From assembly GCA_016741995.1 (NCBI GenBank), contig JACVCO010000008.1, positions 117,604 to 181,603 of the forward strand: DNA of 64,000 bases, given 5' to 3'. A program made the translations under genes and the position numbers. Positions 1 through 64,000 of the stretch are shown here, piece by piece. The first letter of the stretch is position 1. Each line of letters opens with the position of its first letter. The notes under the pieces were generated by a model. That model was not told the DNA's origin. It saw only the letters and a list, made by a program, of their open reading frames with translations, and did no database searches. Source of the DNA: Hydrogenophaga sp. (lineage in GTDB: Bacteria > Pseudomonadota > Gammaproteobacteria > Burkholderiales > Burkholderiaceae_C).

Positions 1-2
1 GC

Positions 3-593
3 GCGTTCGTCGTCGCCATCGTCGTGTTTCTCGCCATCCCCGGGCCGGGCAACCTGGCTCTCATCACCTCCACCAGCAAGGGTGGGGTGCGGGGCGGCCT
101 GGCCGCCACCCTGGGTGTGATCGCGGGCGACCAGGTGCTGATGTGGGCGGCGGTGGCCGGCGTGGCCGCACTGCTGGCCGCCACCCCGGCGCTATTCGGC
201 GCGGTGCAGTGGGTGGGTGCCGCCTACCTGGCCTGGCTGGGCTGGAAGATGCTCAGCGCCAAACCGGGCGACGCCCCGGTGCTCAACATCCGCCCGCGCC
301 AGTATTTCCAGCAGGCCGCGGCCATCACCCTGCTCAACCCAAAGGCCATCGTGTTCTACATGGCCTTTTTCCCGCTGTTCGTGGACCCGGCCCGTCACCA
401 GGGCCTGGTCACCTTCGGCGCCATGGCCGCCACCATCGCTGCGCTCACTTTCCTCTATGGCCTGGGCATGACGCTGTTGGTGCATTTCCTGGCAGAGCGC
501 TTGCGTGCGAACCCGGTGATCGGCCGCACGCTGGAAAAAATCGCCGGCGTGTTCCTCATCGGCTTCGGCGTGAAGCTGGCCCTCTCGAAATAA
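3..593 (+). CDS. LysE family amino-acid/metabolite exporter (5' truncated)
   Basis: Inner-membrane exporter of the LysE/RhtB family, which pumps out amino acids or related small metabolites. The frame is open from the left edge and the N-terminal signature IPGPGN follows immediately, so only a short N-terminal piece lies outside; the GTG at 24 is probably internal. The product has several hydrophobic helices and the family motif NPKAIVFYMAFFPLFV near residue 110. It ends six bases before parA, so the two may be co-transcribed, although a LysE exporter has no obvious role in partition. The substrate cannot be told from sequence. Confidence 0.85.
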   Translation, partial: AFVVAIVVFLAIPGPGNLALITSTSKGGVRGGLAATLGVIAGDQVLMWAAVAGVAALLAATPALFGAVQWVGAAYLAWLGWKMLSAKPGDAPVLNIRPRQYFQQAAAITLLNPKAIVFYMAFFPLFVDPARHQGLVTFGAMAATIAALTFLYGLGMTLLVHFLAERLRANPVIGRTLEKIAGVFLIGFGVKLALSK

Positions 594-599
594 AACCCC

Positions 600-1370
600 A
601 TGGCGAAGATCTTTTGTGTGGCCAACCAGAAGGGCGGCGTCGGCAAGACCACCACCACGGTGAACCTGGCCGCCGGCCTGGCCAAGGTGGGGCAGCGCGT
701 GTTGATGGTCGACCTCGACCCCCAGGGCAATGCCACCATGGGCTCGGGCGTGGACAAGCGCTCGATGAAGCTCTCGGTCTACGACGTGCTGCTCGAATCC
801 GCCTCGGTCAATGAGGCGGCCGTCTTCTCGGAAAAGTGCGGCTACCACGTGCTTGGCGCCAACCGCGAACTCGCGGGCGCCGAGGTGGAGCTGGTGGAGG
901 TGGAGCGCCGCGAGCGCCGGCTCAAGCAGGCCCTGGCCGCGGTGAGCGAGCAGTTCGATTTCGTGCTGATCGACTGCCCGCCGTCCCTGAGCATGCTCAC
1001 CCTCAACGGCCTGTGCTCGGCGCACGGCGTGATCGTGCCCATGCAGTGCGAGTACTTCGCGCTCGAAGGGCTGACGGACCTGGTCAACACCATCAAGCAG
1101 GTGCACGCCAACCTCAACAAGGATCTGCAGATCATCGGCCTGCTGCGCGTGATGTTCGACCCGCGCATCACCCTGCAACAGCAGGTGAGCGACCAGCTCA
1201 AGGCCCACTTCGGCGACAAGGTGTTCGACACCGTGATTCCGCGCAACGTGCGCCTGGCGGAAGCGCCCAGCTACGGCCTGCCCGGCGTGGTGTTCGATCC
1301 GTCCGCGCGCGGCAGCCAGGCCTTCCTCACCTTCGCCGAGGAGATGGTCCAGCGCATCAAGACGATGTGA
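600..1370 (+). CDS. parA: ParA chromosome-partition ATPase
   Basis: ParA/Soj-type ATPase that binds DNA non-specifically when ATP-bound and moves ParB-parS complexes. The deviant Walker A box KGGVGKTT lies at residues 11-18 with the signature lysine K11, followed by VDLDPQGN (about 38-44) and the IDCPPSL box. At 256 residues it has the length of chromosomal ParA proteins and lacks the N-terminal HTH of many plasmid ParAs. It starts at an ATG six bases after the exporter gene. parB follows after one intervening gene, and a parS-like site lies 9 bases downstream of the parA stop codon. Confidence 0.95.
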   Translation: MAKIFCVANQKGGVGKTTTTVNLAAGLAKVGQRVLMVDLDPQGNATMGSGVDKRSMKLSVYDVLLESASVNEAAVFSEKCGYHVLGANRELAGAEVELVEVERRERRLKQALAAVSEQFDFVLIDCPPSLSMLTLNGLCSAHGVIVPMQCEYFALEGLTDLVNTIKQVHANLNKDLQIIGLLRVMFDPRITLQQQVSDQLKAHFGDKVFDTVIPRNVRLAEAPSYGLPGVVFDPSARGSQAFLTFAEEMVQRIKTM

Positions 1371-1378
1371 GCCGGGGC

Positions 1379-1394
1379 TGTTCCACGTGAAACC
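1379..1394. promoter_or_regulatory. parS: parS centromere-like site
   Basis: TGTTCCACGTGAAACC differs from the bacterial parS consensus TGTTNCACGTGAAACA only at the last base. The palindromic core CACGTG and both flanks are intact. It lies between parA and parB, the usual position for an origin-proximal parS. The GTG start of the next gene (1387-1389) falls inside the palindrome, so the site is both centromere candidate and coding sequence. ParB loading here would be expected to affect transcription of the hydrolase and parB. Confidence 0.85.
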
Positions 1395-1932
1395 CGAGAA
1401 CGTCCTGATCCTGCCCGGCTGGCAGAACAGCGGGCCCGAACATTGGCAAAGCCGCTGGGAGAAAGCCCATGGCTACCAGCGCGTCGAGCAGCACGACTGG
1501 ATGACGCCGCAGCGCGGCGACTGGATGGCGCGGCTCGAAGACGTGGTGCTGGCCGCCGATGGCCCGGTGGTGCTGGTGGCGCACAGCCTGGGCTGCATCC
1601 TCACGGCGGCCTGGGCCGCGCACTCGAAGAACACCGCGCGCGTGCGCGGCGCGCTGCTGGTGGCGCCGGGCGATGCCGAGCGCGATGACTTGCGCGATCA
1701 GCTGCCGAGCTGGTCGCCCATCGTGCGCCAGCGCCTGCCGTTCCCGTCGCACCTGATCGGCAGCCACGACGACCCGTACTGCCGCTTCGACCGCGCCCAG
1801 GGCTTTGCCGCCGATTGGGGCGCCCGCTTCACCGATCTCGGCAACGCCGGGCACATCAACGCCGATTCCGGCCTGGGCGACTGGCCCGAGGGCCACGCCT
1901 GGCTCCAGGCATTCACGAAAGACACGCACTGA
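1387..1932 (+). CDS. RBBP9/YdeN-type serine hydrolase inside the par operon
   Basis: Small alpha/beta hydrolase of the RBBP9/YdeN family, 181 residues and complete for that family. The N-terminal strand VLILPGWQNSGPEHW is typical. The nucleophile elbow AHSLG gives Ser67; Asp128 or Asp129 (SHDDPY) and His156 (AGHINADSG) complete a plausible catalytic triad. Starting at GTG 1387 puts the first strand where the family has it; the codon lies within the parS palindrome and has no clear Shine-Dalgarno site. The stop overlaps the parB start (TGATG), so the genes are translationally coupled. The substrate and any link to segregation are unknown. Confidence 0.85.
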   Translation: MKPENVLILPGWQNSGPEHWQSRWEKAHGYQRVEQHDWMTPQRGDWMARLEDVVLAADGPVVLVAHSLGCILTAAWAAHSKNTARVRGALLVAPGDAERDDLRDQLPSWSPIVRQRLPFPSHLIGSHDDPYCRFDRAQGFAADWGARFTDLGNAGHINADSGLGDWPEGHAWLQAFTKDTH

Positions 1933-2849
1933 TGGTCAACAAGAAACCCAAAGGCCTGGGCCGTGGGCTCGAAGCGCTGCTCGGCCCCAAGGTCGAAGAC
2001 CGGCCCGCCACCGAGGCGCCGGCCGGTGCGCCGTCCAGCCTGTCGCTCGACGAGCTGGTGCCCGGCCAGTACCAGCCGCGCACCCGCATGGACGAGGGCG
2101 CGCTGTACGAGCTGGCCGAGAGCATCAAGGCGCAGGGCATCATGCAGCCGATCCTGGTGCGCAAGCTCACCAGCGGCCCGAACGCCGGCAAGCACGAGAT
2201 CATTGCGGGCGAGCGGCGCTTCCGCGCCTCGAAGCTGGCCGGCCTGAACGCCGTGCCGGTGCTGGTGCGCGAGGTGCCCGACGAGGCCGCCGCGGCCATG
2301 GCGCTGATCGAGAACATCCAGCGCGAAGACCTCAACCCGCTCGAAGAGGCCCATGGCCTGCAACGGCTGGTGAAAGAGTTTGGGCTCACTCACGAACAGG
2401 CCGCGCAGGCCGTGGGCCGCTCGCGCAGCGCCGCCAGCAACCTGCTGCGCCTGCTGCAGCTTGCCGACCCGGTGCAGACCATGCTCATGGCTGGCGACAT
2501 CGACATGGGCCATGCGCGCGCGCTGCTGCCGCTGGACAAGGCGGCGCAGATCACCACGGCGAACCAGATCGCCACGAAAAAGCTGTCGGTGCGCGAGGCC
2601 GAAAGCCTGGTGAAGAAGCTCTCGGCCGAGTTCGCGCTCGCGCCGCAGAAGCCACGCAAGGAAAAGTCGCGCGACATCCGGCGGGTGGAAGAAGAACTGG
2701 CCGACCTGCTGACCGCCGAGGTCGAGGTGCGCGTGAAGAAGCGCGTCAAGCGCCACGGCCGGACCGAGGAGATGGGCGAACTCGCCATCCAGTTCGGCTC
2801 GCTCGACGCGCTCAACGGCCTCATCGAGCGCTTGCGCGCCGGCGGCTGA
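1932..2849 (+). CDS. parB: ParB CTPase/centromere-binding protein
   Basis: ParB/Spo0J protein that binds parS and spreads as a CTP-dependent sliding clamp. The basic N-terminal motif KGLGRGLEALLG (residues 7-18) matches the segment that stimulates ParA ATPase. The CTP-binding box GERRFRA is at 93-99, ENIQREDLNPLEEA at 127-140, and the parS-reading HTH at about 150-175. The C-terminal dimerisation region ends FGSLDALNGLIERL. The ATG at 1932 overlaps the previous stop codon and gives 305 residues, normal for the family; in-frame codons upstream belong to an overlapping frame of the hydrolase gene. Confidence 0.95.
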   Translation: MVNKKPKGLGRGLEALLGPKVEDRPATEAPAGAPSSLSLDELVPGQYQPRTRMDEGALYELAESIKAQGIMQPILVRKLTSGPNAGKHEIIAGERRFRASKLAGLNAVPVLVREVPDEAAAAMALIENIQREDLNPLEEAHGLQRLVKEFGLTHEQAAQAVGRSRSAASNLLRLLQLADPVQTMLMAGDIDMGHARALLPLDKAAQITTANQIATKKLSVREAESLVKKLSAEFALAPQKPRKEKSRDIRRVEEELADLLTAEVEVRVKKRVKRHGRTEEMGELAIQFGSLDALNGLIERLRAGG

Positions 2850-2876
2850 GGCCGCTCCCCGGCGCGGCACCGGCGA

Positions 2877-3380
2877 TCAGTTGATCGCGGGCGCCGCTTC
2901 CATCGACGGCCGGTGGATGTGGCCGGCCGCGCCGTTGGCCTTGGCCGTCTGGTAGTGCCACTCGATGTCGAGCACGCCCGCGAGCGTGCCATCGTCCGCA
3001 AAGCCGCCGATGGGGCCGAACATGAAGCCGAGCAGGATCAGCCCGTTTGGCCCGGTGAATGGTTGGTGCGTGATGCCGCCGGCCTCGACCATGTAGTCGC
3101 CCGGGAACACCTCGCCGTGCTCGTAGCCGAAGCCGCCTTCCAGGATGTAGGCGTGCGCGGCACCGAAGTGCTTGTGCACGCCGGCCACGGTGCCCGGCTC
3201 CACCTTGAGCAGGATCACCAGCAGGCTGGAGGCGTCGTCGCAGTGCAGCAGCTTGAAGTGCGTGCCCGGCATGCCCCAGGGCGTCCAGGGGATCTCTTTG
3301 CTGCGCACGATGAGCGAGCCGTCGGGGTAGCGCAGGGAAACGCGCGGGTCGGTGCCGGTCTTGGCGTGGGTGATGGGCAT
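2877..3380 (-). CDS. Cupin-domain protein, 2,4'-dihydroxyacetophenone dioxygenase-like
   Basis: Single-domain cupin of 167 residues resembling the 2,4'-dihydroxyacetophenone dioxygenase/acetylacetone-cleaving group of iron enzymes. The first cupin motif is visible around GVHKHFGAAHAYILEG (about residues 65-81), with the His residues expected to bind metal, and a second motif around GGITHQPFTG. The internal ATG at 3380 was chosen because GGAGAC precedes it; an upstream ATG would add 19 low-complexity residues. It is divergent from an AraC-type regulator that may control it. A carbon-carbon bond-cleaving role is only a family-level guess. Confidence 0.75.
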   Translation of the reverse strand: MPITHAKTGTDPRVSLRYPDGSLIVRSKEIPWTPWGMPGTHFKLLHCDDASSLLVILLKVEPGTVAGVHKHFGAAHAYILEGGFGYEHGEVFPGDYMVEAGGITHQPFTGPNGLILLGFMFGPIGGFADDGTLAGVLDIEWHYQTAKANGAAGHIHRPSMEAAPAIN

Positions 3381-3555
3381 GGGGTGTCTCCGTGGGGGTG
3401 AACGCGGCTTCGGTGGCCGCGAGCGCATGCTCGGCACGCAGCCCCGCGCGGCCCTGCGGGTAAGCCCTCGAACCGCGGCGCACCGCCCGGCGCAATGCCG
3501 GTTTTTCGACAGAAACCCGCTAGGACGACAGCGGCACGCGCCCTAGCATCGCGCC

Positions 3556-4458
3556 ATGACGCCCGCCCACGCCAGCGCCTGGACCACCGCCGAAACCATC
3601 GGCCGCTTCGCGCACGCCGAACCCGAGCGCGTGCTGCGCACGCAGGCCGGCGAGGTGGTGGGCGCGGTGTGGTCGCACCCGCCCACGCACACGCGCGTGC
3701 AGGGCCTGGACCACCACGCGCTCGCCCTGCACCTGTCGGGTTGCACGCTGGTGGAGAAGTGGGCCGACGGCCGCCTGGTGGGCCACCGCTCGCGCGTGGG
3801 CAGTGTGAGCCTGGTGCCCGCCGGGCGCGATTCGGAATGGCTCATTGGCGGCCACTGCCGCGTGGCACACGCCTACGTGCACCCGGTGGCGCTGGCCGAA
3901 GCCGCCGAGCGCCTGGAGCGCCGCTGGCCGCACGACGGGCTGGGCGACTTCTTCGCGCGGGAAGACGCGCAACTGGCGCGCCTGCTGCAATGGCTCGTGC
4001 ACGAGGCGCTGCACGACCGGCTCGACCCCTTCGCGCAAGAGCAGTGGCAGGCCCTGCTGCTGGGGCATCTGGTGCGGCTCGGCACCGGGGCCGATGCCGG
4101 TGCGGGAGACCCCGATGCGCGCCGCCTGACCCTCACCGGCGCCACGCTGCGCCGGCTGTTCGCGCACGTGGACGACCACCTCGCCGGCGGCCTCACGCTG
4201 CGCGCGCTGGCCGCCATCGCCCACCTTTCGCCTGACCACTTCCTGCGCGCCTTCAAGCTCGCGGTGGGCCAGACGCCGCACCGCTACGTGCTCGACCGGC
4301 GCCTGGTGCGCGCCCAGGAATTGCTGGCGCGCAGCGAGCGCGCGGTGGCCGAGGTGGCGCGCGAGACGGGCTTTCGGGGTGCGAGCCATTTCTCGGCCGC
4401 GTTCCGGCGCCAGTACGGGCTCACGCCCAGCGCCTGGCGGGCGCAACGCCGGCGCTGA
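3556..4458 (+). CDS. AraC family transcriptional regulator
   Basis: 300-residue AraC/XylS regulator. The N-terminal half looks like a ligand-binding beta domain; the C-terminal 100 residues hold two HTH motifs with the signatures AAIAHLSPDHFLRAFKLAVG and VARETGFRGASHFSAAFRR. The helper text ahead of the ATG has no strong Shine-Dalgarno site, but a TAGCAT at 3543-3548 could be a -10 box giving a very short leader. It is divergent from the cupin gene, the likely target. The inducer is unknown. Confidence 0.85.
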   Translation: MTPAHASAWTTAETIGRFAHAEPERVLRTQAGEVVGAVWSHPPTHTRVQGLDHHALALHLSGCTLVEKWADGRLVGHRSRVGSVSLVPAGRDSEWLIGGHCRVAHAYVHPVALAEAAERLERRWPHDGLGDFFAREDAQLARLLQWLVHEALHDRLDPFAQEQWQALLLGHLVRLGTGADAGAGDPDARRLTLTGATLRRLFAHVDDHLAGGLTLRALAAIAHLSPDHFLRAFKLAVGQTPHRYVLDRRLVRAQELLARSERAVAEVARETGFRGASHFSAAFRRQYGLTPSAWRAQRRR

Positions 4459-4565
4459 ACCCGCGCCGGGCGTGCCCGCCGATTGAACCGAAACCGCGCC
4501 GGCCCCGACCCAGGGGAGCCGGCGGACATGGGGTTTGCCGGCATCCACCCGAACCGGAGACCGAC

Positions 4566-4898
4566 ATGAACCTCACCCCGACCCACGCCGCCGCCGCGGT
4601 GCTGCTGGCCGCCCTCATGACGCTGGGCGGTGCCGCCCACGCGCGTGGCGCCTCGGACACGCTGGCCCATTGCCCCTGGGGCGACCTCGGTTGCCGCAAC
4701 CCGCCGCCCGCCACCGCGCTGAAAGGCCTCTCCGCCCAGCCCGCCCAGGCGCGCCTGGCCTGCGACCCGGACCTCTCGACGCCCGACGAGTGCTGGACGA
4801 ACTGCAAGACCGAAGACGACATCACCATCTGCGACATCATCAAGCTCGACACCTTCTGGCCCGAAAGCCCGCGCCAGGGCGGCTTCAAGACGCGGTGA
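4566..4898 (+). CDS. Small secreted cysteine-containing hypothetical protein
   Basis: 110-residue protein with a clear Sec signal peptide (residues 1 to about 26, AAAVLLAALMTLGGAAHA). The mature part has five cysteines in the motifs HCPWGDLGCR, ACDPD, ECWTNCK and TICD, suggesting disulfides in the periplasm. The ATG follows CCGGAGACCGAC, a usable ribosome-binding site. I recognise no family. It lies alone between the AraC gene and a convergent dehydrogenase gene. Confidence 0.7.
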   Translation: MNLTPTHAAAAVLLAALMTLGGAAHARGASDTLAHCPWGDLGCRNPPPATALKGLSAQPAQARLACDPDLSTPDECWTNCKTEDDITICDIIKLDTFWPESPRQGGFKTR

Positions 4899-4934
4899 GC
4901 GAGGCCCCGCGCAACGCGGCGCGGGCCGGCTGCT

Positions 4935-6359
4935 TCAGATCGCGAAGATCTTGCCCGGGTTGAGGATGTTGTCCGGGTCGAGTGCGCGCTTGACGGTGCG
5001 CATCATGTCCACCGCGCCCGCGCCGGCTTCGTCGAGCAGGAAGCCCATCTTGTGCAGGCCCACGCCGTGCTCGCCGGTGCAGGTGCCTTCGAGCTGCAGC
5101 GCGCGCGTCACCAGCTTGACGTTGAGCTCCTCGGCCACGCGGCGCTCGTCCGCGTTGTCGGGGTCGATCAGGTAGCCGAAGTGGAAGTTGCCGTCGCCCA
5201 CGTGGCCGACGAGGAAGTAGGGCAGGCCCGCCGCGTCGGCCTCGGCCACGGAGTCGAGCAGGCAGTCGGCCAGGCGGCTGATGGGCACGCAGGTGTCGGT
5301 GCTCACGGCGCGGCAGCCGGGCTTGCTCTGGATGGCCGCGAAATAGGCGTTGTGCCGCGCGGTCCACAGGCGCGTGCGCTCTTCGGGCGTCACGGCCCAC
5401 TCGAACGCGTTGCCACCGAACTCGCTGGCGATCTCCTGCACCGTCTCGGCCTGTTCCTTCACGCTCGCGGGCGAGCCGTGGAACTCCATCAGCAGCATGT
5501 GTTCTTCGCGCAGGCCGAGCTTGCTGTGCGCGTTGACCATGCGCACGGTGTTGGCGTCGATCAGCTCGCAGCGCGCGATCGGCACGCCGAGCTGGATCAC
5601 CTGGATCACGGTGCGCACCGCGGCCTCGATGGTCGGGAAGGAGCAGATCGCGGCCGAGATCGCCTCGGGCAACGGATAGAGCTTGAGCGTGACCTCGGTG
5701 ATCACACCGAGCGTGCCCTCGCTGCCCACCATCAGGCGCGTGAGGTCGTAGCCCGCGCTGCTCTTTTTGGCGCGCGTGCCGGTGCGGATGACGTCGCCTT
5801 TGGCCGTGACCACCTCGAGCGCGAGCACGTTCTCGCGCATGGTGCCGTAGCGCACGGCGTTGGTGCCGCTGGCGCGCGTGGCCGCCATGCCGCCGAGGGA
5901 CGCATCGGCGCCCGGGTCGATGGGGAAGAACAGGCCCTCGCTCTTCACGGCCTCGTTGAGCGCCTTGCGCGTCACGCCGGGCTGCACCGTCACCGTCAGG
6001 TCTTCGGCGTTGATGGCCAGCACCTGGTTCATGCGGCCCACGTCGATGCTGATGCCGCCCTGCACCGCAAGCAGGTGGCCTTCCAGCGAAGAGCCCACAC
6101 CGAAAGGAATCACCGGCACCTTGTGCTGCGCGCACAGCGCCACGGCATCGGCCACGTCCTGCGTGCTTTCGGCGAAGACCACGGCGGCTGGCGGTGGCAC
6201 CGTGAAGGTGGACTCGTCGCGCCCGTGTTGCTCGCGCACCGCGAGCGCCGTGGAGCACCGCGCACCGAAACGCGCCTGCAACGCAGCGAGGAATTCGGCG
6301 GGCACCGCGCGCTGATGAACCGTGGGCAGCAGGTGGGTGATGTCGGTGGGGGCGTTCAT
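4935..6359 (-). CDS. FAD-linked D-lactate/glycolate-type dehydrogenase
   Basis: FAD-binding oxidoreductase of the GlcD/DLD family, 474 residues, which oxidises D-2-hydroxyacids such as D-lactate or glycolate and passes electrons to a quinone or cytochrome. The FAD_binding_4 domain shows PFGVGSSLEGH and GGMAATRASGTNAVRYGTM; the C-terminal FAD-oxidase domain has VGDGNFHFG and the signature GEHGVGLHKMGFL, ending in NPGKIF. It starts at ATG 6359 preceded by GGAGACCGCC. No glcE/glcF partner is nearby, so the single-subunit D-lactate dehydrogenase role is more likely than the glycolate oxidase complex. Confidence 0.85.
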   Translation of the reverse strand: MNAPTDITHLLPTVHQRAVPAEFLAALQARFGARCSTALAVREQHGRDESTFTVPPPAAVVFAESTQDVADAVALCAQHKVPVIPFGVGSSLEGHLLAVQGGISIDVGRMNQVLAINAEDLTVTVQPGVTRKALNEAVKSEGLFFPIDPGADASLGGMAATRASGTNAVRYGTMRENVLALEVVTAKGDVIRTGTRAKKSSAGYDLTRLMVGSEGTLGVITEVTLKLYPLPEAISAAICSFPTIEAAVRTVIQVIQLGVPIARCELIDANTVRMVNAHSKLGLREEHMLLMEFHGSPASVKEQAETVQEIASEFGGNAFEWAVTPEERTRLWTARHNAYFAAIQSKPGCRAVSTDTCVPISRLADCLLDSVAEADAAGLPYFLVGHVGDGNFHFGYLIDPDNADERRVAEELNVKLVTRALQLEGTCTGEHGVGLHKMGFLLDEAGAGAVDMMRTVKRALDPDNILNPGKIFAI

Positions 6360-6423
6360 GGGCGGTCTCCGGCGCGCGTTCTGTGGAACGCGGCAGTTTA
6401 CGCCCGGGGGCCCCGGGGCGGGG

Positions 6424-6639
6424 TCATTGGCGGGTCAGGCGCGCTGTGAGCGGGGGCAGGCCGGTGGCGGGTGCCGACAGCGCCACGGCGTGGGAAGAGG
6501 CGGCCCCCGCGCCGCGCGCGGGCAGGGTGGTCTGGGCCGCACCCAGGCCGCCCATCACCAGCGTCCAGGCGGCGATGAGCTGCACGCTGCGGTTCTCGAA
6601 GTTCGGGCGGGTGCGGGCTTTGTCGGGCGATCGTCGCAT
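6424..6639 (-). CDS. Small hypothetical protein with N-terminal hydrophobic helix
   Basis: Open frame for about 71 residues starting at an ATG at 6639. A basic N-terminus is followed by the hydrophobic stretch VQLIAAWTLVMGGLGAAQTTL and an Ala/Leu-rich tail, so it could be a membrane-anchored or exported small protein. No strong ribosome-binding site and no family recognised; in DNA this GC-rich such a frame can occur by chance. The frame is open further upstream (to 6753), but that extension looks non-coding. Confidence 0.4.
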   Translation of the reverse strand: MRRSPDKARTRPNFENRSVQLIAAWTLVMGGLGAAQTTLPARGAGAASSHAVALSAPATGLPPLTARLTRQ

Positions 6640-6819
6640 CGGGCGTGTTCCATCCGGGGCATTGAAAGAAACCGCATTCCAGCCCGACCGACGCCACAAG
6701 GCCAGCCTTTTTGCCCCGCGTTGCGGGCTTGACCTTCGCTTCACGCCGCTCACATTTGCCTGCCGATCGTTACCAGCCGCCCATCACTCACAATCGCGAA
6801 TCGCTTGACAAGGAACACC

Positions 6820-7404
6820 ATGGGCAACCGACTCACGCAGATCGCCACCCGCACCGGCGACGCGGGCACCACCGGGCTCGGCGACAACACGCGCGTCTCG
6901 AAAGACAGCCTGCGCGTGCACGCCATGGGCGATGTCGACGAACTCAACTCGCACATCGGCGTGCTGCTGTGCGAAGAACTGCCGGCCGGGGTGCGCGACT
7001 TGCTGGTGGAAATCCAGCACCAGCTCTTCAACCTCGGCGGCGAGCTGTCCATCCCCGGCTATCAACTGCTCAAGCCCGAGGCCGTGGCCGCGCTCGACGA
7101 CGCGCTGGCCCACCACAACGCGCAACTGCCGCGGTTGCAGGAATTCATCCTGCCCGCGGGCAACCGCGCCGCCAGCCAGGCGCACGTGTGCCGCACCGTG
7201 GCGCGCCGCGCCGAGCGCGCGGTGGTGGCGCTGGGCGACGCCGAGGCGGTGAACGACGCGCCGCGCCAGTACCTCAACCGCCTCTCCGACCTGATGTTCG
7301 TGCTCGCGCGCGTGCTCAACCGCATGCACGGGGGCGACGACGTGTACTGGAAGAGCGAGCGCCTGCAGCAACAGGCCGGCGACGCACCCGAGGCCGACGC
7401 ATGA
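6820..7404 (+). CDS. PduO-type cob(I)alamin adenosyltransferase
   Basis: ATP:cob(I)alamin adenosyltransferase that makes adenosylcobalamin, 194 residues. The N-terminal ATP-binding motif TRTGDAGTTGLGD (residues 9-21) and VDELNSHIG, followed by CRTVARRAERAVVAL and LNRLSDLMFVLAR, are characteristic of PduO/MMAB enzymes. The ATG at 6820 is preceded by AAGGA; a TTG 15 bases upstream would separate start and Shine-Dalgarno wrongly. The stop overlaps the start of the next gene (ATGA). It fits with the cobalamin-dependent MetH module at 37 kb, though adenosylcobalamin serves other enzymes. Confidence 0.92.
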   Translation: MGNRLTQIATRTGDAGTTGLGDNTRVSKDSLRVHAMGDVDELNSHIGVLLCEELPAGVRDLLVEIQHQLFNLGGELSIPGYQLLKPEAVAALDDALAHHNAQLPRLQEFILPAGNRAASQAHVCRTVARRAERAVVALGDAEAVNDAPRQYLNRLSDLMFVLARVLNRMHGGDDVYWKSERLQQQAGDAPEADA

Positions 7405-7733
7405 AGCGCGCCGCGCCGGCCCTGTTGCTGGCGCTTGCCACCGCGGCGGCGGTGGCCGACACGCCGGCGCCCGGGCAGGTGGTGCTCTCCTGCGAAGCCG
7501 TCTACATGCCGGCGCGCAGCACCTGGGTGCGCGAGGTGCGCTTCTCGCTCGACGAACGCCGCATCCGCGGTGTGGAGATCGATGGCGTGCCGGTCTACAC
7601 CTTCACCGTGTACGACACCCTGCTGCTCACGGCGCTGGACAACGAGCGCATCCAGCTCGACACCGCCACCCTCACCTGGCGCAGCGACTTCCGCGGGCAG
7701 GCCACATCGGAAGGCCGCTGCGAACGCCGCTGA
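7401..7733 (+). CDS. Periplasmic hypothetical protein
   Basis: 110 residues beginning at an ATG overlapping the cobalamin adenosyltransferase stop. A Sec signal peptide covers residues 1 to about 20 (LLLALATAAAVADT). The rest is predicted beta-rich with two cysteines (C-E-A near the N-terminus and GRCERR at the end) that could pair. No family recognised. The four-base overlap says it is translated with the upstream gene, but a functional link is not evident. Confidence 0.7.
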   Translation: MKRAAPALLLALATAAAVADTPAPGQVVLSCEAVYMPARSTWVREVRFSLDERRIRGVEIDGVPVYTFTVYDTLLLTALDNERIQLDTATLTWRSDFRGQATSEGRCERR

Positions 7734-7736
7734 GCC

Positions 7737-8162
7737 TCAGCGCGGCGCCAGGACGGACATCGTGATGCGCGAGACGCAGGTGAGCTCGCCCGCGTCGTTG
7801 CGCAGATCGATGTGCCACACCTGCGTGCTGCGGCCGATGTGCACCGGCCGCGTGACGCCCGTGACCCAGCCCTGCGTGGCGCCCTTGAGGTGGTTGGCGT
7901 TGATGTCCAGGCCGACCGCGCGGTGGCCGTCGGGGCAGCTGAAGGCCGCGCCGCAGGAGCCCAGCGTCTCGGCCAGTACCACGCTCACGCCGCCGTGCAG
8001 CAGGCCATAGGGTTGCCGGGTGCGCGTGTCCACCGGCACGCGCGCGGCGATGAAGTCGTCGCCCACCTCGGTGAACTCGATGCCCAGCTGCCGCACGGCG
8101 GTGTCGTCGTGCAGGCGGTGCAGGATTTCGCAGGAGATGGGGCGCGTCCAGATGCGTGCCAT
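7737..8162 (-). CDS. Hotdog-fold acyl-CoA thioesterase (PaaI/YdiI-like)
   Basis: 141-residue single hotdog-fold thioesterase. The family core YGLLHGGVSVVLAETLGSCGA contains the Glu expected to activate water (in VLAETLG), and the residues VGLDINANHLKGA form the next strand. This arrangement resembles YdiI/EntH/MenI proteins that hydrolyse aromatic or 2-naphthoyl-CoA esters. It ends 3 bases from the convergent upstream gene and lies 5 bases downstream of the permease gene on the same strand, so it may share its transcript. Confidence 0.85.
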   Translation of the reverse strand: MARIWTRPISCEILHRLHDDTAVRQLGIEFTEVGDDFIAARVPVDTRTRQPYGLLHGGVSVVLAETLGSCGAAFSCPDGHRAVGLDINANHLKGATQGWVTGVTRPVHIGRSTQVWHIDLRNDAGELTCVSRITMSVLAPR

Positions 8163-8167
8163 GCCGC

Positions 8168-9460
8168 TCAGGCCTTGCTGCCGCGGCTGAGCAGCCAGTA
8201 CAGCAGGATGGCACCGAAGGTGGCGGTGCCGATGCCGCCCAGGCCGAAGGCGCCGAACTTGAGCGTGTACTCGCCCGTGCCCAGGATGATGGGGATGGCG
8301 GCCACCAGCAGGTTGCGGTTGTCCGAGAAGTCGACCTTGTTGTCGACCCAGATCTTGGCGCCCGCGATCGCGATCAGGCCGAACACCACGATGGACACAC
8401 CGCCCATCACGGCCAGCGGAATGGTCTGGATGAGCGCGCCGAACTTGGGGCTGAAGCCGAGCACGATGGCGATCACCGCGGCCACCACGAACATGGCGGT
8501 GGAGTAGATCTTGGTCGCGGCCATCACGCCGATGTTCTCGGCGTAGGTGGTCACGCCGGTGCCGCCCGCGCCGCCGCTCACCACGGTGGCGATGCCGTCG
8601 CCGATGAAGGCCTTGCCCAGGTAGGGGTTGAGGTCGCGGCCCGTCATGGCGCTCACGGCCTTCACGTGGCCCAGGTTCTCGGCCACCAGGATGATCGCCA
8701 CCGGCGCGATCAGCAGCATGGCCTGCGCGCTGAACACGGGCGCCGCAAAGCCGGGCATGCCGAACCAGGGCGCGGCGGCGATGCCGCTGAAATCGATCGG
8801 CTTGCCCAGCCCCAGGCCGTTGGTGAGGATGGCGTAGATCACGCTGGCCACGATCAGGCCGACCAGGATCAGCAGGCGCTGCACCATGCCGCGCGTGTAC
8901 ACGGCCACCAGGCCCACGCTCACGAAGGTGATGGCCTGCATCCAGGCGTCAAAACCCGTGGGCGCCATGTTCTTGATGGGAATCGCCGCGAGGTTCAGGC
9001 CGATCACGGCCACCACGGTGCCCGTGACGACCGGGGGCATCAGCCGCTCGACCCAGCCGGTGCCGATGGCCTGCACCACGATGCCGATGAGGATGTAGAG
9101 CACGCCGCAGGCAATGATGCCGCCCAGCGCCACGCCCAGGTTGGTGTTGGGCCCGCTGCCGGCGTAGCCGCTGGCCGCGATCACCACGCCGATGAAGGCG
9201 AAGCTCGAGCCCAGGTAGCTGGGCACCTTGCCGCCGGTGATGAAGAAAAAGATCAGGGTGCCGATGCCGCTCATGAGGATGGCGACGTTGGGGTCGAAGC
9301 CCATCAGCAGCGGGGCCAGCACGGTGGCGCCGAACATGGCGATCACGTGCTGCACGCCCATCACCGTGGTCTGGGGCCACGGCAGTCGTTCATCGGGGGC
9401 GATCACCCCGCCTTGCGCCAGGGTGTCGGCGCTTTTTTCCGTCCAGTTGAACAGGCCCAT
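8168..9460 (-). CDS. uraA: Uracil/xanthine permease (NCS2 family)
   Basis: NCS2 (nucleobase:cation symporter-2) transporter of 430 residues with about 14 hydrophobic segments. The conserved NCS2 signature is seen in YAENIGVMAATKI, and AENLGHVKAVSAMTG matches the substrate-site Glu/His region; the N-terminal MGVQHVIAMFGATVLAPLLMG is typical of UraA. The start at 9460 follows AGGAGCGAGCG; a longer frame to 9520 lacks this. Uracil is the likeliest substrate by resemblance, but xanthine or related bases are possible. Confidence 0.85.
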   Translation of the reverse strand: MGLFNWTEKSADTLAQGGVIAPDERLPWPQTTVMGVQHVIAMFGATVLAPLLMGFDPNVAILMSGIGTLIFFFITGGKVPSYLGSSFAFIGVVIAASGYAGSGPNTNLGVALGGIIACGVLYILIGIVVQAIGTGWVERLMPPVVTGTVVAVIGLNLAAIPIKNMAPTGFDAWMQAITFVSVGLVAVYTRGMVQRLLILVGLIVASVIYAILTNGLGLGKPIDFSGIAAAPWFGMPGFAAPVFSAQAMLLIAPVAIILVAENLGHVKAVSAMTGRDLNPYLGKAFIGDGIATVVSGGAGGTGVTTYAENIGVMAATKIYSTAMFVVAAVIAIVLGFSPKFGALIQTIPLAVMGGVSIVVFGLIAIAGAKIWVDNKVDFSDNRNLLVAAIPIILGTGEYTLKFGAFGLGGIGTATFGAILLYWLLSRGSKA

Positions 9461-9535
9461 CTCGCTCGCTCCTACGTGGTTTGTGTGGCGGCGATTGTGC
9501 AAGCAAGTGGCGCACCGCACACACCCGCACGGGCG

Positions 9536-10204
9536 TCAGCCGGACAGCCGCTGGCCGGGGGTTTTCGGGTCGCTCAGCGCCGCGCGCAGGCCGGCCACGA
9601 TGTAGCGCACCAGGTGCGGTGCGCCGGCCGGGTCGTGGGCGCGCACGCGGCCTTGCGAGAGCCGGGTGATGCGCTCGTCGCGCAGGTGCAGCCCGATGGC
9701 GCCGAGTGTGAACTGGCAGGCCCAGGCGAGCTCCGCGTGGCCCGCACCGGGCAGTGCCGCGTGCAGCGCGTCCATGAAGCGTTGCACCAGCGGTTCGAAG
9801 CCGTCGAGCAACGGGTGACCCGCTTCGGACGAGCCCAGCAGCAGCTCGCGCGCGAGCAGCCGCGCGTAGGCGGCGGTGTCGGGCTGCTGGCGCAGGTGCA
9901 GCAAGGGCAGCACGAAGGCCTCGACGATGCGGTGCAGGCCCTGCGGGTGCCGCGCCTGGCGGCGCGCGTCGTCCAGCGCGGCGGCGCGGTCGAGGTGCCA
10001 GTGCCGGTGGTGGACGAAGATGGCGCGGAAGAGATCGTGCTTGCGCCCGAAGTAGTAACCCACCAGGGCCAGCGGCACGTCGGCGGCCTCGGCGATCTGG
10101 CGCAGCGTGACCGCGTGGAAGCCGTGGTCGGCGAACAGGCGTTCGGCGGCCTGGAGGATGGCTTCCTGGCGGTCGTTGCGCAGCGGCGGTGCGGTCGTGT
10201 TCAT
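9536..10204 (-). CDS. TetR family transcriptional regulator
   Basis: 222-residue TetR regulator. The N-terminal HTH is clear (ILQAAERLFADHGFHAVTLRQIAEAADVPLALVGYYFGRKHDLF, residues about 15-58); the C-terminal half is a variable helical ligand-binding domain with TetR_C-like features. The ATG at 10204 gives a normal N-terminus; the frame is open further upstream. It is divergent from the acetoacetyl-CoA synthetase gene with about 107 bases between starts, so it may repress that gene. Confidence 0.85.
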   Translation of the reverse strand: MNTTAPPLRNDRQEAILQAAERLFADHGFHAVTLRQIAEAADVPLALVGYYFGRKHDLFRAIFVHHRHWHLDRAAALDDARRQARHPQGLHRIVEAFVLPLLHLRQQPDTAAYARLLARELLLGSSEAGHPLLDGFEPLVQRFMDALHAALPGAGHAELAWACQFTLGAIGLHLRDERITRLSQGRVRAHDPAGAPHLVRYIVAGLRAALSDPKTPGQRLSG

Positions 10205-10310
10205 GGCGTGGGCTCCTGCGGGGTGTCGGGTGGCGGGTGGTGGCGACCCGGGTGACAGACAGCACGGCCGGGCCCCGCTACGCTGGGTGCCCCCGACCTG
10301 TGCCACCACC

Positions 10311-12398
10311 ATGCCCACGCCGCCCTGCATCCCCCAGATCCGCCGCTACACCGAATGGCTCGCGACCCACCGGGGCCTGCGTTTTGACGACTACCCCGCG
10401 CTGTGGCGCTGGTCGGTGACCGACCTGGAGGCCTTCTGGGGCAGCATCGGCGACTACTTTAGTTTGAACATCCAATCAGAAGGGGGGCGGGTATTGGCCG
10501 CCAACGCCATGCCCGGCACGCGGTGGTTTCCCGGCGGCCGCGCGAACTACGCGCGCCAGGTGCTCCGCCACGTCGGGCCCGCGCACGCGGCCGGCCTCCC
10601 GGCGCTGATCGCGCGCAACGAGAAAGGCCGCGCCACCGAGCTCGGCTGGCCCGAGCTGCAGCGCCAGGTGGCCGCGTTGGCCTTGCACCTGCAGGCACAG
10701 GGCGTGCGGCGCGGTGACCGCGTGGCGGCCTACCTGCCGAACATCCCCGAAACCGCGATCGCCTTTCTCGCCGTCGTGAGCATCGGGGCCGTGTGGAGCG
10801 TGTGCGCGCCCGACATGGGCACCAACGCCGTGCTCGACCGCTTCCGCCAGATCGAACCGGTGGCGCTGATCGCCTGCGACGGCGTGACCTACGGCCAGCG
10901 CGACATCGATCGCCTGGGCGTGGTGGCCGAGTTGCGCGCGGCCCTGCCCACGGTGCGCCATGTGGTGCTGCACACCAACCTGGCCGAGACACCCGAGGCG
11001 AAGGCCCGGGCGCTGGCGCAGGTTGCGCCGTGTGCGCACTTCGAGGCCGTGACGGCGCGCGACGATGCGGCGGTCGCCACCTTCGAGCCCGAGTGGCTGC
11101 CCTTCGACCACCCGCTGTGGATCGTCTATTCCAGCGGCACCACCGGCCTGCCCAAGCCCATCGTGCACGGCCACGGCGGCACGGTGCTGGTGGGCATGGC
11201 GCTCAAGATCCTGCACAACGACATCGGCTGTAGCTACGACCCCAACAACTTCGGCGAGCGCTACCACTGGTACAGCTCCACCGGCTGGGTGATGTGGAAC
11301 GCGCAGGTCAGCGGCCTGCTCAACGGCACCACCTGCGTCATTTACGACGGCAACCCCGGCGGCTCGAAGGAGCGGCCCGACTGGACCACGCTGTGGCGCT
11401 TCGCGGCCGAGACCGGTGTCACCTTCTTCGGCGCCGGCGCGGCCTTCTACGCCAACTGCCTCAAGGCCGGGGTGGACCTTGCGCGCTGCGGCGATCTGTC
11501 GGCGGTGCGCGCGCTGGGCAGCACGGGATCGCCGCTGTCCGAGGACGCGCAGCGCTGGGGCACGCAGCAGTTCGCCGCCATCGCCGCGAACCCCGCGCAG
11601 CAGGACATCTGGTGGTGCAACATTTCAGGCGGCACCGACTTCGCGGGCGCCTTCATCGGCGGCCACCGCGAGCTGCCGCAGGTGCCCGGGCGCATGCAGT
11701 GCCGCCTGCTGGGCTGTGCCGTGGAATCGTGGAACGAGCAGGGCGAGCCGGTGACCGACGAGGTGGGTGAACTGGTGTGCGCCCAGCCCATCCCGTCGAT
11801 GCCGCTGCACTTCGTGGGCGACCCCGACAACCAGCGGCTCATCGGCAGCTACTTCGACAGCTTCCCTCCCGGCCATGGCCGCCGGCCCGGTGGCGGCGAC
11901 CTCGGCCCCGAAGCCGGTGCCGTCTGGCGCCATGGCGACTGGCTGCGCATCCTGCCCGACGGCTCGTGCGTGATCTACGGCCGCTCCGACGCCACCATCA
12001 ACCGCCATGGCCTGCGCATGGGCACGAGCGAGATCTACAGCGCGGTGGAGGCGCTGCCCGAGGTGCTCGACTCCATGGTGGTGGACCTCGAGTACCTGGG
12101 CCGCGACAGCTGGATGCCGCTGTTCGTGGTGCTGCGCGAGGGCCACACGCTCGACGCCTCGCTTACCGAGCGCCTGCGCGGCGCGATCCGCAGCGCGCTG
12201 TCGCCGCGCTTCGTGCCCGATGCGATCTACCAGGTCGCCGAGATCCCGCGCACGCTCTCGGGCAAGAAGCAGGAGCTGCCGGTGAAGAAGCTCCTGCTGG
12301 GCCAGCCGATCGAGAAGGTGATCAACCGCGAGGCCATGGCCAACCCGGGCTGTCTGGACTGGTACGTGAACCTGGCGCGCGAACGCGCCACGGCTTAG
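10311..12398 (+). CDS. Acetoacetyl-CoA synthetase
   Basis: ATP-dependent acyl-CoA ligase of 695 residues that converts acetoacetate to acetoacetyl-CoA, linking ketone-body or PHB turnover to central metabolism. The ANL-superfamily P-loop is YSSGTTGLPKPIVHGHGG; later motifs are FFGAGAAFY, GRSDATINRHGLRMGTSEIY and the catalytic lysine region TLSGKKQELPVKKLL. The segment VWSVCAPDMG and the long N-terminal domain are typical of acetoacetyl- rather than acetyl-CoA synthetase. Thirteen codons at 10458-10496 use codons rare elsewhere in the gene. The stop overlaps the convergent reductase gene by four bases. Confidence 0.92.
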   Translation: MPTPPCIPQIRRYTEWLATHRGLRFDDYPALWRWSVTDLEAFWGSIGDYFSLNIQSEGGRVLAANAMPGTRWFPGGRANYARQVLRHVGPAHAAGLPALIARNEKGRATELGWPELQRQVAALALHLQAQGVRRGDRVAAYLPNIPETAIAFLAVVSIGAVWSVCAPDMGTNAVLDRFRQIEPVALIACDGVTYGQRDIDRLGVVAELRAALPTVRHVVLHTNLAETPEAKARALAQVAPCAHFEAVTARDDAAVATFEPEWLPFDHPLWIVYSSGTTGLPKPIVHGHGGTVLVGMALKILHNDIGCSYDPNNFGERYHWYSSTGWVMWNAQVSGLLNGTTCVIYDGNPGGSKERPDWTTLWRFAAETGVTFFGAGAAFYANCLKAGVDLARCGDLSAVRALGSTGSPLSEDAQRWGTQQFAAIAANPAQQDIWWCNISGGTDFAGAFIGGHRELPQVPGRMQCRLLGCAVESWNEQGEPVTDEVGELVCAQPIPSMPLHFVGDPDNQRLIGSYFDSFPPGHGRRPGGGDLGPEAGAVWRHGDWLRILPDGSCVIYGRSDATINRHGLRMGTSEIYSAVEALPEVLDSMVVDLEYLGRDSWMPLFVVLREGHTLDASLTERLRGAIRSALSPRFVPDAIYQVAEIPRTLSGKKQELPVKKLLLGQPIEKVINREAMANPGCLDWYVNLARERATA

Positions 12399-13039
12399 TT
12401 CGCGACCGTGAAGCGCCGCCGCACGTGTTGCGGCTGTTCGATCTCGTCGGCAATGGCCGCGGCCAGGTCCGCCACCGAAATGCCCGCGGGCGCTTCGCCC
12501 GTGCCGGGCAGCAATTGATCGCCACCCACGCGGTACTTGCCCGTGCGCTCGCCCGGCGCCAGCGCGATCGGGGGCGACAGGAAGGTCCAGTCCAGCGCGG
12601 TGTCGCCGCGCAGGCGCGTGAGCAGATCGCGCGCCGCGAGCGCGCCCTGTTTCCATTCGGCCGGGAACTCGGGCGTGTCCACCAGCTGCAGGCCGGGCGC
12701 CACCTCCAGGCTGCCGGCGCCACCCACGGCCAGCAGGCGCTTCACGCCGGCCTGCTTCGTGCCCGCGAGGATGGCGTCGTAGCCTTTGCCGAACAGGGCG
12801 TGGATCTGCGGCTCCGTCCAGCCCGGGTTGTAGGCGCTCACCACGGCCTCGTGGCCCTTGACGGCCGCGGCCACTTGGGCGGCGTCGAGCGCGTCGGCGC
12901 GCACCACGCTCAGGCCGGCGCGGGCGGTGATTTTCTCGGGGTGGCGGGCCAGGGCGGTCACGGCGTGGCCGCGCGAAAGCAGCTCGTCGAGCACGGCGCT
13001 GCCGACGAAACCGGTGGCACCGATGAGGGCGATCTTCAT
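12395..13039 (-). CDS. NmrA-like NAD(P)-binding oxidoreductase
   Basis: 214-residue Rossmann-fold protein of the NmrA-like/atypical SDR type. The dinucleotide-binding motif IALIGATGFVGSAVLDEL is at residues 3-20. It lacks a canonical YxxxK catalytic pair, so it may reduce quinone-like substrates or sense the NAD(P) state. The internal ATG at 13039 places the Rossmann motif at the N-terminus. It is divergent from a LysR regulator (start 13136), the classic arrangement for LysR-controlled reductases, and ends overlapping the acetoacetyl-CoA synthetase stop (TTAG). Confidence 0.85.
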   Translation of the reverse strand: MKIALIGATGFVGSAVLDELLSRGHAVTALARHPEKITARAGLSVVRADALDAAQVAAAVKGHEAVVSAYNPGWTEPQIHALFGKGYDAILAGTKQAGVKRLLAVGGAGSLEVAPGLQLVDTPEFPAEWKQGALAARDLLTRLRGDTALDWTFLSPPIALAPGERTGKYRVGGDQLLPGTGEAPAGISVADLAAAIADEIEQPQHVRRRFTVAN

Positions 13040-13135
13040 GGCAAGACTCCAGTGGGTTGCGATGTCAGTCAGTGTCATGGCTTCACGAATTGCGCACCAG
13101 ACGGCAAAATCGGCATTCATCTTGTAGCCAATCTA

Positions 13136-14050
13136 ATGAGTGACGCCCAAAACCTGGCCGACAAACTGCGCCGCATGGCCTTGTTCGCCGAGATCGTGGA
13201 CAGCGGCTCCATCAGCGCCGCGGCGCGGCGCCTGGGCAGCACGCCTTCGGCCGTGAGCCAGCAATTGCGGGCGCTCGAGCACTCGCTCGGCCTGGTGCTG
13301 CTGCACCGCTCCACCCGCCGCCTCACGCTCACCGAAGCGGGCGAGCGCTACCACCCGGCCTGCGCGGCCATGCTGGCCCAGGCCCGCAGCGCCGACCTGG
13401 CGCTGGAGCGCCTGCGCGACGAGCCCGAGGGCGAACTGCGCCTGGCCGCACCGATCGGTTTCGGCGAGCTGATCGCCAGCGCCCTGGAGCCGCTGCGCCG
13501 CCACGCGCGGCTGCAACTGCACCTGCTGCTCGACGACACGCCGATCGACCTGATCGCCGAGCGCGTGGACCTGGCCCTGCGCGTCGGCCGCTTCAGCGAT
13601 TCCGCCCTGGTGGCGCGTCGCCTGGGCGAACTGCAGCGCGTGCTGTGCGCGTCGCCGCGCTACCTGGCCGAGCGCGGCTGGCCACGCCAGCCGGACGAAC
13701 TCACGGGCCACGACTGGCTGGCCCTGCCGCCGCGCGGCGGGCCGGTGGAGACGCTGGCGTTCCAGGGCCCGCAAGGAGCGCGCACCGAGGTGCGCGTCGC
13801 GCCGCGCGTGCGGGCGTCGCAGGTGACTGTGCTGCAGGCCCTGGCGCTCGCGGGCTGGGGCCTGTACGTGGGCATGGTCGACGACGTGCGCGCCGCCATG
13901 GACGCCGGCCAACTGGTGCCCGTGCTGCCCGACTGGCACCTGGAGCCGGCGGCGGTGTTCGCCGTCACGCCGCGGCGCGACGAGCAGCCCGCCAAGGTGC
14001 GCCACGCGCTCGCGGCGCTGCAGGCGCACTTCGTCGCGCGCGGCGGCTGA
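13136..14050 (+). CDS. LysR family transcriptional regulator
   Basis: 304-residue LysR regulator. The winged HTH spans residues about 10-65 (FAEIVDSGSISAAARRLG, followed by AVSQQLRALEHSLG); the rest is a periplasmic-binding-like effector domain of the CrgA/AaeR-like group (VDLALRVGRF). The ATG at 13136 has no good Shine-Dalgarno site and lies just after a TTGTAGCC-AATCTA stretch that could be a promoter. The divergent neighbour is the NmrA-like reductase, its probable target. Confidence 0.88.
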   Translation: MSDAQNLADKLRRMALFAEIVDSGSISAAARRLGSTPSAVSQQLRALEHSLGLVLLHRSTRRLTLTEAGERYHPACAAMLAQARSADLALERLRDEPEGELRLAAPIGFGELIASALEPLRRHARLQLHLLLDDTPIDLIAERVDLALRVGRFSDSALVARRLGELQRVLCASPRYLAERGWPRQPDELTGHDWLALPPRGGPVETLAFQGPQGARTEVRVAPRVRASQVTVLQALALAGWGLYVGMVDDVRAAMDAGQLVPVLPDWHLEPAAVFAVTPRRDEQPAKVRHALAALQAHFVARGG

Positions 14051-14065
14051 AGCGCGCGGGCCGCG

Positions 14066-14968
14066 TCAGCGCCGGCTCACCAGCACGATGCCCGCGGCCA
14101 CGCCCGCAAGCGCGATCATCAGCTTGAAGGTGAGCGGCTCGCCCAGCAGCAGCACCCCGAACACCAGCGCGAACACCGGCGTGAGGAAGGTGAAGGTGCT
14201 CATCTGCGTGGCGGGGTAGTGGCGCAGCATCCACATCCAGGTGAGGTAGCTGGCGAACGCGCCCACCACCGTCTGCAGCGCGATCGAGCCCCAGGCCTGG
14301 GCCGAGTAGGTGAAGCCCCAGGGCTCGCCGAGCGCGATCGAGACGACCGGCGCCACCACCGCGGTGACGGCCACCTGGTAGAAGAGCGTCTTCTCGGCGC
14401 TGGCCGTGGCCATGCGGCTGGCGCGGATGGTGAGCGTGGTGAGGCCCCACAGAATGCCCGCGGCCAGGCCCATCGCATCGCCGCGCCACTGGCCCGCCAC
14501 CGGCGAGGCCTGGCGAAAGCCCTCGCTGAACGCGAGCGCCACCGCCGCGAACGCGATCACCAGGCCCACCCACTGGATGCGCCGCAGCGTTTCGCCCGGC
14601 ACCACGCGTGGCAGCAGCAGCGCCACCACGAAGGGGCTGGTGTAGAGGAACACCGTGAGCCGCGACGCGCTGGTGAACTGCAGGCCCAGGTAGATGAACG
14701 CGAACTCGCCCGCGAACAGCAGGCCCGCAAGCAGGCCCGCACCGAGCGTGCCGTCGCGGTGGAACAGCGGCACGCCACGCGCCACGCACCACAACCACAG
14801 CAGCGCCGTGGCACCCCAGAAGCGCAGGGTGGCCTGCCACAGCGGCGGCACCTCGGCCACCGCCACCTTGATCAGGATCTGCTGGAAGCCCCAGAAGGCA
14901 CAGCACACCACCAGCAACGTGATGGCGAGCGAATCGAGGTGGGGTCTGCGTTCGACGGACAGGGACAT
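14066..14968 (-). CDS. EamA/DMT superfamily transporter
   Basis: 300-residue drug/metabolite transporter with ten predicted transmembrane helices in two EamA repeats (first half about 13-145, second about 160-295). Typical segments are QFTSASRLTVFLYTSPFVVALLLP in the first repeat and TQMSTFTFLTPVFALVFGVLLLGEPLT in the second. Starts at an ATG on the left-going strand at 14968. Probably exports an amino acid or metabolite; the substrate cannot be assigned. Confidence 0.87.
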   Translation of the reverse strand: MSLSVERRPHLDSLAITLLVVCCAFWGFQQILIKVAVAEVPPLWQATLRFWGATALLWLWCVARGVPLFHRDGTLGAGLLAGLLFAGEFAFIYLGLQFTSASRLTVFLYTSPFVVALLLPRVVPGETLRRIQWVGLVIAFAAVALAFSEGFRQASPVAGQWRGDAMGLAAGILWGLTTLTIRASRMATASAEKTLFYQVAVTAVVAPVVSIALGEPWGFTYSAQAWGSIALQTVVGAFASYLTWMWMLRHYPATQMSTFTFLTPVFALVFGVLLLGEPLTFKLMIALAGVAAGIVLVSRR

Positions 14969-15052
14969 GGCCGGGATTCTCGGGCGCGCGCGCGGGCGCG
15001 TCTGTCGCGGGGGTTTGCCGCGGCGCAGCAGCGCGGCGCCGGTGTGCGGGGC

Positions 15053-15487
15053 TCAGCGCGGCTGAGCGAGCCGGCGCAGCTGGTTCTTCAGGCGCTCCAC
15101 CGCAGCGGGCGACAGGTCGCCCAGCACCTGGGCTTCGTGGGCGCGCGCCTCGCGCAACAGCGGCGCCACCTTCTTCTGCCCGGCGGGCGTGATCGCCGCC
15201 AGCGTGCGGCGCTGGTCGGCCGGGTCGCCCTGCAGCGCCACCCAGCCCTGCGCCTGCAGGCGCTGCAGCAGCTTGGTCACGGTGGGTTGCTGGCTCAGCA
15301 CCTCGTGCGCGAGCGCGCCCACGCTCATGGGCGATGCGCCGCTCAGCACCGCGAGCACACGCCAGTCGAGCGAACCCAGACCCGCCTTGCGCACCTGGGC
15401 GTCGAAATCCTTGAACAGCGCGTGGTTGGCCTGGCCGAGCAGGTAGCCGAGGTACTCGTCAACGAACCGTTCGCCCCGTTCGCTCAC
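15053..15487 (-). CDS. MarR family regulator (likely controls the 15-19 kb catabolic cluster)
   Basis: 144-residue MarR-type winged-helix repressor: LDWRVLAVLSGASPMSVGALAHEVLSQQPTVTKLLQRLQAQGWV, then DQRRTLAAITPAG. The GTG start at 15487 overlaps the stop codon of the flavin reductase gene (GTGA), so the two form a leftward operon; a longer frame to 15619 would lie inside the reductase gene. Regulators of this kind (NicR, PicR) sit in nicotinate and picolinate clusters. A perfect dyad in the divergent promoter region (16019-16032) is its candidate operator. Confidence 0.88.
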   Translation of the reverse strand: MSERGERFVDEYLGYLLGQANHALFKDFDAQVRKAGLGSLDWRVLAVLSGASPMSVGALAHEVLSQQPTVTKLLQRLQAQGWVALQGDPADQRRTLAAITPAGQKKVAPLLREARAHEAQVLGDLSPAAVERLKNQLRRLAQPR

Positions 15488-16005
15488 AGCGGGTGCTCGG
15501 CGTAGAAGCGCCCGCCGTGAAAGAGCAGGGGAGACGCGTGCGGGTTGTGCGTGCAGCGCTCGACCTCGCCGACGAAGATCACGTGGTCGCCCTCGACGTA
15601 CTGGCTGCGGTTGAAGCACTCGAACACCGCGGCCGCGCCTTGCAGCAGCGGTGCGCCGTGGCCGCCTTCGGTGAAGGCCACGTCGGCCCAGCGGTCCACG
15701 CCGCGCGCGGCGAAGCGCTCGGCCAGGGCCTGCTGGTCGGCCGCGAGCACATTGATGGCGTAGTGCGAGCCGCTGCGGAACAGGGCCATCGAGCCCGCGT
15801 GGTGCGCCAGGCTCCAGAGCACCAGCGGCGGCGACAGCGACACCGAGTTGAACGAGTTGGCGGTCAGGCCCACCAGCGTGCCGTCGGGGGCGCGCGTGGT
15901 CACCACGGTCACGCCGGTGGCGAACATGCCCAGCGACGCGCGGAACTCGAGCGGCGAGAAATCGGGCGGGCGGGCCATGTGGCCGGCTTGACGGGCGGGA
16001 GACAT
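15484..16005 (-). CDS. Flavin reductase, HpaC/NicA-like small component
   Basis: 173-residue flavin:NAD(P)H reductase of the split-barrel family that supplies reduced flavin to a separate monooxygenase. Motifs FRASLGMFATGVTVVTT, LVGLTANSFNSVSLSPPLVLWSL and FHGGRFYAE are typical of HpaC-like proteins. Start chosen at ATG 16005; another ATG at 15978 would shorten it by nine residues, and neither has a clear Shine-Dalgarno site. The ACAD-like flavoprotein encoded at 17968-19233 is the obvious partner in a two-component monooxygenase. It is divergent from the NicX-like gene. Confidence 0.88.
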   Translation of the reverse strand: MSPARQAGHMARPPDFSPLEFRASLGMFATGVTVVTTRAPDGTLVGLTANSFNSVSLSPPLVLWSLAHHAGSMALFRSGSHYAINVLAADQQALAERFAARGVDRWADVAFTEGGHGAPLLQGAAAVFECFNRSQYVEGDHVIFVGEVERCTHNPHASPLLFHGGRFYAEHPL

Positions 16006-16018
16006 GGGCGTCAATTTA

Positions 16019-16032
16019 CATGAATTTTCATG
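16019..16032. promoter_or_regulatory. Inverted repeat, candidate MarR operator
   Basis: CATGAATTTTCATG is a perfect dyad (6-base arms, 2-base spacer) in an AT-rich island of an otherwise GC-rich region, midway in the 77-base gap between the divergent flavin reductase and NicX-like genes. TTTACA at 16015-16020 could be a -35 box for the rightward operon. The size and position suit a MarR dimer shutting off both directions. Confidence 0.5.
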
Positions 16033-16082
16033 AATAATGGGCGAAACACGAACCCGTCCCACCCCCAAAACGAGGAGACCCG

Positions 16083-17132
16083 ATGCTGCAGGAGCGGATC
16101 GAACCCGCCTGGATCGACGCCTTCGACGCGCTGCTGCGCCGTTGCGGCCTGCAGTCCGGCGAGTCAGTGGCCATTCTGGCCGAGACACAGAGCCGCCCGG
16201 TGCTGGTGGCGCTCGCCCACCTGGCCGCCGCGCGCCTGGGTGGGCGTTGCTTCACGGTCACGCTGCCTTCCGTGTTCAGCGGTGATGCGCCGGTGCAACG
16301 CTCCACCGGCGCCAGCCCCGCGATCCAGCACCTGCAGCCGGTGATCGCCGCGCTCGCGGGCAGCCAGCTCGTGATCGATTGCACCGCCGAGGGCCTGATG
16401 CACGCCCCCGAGCTGCCCGCCATCCTGCAGGGCAACGGGCAGACGCAGCCGCGCGTGGTCTACGTGAGCAACGAACACCCCGAGGCGCTGATGCGCCTGC
16501 TGCCCGACGACGCCACCGAGGCGCGCGTGAAGGCGCACGTGAAGCGCCTGCGTGGCGCGAAACGCATGCACGTCGCGTCGGCCGCCGGCACCGATCTGCA
16601 CATCGACCTGACCGGCGCCGTGGTGGGCGGCAACTGGGGCAGCACCACGCGCCCCGGCACGCTCACGCACTGGCCCGGCGGGCTGGTGCTCGGCTTCCCG
16701 GCGGCGGGCACGGTCAATGGCACGCTGGTGCTGGCCGAAGGCGACGTGAACCTCACCTTCAAGCGCTACATCGAGCGGCCGATCGCGCTCACCATCGAAC
16801 GCGACGTGGTCACGCGCATCGATGGCAGCGGTGTCGACGCCGAGCTGCTGCGCAGCCACTACGCCGCCTGGGGCGAGCCCGAGGCCTACGCGGTGAGCCA
16901 CGTGGGCTACGGCCTGAACGACAAGGCGCGCTGGGACAGCATGGCGCTCTACGACAAGCGCGACTTCAACGGCACCGAACTGCGCGCCTTCGCGGGCAAC
17001 TTCCTCTACAGCACCGGCGCCAACGAGGTGGCGGGGCGCCACACGCGCGGGCACTTCGATTTCCCGCTGCGCGGCTGCACGGTGACGCTCGATGACGCGG
17101 CCGTGATCGACGCCGGCAAGGTGGTCGAATGA
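16083..17132 (+). CDS. NicX-type 2,5-dihydroxypyridine 5,6-dioxygenase-like protein
   Basis: 349-residue protein of the NicX family, related to M29 aminopeptidases, which uses Fe(II) and O2 to open 2,5-dihydroxypyridine to N-formylmaleamate. Shared stretches include THWPGGLVLGFP, GTLVLAEGDVNLTFKRY, AVSHVGYGLNDKARWDSMAL and FAGNFLYSTGANEVAGR. The Fe(II) ligands described for Pseudomonas putida NicX (His, His, Asp) correspond to His273 (SHVGYG), His324 and Asp326 (GHFDFPLRGC), all present. The ATG follows GAGGAGACCCG, a strong ribosome-binding site. Its stop overlaps the next start (ATGA). The exact ring substrate is inferred. Confidence 0.85.
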   Translation: MLQERIEPAWIDAFDALLRRCGLQSGESVAILAETQSRPVLVALAHLAAARLGGRCFTVTLPSVFSGDAPVQRSTGASPAIQHLQPVIAALAGSQLVIDCTAEGLMHAPELPAILQGNGQTQPRVVYVSNEHPEALMRLLPDDATEARVKAHVKRLRGAKRMHVASAAGTDLHIDLTGAVVGGNWGSTTRPGTLTHWPGGLVLGFPAAGTVNGTLVLAEGDVNLTFKRYIERPIALTIERDVVTRIDGSGVDAELLRSHYAAWGEPEAYAVSHVGYGLNDKARWDSMALYDKRDFNGTELRAFAGNFLYSTGANEVAGRHTRGHFDFPLRGCTVTLDDAAVIDAGKVVE

Positions 17133-17944
17133 ACGCGCTGCCCACGTTCACGGCGCTGGGCAGCGGCCCCACCGTGCTCATGCTGCATGGCATCGGTGGC
17201 GGCCACCTGGCCTTTGCGCCGCAGGTGGAAACGCTGGCGGGCGCGGGCTACCGCGCCGTCGCCTGGGACATGCCGGGCTACGGCCGCAGCGCGCCCATCG
17301 AGCCCTACACCTTCAAGGGCCTGGCGCAAAGCTGCGTCGACCTGATCGACGCGCTGCAATGCGAGAGCGTGGTGCTGGTGGGCCACAGCATGGGCGGCAT
17401 GGTGGCGCAGGAGGTGATCGCGCGCCGGCCCGACAAGGTGAGCCGGCTCGTGCTCTCGGGCACCTCGCCGGCGTTCGGCAAGCGCACCGACGGCCGCAAC
17501 GCCGAGGCCTGGGCACAGCAGTTCGTGGCACAACGCACCGCGCCGCTGGACGCCGGCAAGAGCATGGCCGACGTGGCGCAGGTGCTGGTGCCGCAGATGG
17601 CCGGCCCCGGTGCGCTGCCCGAGGGCCTGCGCCTGGCCGAGCACTGCATGGGCGGCGTGCCCGCGGCCACCTACCGGCGCGCGCTCGACTGCCTCGTCAC
17701 CTTCGATCGACAGGCCGCGCTGGCCCACATCCGCGTGCCCACCTTGCTCATCGCCGGCGAGTTCGATCGCGTGGCCTCGCCCGCGGTGATGAAGCGCATG
17801 GCCGAGGCGATTCCGGCCGCGCGCTACGCCGAACTCAAAGGCATCGGCCACCTCACCAACCTCGAAGCGCCGGAAGACTTCGACGGCCTGCTGCTCGGCT
17901 TCCTGGCCGAGCCCGCGCCGGCGCCCGCGAACGACCTGCATTGA
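17129..17944 (+). CDS. Alpha/beta hydrolase, NicD-like (N-formylmaleamate deformylase candidate)
   Basis: 271-residue alpha/beta hydrolase. The oxyanion region MLHGIGGGH is near residue 15-23, the nucleophile elbow GHSMGGM gives the catalytic Ser near residue 90, and the late IGHLTNLEAPEDF supplies the His; the Asp is in GEFDRVA. In nicotinate and picolinate pathways a NicD/PicE hydrolase deformylates the product of NicX, and here the gene directly overlaps the NicX-like gene by four bases, which makes that role the best guess. No maleamate amidase or maleate isomerase gene is seen in the window. Confidence 0.8.
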   Translation: MNALPTFTALGSGPTVLMLHGIGGGHLAFAPQVETLAGAGYRAVAWDMPGYGRSAPIEPYTFKGLAQSCVDLIDALQCESVVLVGHSMGGMVAQEVIARRPDKVSRLVLSGTSPAFGKRTDGRNAEAWAQQFVAQRTAPLDAGKSMADVAQVLVPQMAGPGALPEGLRLAEHCMGGVPAATYRRALDCLVTFDRQAALAHIRVPTLLIAGEFDRVASPAVMKRMAEAIPAARYAELKGIGHLTNLEAPEDFDGLLLGFLAEPAPAPANDLH

Positions 17945-17967
17945 ATGCACGGAAAGAAGGAGACACC

Positions 17968-19233
17968 ATGAACCGCGACCCGCTCTCCACCGGACTGGAC
18001 TTCACCCCCGCCGTGGGCGACATGGCCTTCACGCCGTTGCAGCGTGAGCTGCTCACCGTGGCCAACCGCCTGGGCCGCGAGAAGTTCGCGCCGCGCGCCG
18101 CGCAGTGGGACCGCGAGGCCAGCTTCCCTTTCGCCAACTACGACGACCTGCGCGAGGCCGGCTTCCTGAAGCTGTGTGTGCCGAAGGACCATGGCGGCCT
18201 GGGCGCCGACTACCCCACGTACATGATGGTCGCGGCCGAGATCGGGCGCTTCTGCGGCGCCACCGCGCTCACCTGGAACATGCACATCTGCAGCACCATG
18301 TGGACGGGCGTGCTCGCCGACGGCATCGCCATGACCGATGCACAACGCGCGGAGCACGTGGCGCGGCGCGAGCTGCATTTCCAGCGCATCGTGAACGACG
18401 GTGCGCTCTACGCCCAGCCGTTCAGCGAAGGCTCGGCTGCTGCGGCGGGCCGCGCACCTTTCGGCACCACGGCGAGAAAAGTGGAAGGCGGCTGGCTCAT
18501 CAACGGCCGCAAGATCTTCGCCAGCCTCTCGGGCGCGGCCGATTACTACGGCATCCTCTGCACCGAAGACGTGGACGGCAAGGACCCGGACCCGCGCGAC
18601 ACGCTCTACATCAGCGTGCCGGCCACCAGCGCCGGCCTCACCATCAGCGGCGAGTGGGACCCGCTGGGCATGCGCGGCACGGTCAGCCGCAACCTCACGT
18701 TCAAGGACGTGTTCGTGAGCGACGCCGAACAGCTCATGCCGCGCGGCATCTACTTCACGGGCGCGCAGACCTGGCCCGCCATGTTCTTCACGCTCGCGCC
18801 CACGTACCTCGGCCTGGCCAACGCCGCCTACGACTTCACCGTGCAGTACCTGCGCGGCGAGGTGCCGGGCGAGCCGCCTGTGAAGCGCCGTCAGTACCCC
18901 ACCAAGCAGATCGCGGTGGCGCAGATGCGCATTCAACTGGAGGCGATGAAGAGCCTGTTCGTGCGCGCCATCGGCGAAGCGCGGCCCAACCCGGGCAAGG
19001 ACGAAAAGCTGCGCCTCTACGCCGCGCACCACACCGTGATGGAAGGCGCCAACGACATCGCGCGGCTGGCCATCCGCACCTGCGGTGGCCAGAGCATGAT
19101 GAAACACCTGCCGCTGGAGCGCATGTACCGCGACAGCCGTTGCGGCTCGCTCATGCTGCCCTGGACGGCCGAGCTCATCGTCGACCGCATGGGGCGCGAA
19201 ACGCTTTACGAGCCGGGCGAGAAAGACGCCTGA
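17968..19233 (+). CDS. Acyl-CoA-dehydrogenase-like flavoprotein, probable two-component monooxygenase
   Basis: 421-residue ACAD-fold flavoprotein. N-terminal helices, the central beta domain (FGTTARKVEGGWLINGRKIFASLSGAADYY) and the C-terminal helical bundle are recognisable. Where acyl-CoA dehydrogenases carry the catalytic base in IYEGT, this protein reads MLPWT (LMLPWTAEL near the C-terminus), so the Glu is absent. Together with the flavin reductase in the divergent operon this suggests a flavin-dependent hydroxylase, for instance one acting on a pyridine carboxylate, rather than a dehydrogenase. The ATG follows GAAGGAGACACC. The last 28 bases overlap the convergent dadA-like gene. Confidence 0.8.
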   Translation: MNRDPLSTGLDFTPAVGDMAFTPLQRELLTVANRLGREKFAPRAAQWDREASFPFANYDDLREAGFLKLCVPKDHGGLGADYPTYMMVAAEIGRFCGATALTWNMHICSTMWTGVLADGIAMTDAQRAEHVARRELHFQRIVNDGALYAQPFSEGSAAAAGRAPFGTTARKVEGGWLINGRKIFASLSGAADYYGILCTEDVDGKDPDPRDTLYISVPATSAGLTISGEWDPLGMRGTVSRNLTFKDVFVSDAEQLMPRGIYFTGAQTWPAMFFTLAPTYLGLANAAYDFTVQYLRGEVPGEPPVKRRQYPTKQIAVAQMRIQLEAMKSLFVRAIGEARPNPGKDEKLRLYAAHHTVMEGANDIARLAIRTCGGQSMMKHLPLERMYRDSRCGSLMLPWTAELIVDRMGRETLYEPGEKDA

Positions 19234-20552
19234 GGTTTGCCCAGGCGCGGGGCACGCGCCGCGTCGAACCCGTGGAAACCGAACGCCATCGCGGGCCGTT
19301 CACCACCGATGAGTTCGGCCATGGCCTTGCCCGACCCCGCGCCGTGCGTCCAGCCCAGCGTGCCGTGGCCGGCGTTGATCCACAGGCCCTTCACCGGCAG
19401 GCGGCCGATCAGCGGGATGTTGGTCGGCGTCGCGGGGCGCAGGCCGGTCCAGAAGTGTGGGTTGCCGCCCTCGGCCGCCAGGCGCGTGTCGGCCACGCCG
19501 GGGAACACCTCCTCGATGCGCTGCACCAGCATCTCGCAGCGCTTCTGCGCCAGCGGCGTGTCCAGCGCCAGGTCGTAGCCGCCGAGCTCGATGGTGCCGG
19601 CCACGCGCAGTTGATTGCCCAGGCGCGAGATCGCGATCTTGCGGCTGTCGTCGATCATGCTCACGGACGGCGCGCGTTCGGGCTGGAGCAACGGCAGCGT
19701 GGCGCTGTAGCCCTTGCCGGGGTAGATGGGCACGCGCACGCCGATCTTCGCGAGCAGCGGCGTGGTGTAGGAGCCGCAGGCCACCACGGTGGCGTCGGCC
19801 TTGAGCGCGCTGAGGATGCCCGTGTCGCGGTTGCGCACACGCACCGCGCCCACGGCACCGCCCGCCACGTCGATGCCCTCGATGTCGTGGCCGAACAGCA
19901 TCTGCGCGCCGCGCGCGGCACACAGCGCGGCGAGTTGCTGCGTGAACACGCGCGCGTCGCCCGATTCGTCGGTTTCGGTGAAGGTGCCGCCCACGATGCG
20001 GTCGGCGAACGCCGACAGCGCGGGCTCGATGCGCAACAGCTCTTCGCGCGACACCACACGGCGTTTCACGCCGAAGCGCGCCATCAGGTCGGCCGCACCG
20101 GCCGCGCCCTCGAAGGATTGCTGGTCGACGTAGTAGTGCGCGATGCCGCGCTCCAGCCGCTGGTATTCGATGCCGGTCTCGCGCACCACGTCTTTCAGCG
20201 CGGCGTGGCTGTAGGAGCCGAGGGCCACCAGCTGCGCCACGTTGCGCTCGAAGGCCGCGTCGTTGCACTGCGCCAGGAACTGCAGGCCCCAGCGCCATTG
20301 CGCCGGGTCCATCTGCGGGCGAAACAGCAGCGGCGAGGTGGGCGAGAACATCCACTTCAGCGCTTTCAGCGGCGCCTCGCGGTTGGCCCACGGCTCGCAA
20401 TAGCTCACCGAGATCTGCGCGGCGTTGGCGAAGCTGGTTTCCAGCGCCGCGTCGCGCTGGCGCTCCACCAGCGTGACCTCGTGGCCGCGTTGCAGCAGGT
20501 GCCAGGCGGTGCTCACGCCGATGATGCCGGCGCCCAGAACGGTGACTTTCAT
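19206..20552 (-). CDS. dadA: D-amino acid dehydrogenase, small subunit type (DadA)
   Basis: 448-residue FAD-dependent D-amino acid dehydrogenase that oxidatively deaminates D-amino acids to 2-oxoacids at the inner membrane. The N-terminal motif VTVLGAGIIGVSTAWHLLQRGHEVTLVER and the C-terminal HFWTGLRPATPTNIPLIG...LWINAGHGTLGWTHGAGSG are characteristic. It starts at ATG 20552 with GGAGACCGAC upstream. A LysR regulator gene is divergent from it. Its C-terminal codons overlap the ACAD-like gene on the other strand. No alanine racemase is adjacent, unlike the dadAX operon of enterics. Confidence 0.9.
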   Translation of the reverse strand: MKVTVLGAGIIGVSTAWHLLQRGHEVTLVERQRDAALETSFANAAQISVSYCEPWANREAPLKALKWMFSPTSPLLFRPQMDPAQWRWGLQFLAQCNDAAFERNVAQLVALGSYSHAALKDVVRETGIEYQRLERGIAHYYVDQQSFEGAAGAADLMARFGVKRRVVSREELLRIEPALSAFADRIVGGTFTETDESGDARVFTQQLAALCAARGAQMLFGHDIEGIDVAGGAVGAVRVRNRDTGILSALKADATVVACGSYTTPLLAKIGVRVPIYPGKGYSATLPLLQPERAPSVSMIDDSRKIAISRLGNQLRVAGTIELGGYDLALDTPLAQKRCEMLVQRIEEVFPGVADTRLAAEGGNPHFWTGLRPATPTNIPLIGRLPVKGLWINAGHGTLGWTHGAGSGKAMAELIGGERPAMAFGFHGFDAARAPRLGKPQASFSPGS

Positions 20553-20640
20553 GTCGGTCTCCCACCGCGGTGCGCGGCGATGCCGTCAGTGTCGGGAAAT
20601 CACCGGGTCAGGTGAAGCGGGATTCAAGCAAAATCCGGTT

Positions 20641-20657
20641 CATCAGTTTTGCTGATG
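20641..20657. promoter_or_regulatory. LysR-type T-N11-A operator dyad
   Basis: CATCAGTTTTGCTGATG, a perfect dyad (6-base arms, 5-base centre) that contains the LysR consensus T-N11-A (T at 20643, A at 20655). It lies 11 bases before the LysR start codon and about 90 bases from the divergent dadA start, the usual place for a LysR recognition site that also autoregulates. Confidence 0.65.
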
Positions 20658-20668
20658 GAGCGTCCACC

Positions 20669-21586
20669 ATGTCCACCTTCGATCCCGACGCCCTGGAGTG
20701 CCTGGCCGCCATCGTGGAAGAGGGTGGCTTCGAGCGCGCTGCGCAGCGCCTGTCGATCACGCAGTCGGCCGTGTCGCAGCGCCTGCGCGCGCTGGAGGCG
20801 CAGGTGGGCACGGTGCTCATCGTGCGCAGCCGGCCCCTGAAGCCCACGCCGGCGGGGCAACTCATGCTCAAGCACGCCAAGATGATGCGGCTGCTGCGCG
20901 CCGACCTCGAGAAGGACCTGAAAGAACTCGCCCCGAGCAGCACCGCCACGGGCCGGGGCGAGGAGCGCATCTCGGTGGCCATCAACGCCGACAGCATCGC
21001 CACCTGGGCGCTGCCCGCGCTCGACGAACTGGCGCGCGCCGGCCTGCCGGTGGAAATCATCGCGGACGACCAGGAGTTCACGCACGAGTGGCTGCGCGAG
21101 GGCCAGGTGCTGGGTTGCGTCACCTCGCTGGGCCAGGCGCTGCGCGGCTGCCGCATGGAGCCGCTGGGCGTGATGGACTACGTGCTGGTCGCGCAGCCCG
21201 GCTTCGCGCGTGAACACTGCCCGCGTGGCCTGAACACGCAGAACTTCCACCGGTTGCCCTTCATCGCCTTCAACCGCAAGGACCACCTCCAGCACGCCTT
21301 CGTGGAGCAGGCCTTCGGGCTCGCGCGCGTGGTGCTCAAGCAGCGCTTCGTGCCGTCGAGCGAGGGCCAGGTGCGCGCGGCGCTGGCGGGCTGGGGGGTG
21401 AGCGTGGTGCCGCACCTGCTGGTGCGCGCGCTGATCGAGCGCGGCGATCTGGTTGACCTGGCACCGCGTCAGCGCCTGGGTGTGGCGCTGCACTGGCATT
21501 GCTGGAACCTCAGCTCCGACGTGCTCGACGCGTTGAGCACCGCGTTGCGCGCCGCCGCGGCGCAAAGCCTGCGCGCCCCGGCCTGA
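20669..21586 (+). CDS. LysR family regulator, ArgP/LysG-like
   Basis: 305-residue LysR protein of the ArgP (IciA)/LysG subgroup. The HTH reads CLAAIVEEGGFERAAQRLSITQSAVSQRLRALEAQVG; the effector domain contains FIAFNRKDHLQHAFV and WGVSVVPHLLV. ArgP-like proteins sense basic amino acids and usually control an arginine/lysine exporter next door; here the divergent partner is dadA, so D- or L-amino-acid catabolism may be the target. The ATG at 20669 was chosen over an upstream frame because it begins just after the operator dyad and matches family length. Confidence 0.87.
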   Translation: MSTFDPDALECLAAIVEEGGFERAAQRLSITQSAVSQRLRALEAQVGTVLIVRSRPLKPTPAGQLMLKHAKMMRLLRADLEKDLKELAPSSTATGRGEERISVAINADSIATWALPALDELARAGLPVEIIADDQEFTHEWLREGQVLGCVTSLGQALRGCRMEPLGVMDYVLVAQPGFAREHCPRGLNTQNFHRLPFIAFNRKDHLQHAFVEQAFGLARVVLKQRFVPSSEGQVRAALAGWGVSVVPHLLVRALIERGDLVDLAPRQRLGVALHWHCWNLSSDVLDALSTALRAAAAQSLRAPA

Positions 21587-21587
21587 A

Positions 21588-21619
21588 AACCTGTTGGTTT
21601 CACTGGAAACCAACAGGTT
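21588..21619. promoter_or_regulatory. Perfect 14-base inverted repeat ahead of a TetR gene
   Basis: Arms AACCTGTTGGTTTC and GAAACCAACAGGTT are separated by ACTG. The dyad begins one base after the LysR stop and ends 46 bases before the TetR ATG. Each arm itself carries the smaller symmetry AACC-N4-GGTT, so it could hold two tandem TetR half-palindromes. As RNA it would be a strong hairpin, but no U-run follows, which argues against a simple terminator. Confidence 0.6.
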
Positions 21620-21665
21620 GCTTTGTCGACGCTGCCGTCTGCCTGCGGCAGAATCGCGGCTGCCC

Positions 21666-22298
21666 ATGTCCAGCACCGCCATCGCCCCCCCCAAGCGCAG
21701 CTTTCGCGAGCGCATGCACCTCGCCCGGGAAGACGCCATCGTCTCTGCCGTGAACCGCCTGCTTGCCGAGAAGGGCTTCGACGCCATGACGGTGGACGAG
21801 GTGGCGGCCGAGGTGGGCATCGCCAAGGCAAGCCTCTACAAGCACTTTCCGAGCAAGGAAGACCTGGCCGCCGCCGCCATGGTGCGCGTGATGGACCGCG
21901 CGCGCGCCATGCTCGACACGCTGCAGGCCGATGCCTCGGCGCGGCCGATCGACCAGCTCAAGGCCACCGCGCGCTGGACCATGGAGGTGCAGCTCGATGG
22001 CGAGATGCCTTCGCTGCCCAGCGAAAACTCGTCGCTGCGCGCCACGTTGATCAACAACAAGGCCTATATGGATGGCCTCATGGACGTGAGCGAGCGGCTG
22101 GGCGCCTGGATCACCGCCGCCCAGGCCGACGGCAGCCTGAGCACCGCGCTGCCGCCGATCGCGGTGCTCTACACGATGTACGCGCGCGCCTGCGATCCGG
22201 TGCTGGGCTTCCTCAAGGGCGCCGAGCTCTACACCCGCGAACAGATCGTCGAGATGGTGCTCACCACCTGCTTCGACGGCCTGCGCGCGCGGCCCTGA
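21666..22298 (+). CDS. TetR family transcriptional regulator
   Basis: 210-residue TetR regulator. HTH: AVNRLLAEKGFDAMTVDEVAAEVGIAKASLYKHFPSKEDL, residues about 22-62. The C-terminal domain is helical with several Met/Leu-rich stretches. The ATG at 21666 follows a possible -10 (CAGAAT, 21648-21653) at a distance that would give a leader of only a few bases. No obvious divergent target; the large dyad upstream suggests autoregulation. Confidence 0.85.
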   Translation: MSSTAIAPPKRSFRERMHLAREDAIVSAVNRLLAEKGFDAMTVDEVAAEVGIAKASLYKHFPSKEDLAAAAMVRVMDRARAMLDTLQADASARPIDQLKATARWTMEVQLDGEMPSLPSENSSLRATLINNKAYMDGLMDVSERLGAWITAAQADGSLSTALPPIAVLYTMYARACDPVLGFLKGAELYTREQIVEMVLTTCFDGLRARP

Positions 22299-22306
22299 CG
22301 CACCCG

Positions 22307-22334
22307 AAAAAACGAAGCCGCCCGAAGGCGGCTT
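22307..22334 (-). terminator. Rho-independent terminator of the uspA-like gene
   Basis: On the left-going strand, an 8-base stem AAGCCGCC/GGCGGCTT (22315-22334) with a four-base loop is followed by CG and a run of six U (22307-22312). It lies just beyond the stop of the universal stress protein gene and between two convergent genes. Confidence 0.8.
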
Positions 22335-22355
22335 GCGGCGCGGCGTGTGACGCGA

Positions 22356-22778
22356 TCAGCGCACGATGAGCACGGGCGACTTGCTCTGCGCCAGCACCTT
22401 GGTGGCCACCGAGCCGAGCACCAGGTTGCCCAGCGCGCCATGGCCGTGCGAGCCCATGATCACGAGGTCGAACTTGCCGGCGTTGGCCGTCTTGGCGATG
22501 GTCTCGCCCGCCGCGCCCACCTTGTGCAGCACCTTGGGCGCGATGCCGTGGCGCTGCAGGAACTTGCTCACCGGCCCGGTGACCTTGCTGGCCTCGTCCT
22601 CGTAGTACTTGTCGGCCACCTCGGCACCCACGGCAGCGCGCGCCCGCGGGGGCAGCGGCGATTGCACGGAGATCGCGGTGTACTCGTTGTCCCCGCCGAA
22701 CAGCTCGTCGTGCGTCGTCAGGTAGCCGAGCATTTTCTTGGTGTAGGCGCTGCCATCGACAGCCAGCAGGATCTTCAT
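22356..22778 (-). CDS. Universal stress protein (UspA family)
   Basis: 140-residue single-domain Usp protein. N-terminal MKILLAVDGSAYTKKMLGYL and the C-terminal ATP-binding loop DLVIMGSHGHGALGNLVLGSVATKVL (the G-2x-G-9x-G-S pattern) indicate the nucleotide-binding MJ0577-like class. The ATG at 22778 follows AAGGAGAACCCG, a strong ribosome-binding site. Such proteins accumulate under starvation, oxidants or heat; the partner is unknown. Confidence 0.9.
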   Translation of the reverse strand: MKILLAVDGSAYTKKMLGYLTTHDELFGGDNEYTAISVQSPLPPRARAAVGAEVADKYYEDEASKVTGPVSKFLQRHGIAPKVLHKVGAAGETIAKTANAGKFDLVIMGSHGHGALGNLVLGSVATKVLAQSKSPVLIVR

Positions 22779-22847
22779 CGGGTTCTCCTTGGGACGAAAC
22801 GGAGCGGCCAGTGTAGGGGTCCATGTGCCGCGCCGGTTTGATCCCGC

Positions 22848-23651
22848 TCAAGCCGGTGCGATTTCAACGGTGCACAGCGGATCAAACGCGGCCTGCTCCT
22901 GTTTGTCGTGATAGCCCAGCGGGTTGGCCTTGATCCGGCAGCGGCCCACGCGCAGGTCGGTGGGGCAATGCAGGTGCCCGTGCAGCCAGAGGTCGGCCTG
23001 CGGCAGCAGGTCGTCCAGCGCGTTGCAGAAGCCGGCGGTGCCGGGCGTGAGGCCGTAGCGCGGGTCGGCGCTGTGCAGCGTGGGGGCGAAGTGCGTGACG
23101 ACGACGGTGGGTCCGTCGAAGGCTTGCGCGAGCGCTTCGCGCAGCCAGGCCTGGCATTGCAGGCCGAGCTCGCGCATGGCCGCCGCGTCGAACAGCGTGC
23201 CGTGGCGCGTGCTGCCCATGCTGCGCAGGTAGTGGTTGGCGGCGCGGTAGGCCTTCTCGCGCTGCAGCAGCGGGTCGGTGCCGGGCGGGCGGATGGCGTC
23301 GTAGTCGCTCCACAGGGTGGTGCCCACGAAGCGCACGCCGCGCCAGACCCAGGTCTCGCGCTCCAGCCAGTGCAACCCCAGGCGCTCGCACGTGGCGCGC
23401 AGGCTGGTGTGCGTTTCGTCGACGTCGAGCGCGTCGTACTCGTGGTTGCCGGGCACGAACAGCACCGGCACCGGCCAGTCGGCGAAACGGCGCAGCGCCC
23501 AGTCGGGCTCGGGCATGGCGCTGCCGTCGCGGCGGCGCTGGTAGGAGCCCACGTCGCCGGCGAGCACCAGCAGGTCGGCCCCGGGGGCGGGCCGGGGAAC
23601 GAAGTCGCGGTTGGCTTCGATGTGCAGGTCGCTCAGCAGCTGGATCTTCAT
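22848..23651 (-). CDS. Calcineurin-like metallophosphoesterase
   Basis: 267-residue metallophosphoesterase. The metal-binding motifs are present in order: SDLHIE (Asp, His) at the N-terminus, GDVGS, GNHEYD, VVTHFAPT and GHLHCPTD. Two divalent metals are expected to bind at these sites. Cytoplasmic, no signal peptide. The substrate (nucleotide, phosphoprotein or nucleic acid) cannot be read from the sequence. It lies 22 bases downstream of the LysR gene on the same strand. Confidence 0.85.
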   Translation of the reverse strand: MKIQLLSDLHIEANRDFVPRPAPGADLLVLAGDVGSYQRRRDGSAMPEPDWALRRFADWPVPVLFVPGNHEYDALDVDETHTSLRATCERLGLHWLERETWVWRGVRFVGTTLWSDYDAIRPPGTDPLLQREKAYRAANHYLRSMGSTRHGTLFDAAAMRELGLQCQAWLREALAQAFDGPTVVVTHFAPTLHSADPRYGLTPGTAGFCNALDDLLPQADLWLHGHLHCPTDLRVGRCRIKANPLGYHDKQEQAAFDPLCTVEIAPA

Positions 23652-23675
23652 GGGGCGATTGTCGTGTGGCGCCCG

Positions 23676-24653
23676 TCACGCGCCGACGGCGGCGGCCTCA
23701 CCCAGCGCGCTGCGCGCCGCCCGCGCGATGGCTTCGCGCAGCCAGCGGTGCGCTTCGTCGTGCTGGCGCTGGCGGTGCCACAGGCTGTCCACATGCACAT
23801 CGGGCACGGCCAGGGGCAGCTCGGTGGTGGCGAGCTCGTCCTCCATGCCGGTCGCGGACAGGAAGTGGCGTGGCAGCACGGTGAGCAGGTCGGTGGTGGT
23901 CACCACGCGGCCGGCGGTGAAGAACTGGTTGACGGTCAGCACCACGCGGCGGATGCGCGAGCGAGCGGTCAGGGCTTCGTCGACGAAACCGAAGGGCCGG
24001 CCCGAGAAGCTCACGAGCAGGTGGCGCGCGGCGCAGTACTCGTCCAGCGTCAGCGCGCGGCCCGCCAACGGGTGACCGCGGCGCATCACCACCACGTAGT
24101 GGCCGTCGTACAGCCGCTGGAAGGCGAATCGCGGCACTTCGTCCTGCTGCTGCGCGGCGCCGAGCTCGGCGATCACCGCCGGGAAGTGACCAATGGCGAC
24201 GTCGACCGTGCCGCTTTCCAGCAGCGCGCGGGGGTCGCGGGTGGTGAGCGGCAGCACGCGCAGGTTCACCCCCGGCGCCTCGGCCTCGCAGATGTTGATC
24301 AGGCTGGGCACCAGCTTGGCGCCGGTGGCGTCGGCCATGGCGAGGTGAAAGGTGTTGTTCGCGGACGCCGGTGCGAACTCCCCCGGTGACAGCGCCCCGC
24401 GCAACAGGCCCAGCGCCTCGCGCACCGCAGGCCACAAGGCCTCGGCCGCGGGTGTGGGCTGTACGCCGAAACCCGCGCGGCGCACCAGCTCGTCGCCCAG
24501 CAACTCCCGCAGGCGGCGCAAGGCGTTGCTCACCGCGGGCTGGGTCATGGCCAGGTTGTGGGCCGCCCGCGTGAGGTTGCGCTCGGCCATCACCTCGTCG
24601 AAGACCCGCAGCAGGTTCAGGTCGAGTGTGCGGAAGTTGGGCGCATTCATCAT
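23676..24653 (-). CDS. LysR family transcriptional regulator (NodD/NahR-like)
   Basis: 325-residue LysR protein: LDLNLLRVFDEVMAERNLTRAAHNLAMTQPAVSNALRRLRELLGDELVRR is the winged HTH, and the second domain has features of the NodD/NahR/LinR subgroup. Two adjacent Met codons could start translation (24653 or 24650); neither has a Shine-Dalgarno site. An AT-rich divergent region separates it from a membrane protein gene at 24756. Target unknown. Confidence 0.85.
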   Translation of the reverse strand: MMNAPNFRTLDLNLLRVFDEVMAERNLTRAAHNLAMTQPAVSNALRRLRELLGDELVRRAGFGVQPTPAAEALWPAVREALGLLRGALSPGEFAPASANNTFHLAMADATGAKLVPSLINICEAEAPGVNLRVLPLTTRDPRALLESGTVDVAIGHFPAVIAELGAAQQQDEVPRFAFQRLYDGHYVVVMRRGHPLAGRALTLDEYCAARHLLVSFSGRPFGFVDEALTARSRIRRVVLTVNQFFTAGRVVTTTDLLTVLPRHFLSATGMEDELATTELPLAVPDVHVDSLWHRQRQHDEAHRWLREAIARAARSALGEAAAVGA

Positions 24654-24755
24654 GGATGTGAATGGTATCCATCATCAAAATAAAGTGGCGAGATACTGGG
24701 GTAAACCCTATATTTGCCCCATCCACCCCACCGGGTGTTTCTTCCAGGAGTTGCC

Positions 24756-25292
24756 ATGAGCACCACCCTCTCCGCCCCGCTGTCACCTGTTGCTGTTTCC
24801 TCCGCCGCGGCCAAGGCCGTTACCGCTTCGCCCGAAGGCGCCCGTCGCCTGAGCGCCCTGCTGCTCGCCGCCGTGCTCGCCACGCTGGTCGTGATCGCCG
24901 ACCAGGTGATCGACACCTGGGCCGATGGCCACCTGATGCTGGCCTGGGTGAGCCTGTGGGCGCTGGTGTTCGCCGGCCTTGCCCTGTTTGCCGACAGCGC
25001 CCGCCGCATGGTCCGCCGCGTGGTGGCCGCGCTTGACGACTGGTCGCGTTCGCTGGCCGAAGCCCGCGCCGAAATGCGCCTGTGGGAAATGGCCCGCCAG
25101 GACCCGCGCCTGATGAGCGAGCTGGTGGCCGCGCGCAACCGCGCCGAGGTCGAGACCGTCGCCGTCGCCCAGGACTTCAGCGAAGCGCTGGCGCCGATGG
25201 GCCTGCCCGAAACCGCCAAGCCCGACACGGGCAGCTACTGGGAGCGCCTGGCCGCCAGCCGCGCCCGCTACGCCCGCGTGCACTTCATCTGA
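24756..25292 (+). CDS. Hypothetical protein with two transmembrane helices
   Basis: 178 residues, start ATG 24756 preceded by CCAGGAGTTGCC. Two hydrophobic segments, about residues 33-53 (LSALLLAAVLATLVVIADQVI) and 62-80 (LAWVSLWALVFAGLALFA), are followed by an amphipathic, charged C-terminal half that could be a cytosolic helical region. I recognise no family. It is divergent from the LysR gene and ends at a strong bidirectional terminator, so it is a single-gene unit. Confidence 0.75.
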   Translation: MSTTLSAPLSPVAVSSAAAKAVTASPEGARRLSALLLAAVLATLVVIADQVIDTWADGHLMLAWVSLWALVFAGLALFADSARRMVRRVVAALDDWSRSLAEARAEMRLWEMARQDPRLMSELVAARNRAEVETVAVAQDFSEALAPMGLPETAKPDTGSYWERLAASRARYARVHFI

Positions 25293-25307
25293 GCCGCAGC
25301 GCCCAGC

Positions 25308-25337
25308 AAAAAGCCACCCCGCGGGGTGGCTTTTTTT
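25308..25337. terminator. Bidirectional rho-independent terminator
   Basis: Stem GCCACCCC/GGGGTGGC (25313-25320 and 25323-25330) with an A-run on the left (25308-25312) and seven T on the right (25331-25337). It serves both the rightward membrane-protein gene and the leftward pckG gene. Confidence 0.9.
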
Positions 25338-25353
25338 GGCCCGGGCCGGGGGG

Positions 25354-27210
25354 TCAGGCCGCCAGGCGCTGCTCGATGCGGGCCTTGGTTTCCTGCAGCT
25401 CGCGCGGCAGGTGGTAGGCGAGTTGCTGGAACAGCTCGGCGTGCAGTTGCAGCTCCTGCACCCAGGCCGCCTTGTCGATGGCGGTGACGGTGGCGTACTG
25501 CTCGCGGGAGAAGTCCAGGCCGCTCCAGTGGATGTCTTCGTAGCGCGGGCTCGTGCCGAACGCGTGCTCCACGCCCTGGCCCTTGTTCTCGATGCGGTCG
25601 ATCATCCACTTGAGCACGCGCATGTTCTCGCCGAAGCCGGGCCAGACGAACTTGCCGTTCTCGTCCTTGCGGAACCAGTTGACGCAGAAGATGCCGGGCA
25701 GTTTGGCGCCGGTGCCCTGCAGCTTGCTGCCCAGGTTCAGCCAGTGCTGGAAGTAGTCGCTCATGTTGTAGCCCGTGAAGGGCAGCATGGCGAACGGGTC
25801 GCGGCGCACCACGCCCTGCGCACCAAAGGCGGCGGCGGTGGTTTCCGAGCCCATGGTGGCGGCCATGTAGACGCCTTCGGTCCAGTTGCGCGCCTCGGTC
25901 ACGAGCGGCACCGTGGTGCTGCGGCGGCCACCGAAGATGAACGCATCGATCGCCACGCCCCGGGGGTCGTCCCAGGCCGCGTCCAACGCGGGGTTGTTCG
26001 TGGCGGCCACGGTGAAGCGCGCGTTCGGGTGGGCGGCCTTGGCGCCCGTTTCCTTGCCGATCTGCGGCGTCCAGTCCTTGCCTTGCCAGTCGATGGCGTG
26101 CGCGGGTGCCTCGCCCATGCCCTCCCACCACACGTCGCCGTCGTCGGTGAGCGCCACGTTCGTGAAGATCACGTCGCGGGTCAGGCTGGCCATGCAGTTG
26201 GGGTTGGTGGCCGTGTTGGTGCCCGGGGCCACGCCGAAGTAGCCGGCCTCGGGGTTGATGGCGTACAGGCGGCCGTCGGCGCCGGGCTTGATCCAGGCGA
26301 TGTCGTCACCGATGGTGGTGACCTGCCAGCCCTCGAAGCCCTTGGGCGGGATCAGCATCGCGAAGTTCGTCTTGCCACAGGCGCTGGGGAAGGCCGCGGC
26401 CACGTGGTACTTCTTGCCCTCGGGGTTGGTCACGCCCAGGATCAGCATGTGCTCGGCCAGCCAGCCCTGGTCGCGGCCCATGTTGCTCGCGATGCGCAGC
26501 GCAAAGCACTTCTTGCCCAGCAGCGCGTTGCCGCCGTAGCCCGAGCCGTAGCTCCAGATCTCGCGCGTCTCGGGGTAGTGGACGATGTACTTGAGCGTGG
26601 GGTTGCAGGGCCACGGGGTCTTGTCGGTCTCGCCGGCCTGCAGCGGCGCGCCCACGGTGTGCACGCAGGGCACGAAGTCGCCGTCGGTGCCGAGCACGTC
26701 GAACACGGCCTTGCCCATGCGCGTCATGAGCTTCATGTTCACGGCCACGTAGGCGCTGTCGGAGAGCTCCACGCCGATGTGGGCGATGGGGCTGCCCAGC
26801 GGGCCCATGCTGAACGGCACCACGTACATGGTGCGGCCGCGCATGCAGCCGTCGAACAGCGGCTGCAGGGTGGCGCGCATCTCGGCCGGGGCTTTCCAGT
26901 TGTTGGTCGGGCCGGCGTCTTCGGGGCGTTCGCTGCAGATGAAGGTGCGGTCTTCCACGCGCGCCACGTCCGACGGGTCGGAGCAGGCGAGGTAGCTGTT
27001 GGCGCGCTTGGCGGGGTTCAGTCGCTTGAAGGTGCCGGCGTCCACGAGTTGCTGGCACAGCCGGTCGTACTCGGCGTCGCTGCCGTCACACCAGACGATG
27101 TGATCGGGCTTGCACAGCGCGGCCATGTCGGCCACCCAGGCGATCAGTCGCGCGTGCTTGACGTAGGCGGGTGTGTTGAGGGTGAGACCCTGCATCACGG
27201 GTGAGTTCAT
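25354..27210 (-). CDS. pckG: Phosphoenolpyruvate carboxykinase (GTP)
   Basis: GTP-dependent PEPCK of 618 residues, converting oxaloacetate to phosphoenolpyruvate in gluconeogenesis. The kinase P-loop [12 protein letters not shown], the metal/oxaloacetate region [10 protein letters not shown], and [12 protein letters not shown] are characteristic of the GTP class, as is the N-terminal [12 protein letters not shown]. The ATG at 27210 follows GGAGTCTGTCCG; a longer frame to 27342 is not needed for the fold. Monocistronic, ending at the shared terminator. The upstream region holds direct repeats and a GntR-like dyad that may regulate it. Confidence 0.95.
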
Positions 27211-27458
27211 CGGACAGACTCCAGAGGTTGAAAACCAGTGGCGGCTCCAGACGCCGACAGCCGCGGAAGCGGCTGTCTCGGGGGTTGTCTGGTGCGGCGA
27301 ATTCGGGTCGGTCGGCGCATGCAAGCGTGCGCGTAGCGACAACGGGCTGATTTTAGGTTTCAGCCTTCCGGGTTACACCCCGGTTACATGCAAAACCCGC
27401 ATGGCGTGATGCAGTCAACACCTTGAGCTTGTCAGACAAGCAAACGAAAGACCACAAG
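27211..27458 (-). promoter_or_regulatory. pckG upstream region with direct repeats and a FadR/GntR-like dyad
   Basis: No gene is visible here. On the + strand GGTTACA occurs at 27371-27377 and 27382-27388, an 11-base period that would place two sites on the same DNA face. GCTTGTCAGACAAGC (27427-27441) is a perfect dyad whose core fits the FCD-type GntR consensus TNGTNNNACNA. On the pckG strand TTGACT (27413-27418) could be a -35 box. No GntR gene lies in the window, so any regulator would act from elsewhere. Confidence 0.4.
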
Positions 27459-27493
27459 AAAAAAGCCGAAAACCCCGCAAGGGTCTTCGGCTT
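27459..27493 (-). terminator. Rho-independent terminator of the 46-residue membrane protein gene
   Basis: Read leftward: AAGCCGAAGACCC, loop, GGGTTTTCGGCTT and then a U-run (27459-27464). The stem has one mismatch. It lies 21 bases past the small gene's stop codon. Confidence 0.8.
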
Positions 27494-27514
27494 CGGTGCG
27501 AGTTACCGCCGGAA

Positions 27515-27655
27515 TCAGGCCATGAAGACGGCGATGAAGGCCAGCAGGAACATCAGCACGCCGCCGGCCACGGGCAGCACGATGGGCATCAGCGGGACGA
27601 TGGACTCGACCACGTCTTCGGTGTGCTCGGGGGTGTGGTGCTCGTGGTGGGCCAT
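27515..27655 (-). CDS. 46-residue single-pass membrane protein
   Basis: Short gene with a good ribosome-binding site (GGAG, 5 bases before the ATG at 27655) and its own terminator. The product begins with a His/Glu-rich stretch (MAHHEHHTPEHTEDVVESI) and ends in one hydrophobic helix (PLMPIVLPVAGGVLMFLLAFIAVFM). The histidine cluster could bind metal, which is a guess. Small membrane proteins of this shape often associate with larger membrane complexes, but none is encoded next to it. Coding potential rests on signals and composition, not on a recognised family. Confidence 0.75.
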   Translation of the reverse strand: MAHHEHHTPEHTEDVVESIVPLMPIVLPVAGGVLMFLLAFIAVFMA

Positions 27656-27718
27656 GGCTGCTCCGGTGCGGTGACGTCGAAAAGCCGCGATTTTAGGGCA
27701 AGCGGCGCGGGCCGCCGC

Positions 27719-28123
27719 TCACAGCAGCGCGTAGGTGGTGGTGGCGCGGCAGGCGCTCTTGCCGTCATTGGCGCCCCGGATGTCGATTTCGCCGAAGGCC
27801 AGGCTCTTGCCGGCGCGGATCACGCGCGCCTCGATCAGTGCGTCCTGCCCCGACAGCGGCTTGAGGAAGCTCGTGTTCATCTGCACCGTGGTGCAGGGGC
27901 GGAATTCGCCGAAGTGGCGGATCAGCGCCAGCACCATGGCCGTGTCGGCCGCGGCCATCATGGCCTGGCCGCACAGCATGCCGCCCACGCGGCTGAGCTG
28001 GTCGGACTGCGGCAGGCGCAGCGTGACGGCACCTTCGGCGCTGGTTTCGACGACGAGGCCCAGGGCCTGGACCCAGGGGGCGAAGTACTCGGGCAGGGCG
28101 GCTTGTAGTCGGTTGTTGTCCAT
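27719..28123 (-). CDS. PaaI-type hotdog thioesterase
   Basis: 134-residue single-domain hotdog protein. The active-site segment is GGMLCGQAMMAAADTAMVLAL, with a Gln-Ala pair and Asp where the PaaI family has the catalytic Asp; TTVQMNTSFLKPLSG forms the following strand. Probably hydrolyses a medium or aromatic acyl-CoA. Starts at ATG 28123 with AGGAACCGTTC upstream. Confidence 0.82.
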   Translation of the reverse strand: MDNNRLQAALPEYFAPWVQALGLVVETSAEGAVTLRLPQSDQLSRVGGMLCGQAMMAAADTAMVLALIRHFGEFRPCTTVQMNTSFLKPLSGQDALIEARVIRAGKSLAFGEIDIRGANDGKSACRATTTYALL

Positions 28124-28328
28124 GAACGGTTCCTGTGGCGTGCTTCACTCTTGAGCCGCATAGTTTGCCCTCGCAACGGCGGAAAGCCGCCACGCGAGGG
28201 CCAGTCGCCTTATCCTCGTCCCGTTGACACATGGATCACAGCGCCCGGCCACCACCGGAATCGGCGGGCGAGGGCCATTTGCCCCAGGCGGAGCGGGCGG
28301 GCGGCGGCGAGACAAACAAACCACACCA

Positions 28329-29606
28329 ATGGCGATGGGGCTGCAAACGGATGCAGTGCGGTCGGCGGGGCCCGATGGGCCCGGCCTTGCCGTGGCTGCG
28401 CGACCACGCCCCACCGCGCGGCGGCTGTTGATCCTGGCGTCGCTGCCCGCGTTGCGCAACGCGCAAGGCCAGTGGTTGCTGCCGGCCAAATTCGTCAGTG
28501 GCTTGAAGACCTACGCCCGGCACTGGCCCGGGCCGGTGGTGGTGGGCCTGCAGGCGGGCGACCAGCCGACCGCCGATCTCGACAACCGGTTCTGGTCGCC
28601 CGGCGAACTGCCGTTCGAGCTTCACACCGTCAGCTTCCCCGAGCTGGCCGGGCGGGGCAGCCCCTTGCTGGAGGGTGCGGTGGTCATGGTCACGCTCAAC
28701 CACCTGCTGTACGGGCTGGGCCGGCGCTGCCTGGAGCAGGGCGCGGCCCTGGTGGTCAATACCGAGCTGTCCCTGTCCACCCAGCTGCAGATCGCCCGGG
28801 CCACGCATGGCTGGGGGCTGCGTCTGATCAAGAGCGCGGTCTGGCTGTTGCTCAACCACCGCCGCGCGGTGCGGGAGATCCGCTCCGCCCAGGGTCTGCA
28901 GTGCAACGGCACACCCACCTTCGACACGCTGGCCCGCCACAGCCCCTCGCCGCTGCTGTATTTCGACAACCGCACGACATGGGATCGCTGCGCCAGCGCC
29001 GCCGACCTCGATGCGCGCTTTGCGGCGCTGTCCAGCCGCCGGCGCCTGCGCTTGCTGTTCTCCGGCCGCTTGCACCCCATCAAGGGGGTGCAGGGGCTGG
29101 TGCCTCTGGCCAGCCTGCTGCGTGCGCAGGGCACGCCGTTCGAGTTGTGGATCGCGGGTGACGGCCCCTTGCGGGCATCGATGCAGGCCGGGATCGTCGA
29201 GCAAGGCCTGCAGGACCAGGTGCGCCTGCTCGGCACGCTGGATTTCGAGCGCGACATCCAGCCCATGCTGCGCGAGGAGATCGATCTGTTCGTCTGCCCG
29301 CACCTGCAGGGCGACCCTTCCTGCACGTACCTCGAAACCTTGTGCGCCGGGGTCCCCATCGTGGGTTACCCCAACGAAGCCTGGCGCGGCCTGCATCGCC
29401 TGTCGTCGGCCGGGCGCCTGTGCGCCTCGGCGCGGCCGGAGGCGATGGCGCGCGAGATCGGGGCGCTGGCCGGCGACACGGCCGCGCTGAGGCAACTGGC
29501 CGACCGCGCCCTGGCCTTTGCCACGCAACACGTGTTCGACGCCGAGTTCTCCCGGCGCATCAACCACCTCAAACAGCTCGGCAACCTGCAGGACGCCCCG
29601 ACATGA
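28329..29606 (+). CDS. Family 4 glycosyltransferase
   Basis: GT-B fold retaining glycosyltransferase (GT4), about 425 residues. The C-terminal nucleotide-sugar half is clear: LLFSGRLHPIKGVQGLVPLA, LWIAGDGPLRASMQ, and the acceptor/donor motif DLFVCPHLQGDPSCTYLETLCAGVPIVGYPN containing the E-x7-E-like element. The start is uncertain: ATG 28329 or 28335, and no Shine-Dalgarno site is visible. The stop overlaps the PIG-L gene (ATGA). GT4 plus PIG-L deacetylase pairs occur in mycothiol/bacillithiol synthesis and in polysaccharide modification; which applies is unknown. Confidence 0.8.
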   Translation: MAMGLQTDAVRSAGPDGPGLAVAARPRPTARRLLILASLPALRNAQGQWLLPAKFVSGLKTYARHWPGPVVVGLQAGDQPTADLDNRFWSPGELPFELHTVSFPELAGRGSPLLEGAVVMVTLNHLLYGLGRRCLEQGAALVVNTELSLSTQLQIARATHGWGLRLIKSAVWLLLNHRRAVREIRSAQGLQCNGTPTFDTLARHSPSPLLYFDNRTTWDRCASAADLDARFAALSSRRRLRLLFSGRLHPIKGVQGLVPLASLLRAQGTPFELWIAGDGPLRASMQAGIVEQGLQDQVRLLGTLDFERDIQPMLREEIDLFVCPHLQGDPSCTYLETLCAGVPIVGYPNEAWRGLHRLSSAGRLCASARPEAMAREIGALAGDTAALRQLADRALAFATQHVFDAEFSRRINHLKQLGNLQDAPT

Positions 29607-30394
29607 CGGCGCTGAACGACGCGAAGGCCTGGGTGGCGTGGCTGGACCGTTGCGGCGTCGAGCGCGTGGTCGTGATCTCGCCCCACCTGGACGACGCGGT
29701 GTTCTCCATGGCCGGCCTGCTCGGCGCCGCCAGCCACCGCACCGAGGTCATCACCCTGGTCACCGCGGCGCGGCCAGGGCCGGCGTCCGACTGGGCCCGC
29801 GCAACGGGCTTTGCCGACAACGAGGCCGAGTACGCCGCTCGCCGACAGGAAGACGTGACCGCCATGGCGCGCCTGGGGTGCCGTTACCGGCACGAGGGCC
29901 TGTCGTCGGGCGACCTGATCGCGGTGCAGGCCCGGGAGGTGGCCCGCGCCCTCGATGGGGAGCGGCCGGGCGGCCTTGGCCGCACGTTGGTGCTGTTGCC
30001 GGCGGGGGCGGGGGGGCCGCCGCCGCGGTCGCTGCTCGGGCGCCTGGTGCGGCGGGGCTTGCGGCGCCCCGTCGGGGCCTTGCCCCATGGCGATCACGTG
30101 CAGACGCGCGATCACTTCTGGCACGCCCTGGCGGGCAGCCGCGCCCGCGTCGGCTTCTACGCCGAACTACCGTACGCCTGGGCGCAGGGCAACGGGCAAC
30201 TGCAGCGGCACCTGCACGCGGCCCTGGGCTGCCGCACCGAGCGGGTGGAGCACCGCCCCGACGTCGACGCGAAGCGACAACTCGTCGAGCTGTACCGATC
30301 CCAGGTGCTGCCGATCATGGGCTCACCGGCCTATTGCCGGCGTGTGCTCTCGCGCCCCGAATGCCTCTGCGTGGCCGAACTGCCGGCCGGTTGA
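29603..30394 (+). CDS. PIG-L family deacetylase
   Basis: 263-residue LmbE/PIG-L family zinc hydrolase. The metal motif is SPHLDDAVFS (His28, Asp31, in place of the usual PHPDDE), and PHGDHVQTRDHF (His165) likely gives the third ligand. These enzymes remove N-acetyl groups from glucosaminyl lipids or thiols. Translationally coupled to the glycosyltransferase by a four-base overlap. It is directly adjacent, tail to tail, to the threonine ammonia-lyase gene. Confidence 0.82.
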   Translation: MTALNDAKAWVAWLDRCGVERVVVISPHLDDAVFSMAGLLGAASHRTEVITLVTAARPGPASDWARATGFADNEAEYAARRQEDVTAMARLGCRYRHEGLSSGDLIAVQAREVARALDGERPGGLGRTLVLLPAGAGGPPPRSLLGRLVRRGLRRPVGALPHGDHVQTRDHFWHALAGSRARVGFYAELPYAWAQGNGQLQRHLHAALGCRTERVEHRPDVDAKRQLVELYRSQVLPIMGSPAYCRRVLSRPECLCVAELPAG

Positions 30395-31594
30395 TCACTG
30401 GTGGTGGGCGACGAAGCCGGCCGCGTTGAGCGTGTCGATCACCTGCTGCACGTGCGCGTGCCCGCGGGTCTGCAGCACGAGCTCGATCTCCACGTTCTGC
30501 GCCGCCAGCAGCGTGAAGGCGCGCTGGTGGTGCACCTCGTCGATGTTGGCGCCCGCTTCGGCCACAAGGGCGGTGATGCGCGCCAGGTTGCCCGGCACAT
30601 CGCGCGAATTCACGGCGATGCGCGCCAGCCGCCCGGCGCGCACCATGCCGCGCTCGATGATGGAGGCCAGCAGCATCGGGTCGATGTTGCCGCCGCACAG
30701 CACCAGGCCCACGCGCCGGCCGGCAAAACGTTTCGGGTGCTTGAGCAATGCCGCCAGCCCGGCCGCGCCCGCGCCTTCCACCAGCGTCTTCTCGATCTCC
30801 AGCAGCATCACGATCGCCTGCTCGATGTCGCCTTCGTCGACCAGCAGCAGGTCGTCGACCCGCTCGCGCACGATGGGTACGTTGACATCGCCGGGCGTGC
30901 CCACGGCAATGCCTTCGGCGATGGTGCTGCTGCCCTGGGGGTGGTGCGTGCCCTTGATGGCGTTCACCATGGCCGGGAAACGCTCGGTCTGCACGCCCAC
31001 CACCTCGATGCCGGGCTTGAGTGCCTTGGCCACCGTGGCCATGCCGGCGATCAGCCCGCCACCACCAACGGCGATCACCAGCGTGTCCAGGTCGGGCACG
31101 TCGGCCAGCATCTCCAGCGCCACCGTGCCCTGGCCGGCCACGATCGCCTCGTCGTCGTACGGGTGCACGAACACCAGGCCCTGCTGCGCGGCCAGCGCGC
31201 GCGCGTGGGCACGGGCTTCGTCCAGCGTGTCGCCGTGCAGCACCACCTCGGCACCGAAACCGCGCGTGCGCTCCACCTTCACGCCGGGCGTGAAGCGTGG
31301 CATCACGATGACGGCGCGCAGGCCCAGGCGCTGCGCGTGGTAGGCCACGCCCTGGGCGTGGTTGCCCGCGCTCATGGCGATGACGCCGCGCGCGCGCTCC
31401 TCGGGCGTGAGCTGCGCCAGCTTGTTGCAAGCGCCGCGCTCCTTGAAGGACGCGGTGTATTGCAGGTTCTCGAACTTCAGGAACACCTGGCAACCGGTGA
31501 GCTGCGAGAGCGTGCGCGATTCCACGCACGGCGTGCGCAGGAGGTGGCCGTCGAGCCGGGCGGCGGCGGCGTGGATGTCGTCGATCTGGACCAT
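30395..31594 (-). CDS. Threonine ammonia-lyase with ACT domain
   Basis: 399-residue PLP enzyme that deaminates threonine to 2-oxobutyrate and ammonia. The PLP lysine is K51 in TASFKERGA, the glycine-rich loop is AVGGGGLIAG, and the C-terminal ACT domain (LARIAVNSRDVPGNLARITALVAEAGANIDEV) indicates allosteric control. This length is that of the single-ACT catabolic/TdcB-like form, shorter than E. coli IlvA. The ATG at 31594 lies just after CCATCGCC; a longer frame to 32080 overlaps the divergent gene and is rejected. Confidence 0.92.
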   Translation of the reverse strand: MVQIDDIHAAAARLDGHLLRTPCVESRTLSQLTGCQVFLKFENLQYTASFKERGACNKLAQLTPEERARGVIAMSAGNHAQGVAYHAQRLGLRAVIVMPRFTPGVKVERTRGFGAEVVLHGDTLDEARAHARALAAQQGLVFVHPYDDEAIVAGQGTVALEMLADVPDLDTLVIAVGGGGLIAGMATVAKALKPGIEVVGVQTERFPAMVNAIKGTHHPQGSSTIAEGIAVGTPGDVNVPIVRERVDDLLLVDEGDIEQAIVMLLEIEKTLVEGAGAAGLAALLKHPKRFAGRRVGLVLCGGNIDPMLLASIIERGMVRAGRLARIAVNSRDVPGNLARITALVAEAGANIDEVHHQRAFTLLAAQNVEIELVLQTRGHAHVQQVIDTLNAAGFVAHHQ

Positions 31595-31748
31595 GGGGCG
31601 ATTGTGGCGCGGCCTTCGTGGAAAAAGCCCGAGAACGCCCGTCATCACACACTTCCATCGGGCATCAAGCTGCGTTATGGTGCGCCGCACAGGGGCCTTG
31701 ACAGCGTTGCGCCCCGTCGCGCTGCAGCGTCCCCCTGGAGGTCTGCAC

Positions 31749-34142
31749 ATGAGCAAACGGCTTTCGTCACCGAGCCCCACGGCCCGCACGACCGAGGCGC
31801 GCGCTGTCGGCGTGGGTGAGGGGCGGCTGCACGTGCCGCACGGGCTGCGCCAGGCGCCCGTGCTCGACCTCATGTGTTCGCACTTCGTGCTCACCCTGGC
31901 CGCGCGCCAGGGTCCGCGCTTCAACGTGCGGCGCGATCTCAACACCCTGCTGTCGCTCGCCGGCCGGCACCTCGTGTGGCCGCACACCGTGCTGCAGCGC
32001 CTGCGCGAATTCCTGCAGCGCCGCTGCAAGGACAACGAACTCTGGGCCGGCCACGACAAGCTGGCCACCGGCGCCTTCATGGACCGCTACGGCGTCTGGC
32101 GCGGCCCGTACGAGGAAGGCACGCTGTTCTTCTACCTCGACGAATACGCCAAGGAAGCGCCGAAAGATCTGCTCTCGGTGCTGGCCGTCACCGGCGAATG
32201 GCTGAGTCAGGCGCTCAAGAAACAGAGCACGCTGGTGGAAAAGAACATCGACGCGCTGGCCGAGCTGCTGCAGCTCAACCGCGCCGAGCGCGCGCTGCTG
32301 CTCTACGGCACGCTCGCGCGTTACCAGCGCGACCTGCGCTCCATCCTCGTCGAGTTCAAGGTGAACAACGCGCCCGAGGCCTACGCCGCCATCGCCGACG
32401 TGGCGGGCGTGAAAGCCAGCGAGGTGGGCGAGGCCTTGCGCGTGGGCTCGCGCCTGGAGCGCATCGGCATGGTGGAGAACCTGATCTCCGAGCACAACAT
32501 CACCGACCTGGCCGACCTCATGAAGGTCAGCGAGAAGCTGCCGCCGGTGCTGATGCGCGAGTACCGCTCGCAGAGCGAGTTGATGGCGGTGTTCACGCGC
32601 CCGGCCGCGAAATCCACGCTCGTGCCCGCCGATTTCGACTACGTGGCCGACGACGTTCGCCTGCTCAGCGGCCTGCTGCGCGAGGCCGTGGCGCGCAAGG
32701 AGGCGGGCGTCAACGTGCTGCTCTACGGCCCGCCCGGCACCGGCAAGACGGAACTGGCGCGCGTGGTGGCGCAGGCCGCGGGCCTGGCGCTGTTCGAGGT
32801 GGAGTACGCCGACCGCGACGGCAACGCGCTGTCGGGCCGCGACCGCTACCGCTCGCTGCAGATCGCGCAGGTCTTCCTCAAGGGCACGGCGCAGTCGGCG
32901 CTGCTGTTCGACGAAGTGGAGGACGTGTTTCCGCCGATTTCCAGCGAGGCCGCGCACTTCATGGCGCGCGCCGAGCAGGTGCCTGCGCCGCACAGCCATT
33001 CGGTCAGCGGCAAGGCCTGGGTGAACCAGGTGCTCGAATCGAACGCCGTGCCCACGGTCTGGATCACCAACCGCATCGAGCAGATCGACCCGGCGTTCCG
33101 CCGCCGCTTCGCGTACCACCTCGAACTCAAAAGCCCGCCGCCCGGCGCGCGCGAGCAACTGGTGCGCAAGACGCTCGACGGCGTGGCCGTGAGCGAGACG
33201 CTGATCGGTCGGCTGACCGAACGCAAAGGGCTCACGCCGGCGCAGATCCGCACCGCGGTGCGCTTTGCGCAACTGGCCGCCGCGCCGGTGCGCCCGGCCG
33301 GCCGCAAAGGGGCCCGCGCCGCTGCCGCCTCGGCGCCGCTGCTCGACGACCTCATCGAACGCCAGCTGCTGCACGCCGACCGCGCGCTCGGCCGCGCGCC
33401 CGATGTGCTGCAGCGCCCCAGCGTCACGCAGTACAGCCTGGACATGCTCAACGTGGATTCGCGCCATCCGATCCCGCGCATCATCGACGCGCTCAAGGCG
33501 CGCGGCCACGGCTGCCTGTGCTTCCACGGCGCGCCGGGCACCGGCAAGACGGCGCTGGCCGAGCACATCGCGCAGCAACTCGGCCGCTCGCTCATGATCC
33601 GCCGCGCCAGCGACCTGGTGAGCAAGTTCGTGGGCGAAACCGAGCAGCAGATGGCCGCCATGTTCCGCGAGGCCGAGGCCGAGCGCGCCGTGCTGCTGCT
33701 CGACGAGGCCGACAGCTTCCTGCAGGACCGCCGTGGCGCGCAGCGCACCTACGAGGTCACCGAAGTCAACGAGATGCTGCAAGGCATGGAGCGCTTCGCG
33801 GGGATCTTCGTCTGCACCACCAACCTGATGGACAGCATCGATCAGGCCGCGCTGCGCCGCTTCACCTTCAAGATCCGTTTCCGCCCGCTCACGCGCGCGC
33901 AGCGCGAGACCATGTTCGTCGTCGAAGCCCTGGGTGGCGACGCGGCGCGGTTCGACGACGCGGTGCGCAAACGCCTGGCCGCGCTGGAGCAGCTCTGCCC
34001 CGGCGACTTCGCCGCCGTCAAGCGCCAGGCCGAGATCCTGGGCGCCACGATGGACCCGCTGGAGTTCCTCGACCAGCTCGAGGCCGAGCACCGCATCAAG
34101 CCGGAGGTGCGCGAGGCGCGCGGCATGGGCTTCGTGCACTGA
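31749..34142 (+). CDS. Tandem AAA+ ATPase of unknown function
   Basis: 797-residue protein with two AAA+ modules. The first has Walker A GPPGTGKT at residues 327-334 and Walker B LLFDEVED; the second has GAPGTGKT at 594-601 and LLLDEAD, with sensor-like CTTNLMDSIDQAALRRFTFKIRF, a clear AAA signature. The N-terminal 300 residues are helical and unassigned. It resembles neither FtsH (no transmembrane or protease domain) nor ClpB. The ATG at 31749 follows GGAGGTCTGCAC, a good ribosome-binding site. Monocistronic, with a terminator after it. Possibly a remodelling ATPase; substrate unknown. Confidence 0.85.
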   Translation: MSKRLSSPSPTARTTEARAVGVGEGRLHVPHGLRQAPVLDLMCSHFVLTLAARQGPRFNVRRDLNTLLSLAGRHLVWPHTVLQRLREFLQRRCKDNELWAGHDKLATGAFMDRYGVWRGPYEEGTLFFYLDEYAKEAPKDLLSVLAVTGEWLSQALKKQSTLVEKNIDALAELLQLNRAERALLLYGTLARYQRDLRSILVEFKVNNAPEAYAAIADVAGVKASEVGEALRVGSRLERIGMVENLISEHNITDLADLMKVSEKLPPVLMREYRSQSELMAVFTRPAAKSTLVPADFDYVADDVRLLSGLLREAVARKEAGVNVLLYGPPGTGKTELARVVAQAAGLALFEVEYADRDGNALSGRDRYRSLQIAQVFLKGTAQSALLFDEVEDVFPPISSEAAHFMARAEQVPAPHSHSVSGKAWVNQVLESNAVPTVWITNRIEQIDPAFRRRFAYHLELKSPPPGAREQLVRKTLDGVAVSETLIGRLTERKGLTPAQIRTAVRFAQLAAAPVRPAGRKGARAAAASAPLLDDLIERQLLHADRALGRAPDVLQRPSVTQYSLDMLNVDSRHPIPRIIDALKARGHGCLCFHGAPGTGKTALAEHIAQQLGRSLMIRRASDLVSKFVGETEQQMAAMFREAEAERAVLLLDEADSFLQDRRGAQRTYEVTEVNEMLQGMERFAGIFVCTTNLMDSIDQAALRRFTFKIRFRPLTRAQRETMFVVEALGGDAARFDDAVRKRLAALEQLCPGDFAAVKRQAEILGATMDPLEFLDQLEAEHRIKPEVREARGMGFVH

Positions 34143-34159
34143 CACCCGTTCGCCCATGA

Positions 34160-34185
34160 AAAAGGCCACCCGAGGGTGGCCTTTT
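34160..34185 (+). terminator. Rho-independent terminator after the AAA+ gene
   Basis: Stem GGCCACCC/GGGTGGCC (34164-34171, 34174-34181) flanked by an A-run on the left and TTTT on the right. The symmetry could also stop the convergent leftward gene at 34208. Confidence 0.8.
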
Positions 34186-34207
34186 GTGTCTGTGCGACAG
34201 GGCGGTT

Positions 34208-34552
34208 TCAGTGCAGCAGGGCCATGGGCTTGCTGGGCAGCGAGTCGGCGTCGTAGTCGGGGTGGTTGTCCACGAAGAAGCGCAGCTTGGCGTCGAGACG
34301 GCTCACGCGGCGGTTGGCTTCGCCTTCGTGGTGGTGCTTGGAGATGAGGTTGAACAGCTTGCCGCGCAGGAACCAGAGGTCGCGGGGCGTGCGGCAGCTC
34401 ATCAGCGCGGCGTGCAGACGCGAGCGCAGCGGGTCCTGGATGTCGGCCATGGCCGCGTGGAACTCATCGACCACGTAGTCGAGTTCAAGAACCTGGGTGT
34501 CGTGGTAGCTGGGCGCCTTGCGCTTGCCAAGCCAATTCAATCTAAAAAACAT
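34208..34552 (-). CDS. Hypothetical protein
   Basis: 114 residues from ATG 34552 (MFFRLNWLGKRK), basic N-terminus, helical and charged, ending in SLPSKPMALLH. The frame is open further upstream to 34621, where the composition looks non-coding. No family recognised and no transmembrane segment. It is convergent with the AAA+ gene and shares its terminator. Confidence 0.65.
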   Translation of the reverse strand: MFFRLNWLGKRKAPSYHDTQVLELDYVVDEFHAAMADIQDPLRSRLHAALMSCRTPRDLWFLRGKLFNLISKHHHEGEANRRVSRLDAKLRFFVDNHPDYDADSLPSKPMALLH

Positions 34553-34875
34553 TGCCGCGCTCCGTGCAGTCGAATCGTGTTGTGGTGGGGACGTCCCTGT
34601 GGTTGAAACATCGGCAGGCACCCCCTGGTGCTTGAGCGGTTCGCGCTGCCGGACGGGCGGTTCCCGACGGGCGGTTTTCGGTGTCCATCAGAGGTGCTCT
34701 CCGGAAGGGTGGGTGGGCTGAAAACAGGGAGAAAAGCACTACCCGGGTGTTCCGTGCCGTGGGGGTGGGCCCCGCGGCCGGGTCAGGTAGCCGATGACGT
34801 GATGGTGCGCGCCGGGGGGCGCCAGGAACATTGGGAGGCCTTGCACCACCGTGTGGTGAATGCCTGCATGGCCCG
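34553..34875. other. Non-coding stretch between a hypothetical gene and recQ
   Basis: 323 bases with no convincing gene. It holds short frames on both strands without ribosome-binding sites. It should contain the promoter of the leftward hypothetical gene, upstream of 34552, and the 3' end of the recQ transcript. I see no hairpin with a T-run for recQ. Confidence 0.5.
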
Positions 34876-36764
<1,889 letters not shown>

Positions 36765-36780
<16 letters not shown>

Positions 36781-37184
36781 GGCAGACCGTCGTGGCGCCA
36801 GCCGTTGAGCGTGGAGCGCCGGAACTGGTCGTTGAGTTCGCCTTCGAAGCCGTGGAGCACGTGCGCCACGTCGGTGAAGCCCGCGGCCTCCAGCGCCTTG
36901 CCGGCGTCCAGCGTGCGTTTGCCGCTGCGGCAGATCAGCAGCACCGGGCGTGCCTTGTCGCCGGCCTCGTTGGCCACGGCCTGCGCGAAGCGCGCCGGCT
37001 CGGGCGTGAGGTCGGGGTATTCGTACCAGGGAATGTTCTCCACGCCGGGCGGGCGGCCCACGTAGAGCGACTCGATCTCCATGCGCACGTCCACGAACAG
37101 TGGCGGCTCCTGGCCCTGCGCGGCGCGGCGCGCGGTTTCGGCCTGGAGCCAGGCCCAGGCTTCCGTGGGGGACAGGTGCTTCAT
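36765..37184 (-). CDS. Rhodanese-like sulfurtransferase domain protein
   Basis: 139 residues, a single rhodanese domain. The active loop CRSGKRT has Cys85 as sulfur carrier; the N-terminal helix ([17 protein letters not shown]) and VDVRMEIE are typical. Cytosolic. It is the first gene of a unit with recQ and divergent from metH. Confidence 0.87.
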
Positions 37185-37255
37185 GGGCGCGTATTGTCGG
37201 CGATGCCCCGGCCCGCCTCCCCGTGGGGGCAGGGGCCGCTCCCTACAATCCCGCG

Positions 37256-38296
<1,041 letters not shown>

Positions 38297-38321
38297 CCCG
38301 CGGCCCAATACCCGACGCCGC

Positions 38322-38338
38322 GCCGGGAAATTCCCGGC
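38322..38338. promoter_or_regulatory. Perfect dyad upstream of the terC riboswitch
   Basis: GCCGGGAAATTCCCGGC, a perfect inverted repeat with a single central base. It sits just before the candidate -10 GACAAT (38344-38349) of the terC transcript and 25 bases past the metH stop. It could be an operator; no T-run follows it, so it is a poor terminator. Confidence 0.45.
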
Positions 38339-38359
38339 TCACCGACAATCGCGCTTCCC

Positions 38360-38519
38360 TTCAAGGGGAGTAATCGGCCTGCCACCCCGCGTTCAGCGAG
38401 GCCTCGGCAGCGCGGCGTTCTCGTCAATTCGCGGCTCGAAAGGCCGCCGGGAACGCCCAGGCCACCCACGGTGGCCCGCGACCAGACCTTGGGGTGTTCG
38501 TCAACACCAAACCGAGGTC
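38360..38519 (+). promoter_or_regulatory. yybP-ykoY-type manganese riboswitch controlling terC
   Basis: The conserved GGGGAGTA (38365-38372) follows CAAGG (38362-38366), which can pair with CCTTG (38487-38491) to close a 130-base aptamer (P1). The expression platform overlaps it: GACCTTGG (38485-38492) can instead pair with CCGAGGTC (38512-38519), which contains the GAGG ribosome-binding site 6 bases before the terC ATG, around an inner stem GGTGTT/AACACC. The two pairings exclude each other, so ligand-stabilised P1 would free the start. Sequence and position fit Mn2+ sensing by yybP-ykoY RNAs. Confidence 0.82.
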
Positions 38520-38523
38520 TTTC

Positions 38524-39474
38524 ATGGAAAGCATTGCCCCCCTGTGGCTGTGGGTGGTCTTCGTCGCGTTCGTCGTGGCCGCCCTGTTCGTCGATTTCGT
38601 CCTGCTCAAGAAGCAGGGTGCCCAGACCGTGAGCGTGAAGGAAGCGCTCAACTGGTCGCTCGTGTGGATCGGACTGAGCTTCGTCTTCAACGCCCTGTTC
38701 TGGTGGGCCGTGAAGGACACGACCGGCTCGACCGCGATCGCCAACGAGAAATCGCTCGAATTCCTCACCGGCTACCTGATCGAAAAGAGCCTGGCGGTCG
38801 ACAACATCTTTGTCTTCCTGATGATCTTCAGCTACTTCGCGGTGCCGGCCGAGTACCAGAAGCGCGTGCTCATGATCGGCATCCTCGGCGCCATCGTGCT
38901 GCGCACGGTGATGATCCTGGTGGGCGGCTGGCTGCTCATGCAGTTCCACTGGGTGCTCTATGTGTTCGGTGGTTTCCTGGTGCTCACCGGCATCAAGATG
39001 TGGTGGGCCGCGGGCAAGGAGCCGCACCTGGAGGACAACCCCGCGCTCAAGCTGTTGCGCCGCCTCATGCCGGTGAGCCAGCGCTACGACGGCGAGACGT
39101 TCTTCACCGTGGAAAACGGCAAGCGCATCGCCACGCCGCTGCTCATGGTGATCGCGCTCGTCGGCGTCACCGACGTGATCTTCGCGGTCGACTCCATCCC
39201 CGCGATCTTCGCCATCACGCGCGACCCGTTCATCGTGCTGACCAGCAACGTGTTCGCCATCCTGGGCCTGCGCGCCATGTTCTTCCTTCTGCAGGCGGTG
39301 GCCGGCAAGTTCCACCTGCTCAACTACGGGCTGGCGGTCATCCTGGTCTTCATCGGCACCAAGATGATGCTGATCGACATCTTCAAGATCCCGGTGGCCG
39401 TGTCGCTGGGCGTGGTGGTGGGCATCCTGGCCATCACCATGGTCTGGAGCGCGAAGACCGCGCCGAACACCTGA
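38524..39474 (+). CDS. TerC family integral membrane protein
   Basis: 316-residue TerC/Alx-like transporter with about nine transmembrane helices. The family motifs are SLAVDNIFVFLMIFSYF and GVTDVIFAVDSIPAIFAITRDPFIVLTSNVFAILGLRAMFF, with acidic residues inside helices that suggest divalent-cation transport. Alx of E. coli is induced via a Mn2+/alkaline pH riboswitch; the same kind of RNA lies directly upstream here, supporting a role in Mn2+ export or homeostasis. ATG at 38524, ribosome-binding site within the riboswitch. Confidence 0.9.
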   Translation: MESIAPLWLWVVFVAFVVAALFVDFVLLKKQGAQTVSVKEALNWSLVWIGLSFVFNALFWWAVKDTTGSTAIANEKSLEFLTGYLIEKSLAVDNIFVFLMIFSYFAVPAEYQKRVLMIGILGAIVLRTVMILVGGWLLMQFHWVLYVFGGFLVLTGIKMWWAAGKEPHLEDNPALKLLRRLMPVSQRYDGETFFTVENGKRIATPLLMVIALVGVTDVIFAVDSIPAIFAITRDPFIVLTSNVFAILGLRAMFFLLQAVAGKFHLLNYGLAVILVFIGTKMMLIDIFKIPVAVSLGVVVGILAITMVWSAKTAPNT

Positions 39475-39489
39475 CCCGGTGCCCGGCGT

Positions 39490-41370
39490 TCACTGGGGGT
39501 ACGCGCGCGTGACGAGGATGCGGATCGTGAGGTCCACCGCGGAGAGCGAGACCGTGCGGCCTTCGGTGGTGATCGGCTCGCTGGGCACCTGTCCTTGCCA
39601 CGAGGCCACCTGATCGGGGTTGTGGCGCAGCTGGAACCAGGCCTTGCCCGTGGCATCCAGGATCATCAGGAACGCCGGGCCGCCCACCAGCTTCGTGCGC
39701 GTCAGCGCCACGTCGCTGCCCGCGCCCAGGCTCGCACCCAGCGGCATGGGCACGCTCACCCAGCCGCTCCAGTGGCCATTGGGCACCCGCAGCACTTGCT
39801 GCAGCTGCGGTGCGCCACCGCCCGCGGGCGGCGTGATGGCCAGCACATTGGTGTTGCCGTCTTCGCCGGCGGCGATGGCCAGCGCCTGTGTGTTCATGCC
39901 TTGCGAGCCCGGCACCGCACCAAAGGGTGACCAACTGCCGTCGGACCAGCGCACGCGGTGGTACAGGCTGCCATCGGCCAGCCCGTTGGCGATCACCTGG
40001 GCGTTGCCGGCCGAGGTGGCGGAACTGGCGTTGATGGTGATGGCCACATCGCGCGCGGCGAAGCTGGCCGCGCCCGAGGCCCCGTCGAGCCGGGCAAAGC
40101 CCGACCAGTTGCCACCGGGGTACTGCATGGCGTGGTAGAGCGCGTCGTCGTCCGCCCGGACGATCACCACCTGGAAGCTGCCGTTGCCGGCCGCGGCCAC
40201 GGCGATCTTTTTGGCGCGGATGCCCGCCGGGTCGCCCGCGCCACCGCTGGACAGGCCGGGCACGACGCCGAAGGCGCCCCATTCGGGATCGCCCCCGGCC
40301 GGTTTGTTCTTGAGCGAGCGGGCGTAGACGCGCCCGTCGGGCCCCACGGCCAGGGCCTGGGCGAGCACACCGGCGGCCCTGGCGGGGTCGGGTGAGGCGG
40401 CGATGACGCACTGATCGGCGTAGAAGTCCACGTCGCCCGCCAGCACGCCGCCGCCGCCCTTCGGGGTGGTGGCGTGGCAGTTCCTGGGGACGCGGGCCCA
40501 ATCCGTGTCCATCGCGACCACCGGCCACGTGTAGGTGACCGGGCCTGTGCGTGCGCGGGTCGTCAGCAACAACGGCGCGGTGTTCGAACCGAAACCGCCG
40601 CCCAGCTGCGTGCCGTCCGGCGACACGACGACCCGCTCCGATGGCGTGTTCGTCGGGAGGGCGTGATCGTCGGTGCCATCCGCACCGATCTCCATCAGCC
40701 GCTTCGACAGCGCTGCGTAGGTGCTGTAGACGATGGATTTGCCGTCGGGTGCCCACGAAGGGGTGTAGGCGTTGTCTTTCAGCTCGCGTGCGTTCGGGGT
40801 GGCGAGCTGCTCGACCCGCAGGACCTGGTTCCAATCGCTGTAGGCGATGGTGTTGGCCGCGGGCGCCCACTCGAAGCTGTACTGCGCGATGCTCGCCGTC
40901 AGTTGCTGCAACAGGTTTTTGTCCGTGCCATCGGGGCGCATGGTCCACAACGATTTCGCCCCGTTGGAGGGCGGCGTCTCGGCGACGTAGGCGAGCCGGG
41001 ATCCATCGGGCAACCAGGTCACGGCGTAGGTGTTGGCACCGGTGGTCAACTGGGTGGGGTGGTTGCCGTTGATGTCCATGATGTAGACATCCTTCCCCCG
41101 GTTGAGCTGGCCTTTCAGAAAGGCGATCTTCCTGCCGTTGGGCGATACCCGGGGCGAGAAGCCGTCGGCCAGCGTGGTGATCGCACCGCTACCGGGCAAC
41201 ACCTTGCCGATGGTGCGCGGCACCCCGGATGTGAACACGATGGGGCCGTTTTCGCCGGGGTAGGTGGCGTGGGCCGGGGCCAGGCCCACGAGAAGGCCCA
41301 GCACCGCCAGCGCGAGACGAACCGGGTGTGCGGTGGATGCAGATGCCGTGGCGGCAGGGAGAGTCGACAT
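39490..41370 (-). CDS. Secreted two-propeller protein: TolB-like repeats plus PLL-lectin-like repeats
   Basis: 626-residue exported protein. A Sec signal covers about residues 1-36 (LALAVLGLLVGLAPAHA). Residues about 40-290 hold TolB/PD40-type repeats (GFSPRVSPNGRKIAFLKG, PDGSRLAYVAE, WAPDGKSIVYST, SPDGTQLGGG). The C-terminal half repeats a different module, seen in LYHAMQYPGGNWSGF and LYHRVRWSDGSWSPF, resembling PLL/fucolectin-like beta-propellers. A carbohydrate- or surface-binding role is a guess. The ATG at 41370 follows GGAGGCCTTC. Long antisense-free upstream frames are not part of it. Confidence 0.8.
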   Translation of the reverse strand: MSTLPAATASASTAHPVRLALAVLGLLVGLAPAHATYPGENGPIVFTSGVPRTIGKVLPGSGAITTLADGFSPRVSPNGRKIAFLKGQLNRGKDVYIMDINGNHPTQLTTGANTYAVTWLPDGSRLAYVAETPPSNGAKSLWTMRPDGTDKNLLQQLTASIAQYSFEWAPAANTIAYSDWNQVLRVEQLATPNARELKDNAYTPSWAPDGKSIVYSTYAALSKRLMEIGADGTDDHALPTNTPSERVVVSPDGTQLGGGFGSNTAPLLLTTRARTGPVTYTWPVVAMDTDWARVPRNCHATTPKGGGGVLAGDVDFYADQCVIAASPDPARAAGVLAQALAVGPDGRVYARSLKNKPAGGDPEWGAFGVVPGLSSGGAGDPAGIRAKKIAVAAAGNGSFQVVIVRADDDALYHAMQYPGGNWSGFARLDGASGAASFAARDVAITINASSATSAGNAQVIANGLADGSLYHRVRWSDGSWSPFGAVPGSQGMNTQALAIAAGEDGNTNVLAITPPAGGGAPQLQQVLRVPNGHWSGWVSVPMPLGASLGAGSDVALTRTKLVGGPAFLMILDATGKAWFQLRHNPDQVASWQGQVPSEPITTEGRTVSLSAVDLTIRILVTRAYPQ

Positions 41371-41471
41371 GAAGGCCTCCGGGGTGAAAGAGTCGCGCAC
41401 CTTATCGGCGCGTTCCTCCGTCCGCGATACCGCCGTGTCACTAGATCGCGTGTGCAGCCCGCGCACCAACT

Positions 41472-41500
41472 TGGCACAGGCGTTGCTAGCGCCTGTGCCA
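41472..41500 (+). promoter_or_regulatory. Sigma-54-like promoter inside a perfect inverted repeat at the kinase start
   Basis: TTGGCACAGGCGTTGCT (41471-41487) has the GG-N10-GC core of a sigma-54 promoter. The same bases form the left arm of a perfect dyad, GGCACAGGCG/CGCCTGTGCC (41473-41482 and 41490-41499, 7-base centre), the right arm touching the ATG at 41500. A start site about 12 bases past the GC would fall at the ATG, so if real the message is nearly leaderless, or translation starts further in. Confidence 0.5.
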
Positions 41501-42702
41501 TGCAGCACCTCGATCTCCCCAGCCTGGTCAGCACCGCGGTGGCCCCGTCCACCGCGGCCTGGCGCGACCCGCTGGGCCTGCTGCTGGCCAGCACCGGCGA
41601 GGGGGTGTTCGGTGTCGACCTCGACGGGTTGTGCGTGTTCATCAACCACGCCGGCGCGCGCATGATCGGCCACGAACCGCACGAGCTGCTGGGCTGCAAC
41701 ATGCACGAGCTCACGCACCACTCGCACGCCGACGGTGCGCACTACCCGGTGGAAGACTGCCCGATCTTCAACGCCTTCCGCCAGGGCGAGCCCTGCCGCA
41801 TCGACACCGAGGTGTTCTGGCGCCGCGATGGCAGCGCCTTCCCGGTCGAGTACAGCAGCCACCCCATCGTCGACGGCGGCCAGGTGCGCGGCGCGGTGGT
41901 CACCTTCATCGACATCACCGAACGCCGGCGCGCGGCCGATGCGCTGCGCGCCGCCAAGAGCGAGCTGGAGCAACGCGTGCGCGAGCGCACCCACGCGCTG
42001 GAGACCGCGCTGCACCAGGTGCGCGAACTCGCCGCGCGCAGCGAGGCCGTGCGCGAGGAAGAGCGCACGCGCATCGCGCGCGAGGTGCACGACGAACTCG
42101 GCAGCCTGCTGGTGGCGCTGAAGATGGACGTGAACTGGATGGACAAGCGCTTGTCGGAACAGGCGCAGCGCCGCCCCGACGAGGCCGAGGGCATGCGCGA
42201 GCGCATGCGCTGCAAGTGCCAGAACATGAGCCGGCTGATCGAGAACGCGGTCGACAACGTCGGCCGCATCATCACCGACCTGCGCCCCAGCATCCTTGAC
42301 CACCAGGGCCTGTGGGCCGCGCTGGAATGGCAGGCGCAGGAGTTCGTGGCCAGCGCCGAGCTCGCGCTCGACTGGGACATGGCCGTGGACGACGCCCCCG
42401 AGCCGGCCGAACCGCTGGCCATGGCGGTGTTCCGCATCTTTCAGGAAATGCTCTCCAACGTGGGCCGCCACGCGCGTGCCCGTCGGATCGCCGTGCGCAT
42501 CCGTCACCAGAGCGGCCTGCTGCACCTGTCCTTGCAGGACGATGGCGTCGGTGCGTCCCCGCAGGCCTTCGAGGCCGCCAACGCGTACGGTGTGATGGGC
42601 ATGCGCGAACGCGCGCGGCACTTCGGGGGCGACATCCGGATTCACAGCAGCCCGGGCCGGGGAACGCACATGGCGCTCACGGTGGCCCTGGAGACGACAT
42701 GA
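41500..42702 (+). CDS. PAS-domain sensor histidine kinase, NarX/DegS class
   Basis: 400-residue soluble kinase. A PAS domain spans about residues 25-140 (TGEGVFGVDLDGLCVFINHAGARMIG, ending VVTFIDITERRRA), a coiled coil follows, then the HisKA_3 motif with phosphoacceptor His197 (IAREVHDELGSLL), and an HATPase domain near the C-terminus (FRIFQEMLSNVGRHARA, DDGVGA, GRGTHMAL). No membrane segments, so it senses a cytosolic signal. The stop overlaps the response-regulator start (ATGA). ATG at 41500 chosen; a later start is possible because of the sigma-54-like element overlapping it. Confidence 0.9.
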   Translation: MQHLDLPSLVSTAVAPSTAAWRDPLGLLLASTGEGVFGVDLDGLCVFINHAGARMIGHEPHELLGCNMHELTHHSHADGAHYPVEDCPIFNAFRQGEPCRIDTEVFWRRDGSAFPVEYSSHPIVDGGQVRGAVVTFIDITERRRAADALRAAKSELEQRVRERTHALETALHQVRELAARSEAVREEERTRIAREVHDELGSLLVALKMDVNWMDKRLSEQAQRRPDEAEGMRERMRCKCQNMSRLIENAVDNVGRIITDLRPSILDHQGLWAALEWQAQEFVASAELALDWDMAVDDAPEPAEPLAMAVFRIFQEMLSNVGRHARARRIAVRIRHQSGLLHLSLQDDGVGASPQAFEAANAYGVMGMRERARHFGGDIRIHSSPGRGTHMALTVALETT

Positions 42703-43394
42703 ACAGCCAATTCAGCGAGGCCAGCCGCTTTGACCTGCTGGCCGACACCATCCGCGTGCTCATCGGCGACGACCACCGCATCGTGCGCGAAGGCCTCAAG
42801 CAGATCCTGGCCGACGCGCCCGACGTGAGCGTGGTGGCCGAAGCGCAGAGCGGCGACGAGGTGCTGGCGCAGGTGCGCGCACTCGGCGGGCACGACGGCA
42901 TCGACCTGGTGCTGCTCGACGTGGCCATGCCCGGGCTGGACGGGCTGGATGTGCTGCAACGCCTGCGCAAGGAGCACCCGCACCTGCCGGTGCTCATGCT
43001 CAGCACCTACCCCGAGAAACAGTACGCGGTGCGCTGCATCCGCCTGGGCGCCTGCGGCTACCTCAACAAGAGCGCCGACCCCGACGACATGCTGCTGGCC
43101 GTGCGCAAGTGCGCGGGCGGCGGCCGCTACCTCACGCCCGCCACGGCCGAGGCGCTGGCCGCGGCCGTGGGCGGTGGCGCGAACGCGCAGGCCGGGCCCG
43201 AGGCCCTGTCGCACCGCGAGCACCAGGTCTATCGCCTGCTCACGCAGGGGCTCACCGTGAGCGAAATTGGTGCGCAACTGCACCTGGCCCCCAACACGGT
43301 GAGCACCTACCGCGCGCGCATCCTGGAAAAGACCGGCGCCAAGAACGACGTCGAGCTCGCGCTGTACGCCGAAAGACACCGTTCGGGGGCCTGA
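42699..43394 (+). CDS. NarL/FixJ-type response regulator
   Basis: 231-residue two-domain regulator. The receiver begins RVLIGDDHRIVREGLKQIL and has phosphoacceptor Asp74 in LVLLDVAMPGLDG; the LuxR-type HTH is LSHREHQVYRLLTQGLTVSEIGAQLHLAPNTVSTYRARI. Translationally coupled to the kinase. The genes it most likely controls are the cyanate/nitrate transporter and cyanase downstream, where a 7-2-7-like dyad lies 10 bases past its own stop. Confidence 0.9.
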   Translation: MNSQFSEASRFDLLADTIRVLIGDDHRIVREGLKQILADAPDVSVVAEAQSGDEVLAQVRALGGHDGIDLVLLDVAMPGLDGLDVLQRLRKEHPHLPVLMLSTYPEKQYAVRCIRLGACGYLNKSADPDDMLLAVRKCAGGGRYLTPATAEALAAAVGGGANAQAGPEALSHREHQVYRLLTQGLTVSEIGAQLHLAPNTVSTYRARILEKTGAKNDVELALYAERHRSGA

Positions 43395-43404
43395 GCGCCT
43401 GCGT

Positions 43405-43424
43405 TTGTAGGGCTGGCCCTACAA
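43405..43424. promoter_or_regulatory. Perfect inverted repeat upstream of the ABC-cyanase operon
   Basis: TTGTAGGGCTGGCCCTACAA: 9-base arms and a 2-base centre. The spacing resembles NarL-type 7-2-7 sites, though the sequence is different. Its centre is about 90 bases before the start point predicted from the downstream sigma-54 box, an enhancer-like distance. Confidence 0.6.
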
Positions 43425-43477
43425 GACATCGAAGCGGCGCCCACGAATTCACGCACCGGCCCGCCGCGGCACCGCAT

Positions 43478-43494
43478 CTGGCCCGGCGCTTGCA
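43478..43494 (+). promoter_or_regulatory. Sigma-54 promoter of the cyanate-utilisation operon
   Basis: CTGGCCCGGCGCTTGCA matches YTGGCACG-N4-TTGCW with one change and keeps GG-N10-GC (43480-43481, 43492-43493). Predicted start about 43505, 24 bases before the ATG of the binding-protein gene, with GAGG in between. This implies nitrogen control through an NtrC-type activator, none of which is encoded here. Confidence 0.6.
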
Positions 43495-43528
43495 AACCGC
43501 AGCGCATCTCCAACTCACGAGGTGCGCC

Positions 43529-44938
43529 ATGTCCGAATTCTTCGACCCGTACAACGCCGACAAGCCCCTGATGCTCAAGTGCAGCTGCGGGCGCGACCAC
43601 ACCGTGGCCGAGCACCAGGCCGAGGACGCCGCCGCCGCGCAGGCGGCCACCACCCTGCGTGAACGCAGCGAAAGCAGCGAGTTCGAGGCCTACAACCGCG
43701 AGTTCATCGAGGCCACGCTGGTCAAGTCGCTGTTCCCGCAGGAGCCGGTGCGCCGCGCCTTCCTCAAGGCCGTGGGCAAGCGCACGGCCATGGCGGCGAT
43801 CGCCAGCGTGCTGCCCATGGCCAGCCTGCAGGCCATGGCGCAGGAGAAAGGCAAGCTCGAGAAGACGGACCTGAAGATCGGCTTCATCCCGATCACCTGC
43901 GCCACGCCGCTGATCATGGCCCACCCCCTGGGCTTCTACAAACGCGAAGGCCTCAACGTCGAGGTCATCAAGACCGCGGGCTGGGCGCTGATCCGCGACA
44001 AGATGATCAACAAGGAGTACGACGCCACGCACTTCCTATCGCCCATGCCGTTGGCCATCTCGCTCGGCGTTGGCTCCAACGCCACGCCCATGAACGTGGC
44101 CACCATCCAGAACACCAACGGCCAGGCGATCACGCTGCACGTCAAGCACAAGGACAAGCGCGACCCCAAGATCTGGAAGGGCTTCCGGTTCGCCGTGCCC
44201 TTCGAGTTCTCGATGCACAACTTCCTGCTGCGCTACTACGTGGCCGAACACGGGCTCAACCCCGACACCGACATCCAGATCCGCGTCGTGCCGCCGCCCG
44301 AGATGGTGGCCAACCTGCGCGCCGGCAACATCGACGGCTTCCTCGGCCCCGATCCGTTCAACCAGCGCGCGGTGTTCGACGAGGTGGGCTTCATCCACGT
44401 GCTCACCAAGGACCTGTGGAACGGCCACCCCTGCTGTGCCTTCGGCACCAGCAGCGAGTTCATCCGCCAGAACCCCAACACCTTCGCGGCGCTGTACCGC
44501 TCGGTGCTCACGGCCGCGGCCATGGCGCGCCAGGCCAAGAACCGCGAGCTCATCGCCAAGGTGATCGCGCCGCAGGCCTACCTGAACCAGCCCGAGGCGG
44601 TGATCGCGCAGGTGCTCACCGGCCGCTTCGCCGACGGCCTGGGCAAGATCCAGAACGTGCCCGAGCGCGCCGACTTCGACCCGATGCCGTGGCAGAGCAT
44701 GGCGGTGTGGATGCTCACGCAGATGCAGCGCTGGGGCTACATCAAGGGCGACGTGAACTACAACCAGATCGCCGAGCGCGTGTTCCTCATCACCGACGCG
44801 CGCAAGCACATGAAGGACCTGGGCATGGAGTTCAAGGCCGGCCCGGGCTACGAGAAGCACACCATCATGGGCAAGGTGTTCGACCCGGCCAAGCCGGCCG
44901 AGTACCTCAAGAGCTTCGCGATCAGCAAGGCGGCGTGA
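43529..44938 (+). CDS. NrtA/CmpA-type ABC transporter substrate-binding protein with long N-terminal extension
   Basis: 469-residue solute-binding protein for nitrate, cyanate or a similar anion (KIGFIPITCATPLIMAHPLGFYKREGLNVEV, then GFLGPDPFNQRAVFDEVGFIHV). A twin-arginine motif RRAFLK at residues 75-80 plus a hydrophobic stretch to about 104 (SLQAMA) indicates Tat export. Unusually, 74 residues come before the twin arginines, including a CSCGRDHT pair (Cys18, Cys20). The ATG at 43529 follows GAGGTGCGCC; later starts that would remove the extension are possible but lack better signals. Confidence 0.85.
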   Translation: MSEFFDPYNADKPLMLKCSCGRDHTVAEHQAEDAAAAQAATTLRERSESSEFEAYNREFIEATLVKSLFPQEPVRRAFLKAVGKRTAMAAIASVLPMASLQAMAQEKGKLEKTDLKIGFIPITCATPLIMAHPLGFYKREGLNVEVIKTAGWALIRDKMINKEYDATHFLSPMPLAISLGVGSNATPMNVATIQNTNGQAITLHVKHKDKRDPKIWKGFRFAVPFEFSMHNFLLRYYVAEHGLNPDTDIQIRVVPPPEMVANLRAGNIDGFLGPDPFNQRAVFDEVGFIHVLTKDLWNGHPCCAFGTSSEFIRQNPNTFAALYRSVLTAAAMARQAKNRELIAKVIAPQAYLNQPEAVIAQVLTGRFADGLGKIQNVPERADFDPMPWQSMAVWMLTQMQRWGYIKGDVNYNQIAERVFLITDARKHMKDLGMEFKAGPGYEKHTIMGKVFDPAKPAEYLKSFAISKAA

Positions 44939-44942
44939 GGCC

Positions 44943-45806
44943 ATGAAACGCCTCAACCTGAACCTGCGGGCGGCGCTGGTCTCCCTGCTGCTGCTGTTCG
45001 TCTTCATCGGCGCCTGGCAGCTCAGCACCACCGGGCCCAGCGTGGGCGGTTCCTCGGCCGGCATGACGGCCGAGGAGATCGAGTACGCGAAGATGATGGG
45101 CAAGGACCCGGGTGCCACCAAGAGCAGCGGTTTCCCGCCGCCGCTGGAGGTGGCGAAGACGAGCTGGGGCCACCTGGCCGACCCGTTCTACGACAACGGG
45201 CCCAACGACAAGGGCATCGGCATCCAGCTCGCGCACTCGCTCATGCGCGTGGGCCTGGGCTTCTTCCTGGCCATGCTGGTGGCGATCCCGCTGGGCTTTC
45301 TCATCGGCATGTCGCCGCTCATGCAGAAAGCCTTCAACCCCTTCGTGCAGGTGTTGAAGCCCATCAGCCCGCTGGCCTGGATGCCGCTGGCTCTCTACAC
45401 GCTCAAAGACAGCAACGTCAGCGGCATCTTCGTGATCTTCATCTGCTCCATCTGGCCGATGCTGATCAACACCGCCTTCGGTGTCGCCTCCGTCAAGCGC
45501 GACTGGCTCAACGTGGCCGCCACGCTGGAGGTGAACCCGTTGCGCAAGGCCTTCCTGGTGATCCTGCCCGCGGCCGCGCCCACCATCCTCACCGGCATGC
45601 GCATCAGCATGGGCATCGCCTGGCTGGTCATCGTCGCGGCCGAGATGCTCGTGGGCGGCACCGGCATCGGCTACTTCGTGTGGAACGAGTGGAACAACCT
45701 CTCGCTCACCAACGTGATCTTCGCGGTGCTGATGATCGGTGTCGTCGGCATGCTGCTCGACCTGATGTTCGCGCAGCTGCAGAAGGCGGTGACCTATGTG
45801 GAGTGA
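44943..45806 (+). CDS. ABC transporter permease, nitrate/cyanate type
   Basis: 287-residue inner-membrane permease with an N-terminal helix, a periplasmic loop of about 55 residues, and five further helices carrying the EAA-loop region VKRDWLNVAATLEVNPLRKAFLVILPAAAPTILTGMRI. Family: NrtB/SsuC-like (binding-protein-dependent transport). It begins four bases after the SBP stop, and its own stop overlaps the ATPase start. Confidence 0.9.
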   Translation: MKRLNLNLRAALVSLLLLFVFIGAWQLSTTGPSVGGSSAGMTAEEIEYAKMMGKDPGATKSSGFPPPLEVAKTSWGHLADPFYDNGPNDKGIGIQLAHSLMRVGLGFFLAMLVAIPLGFLIGMSPLMQKAFNPFVQVLKPISPLAWMPLALYTLKDSNVSGIFVIFICSIWPMLINTAFGVASVKRDWLNVAATLEVNPLRKAFLVILPAAAPTILTGMRISMGIAWLVIVAAEMLVGGTGIGYFVWNEWNNLSLTNVIFAVLMIGVVGMLLDLMFAQLQKAVTYVE

Positions 45807-46665
45807 TTCCCGCCAACACGGCGCCCCTGCGGCGGTGCCGGCAAAGAAAGACGCGCCCATGAGTGCCAGCCCCCGCGATTTCCTGCAGGTCGAACAGCTG
45901 GGCAAGGCCTACCAGGCCGACAAGCCCGTGTTTGCCGACGTGAACTTCGGCATCGCCAAAGGCGAGTTCGTCTGCATCATCGGCCACAGCGGTTGCGGCA
46001 AGACCACCATCCTCAACGTGCTCGCGGGGCTCGACACCGCGAGTGCCGGCCACGCCTTCATGGACGGCCGCGAGATCGCCGGCCCCAGCCTGGAGCGCGG
46101 CGTGGTGTTCCAGGGCCACGCGCTCATGCCCTGGCTCACGGTGCGCCAGAACATCGCCTTCGCGGTGAAGTCGCGCTGGCCCGACTGGAAGAAGCCCGAG
46201 GTGGACGCGCAGGTGGAGAAGTACGTGGCCATGGTCGGCCTCGCGCACGCCATCGACAAGAAACCCTCGCAGCTCTCGGGTGGCATGAAGCAGCGCGTGG
46301 GCATCGCGCGCGCCTTCGCGATCCAGCCCAAGATGCTGCTGCTCGACGAGCCCTTCGGCGCTCTCGACGCGCTCACGCGCGGCACGATCCAGGACGAGCT
46401 CATGACCATCGTGCGCCAGACGCAGCAGACGGTTTTCATGATCACCCACGACGTGGACGAAGCCATCCTGCTGGCCGACCGGATCCTGCTCATGAGCAAC
46501 GGCGCCGAAGCCAACGGCGTCTACAAGCCCGGGGGCCTGGCCGAGGTGGTGGTCAACCCGCTGCCGCGGGAGCGCACGCGCACCCAGCTGCACCACCTCG
46601 ACGGCTACTACGCGCTGCGCAACCACATCGTCGATTTCCTCGTCACGCGCGCCAAGGCGCATTGA
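45796..46665 (+). CDS. ABC transporter ATP-binding protein, nitrate/cyanate type
   Basis: 289-residue ATPase. Walker A GHSGCGKTT, signature LSGGMKQRVGIARA, Walker B LLLDEPFGALDALTRG. The NrtD/SsuB/TauB group. The ATG at 45796 overlaps the permease end by 11 bases with AAGGCGG upstream; ATG 45859 (MSASPRDFLQVEQLGKAY) is an alternative start that removes a poorly ordered 21-residue leader. Confidence 0.9.
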   Translation: MWSDSRQHGAPAAVPAKKDAPMSASPRDFLQVEQLGKAYQADKPVFADVNFGIAKGEFVCIIGHSGCGKTTILNVLAGLDTASAGHAFMDGREIAGPSLERGVVFQGHALMPWLTVRQNIAFAVKSRWPDWKKPEVDAQVEKYVAMVGLAHAIDKKPSQLSGGMKQRVGIARAFAIQPKMLLLDEPFGALDALTRGTIQDELMTIVRQTQQTVFMITHDVDEAILLADRILLMSNGAEANGVYKPGGLAEVVVNPLPRERTRTQLHHLDGYYALRNHIVDFLVTRAKAH

Positions 46666-46702
46666 GTTTCTTCAACCTTCACCCACAACATCAGAGGCAA
46701 AC

Positions 46703-47146
46703 ATGAGTCGCATCGAAGTCACCGAAAAAATCGTCACCACCAAGGTCAGCAAAGGCCTCAAGTGGGAAGACGTCGCGAAAAAAGTGGGCCAGTCCAAGGA
46801 ATGGACGACCGCCCTGTGCCTGGGCCAGATGACCGCCACGCCCGCGCAGGCCAAGGTGCTCGGCAAGATCTTCGGCCTGAGCGCCGAAGAGCAGAAGTGG
46901 CTGCAGGTGGTGCCCTACAAGGGCTCGCTGCCCACCAGCGTGCCCACCGATCCGCTCATCTACCGCTTCTACGAACTCGTGAGCGTCTACGGCACCACGT
47001 TCAAGGAGCTGATCCACGAAGAGTTCGGCGACGGCATCATGAGCGCGATCGACTTCAAGATGGACATGAAGCGCGAGGCCGACCCGAACGGCGACCGCGT
47101 GAAGATCGTGATGTCGGGCAAGTTCCTGCCCTACAAGCAGTACTGA
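46703..47146 (+). CDS. cynS: Cyanase (cyanate hydratase)
   Basis: 147-residue cyanase that converts cyanate and bicarbonate to ammonia and CO2. The catalytic triad of E. coli CynS (Arg96, Glu99, Ser122) corresponds to Arg88, Glu91 (YRFYELV) and Ser114 (GIMSAIDF); all are present. The N-terminal HTH-like domain ([22 protein letters not shown]) is intact. It follows the ABC genes with a 37-base gap, which identifies the transporter as cyanate-linked; its stop overlaps the next start. Confidence 0.96.
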
Positions 47147-47613
47147 TGGACCCGCGCCCGCCGCTGCCGCCCTTCACGCGCGAAACGGCGATCGAGAAAG
47201 TGCGCCTGGCCGAGGACGCGTGGAACTCGCGCGACCCCGACCGCGTGGTCAAGGTCTACACCGAGGACACGCGCTGGCGCAACCGCGCGGAGTTCCCGGT
47301 GGGGCGCGCCGAGGTGCATGCCTTTCTTTCGCGCAAGTGGGCGAAGGAACTCGACTACCGCCTCATCAAGGAACTCTGGGCCTTCGACGGCGCGCGCATC
47401 GCCGTGCGCTTCGTCTACGAATGGCACGACGACTCGGGCCAGTGGTTCCGCTCGCACGGCAACGAGAACTGGCAGTTCACCGCGGAGGGCTACATGGCGC
47501 AGCGCCACGCCAGCATCAACGACCGCCCGATCCACGCGAGCGAGCGACTGTTCCACTGGCCGCTCGGCCCGCGCCCGGCGGACCACCCGGAACTCTCGGC
47601 GCTGGGGCTCTAG
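47146..47613 (+). CDS. NTF2-like protein (DUF1348 type)
   Basis: 155-residue protein of the SnoaL/NTF2-like fold ([45 protein letters not shown]-like core [16 protein letters not shown]). The family has been linked to small-molecule hydrolysis or isomerisation but has no settled activity. The ATG overlaps the cyanase stop by one base (TGATG), so it belongs to the cyanase operon; an accessory role in cyanate turnover is inferred from that only. Confidence 0.82.
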
Positions 47614-47617
47614 CGCT

Positions 47618-48490
47618 TCAAGGCTGCGGCAGCGGAATCCACTCCGCCTCGTCGCCCGGCGGCAGCGCAATGCGGCCGGCCGTCCAGTCGGCCTTGGCCT
47701 GTTCGATGCGCTCCTTGCGCGAGGACACGAAGTTCCACCAGATGTGGCGGTCGCCCAGCGGCTCGCCGCCGAACAGCATGAGCGTGGCCGCGGTGCGCGC
47801 GGTCACGAAGGCGTCGCTGTCGTTGCCGAACACCAGCAACTGGCCGGTCTGGTAGACCTGCCCGGCGTGTTCCACCTCGCCGCGCGCCACGTACAGCGCC
47901 TGTTCGGCGTGGCCGCCCGGCAGGCGCACGCGCGCGCCGGCCTGCGCTTCGGCGTGCACATGGAACAGGGGTGAGAGCGTGGCCACCGGGCTCTTCGCGC
48001 CGTAGGCCTCGCCCACCACCAGGCGCATCCACACGCCGTTCTCCTGCACGGTGGGCAGGTCGGCCTTGCCGGTGTGCGCGAAAGCGGGCGCGGTCTCTTC
48101 GTGTTCCACCGGCAGCGCCACCCAGCTCTGCATCAGCTCCAGCCCGCCGCCCTCGAACGATTGCGGGTGCCGGAAGCGCTCGCTGTGGCTGATGCCGCGG
48201 CCCGCGGTCATCCAGTTCACGTCGCCGGGCTGGATGTCCATCACCGTGCCCAGGCTGTCGCGGTGCGTCATGGAGCCGCTGAGCAGGTAGCTCACCGTGG
48301 CCAGGCCGATGTGCGGGTGGGGGCGCACGTCGGCGCCCGCGATCGCTTCGGGCGGAAACGTCACCGGGCCGGCGTGGTCCCAGAAGATGAAGGGGCCGAC
48401 CATGCGGCGTTTCGCGTAGGGCAGCACGCGCCGCACCAGCAGGCCGTGGCCCAGGTCCGCGCCGCGCGCGGTGATCACCATTTCCAGCAT
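47618..48490 (-). CDS. Pirin family protein
   Basis: 290-residue bicupin pirin. The N-terminal cupin shows the metal-binding residues in RPHPHIGLATVSYLLSG and MTAGRGISHSER; the C-terminal cupin contains LPGGHAEQALYVARGEVEH. Bacterial pirins bind iron and act as quercetinases or redox regulators. Starts at ATG 48490; a longer frame to 49519 is antisense to the radical SAM gene. Convergent with the cyanase operon. Confidence 0.88.
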   Translation of the reverse strand: MLEMVITARGADLGHGLLVRRVLPYAKRRMVGPFIFWDHAGPVTFPPEAIAGADVRPHPHIGLATVSYLLSGSMTHRDSLGTVMDIQPGDVNWMTAGRGISHSERFRHPQSFEGGGLELMQSWVALPVEHEETAPAFAHTGKADLPTVQENGVWMRLVVGEAYGAKSPVATLSPLFHVHAEAQAGARVRLPGGHAEQALYVARGEVEHAGQVYQTGQLLVFGNDSDAFVTARTAATLMLFGGEPLGDRHIWWNFVSSRKERIEQAKADWTAGRIALPPGDEAEWIPLPQP

Positions 48491-48580
48491 CGTGGGGTCT
48501 CCTGTGTCTTGCTGCGTTTCATCGGAGGGCCATTGTCGGCCGAGACCACGCCCCGCGCGCTGCGCGACAATCCCGACCCC

Positions 48581-49627
48581 ATGCACATCAGCGAATTGCG
48601 CCAGCGACTCACGGCCCTCGGGGCCGGGCCGCTGCATGCGCAGCGCGTGCTGCGCCACTGGCTGTACGCGCTGCCGGCCGACGCGGGCCGGCGCAAGCCC
48701 GAGCACCATTTCCCCAAGGCGCTGTTCGAAGCCCTGCCCGCGCTGCGCGAAGAGCTCGCGGGCCTGGCGCGCCTGCAGGCCGAGCACCCGGGCGAAGACG
48801 GTTCCGCGCGCCTGCTCGTGGCGCTGCGCGACGGCCAGACGGTGGAGAGCGTGCGCCTGCCGCGCGGCGGGCTGTGCGTGTCCACGCAGGTGGGTTGCGC
48901 GGTGGGCTGCACCTTCTGCATGACGGGCACCGGCGGCCTGATCCGCCAGATCGGCAGCGCCGAGATCGTGGCCCAGGTGGCGCTGGCGCGTGCGGGCCGG
49001 CCGGTGAACAAGGTGGTGTTCATGGGCATGGGCGAGCCCGCGCACAACCTCGAGGCCGTGCTCGACGCGATCGAACTGCTGGGCACCGTGGGTGGCATCG
49101 GCCACAAGAACCTGGTGTTCTCCACCGTGGGCGATGAGCGCGCTTTCGACGCGTTGCCGCGCGGCACCGTGAAGCCCGCGCTCGCGCTCTCGCTGCACAC
49201 CACCAAGGCCGCGCTGCGCGAGCAACTGCTGCCGCGCGCCCCGCGCCTGTCGCCCGAACAACTGGTCGAGCGCGCCGACGCCTACGCGCGCGCCACCGGC
49301 TACCCGGTGCAATACCAGTGGACGCTGCTCGACGGCGTGAACGACGGCGACGACGAAGTCGAGGGCGTGGTGCGCCTGCTCGGCGGGCGCTACGGCGTAC
49401 TCAACCTCATTCCCTACAACGCGGTCGAGGGCCTGCCCTTCACGCGCCCCGCGTGGGAGAAGGCGGCCGACATCGCGCGCCGCCTGCACCGCCGCGGCAT
49501 CCTCACCAAGCTGCGCCACTCCGCGGGGCAGGACGTGGACGCCGGCTGCGGCCAGCTGCGCGCGCGTTCGCTGGCCACGGGCGAACGCGTGGTGGCGCTG
49601 CGGCGCCGGCCCGCCACCGCGGCCTGA
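48581..49627 (+). CDS. RlmN-family radical SAM RNA methyltransferase, divergent
   Basis: 348-residue radical SAM enzyme of the RlmN/Cfr family that methylates adenosine C2 or C8 in rRNA or tRNA. The cluster motif is CAVGCTFCMTG, and the methyl-carrying C-terminal cysteine is present (GQDVDAGCGQL). The N-terminal domain is shorter and differs from canonical RlmN (RAKQLFRWIH replaced by HAQRVLRHWLYALPAD), so it may be a paralogue rather than the main RlmN. Start ATG 48581 follows a GACAAT -10 box with about nine bases of leader. Confidence 0.85.
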   Translation: MHISELRQRLTALGAGPLHAQRVLRHWLYALPADAGRRKPEHHFPKALFEALPALREELAGLARLQAEHPGEDGSARLLVALRDGQTVESVRLPRGGLCVSTQVGCAVGCTFCMTGTGGLIRQIGSAEIVAQVALARAGRPVNKVVFMGMGEPAHNLEAVLDAIELLGTVGGIGHKNLVFSTVGDERAFDALPRGTVKPALALSLHTTKAALREQLLPRAPRLSPEQLVERADAYARATGYPVQYQWTLLDGVNDGDDEVEGVVRLLGGRYGVLNLIPYNAVEGLPFTRPAWEKAADIARRLHRRGILTKLRHSAGQDVDAGCGQLRARSLATGERVVALRRRPATAA

Positions 49628-49639
49628 TCCCTCCCGCCT

Positions 49640-50569
49640 TCAAGCCTGCGGCAGCAGCTTGCCCGCGATCGCCGCGGCGGCCGAGCGCGTTTCCACGCCG
49701 AGCTTCTCGAACACGTGCTCCAGGTGCTTGTTCACCGTGCGGTGGCTCATGCCCAGGATGTCGGCGATGTCGCGGTTGGTCTTGCCCTTGGCCAGCCACG
49801 ACAGCACCTCCGTCTCGCGCGGCGTGAGCGCCACCTCGCGCAGCCGCTGCGCCGCGGCCTGGTCCACCGGCGTCAGGCTCAGCAGCAGCATCGATTCGCC
49901 CAGGCTGCCCTGGCCCAGGTGGCGCGCCAGCAAACGGCCCTGCACCGCGCCCTGCGCCACGTTCGCCTGCGCCGTGCCGTCGCGCCGCGCGGCGGCCAGC
50001 CAGTGCGCGGCGGCGGTCTGCGCCGCGGCGTCGGTGCCGAAGGCCTGCTGCAGCCACACCATGGCCTGCGGCGAGCGCCAGGCCACGCGGCCCGGCGAGT
50101 CGAGCACCACCGTGCCCATGCCGGCCACGTCCACCGCTTCCTGCGCCAGGCGGGCCACGCGCGCGTTGCGCACGTGCGTGGCCAGGCGCGCCATCACCTC
50201 GGGAATGCGCAGCGGCTTCACGACGTAGTCCACACCGCCGCTGGCGAAGCCGCGCAGCAGCGGCTCGCTCTCGGAGAGGCCGGTCATGAACAGCACCGGC
50301 ACGTGCGACCAGGCCGGCGTGGCCTTGATGCGCTGGCACAGCTCGAAGCCGTCCATGCCCGGCATCACCGCGTCGAGCAGCACGCCGTCGGGGATCGCGA
50401 CCTCGAAGCGCGCCAGGGCCTCCTGCGCGTCGCGCGCGGCCAGCACCACGTAGCCCTCGTCCACCAGCGCGTCGTCCAGCATGCGCAGCGTATCCAGCGA
50501 ATCGTCAACCACCAGGATCACCGGTTGTGTGGTCGTGGCCGCGGGCGGGTTGTCAGGCCAGGGTGTCAT
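49640..50569 (-). CDS. LuxR-type response regulator partner of the permease-kinase fusion
   Basis: 309-residue regulator: receiver with Asp66 (GVLLDAVMPGMDG), a linker that looks like a degenerate PAS/sensor region (about 140-230, VAGMGTVVLDSPGRVAWRS), and a C-terminal LuxR HTH (LTPRETEVLSWLAKGKTNRDIADILGMSHRTVNKHLEHVF). The ATG at 50569 lies inside the 3' end of the sensor gene (17-base overlap), a tight translational link. Predicted to regulate the divergent urt-fmd operon and possibly amiE. Confidence 0.88.
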   Translation of the reverse strand: MTPWPDNPPAATTTQPVILVVDDSLDTLRMLDDALVDEGYVVLAARDAQEALARFEVAIPDGVLLDAVMPGMDGFELCQRIKATPAWSHVPVLFMTGLSESEPLLRGFASGGVDYVVKPLRIPEVMARLATHVRNARVARLAQEAVDVAGMGTVVLDSPGRVAWRSPQAMVWLQQAFGTDAAAQTAAAHWLAAARRDGTAQANVAQGAVQGRLLARHLGQGSLGESMLLLSLTPVDQAAAQRLREVALTPRETEVLSWLAKGKTNRDIADILGMSHRTVNKHLEHVFEKLGVETRSAAAAIAGKLLPQA

Positions 50570-53500
50570 CGTCCGAAAACTCCTCGGTGTCGCGCAGGTG
50601 GCCGATCAGCGCCTGGAAATCGAAGCGGTCGGCGCAGGCCAGCAGCAGCGCCAGCGTGGCTGCGTGCGCGGGCTCGGTGCCCTGGGCCTGCCACAGGCGC
50701 TGGCGCAGCGCGGCGGCCTGGCCCTGGCGCGCCAGGCGTTGGAGTTCCTCGCGCAGCGCCTCGGGCAGGGGCGTGGCCACGCGCTGGCGCAGCGCGGGCT
50801 CGTCCGCCACGGCGCGCGGGGCTTCCTCGGTCACCCACTCCAGCGTCAGCGCCTGGCGCAGCGCGTCCAGCAGCTCCGACTCCGTCATGGGCTTGGCCAC
50901 GAAGCCCTGGCAGTCGTGCGCGCGCACCGCCTCCAGCGGGTTGTCCATCAGGTTGGCCGAGACGAACACGATCGGCAGGCGCGCGGCCGGCAGCAGGCGG
51001 CGCACCGCGCGCGCGGTCTGCCAGCCGTCCAGGCCGTCCATGGTCAGGTCCAGCAGCAGCAGGTCGGGCACCTGCTGTTCCACGATCTCCAGGCACTCCT
51101 GGCCACTGGCCGCCTCGCGCACCTCGAAGCCCAGCGGCACCAGGATGCTCGCGAGCAACTGCCGGTGCAGCGGCTGGTCGTCCACCACCAGCACGGTGCG
51201 GCGCTCGCCCAGGTAGCCCGTCACCGCGCGCAACGTCGACGGGATGGGCAGCGGGTGCTGCGGGTCCGACGCGATCGGGGGCAGGTACAACCGCAGCGAG
51301 AAGGTGCTGCCCTGGCCGGGCGCGCTCTTGAGCGTGAGGTCGCCGCCCATCATGTCGGTCAGCAGGTGCGTGATGGTCAGGCCCAGGCCGGTGCCCGAAT
51401 CGCGCGCGCGCCGGCCCGCGCTGCCGCGTTCGTAGGGCAGGAAGATGCGCTTCTGGTCCTGCTCGGCGATGCCGATGCCGGTGTCCACCACGTCGATGCG
51501 CGCCACCTGCTGGCGAAAGTCCAGCCGCAGCATCACCTCGCCGGCGTCGGTGAAGCGCACCGCGTTGCTCAACAGGTTGATGAGGATCTGGCGCAGGCGC
51601 TTGGCGTCCGCGCGCACCCAGCCCGGCTGTTCGCCGCGGCGCTGCACCGTGAAGCGCAGGCCCTTGGCCTCGGCCTGCGGGCGCACCATGCGCTCCACGT
51701 CTTCGAGCAACTGGCCCAGGGGCAGCGGCACCGGGTCGAGCTTGAGGCGGCCGGCCTCGATGCGCGCCAGGTCGAGCGAGCCGTCGATGAGCGCGTGCAT
51801 GTGCTGGCCGCTGCGCTGCATGGTGGCGATGGTTTCGCGCACCCAGACCGAGAGCTCGCCCTTCTTGAGCATGAGTTGCGCGTAACCCAGGATGCTGGTG
51901 AGCGGCGTGCGCAGCTCGTGCGTCATGCCCGCCACGTAGCGCGTCTTGGCCTGGCTCGCGGCCTCTGCGCGGTCGCGCGCGGACTGCAGCTCGGCGTCGG
52001 TGCGCTGGTGCGCCTCGATCTCGCGCATCAGCAACTGCGTCTGGCGCTCGGATTCGTCCTGCGCCATGCGGCGGCTGTCGGTGGTGAGCACCACCCACCA
52101 CGAGCACACCGCCGCGAGCAGCACCAGGAAGGCATAGACCTTGAGCAGCGGCAACTGCAGCGCGTGCGCGTTGCCGTGCAGGTTTTCCTGCAGGTACACC
52201 ATGCCGATCAGCAGCGCCACGATGGTGCTGATGGACAGCCACACCGCGAGGAACTGGCCGGCGCGGAAGTTCACGCGCGCCATCACGCCCTGGGGCAGCA
52301 CCCCGGTGAGCCAGGTGCGCACCTGGTCGATGGCGCGCGAGTTGGTCTTGCAGCGGTCGTGGCAGCGCGATTCGAGCGAGCAGCACAGCGAGCAGATCGG
52401 CGCGCGGTAGGCCGGGCAGCCGGCCATGTCCTCCGATTCGAACTGGTTCTCGCACACCGAGCAGCGCACCGCCTGGCCCGGGTACCACTCGCTGGAGGGC
52501 TCGCGCGCCAGGTAGTAGCGCCCGCGCGTGGCCCAGGCCAGCAAGGGCGAGAGCACCAGCGCCAGGCCGAGCGCGATGAAGGGCGAGAAGGCCGAGGCCA
52601 CCTCGCCCATCAGGCCGCTGTAGGCCAGGATGGCCACCAGCGCCGCGATGATCATGGCGCCCATGCCCACGGGGTTGAAGTCGTACAGGTAGGCGCGGCG
52701 GAACTCGATGCCGCGCGGGCTCAGGCCCAGCGGCTTGTTGATGATCAGGTCGGCCACCAGCGCGCCGACCCAGGCGATGGCCACGTTGCTGTAGACGCCC
52801 AGCACCTTCTCGATGCCCGCGAACACGCCCAGCAGCATCAGCAGCGTGGCGATGGCCACGTTGAACACCAGCCACACCACGCGCCCGGGGTGGCTGTGCG
52901 TCACGCGCGCGAAGAAGTTGCTCCAGGCCAGCGAGCCCGCGTAGGCGTTGGTCACGTTGATCTTGATCTGCGCCAGGATCACGAACACCACGGTCATGAT
53001 CAGCGCCAGCCCCGGGTGGCCCACGGCCTCGGTGAAGCCGGCCAGGAACATCTGCGTGGGCTCGGCGGTGCGCTCCGGGTCCACCTCGAACTGCATGGCG
53101 GCAAAGGCCAGGAAGGCGCCGCCCACCATCTTGAGCATGCCCATCACGATCCAGCCCGGCCCGGGGATCAGCACCGCCAGCCACCAGCGCACGCGGTTCT
53201 TCGCCGTGCGCTCGGGCATGAAGCGCAGGAAGTCCACCTGCTCGCCGATCTGCACCACCAGCGAGAAGATCATCGCGGCGGCGGCGCCGAACATCAGCGG
53301 GTGGAACTCGCTGCTGCCCGAGCGGATGCCGGTGAGGCTGGTGAAGTCGCGGTAGAGCTGGGGCTGCGACAGCGCGATCCACACGAAGGGCAGCAGCAGC
53401 AGGAACAGGTAGAGCGGCTGCGTCCAGGCCTGCAGCTTCGAGATCAGCGTGATGCCGCGGATCACCAGCGGGATGATCACCACCGCCGAGATCAGGTAGC

Positions 53501-53978
53501 ACCAGGCCAGCGGCCAGCCGGTCGCCATCTCCAGCGCCAGCGCCATGATCACCGCCTCGATGGCGAAGAAGATGAAGGTGAACACCGCGTAGATCAGCGA
53601 GGTGATCGTCGAGCCCAGGTAGCCGAAGCCCGCACCGCGGGTGAGCAGGTCCATGTCGAGCCCGTAGCGCGCCGCGTAGTAGGCGATCGGCAGGCTGGTG
53701 AAGAAGATGATCAGCCCCACCACCAGGATCGCCCACATGGCATTGGCGAACCCATAGTTCACGGCAATCGCGCCGCCGATCGCCTCCAGCGCCAGGAAGG
53801 AGAGCGAGCCGAAGGCGGTGTGGCCCACGCGCCACTCGCTCCATTTGCGGAACGAACGCGGCGTGTAACGCAGCGCGTAGTCCTCCATGGTCTCGTCGGC
53901 CACCCACGAGTTGTATTCGCGGCGGAAGCGAAAGATCTTCTGCGTGGCGATGGGGGCGGCGGACTCCGGGGGCGGCAT
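50553..53978 (-). CDS. NCS1-type permease / histidine kinase / receiver fusion sensor
   Basis: 1141-residue fusion. Residues about 45-485 are an NCS1 (cytosine-purine permease-like) transporter with roughly 12 helices; 506-543 hold eight cysteines (CSVC, C521, CSLCC, C539, C543), a zinc- or iron-sulfur-like module; two more helices (575-595, 612-632) precede the kinase with His687 (MTHELRTPL), an HATPase domain (NLLSNAVRF, DTGIGI, GTGLGLTI) and a receiver with Asp977 (LLLLDLTMDG). The last 95 residues look like a helical output tail. It sits divergent from urtABCDE-fmd, suggesting that it senses amide or urea by transporting or binding it. Confidence 0.85.
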   Translation of the reverse strand: MPPPESAAPIATQKIFRFRREYNSWVADETMEDYALRYTPRSFRKWSEWRVGHTAFGSLSFLALEAIGGAIAVNYGFANAMWAILVVGLIIFFTSLPIAYYAARYGLDMDLLTRGAGFGYLGSTITSLIYAVFTFIFFAIEAVIMALALEMATGWPLAWCYLISAVVIIPLVIRGITLISKLQAWTQPLYLFLLLLPFVWIALSQPQLYRDFTSLTGIRSGSSEFHPLMFGAAAAMIFSLVVQIGEQVDFLRFMPERTAKNRVRWWLAVLIPGPGWIVMGMLKMVGGAFLAFAAMQFEVDPERTAEPTQMFLAGFTEAVGHPGLALIMTVVFVILAQIKINVTNAYAGSLAWSNFFARVTHSHPGRVVWLVFNVAIATLLMLLGVFAGIEKVLGVYSNVAIAWVGALVADLIINKPLGLSPRGIEFRRAYLYDFNPVGMGAMIIAALVAILAYSGLMGEVASAFSPFIALGLALVLSPLLAWATRGRYYLAREPSSEWYPGQAVRCSVCENQFESEDMAGCPAYRAPICSLCCSLESRCHDRCKTNSRAIDQVRTWLTGVLPQGVMARVNFRAGQFLAVWLSISTIVALLIGMVYLQENLHGNAHALQLPLLKVYAFLVLLAAVCSWWVVLTTDSRRMAQDESERQTQLLMREIEAHQRTDAELQSARDRAEAASQAKTRYVAGMTHELRTPLTSILGYAQLMLKKGELSVWVRETIATMQRSGQHMHALIDGSLDLARIEAGRLKLDPVPLPLGQLLEDVERMVRPQAEAKGLRFTVQRRGEQPGWVRADAKRLRQILINLLSNAVRFTDAGEVMLRLDFRQQVARIDVVDTGIGIAEQDQKRIFLPYERGSAGRRARDSGTGLGLTITHLLTDMMGGDLTLKSAPGQGSTFSLRLYLPPIASDPQHPLPIPSTLRAVTGYLGERRTVLVVDDQPLHRQLLASILVPLGFEVREAASGQECLEIVEQQVPDLLLLDLTMDGLDGWQTARAVRRLLPAARLPIVFVSANLMDNPLEAVRAHDCQGFVAKPMTESELLDALRQALTLEWVTEEAPRAVADEPALRQRVATPLPEALREELQRLARQGQAAALRQRLWQAQGTEPAHAATLALLLACADRFDFQALIGHLRDTEEFSDDDTLA

Positions 53979-54024
53979 GCCCCGGGGGCTATCAAGAACC
54001 GTACCCGCCCGGTTCCGGGGCGCG

Positions 54025-54049
54025 TACGCACCACCTACGTTATTTGACT
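54025..54049 (+). promoter_or_regulatory. urtA promoter region with TACG-N7-TACGT element
   Basis: TACG (54025-54028) and TACGT (54036-54040) are spaced as a loose dyad directly upstream of TTGACT (54044-54049), a good -35. A factor bound here would touch RNA polymerase at the -35 edge. A similar element precedes amiE. No convincing -10 at 17 bases. Confidence 0.4.
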
Positions 54050-54134
54050 TATGGGCCCGCCCCAGGGTTCTCCCTAGTCTTCGCTCCAGTCGGCACGTCG
54101 CCGGTTTCACCGTCCCAACCCGCAGGAGCCCTTG

Positions 54135-55403
54135 ATGAAGAAACAACCCGATCCGAACGCCGCGTCCCTCGAAACGCCCGAGGCCAGCCGCCGCCGCGTG
54201 CTGCAGATGCTGGGTGCCGCCTCGCTTGCCGGCTTGCCGGCCTGGAGCTTCGGCCAGCCCACCGCACAGGTGAACACCACCAAACTGGCCGTGACCGACA
54301 CCGAGGTCACCGTGGGCCAGCTGCACTCGTCCACCGGCACCATGGCGATCTCGGAAACGGGCTCCATCCAGGCCGAACAGCTCGCCATCGACGAGATCAA
54401 CGCGATGGGCGGCATCCTGGGCCGCAAGATCAAGGTCATCAAGGAAGACGGCGCCTCCGACTGGCCGACCTTCGCCGAGAAGTCCAAGAAGCTGCTCATC
54501 AACGACCGCTGCGCCGCCGTGTTCGGCTGCTGGACCAGCGCCTCGCGCAAGGCGGTGCTGCCGGTGTTCGAGAAAGAGAACGGCCTGCTGTACTACCCGA
54601 CCTTCTACGAAGGCCTGGAGCAGTCCAAGAACGTGATCTACACCGGCCAGGAAGCCACGCAGCAGATCCTCTACAGCCTGGACTGGGCGCAGAAGGAGAA
54701 GAAAGCCAAGACCTTCTTCCTGATCGGCTCCGACTACATCTGGCCGCGCACCTCGATGAAGATCGCGCGCAAGCACGTCGAGGCCTTCCAGAAGGGCAAG
54801 ATCGTCGGCGAGGAGTACTACCCGCTGGGCAGCACGAACTTCGGTTCGCTGATGAACAAGATCAAGCTGCAGAAGCCCGATGTGATCTTCGCCGCCGTGG
54901 TGGGCGGCTCCAACGTGGCCTTCTACAAGGCGCTCAAGGCGGCGGGCATCACCGGTGACAAGCAGACGCTGGTGACCCTGTCGGTGACCGAGGACGAAAT
55001 GACCGGCGTGGGCGGCGAAAACTTCGCCGGCTTCTACTCGTCGATGAAGTACTTCCAGACGCTGGACAACCCGAACAACAAGAAGTTCGTGGCGGCCTTC
55101 AAGGCCAAGTACGGCAAGGACGCGGTGATCGGCGACGTGACTCAGGCCGGCTACCTCGGCCCCTGGCTGTGGAAGGCGGCGGTCGAGAAGGCCAAGAGCT
55201 TCGACGTCGACAAGGTGGTGGCCGCCTCGCGCACCGGCATCGAGCTGCCCACGGCACCCGAGGGCTACGTGAAGCTGGACCCGAACCACCACCTCTGGAG
55301 CAAGTCGCGCATCGCGATGGGCATGCCGGACGGGACCTTCAAGGTGGTTTCGGAGTCGCCCGAGCTGATCAAACCCGATCCGTTCCCCAAGGGTTATCAG
55401 TAA
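54135..55403 (+). CDS. urtA: Urea/short-chain amide ABC transporter substrate-binding protein
   Basis: 422-residue solute-binding protein of the UrtA/FmdD type. A Tat motif (SRRRVLQML, residues 18-26) is followed by a hydrophobic stretch; the mature protein shows VGQLHSSTGTMAISE, INAMGGILGRKIK and GCWTSASRKAVLPVFEKENGLLYYPTFYEGLE, a motif set characteristic of urea-binding UrtA. The ATG at 54135 follows AGGAGCCCTT; a TTG three bases earlier is in frame. In Methylophilus the homologous fmdDEF genes import formamide and urea, consistent with fmdA downstream. Confidence 0.92.
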   Translation: MKKQPDPNAASLETPEASRRRVLQMLGAASLAGLPAWSFGQPTAQVNTTKLAVTDTEVTVGQLHSSTGTMAISETGSIQAEQLAIDEINAMGGILGRKIKVIKEDGASDWPTFAEKSKKLLINDRCAAVFGCWTSASRKAVLPVFEKENGLLYYPTFYEGLEQSKNVIYTGQEATQQILYSLDWAQKEKKAKTFFLIGSDYIWPRTSMKIARKHVEAFQKGKIVGEEYYPLGSTNFGSLMNKIKLQKPDVIFAAVVGGSNVAFYKALKAAGITGDKQTLVTLSVTEDEMTGVGGENFAGFYSSMKYFQTLDNPNNKKFVAAFKAKYGKDAVIGDVTQAGYLGPWLWKAAVEKAKSFDVDKVVAASRTGIELPTAPEGYVKLDPNHHLWSKSRIAMGMPDGTFKVVSESPELIKPDPFPKGYQ

Positions 55404-55465
55404 GCCACCCCCGCCGCGGCGCATGAGCGCCGCGGCCGCTGCATTCCTTCGCCCGGAGATTCCTG

Positions 55466-56386
55466 ATGGACATGAGTTTCAACGACCTGCTCAACATCGG
55501 CCTGATGCAGGGCTTCGCGGGCCTGAGCCTGTTCGCCGTGTTGCTGCTCATGGGGCTGGGGCTGGCCATCATCTTCGGGCAGATGGGCGTGATCAACATG
55601 GCGCATGGCGAGTTCATGACCATCGGCGCCTACACCATCTTTCTCGGCTCCACGCTGGCCAACGAGATCAGCCCGGGCGCCGTGGCCGCCTACTTTCCCT
55701 TCGCCATCGTCGCGGCTTTCGTCTTCGCGTTCATCGCGGGCTGGATCATGGAGTGGGCGCTGATCCGCCACCTCTACAAGCGCCCGCTGGACACACTGCT
55801 CGCCACCTGGGGCATCAGCCTGGCGCTGCAGCAGAGCTTTCGCACCTTCATCGGCCCCAAGGAAGTGAGCCCCACGCTGCCCGAGTGGCTGATGGGTTCC
55901 TGGGCGCCCGCCGAAGGCCTGGACATTCCCATCAACGGCATGTTCGTGCTCGCGCTCACCGCGGTGGTGACCGTGGGCGTGCTGATTGCGCTGCACAAGA
56001 GCCGCTGGGGCCTGCGGGTGCGCGCCACGGTGAGCAACCGCGTGATGGCCAACGCCATCGGCATCGACACCAAGCGCACCGACCGCCTCACCTTCGCCAT
56101 CGGTTGCGGCATCGCCGGTGTGGCCGGCGCGGCCTTCACCACCATCGGCTCCACCGGCCCCACCTCGGGCTCGCTCTACATCGTCGACGCCTTCCTGGTC
56201 GTCACCTTCGGTGGCGCGGCCAGCCTGCTGGGCACCGTGGTCTCGGCCTTCGGCATCGCCCAGACGCAATCGATCACCGAGTTCTTCCTCGCCGGCTCCA
56301 TGGCCAAGATGCTCACGCTCACGCTCATCGTGGTGATCCTGATGCTGCGTCCGCAAGGCCTGTTCGCTTCCAAAGTCCGCCGCTGA
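55466..56386 (+). CDS. urtB: Urea/amide ABC transporter permease UrtB
   Basis: 306-residue branched-chain-type permease (LivH family) with about eight helices; GQMGVINMAHGEFMTIGAY and FGGAASLLGTVVSAFGIAQTQS are characteristic. Start ATG 55466 follows GGAGATTCCTG. A gap of 62 bases separates it from urtA and 24 bases from urtC. Confidence 0.93.
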   Translation: MDMSFNDLLNIGLMQGFAGLSLFAVLLLMGLGLAIIFGQMGVINMAHGEFMTIGAYTIFLGSTLANEISPGAVAAYFPFAIVAAFVFAFIAGWIMEWALIRHLYKRPLDTLLATWGISLALQQSFRTFIGPKEVSPTLPEWLMGSWAPAEGLDIPINGMFVLALTAVVTVGVLIALHKSRWGLRVRATVSNRVMANAIGIDTKRTDRLTFAIGCGIAGVAGAAFTTIGSTGPTSGSLYIVDAFLVVTFGGAASLLGTVVSAFGIAQTQSITEFFLAGSMAKMLTLTLIVVILMLRPQGLFASKVRR

Positions 56387-56410
56387 TTTCCCGCCTTCCG
56401 GAGCCCGCCC

Positions 56411-57616
56411 ATGAACACCTTGAAAGCCTGGATCACCCGCTACCAGCTCGCCAGCCTGGTGCTGCTCACCGTGCTGCTGGCGGTGGTGCTGCCGCTCGCG
56501 CTCGACATCTTCCGGCTCAACCTGGTGGGCAAGTACCTCACCTACGCCTTCGTCGCCATCGGCCTGGTGATGCTGTGGGGTTATGGCGGCATCCTGAGCC
56601 TGGGGCAGGGCGTGTTCTTCGGCCTCGGCGGCTACGCCATGGCCATGTTCCTCAAGCTCGAGGCGTCCGACCCCGAGAGCACCAAGATCCAGTCCACGCC
56701 CGGCATTCCGGACTTCATGGACTGGAACCAGATCACCGAGCTGCCCACGTTCTGGTTGCCCTTCAAGAGCCTGCCGTTCGCGCTGGCCGCGGTGGTGGTG
56801 GTGCCGATGCTGCTGGCCTGGATCGTCAGCTTCGCGATGTTCAAGCGGCGCGTGGGCGGCGTGTACTTCGCCATCATCACGCAGGCGGTGGCGCTGATCC
56901 TCACCGTGGCCATCATCGGTCAGCAGGGCTACACCGGTGGCGTCAACGGCATGACCGATCTCAAGACCCTGATGGGCTGGGACGTGCGCACCGACAGCGC
57001 CAAGTACATCCTGTACTACGTGTGCGTGGCCATCCTGGTGCTGGCCATCGTGCTCTGCCGCTGGATCCAGACCAGCAAGCTCGGCACCCTGCTGCTGGCC
57101 ATGCGCGACAAGGAAGACCGCGTGCGCTTCTCGGGCTACGACGTGGCCGACTTCCGCATCTTCGTGTTCTGCCTGGCCGCGGCGCTTTCGGGCATCGGTG
57201 GGGCGCTGTTCACGCTGCAGGTGGGTTTCATGTCGCCCAGCTTCGTGGGCATCGTGCCCTCGATCGAGATGGTGATCTTCGCCGCCGTGGGCGGGCGCAT
57301 GAGCCTGGTCGGTGCCGTCTATGGCGCGCTGCTGGTCAACGCCGGCAAGACCTTCTTCTCCGAGAGCTTCCCCGATGCCTGGCTGTTCCTCATGGCCGCG
57401 CTCTTCATCGGCGTGACCATGGCCTTCCCCATGGGCCTGGCCGGCGTGTGGGAAAGCAAGATCGTTCCGTGGTGGAAGTCGCGCCAGGCCGCGCTGCGCG
57501 CCGCGTCCGCGGCCCGGCCATCCGCGCCGTCACCGGCACCGCACGCGCCCGTGAAGAGCACCACCAACACGCCTTCGGTGAAGTTGCCCGAAGGCACCAG
57601 CGGCCAGAGCGTCTGA
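56411..57616 (+). CDS. urtC: Urea/amide ABC transporter permease UrtC
   Basis: 401-residue LivM-family permease with ten or so helices: LSLGQGVFFGLGGYAMAMFLK and the EAA-like AMRDKEDRVRFSGYDVADFRIF are typical of UrtC. The C-terminal 40 residues are Ala/Pro/Ser-rich and probably unstructured. The ATG at 56411 has no strong Shine-Dalgarno site (CCGGAGCCCGCCC). Confidence 0.93.
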   Translation: MNTLKAWITRYQLASLVLLTVLLAVVLPLALDIFRLNLVGKYLTYAFVAIGLVMLWGYGGILSLGQGVFFGLGGYAMAMFLKLEASDPESTKIQSTPGIPDFMDWNQITELPTFWLPFKSLPFALAAVVVVPMLLAWIVSFAMFKRRVGGVYFAIITQAVALILTVAIIGQQGYTGGVNGMTDLKTLMGWDVRTDSAKYILYYVCVAILVLAIVLCRWIQTSKLGTLLLAMRDKEDRVRFSGYDVADFRIFVFCLAAALSGIGGALFTLQVGFMSPSFVGIVPSIEMVIFAAVGGRMSLVGAVYGALLVNAGKTFFSESFPDAWLFLMAALFIGVTMAFPMGLAGVWESKIVPWWKSRQAALRAASAARPSAPSPAPHAPVKSTTNTPSVKLPEGTSGQSV

Positions 57617-57626
57617 GGAGTTCCCC

Positions 57627-58370
<744 letters not shown>

Positions 58371-58382
58371 AGGAGAAGCCGC

Positions 58383-59072
58383 ATGCTGCAAGTCAAGGAC
58401 CTCGTCGTCGCCTACGGCCAGAGCCAGGCGCTGCACGGCATCAGCTTCGAGGCGCGCGAGAACGAAGCCGTGGCCATCATGGGCCGCAACGGCATGGGCA
58501 AGACCACGCTGTTCAAGAGCCTCATGGGCGTGCTGCCCACCAAGAGCGGGCACATCAGCGTCGCGGGGCAGGACGTGACGCGCGACGAGAGCTTTCGCCG
58601 CGTCGCCAAGGGCATCGCTTACGTGCCCCAGGGCCGCATGATCTTTCCCACGCTGACGGTGGAAGAGAACATCCAGACCGGGCTGGAGAACGCGAAGGAC
58701 AAGACCATCCCGCAGGAGATCTACGCGCTGTTCCCGGTGCTGTGGGACATGCGCCGCCGCAAGGGCGGCAACCTCTCGGGCGGTCAGCAGCAACAGCTTG
58801 CCATCGCGCGCGCGCTGGTCACCAACCCCAAGGTGCTGCTGCTCGACGAGCCCACCGAAGGCATCCAGCCGTCGATCATCAAAGACATCGCCAAGGCGCT
58901 CAACGAGATCCGCAAGATGCGAAAGATCACCATCGTGGTCTCCGAGCAGGTGCTCTCGTTCGCCATGGACGTCGCCGACCGCCTGTTCGTCATCGAAGGC
59001 GGCCGTCTCGTGCACGAGACCGAACGCGCCAACACCGACCAGCAGCGCATCAAGGCCTACCTGTCGGTCTGA
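58383..59072 (+). CDS. urtE: Urea/amide ABC transporter ATPase UrtE
   Basis: 229-residue ATPase of the LivF type: Walker A GRNGMGKTT, signature LSGGQQQQLAIARAL, Walker B LLLDEPTEGIQPSIIKDI. It completes the five-gene transporter and precedes formamidase by 48 bases. ATG follows GGAGAAGCCGC. Confidence 0.94.
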   Translation: MLQVKDLVVAYGQSQALHGISFEARENEAVAIMGRNGMGKTTLFKSLMGVLPTKSGHISVAGQDVTRDESFRRVAKGIAYVPQGRMIFPTLTVEENIQTGLENAKDKTIPQEIYALFPVLWDMRRRKGGNLSGGQQQQLAIARALVTNPKVLLLDEPTEGIQPSIIKDIAKALNEIRKMRKITIVVSEQVLSFAMDVADRLFVIEGGRLVHETERANTDQQRIKAYLSV

Positions 59073-59120
59073 GCCGAACCCCTTTTCTCACCCGATCCCC
59101 ATCCACCCAGGAGCCACGCC

Positions 59121-60347
59121 ATGCCCGATACCCTGATCAAGGTCGACCTCACCAAGCCCGCGCCCAGCAACGAGATGGTGCACAACCGCTGGCACCCCGA
59201 CATCCCCATGGCCTGCTGGGTCAACCCGGGTGACGACTTCGTGCTCGAGACCTACGACTGGACCGGCGGCTTCATCAAGAACAACGACAGCGCCGACGAC
59301 GTGCGCGACATCGACCTCACCACCGTGCACTACCTCAGCGGCCCGGTGGGCGTGAAGGGCGCCGAGCCCGGCGACCTGCTGGTGGTGGACCTGCTCGACA
59401 TCGGCGCCAAGGACGACAGCCTCTGGGGCTTCAACGGCTTCTTCAGCAAGAAGAACGGCGGCGGTTTCCTCACCGAACATTTCCCGCAGGCGCAGAAATC
59501 CATCTGGGACTTCAAGGGCATGTTCACCGAATCGCGCCACGTGCCGGGCGTGAAGTACGCGGGCCTGATCCACCCGGGCCTGATCGGCTGCCTGCCCGAC
59601 CCGAAGATGCTGGAGATGTGGAACACGCGCGAGCAGGCGCTGATCGATTCCGACCCGGCCACCAGCGGCCTGGCCAACCCGCCCTTCGCCGGCACGGCGC
59701 ACATGGGCAAGCTCAGCGGCGATGCGCTGGCCAAGGCCGCGGCCACCGGCGCACGCACCGTGCCCCCGCGCGAACACGGCGGCAACTGCGACATCAAGGA
59801 CCTCTCGCGCGGCTCGAAGATCTTCTTCCCGGTCTACGTGGACGGCGCCGGCCTCTCGGTGGGCGACCTGCACTTCAGCCAGGGCGATGGCGAGATCACC
59901 TTCTGCGGCGCGATCGAGATGGCCGGCTGGGTGCACATGAAGGTGCAGATCATCAAGGGCGGTATGGCCAAGTACGGCATCAAGAACCCGATCTTCAAGC
60001 CCAGCCCGATCACGCCCACCTACAACGACTACGTGATCTTCGAAGGCATCAGCGTCGACGAGAGCGGCAAGCAGTACTACCTGGACGTGAACGTGGCCTA
60101 CCGCCAGGCCTGTCTGAACGCCATCGAGTACCTGAAGAAGTTCGGCTATTCGGGCGCGCAGGCCTATTCCATCCTCGGCACCGCACCGGTGCAGGGCCAC
60201 ATCAGCGGCGTGGTGGACGTGCCCAACGCCTGCGCCACGCTGTGGCTGCCGACGCAGATCTTCGACTTCGACATCAACCCGAACGCCAGCGGCCCGATCA
60301 AGCACATCGACGGCTCGATCCAGATGCCCTTGTCGCCGGACCTCTGA
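59121..60347 (+). CDS. fmdA: Formamidase
   Basis: 408-residue acetamidase/formamidase family enzyme that hydrolyses formamide to formate and ammonia. It matches the length of Methylophilus FmdA (about 407 residues). Conserved stretches: HYLSGPVGVKGAEPGDLLVVDLLDIGA, HPGLIGCLPDPKMLEMWN, REHGGNCDIKDLSRGSKIFFPVYVDGAGLSVGDLHFSQGDGE, and CATLWLPTQIFDFDI. Cytosolic, metal-dependent by family. It is the enzyme of the urt operon; urease is not encoded here, so the imported substrate may be mainly formamide. Confidence 0.95.
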   Translation: MPDTLIKVDLTKPAPSNEMVHNRWHPDIPMACWVNPGDDFVLETYDWTGGFIKNNDSADDVRDIDLTTVHYLSGPVGVKGAEPGDLLVVDLLDIGAKDDSLWGFNGFFSKKNGGGFLTEHFPQAQKSIWDFKGMFTESRHVPGVKYAGLIHPGLIGCLPDPKMLEMWNTREQALIDSDPATSGLANPPFAGTAHMGKLSGDALAKAAATGARTVPPREHGGNCDIKDLSRGSKIFFPVYVDGAGLSVGDLHFSQGDGEITFCGAIEMAGWVHMKVQIIKGGMAKYGIKNPIFKPSPITPTYNDYVIFEGISVDESGKQYYLDVNVAYRQACLNAIEYLKKFGYSGAQAYSILGTAPVQGHISGVVDVPNACATLWLPTQIFDFDINPNASGPIKHIDGSIQMPLSPDL

Positions 60348-60363
60348 GCGAACGGAGCCGCCC

Positions 60364-60705
60364 ATGCCGACCTACGACTACGCCTGCCCGGCCTGCGGTG
60401 GCTTCGACGCCTACCGCTCGCTGAGCGAGCGCAACGCGCCCGCCTACTGCCCCGATTGCGGCACCGCCTCGCCGCGCGTGTTCGCCACCGCGCCGCGCCT
60501 GGCGCTCATGGATAGCGGCACCCGCACGGCCATGGGCATCAACGAGCGCGCGCGCCACGAGCCCAAGACCTCGCGCGACTACCAGCGGCTCAAGCACCCG
60601 GCGGGCTGCGGCTGCTGCAGCCCGGGGCGCAGCAAGGCCACGGTGACAGCCCCCAACGGGGCCAAGGCGTTTCCGTCGAAACGCCCCTGGATGATCAGTC
60701 ACTGA
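60364..60705 (+). CDS. fmdB: FmdB family zinc-ribbon regulatory protein
   Basis: 113-residue protein whose N-terminal zinc ribbon has Cys8/Cys11 (ACPAC) and Cys29/Cys32 (CPDC). A second Cys group GCGCC is at 81-85. FmdB proteins are presumed regulators of amide utilisation. It follows fmdA by 16 bases. The last 11 bases overlap the convergent hypothetical gene. Confidence 0.85.
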   Translation: MPTYDYACPACGGFDAYRSLSERNAPAYCPDCGTASPRVFATAPRLALMDSGTRTAMGINERARHEPKTSRDYQRLKHPAGCGCCSPGRSKATVTAPNGAKAFPSKRPWMISH

Positions 60706-61153
60706 GCGGCAGGACGACCACCACGGTGCTGTGCTCGGCGGGCTTGCGCGGGTCGCCGTGGGCTTCGATGCGCAGGCCCAGTTCGCCGCGCGGGCCATCG
60801 CGCTCGGCCAGCAGGTGCGCCACGGGCACCACGCAATCCCAGGAGCCCGCGTCGCGCGGCCCGCACGGCACCGGGCGGTTCAGCGGGGCCGGGCGGCCCG
60901 GCGCGTCGCGCACAAAGGGGAACACATTGACCTGCGAGAGCCGGTCGGTGGCGATGAAGGTGAGCCGCAGCTGCTGCGCCTTGCGGTGCGGCTGCGTGGG
61001 CGTGACGCCGAAGACCACGAAGGGCGCGTCGTTGGAGAGGTAGGTGGTCTGCGCGGGCCAGCCATCCAGCGTGGACACCGCGCCGCCGGGGCTGGTGGCC
61101 ATGCACGCCGCGAGCGCTGCCAGGCCCGCCAGGGCCCTCCTCGGGTTGCCCAT
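60695..61153 (-). CDS. Secreted hypothetical protein
   Basis: 152 residues with a Sec signal peptide at the N-terminus (RRALAGLAALAACMATSPGGAVS); the internal ATG at 61153 with GGAGACAAGC upstream was chosen. The mature part has two cysteines (PVPCGPRDAGSWDCVVP), likely a disulfide, and looks like a small beta protein. No family recognised. It is divergent from amiE and convergent with fmdB, overlapping fmdB by 11 bases. Confidence 0.7.
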   Translation of the reverse strand: MGNPRRALAGLAALAACMATSPGGAVSTLDGWPAQTTYLSNDAPFVVFGVTPTQPHRKAQQLRLTFIATDRLSQVNVFPFVRDAPGRPAPLNRPVPCGPRDAGSWDCVVPVAHLLAERDGPRGELGLRIEAHGDPRKPAEHSTVVVVLPLSD

Positions 61154-61200
61154 GCTTGTCTCCTGCCGTCTTGTTGCGTGCATTCTGGGCGCGCCGGCGC

Positions 61201-61218
61201 ATACGTCAATCAACGTAT
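61201..61218 (+). promoter_or_regulatory. amiE upstream dyad
   Basis: ATACGTCAATCAACGTAT: arms ATACGT/ACGTAT with a 6-base centre, directly before the expected -35 position if CACAAT (61241-61246) is the -10 of amiE. It resembles the TACG-N7-TACGT element before urtA, so both may be sites for the LuxR-type regulator at 49640-50569. Confidence 0.45.
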
Positions 61219-61287
61219 CCCCCAGGGCGGGGCCGCTGCCCACAATGAACCCGGTACCGCACAACCGCATTCACGAGGGCCCCAGCC

Positions 61288-62328
61288 ATGATGCACGGCG
61301 ACATTTCCAGCAGCAAGGACACGGTGGGCGTGGCCGTCGTCAACTACAAGATGCCGCGCCTGCACACCAAGGCCGAGGTGCTGGACAACGCGCGCAAGAT
61401 CGCCGACATGATCGTCGGCATGAAGCAGGGCCTGCCGGGCATGGACCTCGTGATCTTCCCGGAGTACAGCACCCACGGGATCATGTACGACGCGAAGGAG
61501 ATGTACGAGACCGCGGCCACCGTGCCGGGCGCCGAGACCGACATCTTTGCCGCCGCCTGCCGCAAGGCGAAGGTGTGGGGCGTGTTCTCGCTCACCGGCG
61601 AGCGCCATGAAGAGCACCCGTACAAGGCACCGTACAACACGCTCATCCTCATGAACGACCAGGGCGAGATCGTTCAGAAGTACCGAAAGATCATGCCCTG
61701 GGTGCCCATCGAAGGCTGGTACCCGGGCAACTGCACCTACGTGAGCGAAGGGCCCAAGGGCCTCAAGATCAGCCTGATCATTTGCGACGACGGCAACTAC
61801 CCCGAGATCTGGCGCGACTGCGCCATGAAGGGCGCCGAACTCATCGTGCGCTGCCAGGGCTACATGTACCCCGCGAAGGACCAGCAGGTGCTGATGGCGA
61901 AAGCCATGGCCTGGGCCAACAACAGCTACGTGGCGGTGGCCAATGCGGCCGGGTGGGACGGCGTCTACAGCTACTTCGGCCACAGCGCCATCATCGGCTT
62001 CGACGGCCGCACGCTCGGCGAATGCGGCGAGGAGGACTACGGCGTGCAGTACGCCGCGCTCTCCACCAGCCTGATCCGCGACTTCCGCAAGAACGCGCAG
62101 AGCGAGAACCACCTGTTCAAGCTGCTGCACCGCGGCTACACCGGCACCATCAACTCGCGCGACGGCGACAAGGGCGTGGCCGCCTGCCCCTACGAGTTCT
62201 ACGGCAAGTGGGTGAACGACCCCGAGGGCACGCAGAAGGCGGTCGAGGCCATCACGCGGCCCATGGTGGGCACCGAGGAATGCCCGATCGAGGGCATCCC
62301 CAACCCCGCCACCGCAGGCCACCGTTGA
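61288..62328 (+). CDS. amiE: Aliphatic amidase
   Basis: 346-residue nitrilase-superfamily amidase that hydrolyses acetamide, propionamide and related amides to the acid and ammonia. It closely matches Pseudomonas aeruginosa AmiE in long stretches I can recall (start [20 protein letters not shown]). The triad is Glu59 (FPEY), Lys134 (QKYRKI) and Cys166 (IICDDG), with Glu142 also conserved. Two adjacent ATGs (61288, 61291) could start it. It leads a unit with a MoxR-type ATPase gene. Confidence 0.96.
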
Positions 62329-62329
62329 G

Positions 62330-63139
62330 GTGTTGACCGCCGATCCGCTGGCCGACTGGCGCGTCGCCGACGAGCCCTTCTACCAGCCCGTGGGCGACGA
62401 GATCGCCGCCTTCGAGGCCGCGCGCGCGGCGCGCCTGCCGGTGCTCGTGAAGGGGCCGACCGGTTGCGGCAAGACGCGCTTCGTGGAGCACATGGCCTGG
62501 CGGCTGAACCTGCCGCTGGTGACCGTGGCCTGCCACGAAGACCTGAGCGCGGGCGACCTGGCCGGGCGCTGGCTGCTCGACGCGCAGGGCACGCGCTGGA
62601 TGGACGGCCCGCTGGCCCTGGCCGCACGCCACGGCGCGCTGTGCTACCTCGACGAACTGATGGAAGCGCGCGCCGACACCACGGTGCTGCTGCACCCGCT
62701 GGCCGACACGCGCCGCGCGCTGCCGCTGGAGCGCCACGGCGAACTGCTGCGCGCGCACCCCGACTTCCAGCTCGTCGTCAGCTACAACCCCGGCTACCAG
62801 GGCCTGCACCGCGAGCTCAAACCCTCCACGCGGCAGCGCTTCGTGGCGCTGGACTTTCACTACCCCGTGCCCGAGGCCGAGGCCGCGATCGTGGCGCGCG
62901 AAGGCGGTGTCGACGGCGAACTGGCGATGCGCCTGGTGCAGCTCGGCATCTGCACGCGGCGCCTGCAGGACGACGGCCTGGACGAGGGCGCGTCCACCCG
63001 CATGCTGGTGCACGCCGCGCGCCTGCACCGCGCGGGCCTGGCGCTGCCGGCCGCCGCCACCCAGGCCATCGCGGCGCCGCTGAGCGACGACCCCGAGATC
63101 GCCGCGGCCCTGCACGCGCTGGTGCGCACCAGCTGCTGA
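62330..63139 (+). CDS. CbbQ/NorQ-type AAA+ ATPase (MoxR family)
   Basis: 269-residue MoxR-like ATPase. Walker A is GPTGCGKT at 42-49, Walker B-like LCYLDELMEAR, then GYQGLHRELKPSTRQRFVALDFHYP, which is characteristic of CbbQ/NirQ/NorQ proteins. It begins at a GTG immediately after the amiE stop, with GAGG in the last amiE codons. CbbQ-type ATPases activate or remodel enzymes together with a VWA partner, which follows here. In Pseudomonas an ATPase named AmiB is likewise encoded with the amidase. Confidence 0.87.
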   Translation: MLTADPLADWRVADEPFYQPVGDEIAAFEAARAARLPVLVKGPTGCGKTRFVEHMAWRLNLPLVTVACHEDLSAGDLAGRWLLDAQGTRWMDGPLALAARHGALCYLDELMEARADTTVLLHPLADTRRALPLERHGELLRAHPDFQLVVSYNPGYQGLHRELKPSTRQRFVALDFHYPVPEAEAAIVAREGGVDGELAMRLVQLGICTRRLQDDGLDEGASTRMLVHAARLHRAGLALPAAATQAIAAPLSDDPEIAAALHALVRTSC

Positions 63140-63142
63140 GCC

Positions 63143-64000
63143 ATGGACGCGCCGGCCCGGGTGCGACGCGTGGCGCGGGCCCTGTGGGGCGAGGCGTTGC
63201 AGGTGCATTGGCAGGACGCCGCGCCGGGCGCCTTGCCCGCCGAGGCCCCGCGCGCCGTGCTGGTGCGAGACGATCCCGCGCTGCACCTGCCCCGCACCCT
63301 GGACGACCCGGACCAGGCCGTGGCCCTGGCGGCGCACGCCGCCGCGCACCTGCGCTTCGGCGGCGCGGCGCAGGCGCGCACCGGCCTCAAGCCCGTGCAG
63401 CAGGCGCTGCTGGGCACGCTGGAAGACGCGCGCGTGGAATGGCTGGCGCTGCAGGAACTGCCCGGCCTGCGCGCGTTGTGGTGGCCCTTCCACGCCGACG
63501 CCGCGGCGCTGGGCAACGGCTTCGACGCCTTGCTCGCGCGCCTGTCGGCCAGCCTGCTGAACCCCGCGCACCAGGACCCGCACGCCTGGGTCGCCAGGGT
63601 GCGGGGCATCTTCTTCGCGGCCGATGGCGGCCTGGCCTTGCGCACACCGGCCCAGGTGCGCGAAGCCGCCTCGCGGCTCGGCCACGACATCGGCCAGATG
63701 CGCCTGCCGTTCAACGCGCGAACCCACCGCGTGCACGCGCGCTACCGCGACGACAACAGCCACCTCTGGCTGCCCGACGCCACGCTGCCACCCTCGGGCC
63801 TGAGCCTGCGGGCCGATGCCGCGCCGCCCACCGACGACGCGCCCGCGGCCCGGCCCGACACCGCAGCCACACCGCCCGACGCGCGCCACCCCGAGTGGGA
63901 CCACCGCATCGCGCGCTACCGGCCCGACTGGTGCAGCGTTTACAGCGCGCCGTTGCCGCCAGGGCCATCCGATGCCGCCGACGCCCTCTCCGCCACGCGC
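63143..64000 (+). CDS. NorD/CbbO-like VWA protein (3' truncated by window end)
   Basis: Open frame of 286 codons from ATG 63143 to the right edge with no stop, three bases after the ATPase gene. It begins MDAPARVRRVARALWGEAL and contains LGTLEDARVEWLALQELPGLRALWW and HPEWDHRIARYRPDWCSVY, which match NorD/CbbO partner proteins; the C-terminal von Willebrand factor A domain must lie outside. The pair could activate the amidase or another enzyme. Coordinates of the end are unknown. Confidence 0.8.
   Translation, partial: MDAPARVRRVARALWGEALQVHWQDAAPGALPAEAPRAVLVRDDPALHLPRTLDDPDQAVALAAHAAAHLRFGGAAQARTGLKPVQQALLGTLEDARVEWLALQELPGLRALWWPFHADAAALGNGFDALLARLSASLLNPAHQDPHAWVARVRGIFFAADGGLALRTPAQVREAASRLGHDIGQMRLPFNARTHRVHARYRDDNSHLWLPDATLPPSGLSLRADAAPPTDDAPAARPDTAATPPDARHPEWDHRIARYRPDWCSVYSAPLPPGPSDAADALSATR

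What the first reader, a model, noticed from the sequence alone, without database searches (positions are those of the whole stretch)
50553..53978. Transporter-sensor fusion: NCS1 permease + Cys-rich module + hybrid histidine kinase
A complete permease fused to a kinase and receiver is rare (CbrA with an SLC5-like domain is the known analogue, but with a different transporter family). Its placement, divergent from urt-fmd and overlapping its cognate regulator, suggests it reads amide or urea availability through its transport domain. I know of no described NCS1-based amide sensor.
Basis: partly seen in the sequence, partly recalled or inferred. Interest (0 to 1): 0.8.

Follow-up and report, generated by a model that had tools for sequence, protein, structure and literature searches.

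The report
Transporter-shaped urea and amide sensor kinase
This gene encodes a transporter-like membrane domain joined to a signalling kinase; in most of the sampled neighbourhoods it lies beside genes for taking up and breaking down urea and small amides, which it likely senses and would switch on through a shared DNA site.

Summary
Confirmed, and larger than reported. The 1141-aa ORF (50553-53978, minus) is a permease domain with the CodB/Mhp1 (NCS1) fold, an eight-Cys module, two more membrane helices and a hybrid histidine kinase; a LuxR-type regulator overlaps its 3' end. It is not rare: 65 of 397 Pseudomonadota and 12 of 292 cyanobacterial genomes sampled match. Of 71 neighbourhoods, 65 hold urea/amide genes (urt, fmdA, amiE or urease) and 68 have the regulator next door. 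All 42 sampled genomes with window-type (>=68% identical) UrtA carry the sensor. Kinase-free relatives also sit beside fmdA, urtA or urease genes. New here: an inverted repeat TACG-N8-CGTA, 119-fold enriched in the sensor's divergent promoters, absent (0 of 40) upstream of urtA in genomes without the sensor, and present in this genome before amiE and before the urtA beside a urease-linked paralogue. CodB's base-stacking aromatics and sodium-site threonines are replaced in fused and standalone forms alike; one TM1 acid differs in register between them. Best reading: an NCS1-derived receptor for urea/short amides that activates urt-fmd-ami. Ligand, phosphotransfer and DNA binding are untested. 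Ten searches of open-licence papers found no description.

The parts
50553..53978 (-). sensor: NCS1-like permease domain + Cys module + 2 TM + hybrid histidine kinase, 1141 aa
52509..53846 (-). permease core, about residues 45-490 (LeuT fold, closest to CodB/Mhp1)
52344..52481 (-). eight-cysteine module, residues 500-545; predicted metal-binding
   Evidence: only a very weak Prok-RING_1 match, E 8.1
52083..52268 (-). two extra helices, residues 571-632, predicted membrane-spanning, leading into the long linker helix
   Evidence: model
51750..51950 (-). HisKA, residues 677-743, phospho-acceptor H687
51282..51608 (-). HATPase_c, residues 791-899
50859..51194 (-). receiver domain, residues 929-1040, phospho-acceptor D977
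49640..50569 (-). LuxR-type response regulator (REC + GerE), D66; overlaps the sensor by 17 nt
54036..54051 (.). operator with one mismatch (TACGTTATTTGACTTA read towards urtA), 23 nt before a TAGTCT hexamer
61202..61217 (.). exact operator TACGTCAATCAACGTA, 70 nt upstream of amiE
54135..55403 (+). urtA, substrate-binding protein of the urea/short-amide ABC transporter
   Evidence: TIGR03407 510 bits, cut-off 493
55466..56386 (+). urtB permease
   Evidence: TIGR03409
56411..57616 (+). urtC permease
   Evidence: TIGR03408
57627..58370 (+). urtD ATPase
   Evidence: TIGR03411
58383..59072 (+). urtE ATPase
   Evidence: TIGR03410
59121..60347 (+). fmdA formamidase
   Evidence: NF045496 747 bits, cut-off 500
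60364..60705 (+). fmdB-like zinc ribbon
   Evidence: PF09723; the name fmdB is recalled
61288..62328 (+). nitrilase-fold aliphatic amidase, amiE-like
   Evidence: PF00795; the name amiE is recalled

Best explanation
The gene at 50553-53978 encodes an NCS1-like permease domain joined through an eight-cysteine module and two predicted membrane helices to a hybrid histidine kinase, and it likely acts as a receptor for urea or short amides that would switch on the neighbouring urtABCDE-fmdAB and amiE genes through the LuxR-type regulator encoded next to it, which is predicted to bind the inverted repeat TACG-N8-CGTA. Shown: domain order, fold match of the model, gene neighbourhood across genomes, co-occurrence with the window-type UrtA, and the operator's enrichment and position. 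Inferred: the ligand enters the permease's central site; the change passes through the Cys module, the two helices and the long linker helix to the kinase; H687 and D977 feed phosphate to D66 of the regulator; the regulator binds about 43 bp upstream of the urtA transcription start (placed from a TA...T hexamer 23 nt past the operator) and activates. The paralogue in the same genome likely does the same for urea, with its own operator flavour (TACGCC...GGCGTA).
For: Context: 65 of 71 neighbourhoods with urt, fmdA, amiE or urease genes, regulator next door in 68 of 71 (urease, HupE/UreJ, LuxR, UrtA and FmdA labels spot-checked by profile). Co-occurrence: 42 of 42 genomes with >=68%-identical UrtA carry the sensor, against 23 of the other 355. 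Operator: 42 exact copies in 21.1 kb of DNA between the sensor and a divergent neighbour (65 loci) against 21 in 1,257 kb elsewhere in the same loci, with 0 or 1 inside at every other spacing from 3 to 14. Of 24 copies outside those regions, 20 lie upstream of urtA (11), fmdA (8) or amiE (1) and 4 inside unrelated positions (three of the fmdA cases identified). Tests after the pattern was fixed: 0 of 40 urtA genes in sensorless genomes have an exact copy upstream; 7 of 20 other urtA genes in sensor genomes do, exactly the 7 whose genomes own a urease-clade sensor; 5 of 5 annotated loci with the LuxR regulator have an exact copy, 0 of 7 loci without it. This genome (82% complete) has TACGYN6RCGTA only twice, before amiE and before the paralogue-linked urtA. 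Standalone permeases lie with fmdA, an aliphatic amidase and ureABC (L165), with urtA (L167, L168), with fmdA (L185), or face the sensor across an operator (L182). Site: CodB Q105/W108/F204 -> T134/F137/L240 and Na2 T278/T279 -> K339/I340 (CodB roles from passages of PMC9379551); loss of the base-stacking pair would suit a small amide ligand.
Against: No ligand, transport, phosphotransfer or DNA-binding datum exists. Characterised NCS1 proteins mostly move nucleobases and related compounds, so a ureide such as allantoin remains possible. The window's own urtA operator has one mismatch, and within the window alone the one-mismatch pattern is no more frequent than chance (3 against 5.46 expected). 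30 of 65 divergent loci lack an exact operator, among them all nine with ureA as the divergent neighbour (four of these have a one-mismatch copy). L050 shows neither operator nor urea genes in its 20 kb. Some sensors differ at site positions (F137L in 14, T343M in 10 of 95). In CbrA, deletion of the transporter domain left signalling on (PMC7096432 passage), so the permease may only modulate. Cyanobacterial members L082-L084 couple to a REC-MarR protein (profile-checked in L083) and have no exact operator; most other cyanobacterial loci showed no urea genes.
Confidence: 0.72

Rival explanations
1. The permease domain reads a nucleobase or ureide (allantoin, hydantoin, cytosine) whose breakdown yields urea, so urea/amide genes are switched on ahead of their substrate.
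For: The fold is closest to CodB and Mhp1; JGI names many homologues purine-cytosine permease-like; two standalone relatives are named allantoin permease.
Against: I recognised no purine or ureide gene among the recurrent neighbourhood clusters (most clusters were labelled by eye, not by profile). The two aromatics that sandwich the base in CodB are replaced by F137 (L in 14 of 95) and L240 in fused and standalone forms. fmdA and amiE act on amides, not ureides.
Confidence: 0.13
2. The permease is an active urea/amide importer as well as a sensor, and signalling follows flux, a possibility discussed for CbrA.
For: E141, Q243, E246, D249, R252, Q337, K339, N341, N344 and Y346 are invariant in 95 fused and 126 standalone proteins. 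K339 at the Na2 position would suit proton rather than sodium coupling (inference).
Against: In TM1 every fused protein has F61, L/M/C64, E65 and every standalone one Y61, D64, F65 (95 of 95 and 126 of 126), and most loci already have a dedicated ABC importer.
Confidence: 0.3
3. The sensor reports nitrogen or redox/metal status through its cysteine module, and the permease is a structural remnant.
For: Each of eight Cys is conserved in 94 of 95 fused proteins.
Against: Four of the eight Cys (125-126 of 126), and all eight in L165, also occur in kinase-free permeases, so the module belongs to the permease; the permease core is too conserved for a remnant.
Confidence: 0.08

Closest known systems
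CbrA / CrbS / RpuS, SLC5-STAC histidine kinases (transceptors)
   Same: A whole LeuT-fold transporter at the N terminus joined through a small module to a histidine kinase with an associated regulator, tied to use of a small nutrient (PMC13022988 abstract and introduction; PMC7096432 passages; PMC9100948 start of abstract in a listing).
   Different: Transporter closest to NCS1 (CodB, Mhp1) rather than SLC5; eight-Cys module plus two extra helices where CbrA has STAC; no PAS domain found by Pfam; hybrid receiver; LuxR-type regulator; urea/amide genes.
CodB and Mhp1, NCS1 nucleobase symporters
   Different: Base-stacking Trp/Phe and Na2 Thr residues replaced; carries a Cys module and a kinase.
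UhpC, receptor paralogue of the transporter UhpT (recalled)
   Same: In Acinetobacter (L182) the sensor faces a standalone permease of its own family across an operator copy, so a transporter relative would control a transporter.
   Different: UhpC is MFS and separate from its kinase UhpB; here permease and kinase are one chain.
Methylophilus fmd amide/urea system (recalled) and the Pseudomonas veronii Yu15 amiE-fmdA-fmdB-urtABCDE cluster (PMC13209695 passages)
   Same: Same transporter and amidase genes; the Yu15 strain uses acetamide and formamide as nitrogen sources.
   Different: The passages name no regulator for that cluster beyond fmdB, and the text does not contain 'histidine kinase'; amiC/amiR are absent there.

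Membership tests
NCS1 (PF02133) transporters | Pfam profile match | tested here: not met
   no PF02133 match for the window domain at E<=10 (HMMER filters drop most above 0.1); 3 of 26 relatives match, best 1.5e-6
NCS1 (PF02133) transporters | fold of CodB/Mhp1 | tested here: met
NCS1 (PF02133) transporters | aromatic pair sandwiching the base (CodB W108, F204) | tested here: not met
   F137 (or L) and L240; hence called 'NCS1-related', not a canonical member
NCS1 (PF02133) transporters | Na2 site side chains (CodB T278, T279) | tested here: not met
   K339 (95 of 95) and I340 (94 of 95); two other NCS1-like proteins have Arg at the first position
SLC5-STAC histidine kinases | SLC5 transporter domain | tested here: inconclusive
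SLC5-STAC histidine kinases | STAC linker | tested here: inconclusive
   no Pfam domain between permease and HisKA; the stretch is an eight-Cys module plus two helices; STAC itself was not compared
hybrid histidine kinases | HisKA, HATPase_c and receiver with phospho-acceptors | tested here: met
   H687 71 of 71, D977 69 of 71
transporter-histidine kinase transceptors (by function) | ligand-dependent kinase control | not testable with these tools
   needs biochemistry
UrtABCDE / FmdA | NCBIfam curated cut-offs | tested here: met

The most novel reading that the evidence does not exclude
A kinase-free, NCS1-derived urea/amide transporter was fused once to a histidine kinase and turned into a receptor that binds but no longer moves its substrate: the membrane acid of TM1 shifted from position 64 to 65 in every fused protein, the ligand site stayed unchanged, and one operator family (TACG-N8-CGTA) spread with it to command urea and amide uptake across Pseudomonadota.
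Probability: 0.35. Interest if true: 0.85.

Novelty: new variant of a known kind. Interest (0 to 1): 0.74.

Why it matters
How bacteria sense urea and simple amides to induce urtABCDE and formamidase appears open for these clusters; this supplies a candidate sensor, regulator and operator for a whole class of genomes, including Klebsiella plasmids, where the transport genes are discussed without a sensor in the passages I saw (PMC13060141, PMC5506382). It also gives a second transporter family for the transceptor problem, with fused and unfused homologues that share a predicted binding site and differ at one TM1 step, so the question of sensing by binding versus by transport becomes directly testable.

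Tried and rejected
Pfam alone to name the permease (no match); PDB sequence search with profiles (only kinase and receiver hits shown with A1, none with A3); full-length model (pLDDT 64.3, pTM 0.45), not used beyond noting helices after the receiver; no HPt domain appeared in Pfam. Considered that the pair might control the adjacent cyanate genes: the window's only operator-like sites are at urtA, amiE and one weak match at 48403. Considered that the neighbourhood reflects only close relatives: it holds across several proteobacterial families and four cyanobacterial loci (L082-L084, L087). The 11 other cyanobacterial loci (L169-L179) and L085, L086 show no urea genes by my gene calls, which were poor for several of them. 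Zero of 99 genomes of an acidobacterial phylum sample matched, which without a positive control shows little. In VIA-align results a missing family is no evidence. A genome-contig scan with a cyanobacterial query returned 7 true members among 80 loci. The two phylum samples include their centre genomes, known to match.

Rows dropped and limits of the counts: L081 (4.8-kb contig, truncated) left out before the context and sensor counts; 6 of 71 loci without a divergent upstream gene left out. Gene calls came from my own codon-usage script; cluster labels were by eye or by similarity to window genes, spot-checked. The 126 standalone sequences are mostly near-identical Nitrospira/Mycobacterium proteins, about five lineages. 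The operator was first seen by eye in the loci, so and part of 97 are the later tests. The 40 sensorless urtA genes and the 20 others were picked by hand from the matches shown (a capped list); at least eight shown sensorless ones (such as G084, G104, G116, G081, G117, G144, G052, G328) were passed over by no rule. My first count for (19 of 24) was recounted as 20 of 24 after searches showed that three neighbours are the starts of fmdA.

Full report

How common. A protein search filled its candidate list with relatives (7999 of 7999 scored). In evenly drawn genomes it matches in 65 of 397 Pseudomonadota, 12 of 292 cyanobacteria (both counts include the centre genome), 4 of 100 of a Nitrospirota sample (all with open frames of 570-685 aa, so standalone forms) and 0 of 99 of an acidobacterial sample. 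Of 72,556 plasmid records 522 match, 342 of them Klebsiella. The present genome has a full-length paralogue at C23:175934-179338, 51% identical, between urease genes and a second urtABCDE set.

Neighbourhood. I fetched 71 places plus the window, called genes with a codon-usage script and clustered them. With L081 dropped, 71 loci remain. Strict similarity rules give urea/amide genes in 63; L056 and L070 add urtBCD, making 65 of 71. Exceptions: L036 (contig end), L050, L054, L074, L075, L077. Of these, L074, L075 and L077 have a UrtA-like gene near the stretch's edge with an operator before it (L075's passes the UrtA cut-off), and L054's genome has an operator before a urtA 13 kb away (L236). 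The regulator is the next gene on the same strand in 68 of 71. UrtA comes in two grades: 43 places in 42 genomes at 68-100% identity to the window's, and the others shown at 57% or less (capped list). All 42 genomes have the sensor; 23 of the other 355 do (Fisher p 2e-40, not corrected for relatedness).

Standalone relatives. Permeases of the same family without a kinase lie upstream of fmdA, an aliphatic amidase and ureABC (L165), upstream of urtA (L167, L168), upstream of a zinc-ribbon gene and fmdA in Tsukamurella, and opposite the sensor itself in Acinetobacter. In a FastTree phylogeny rooted on the Nitrospira/Mycobacterium/Tsukamurella/Acinetobacter standalone group (the root is my choice), L165 is sister to all fused proteins, which fits one fusion event.

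Ligand site. Two MAFFT modes give the same map to E. coli CodB at the positions used here. Passages of the CodB paper (PMC9379551) name Q105, W108 and F204 as the side chains holding cytosine and T278/T279 as sodium ligands. The sensor has T134, F137, L240, K339 and I340 there. Across 95 fused and 126 standalone sequences, E141, Q243, E246, Q247, D249, R252, Q337, K339, N341, N344 and Y346 are invariant; F137 is L in 14 and T343 is M in 10 fused proteins, mostly those grouping with the Sinorhizobium sensor. The loss of both stacking aromatics suits a small non-aromatic ligand (inference). The clean fused/standalone difference is in TM1: F61, L/M/C64, E65 against Y61, D64, F65, with no exception in either set. 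L165 has the standalone TM1 but all eight cysteines of the fused form, so the cysteine module likely came before the kinase.

Operator. Reading the intergenic regions showed an inverted repeat. TACG-N8-CGTA occurs 42 times exactly in 21,105 bp between sensor and divergent neighbour in 65 loci (35 loci exact, 47 with up to one mismatch) and 21 times in 1,256,624 bp of the rest; other spacings from 3 to 14 give 0 or 1 inside. Of 24 copies outside these regions (loci left out included), 11 precede urtA, 8 fmdA and 1 amiE, and 4 lie inside genes (L032, L041 and L045 neighbours shown to be fmdA starts). In the window's family and one neighbour (window, L011-L017) a TA...T hexamer follows the operator after 23 nt (seen by eye), which puts the operator centre near -43 if that is the -10 (inference), an activator position. 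Later tests: 0 of 40 urtA genes from sensorless genomes have an exact copy within the fetched 213-789 bp, 4 have a one-mismatch copy; 7 of 20 other urtA genes in sensor genomes have an exact copy, and these are exactly the genomes with a urease-clade sensor (7 of 7 against 0 of 13, clades). Within the window's family the two flavours differ: TACGT... at fmd-type loci, TACGCC...(mostly GG)CGTA at urtA of genomes with the urease-type sensor; several alphaproteobacterial-type fmd loci instead read TACGCA...TGCGTA-like, so flavour is not a general rule. Annotated loci: exact copies in 5 of 5 with a LuxR regulator (Klebsiella, Burkholderia, Methylovirgula, Acinetobacter, Sinorhizobium) and 0 of 7 without. 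The assembly of the present genome (82% complete) has TACGYN6RCGTA twice, both at these genes; G190 has two and G281 one, likewise; other genomes carry background copies (0-12 per genome, sensorless ones 0-6).

Mechanism. The likely chain is: urea or a short amide binds in the permease core; the change passes through the cysteine module and the helices to the kinase; phosphate reaches D66 of the regulator; the regulator binds the operator and activates urt-fmd and amiE. Only the anatomy, the context and the DNA sites are shown. Whether the permease also transports is open; the TM1 difference favours a receptor.

Known work. The idea of a transporter-kinase is known from CbrA, CrbS and RpuS (PMC13022988 abstract and introduction; PMC7096432 passages; PMC9100948 start of abstract in a listing). 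Ten searches of open-licence full text found no NCS1-type kinase and no sensor for urt-fmd clusters in their listings. The P. veronii and Klebsiella papers describe the transport genes without it in the passages seen. A bacterial NCS1 metformin transporter was described in 2026 (PMC13390362 passages); it is not tied to a kinase there.

Noticed in passing
window 45796-47146, and genes on to about 42179: An ABC transporter set that looks nitrate/cyanate-type by eye, with a cyanase gene (PF02560/PF21291), lies just beyond the regulator, so urea/amide and cyanate use are side by side.
   Followed up: partly
window 62330-64000: A CbbQ/NorQ-type AAA gene (PF08406) and a following gene with no Pfam hit lie directly after amiE; no link to amide use was sought.
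   Followed up: no
L045:854-1903, L041:684-1736, L032 and L034: A ClpB/ClpX-like AAA gene (PF07724, PF10431 in L045) sits between amiE and fmdA in these loci.
   Followed up: no
L053:7257-11779 and L073:7272-11869: Short sensors (885-894 aa) without receiver, followed by a REC-HATPase protein (387-422 aa) and an opposite regulator (OmpR-type in L053) next to fmdA: a rewired version.
   Followed up: partly
L083:12884-14044, L082:7928-9106: In these cyanobacteria the sensor is followed by a REC-MarR fusion protein (profile-checked in L083) and an amidase gene.
   Followed up: partly
L183 (Klebsiella plasmid pMB8251_1): Sensor, urtABCDE, formamidase and an exact operator are plasmid-borne; the LuxR regulator is present at 15311-16177 though missing from PLSDB's table; transposases flank the region. 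342 Klebsiella plasmid records match the permease.
   Followed up: partly
L011 sensor/urtA intergenic region: A run of about fifteen GCTGCC-like hexamers sits between the operator and the sensor start in this relative.
   Followed up: no
P0329, P0339, P0352, P0354 against L168:8168-9868: Proteins labelled Mycobacterium/Mycolicibacterium are 87-90% identical to the Nitrospira standalone permease, suggesting recent transfer between phyla (or mislabelled records).
   Followed up: no
L167, proteins P0252/P0253: A standalone permease next to urtA; near-identical proteins are listed for Candidatus Nitrospira nitrificans, a nitrifier, so it may be a urea or amide importer there.
   Followed up: no
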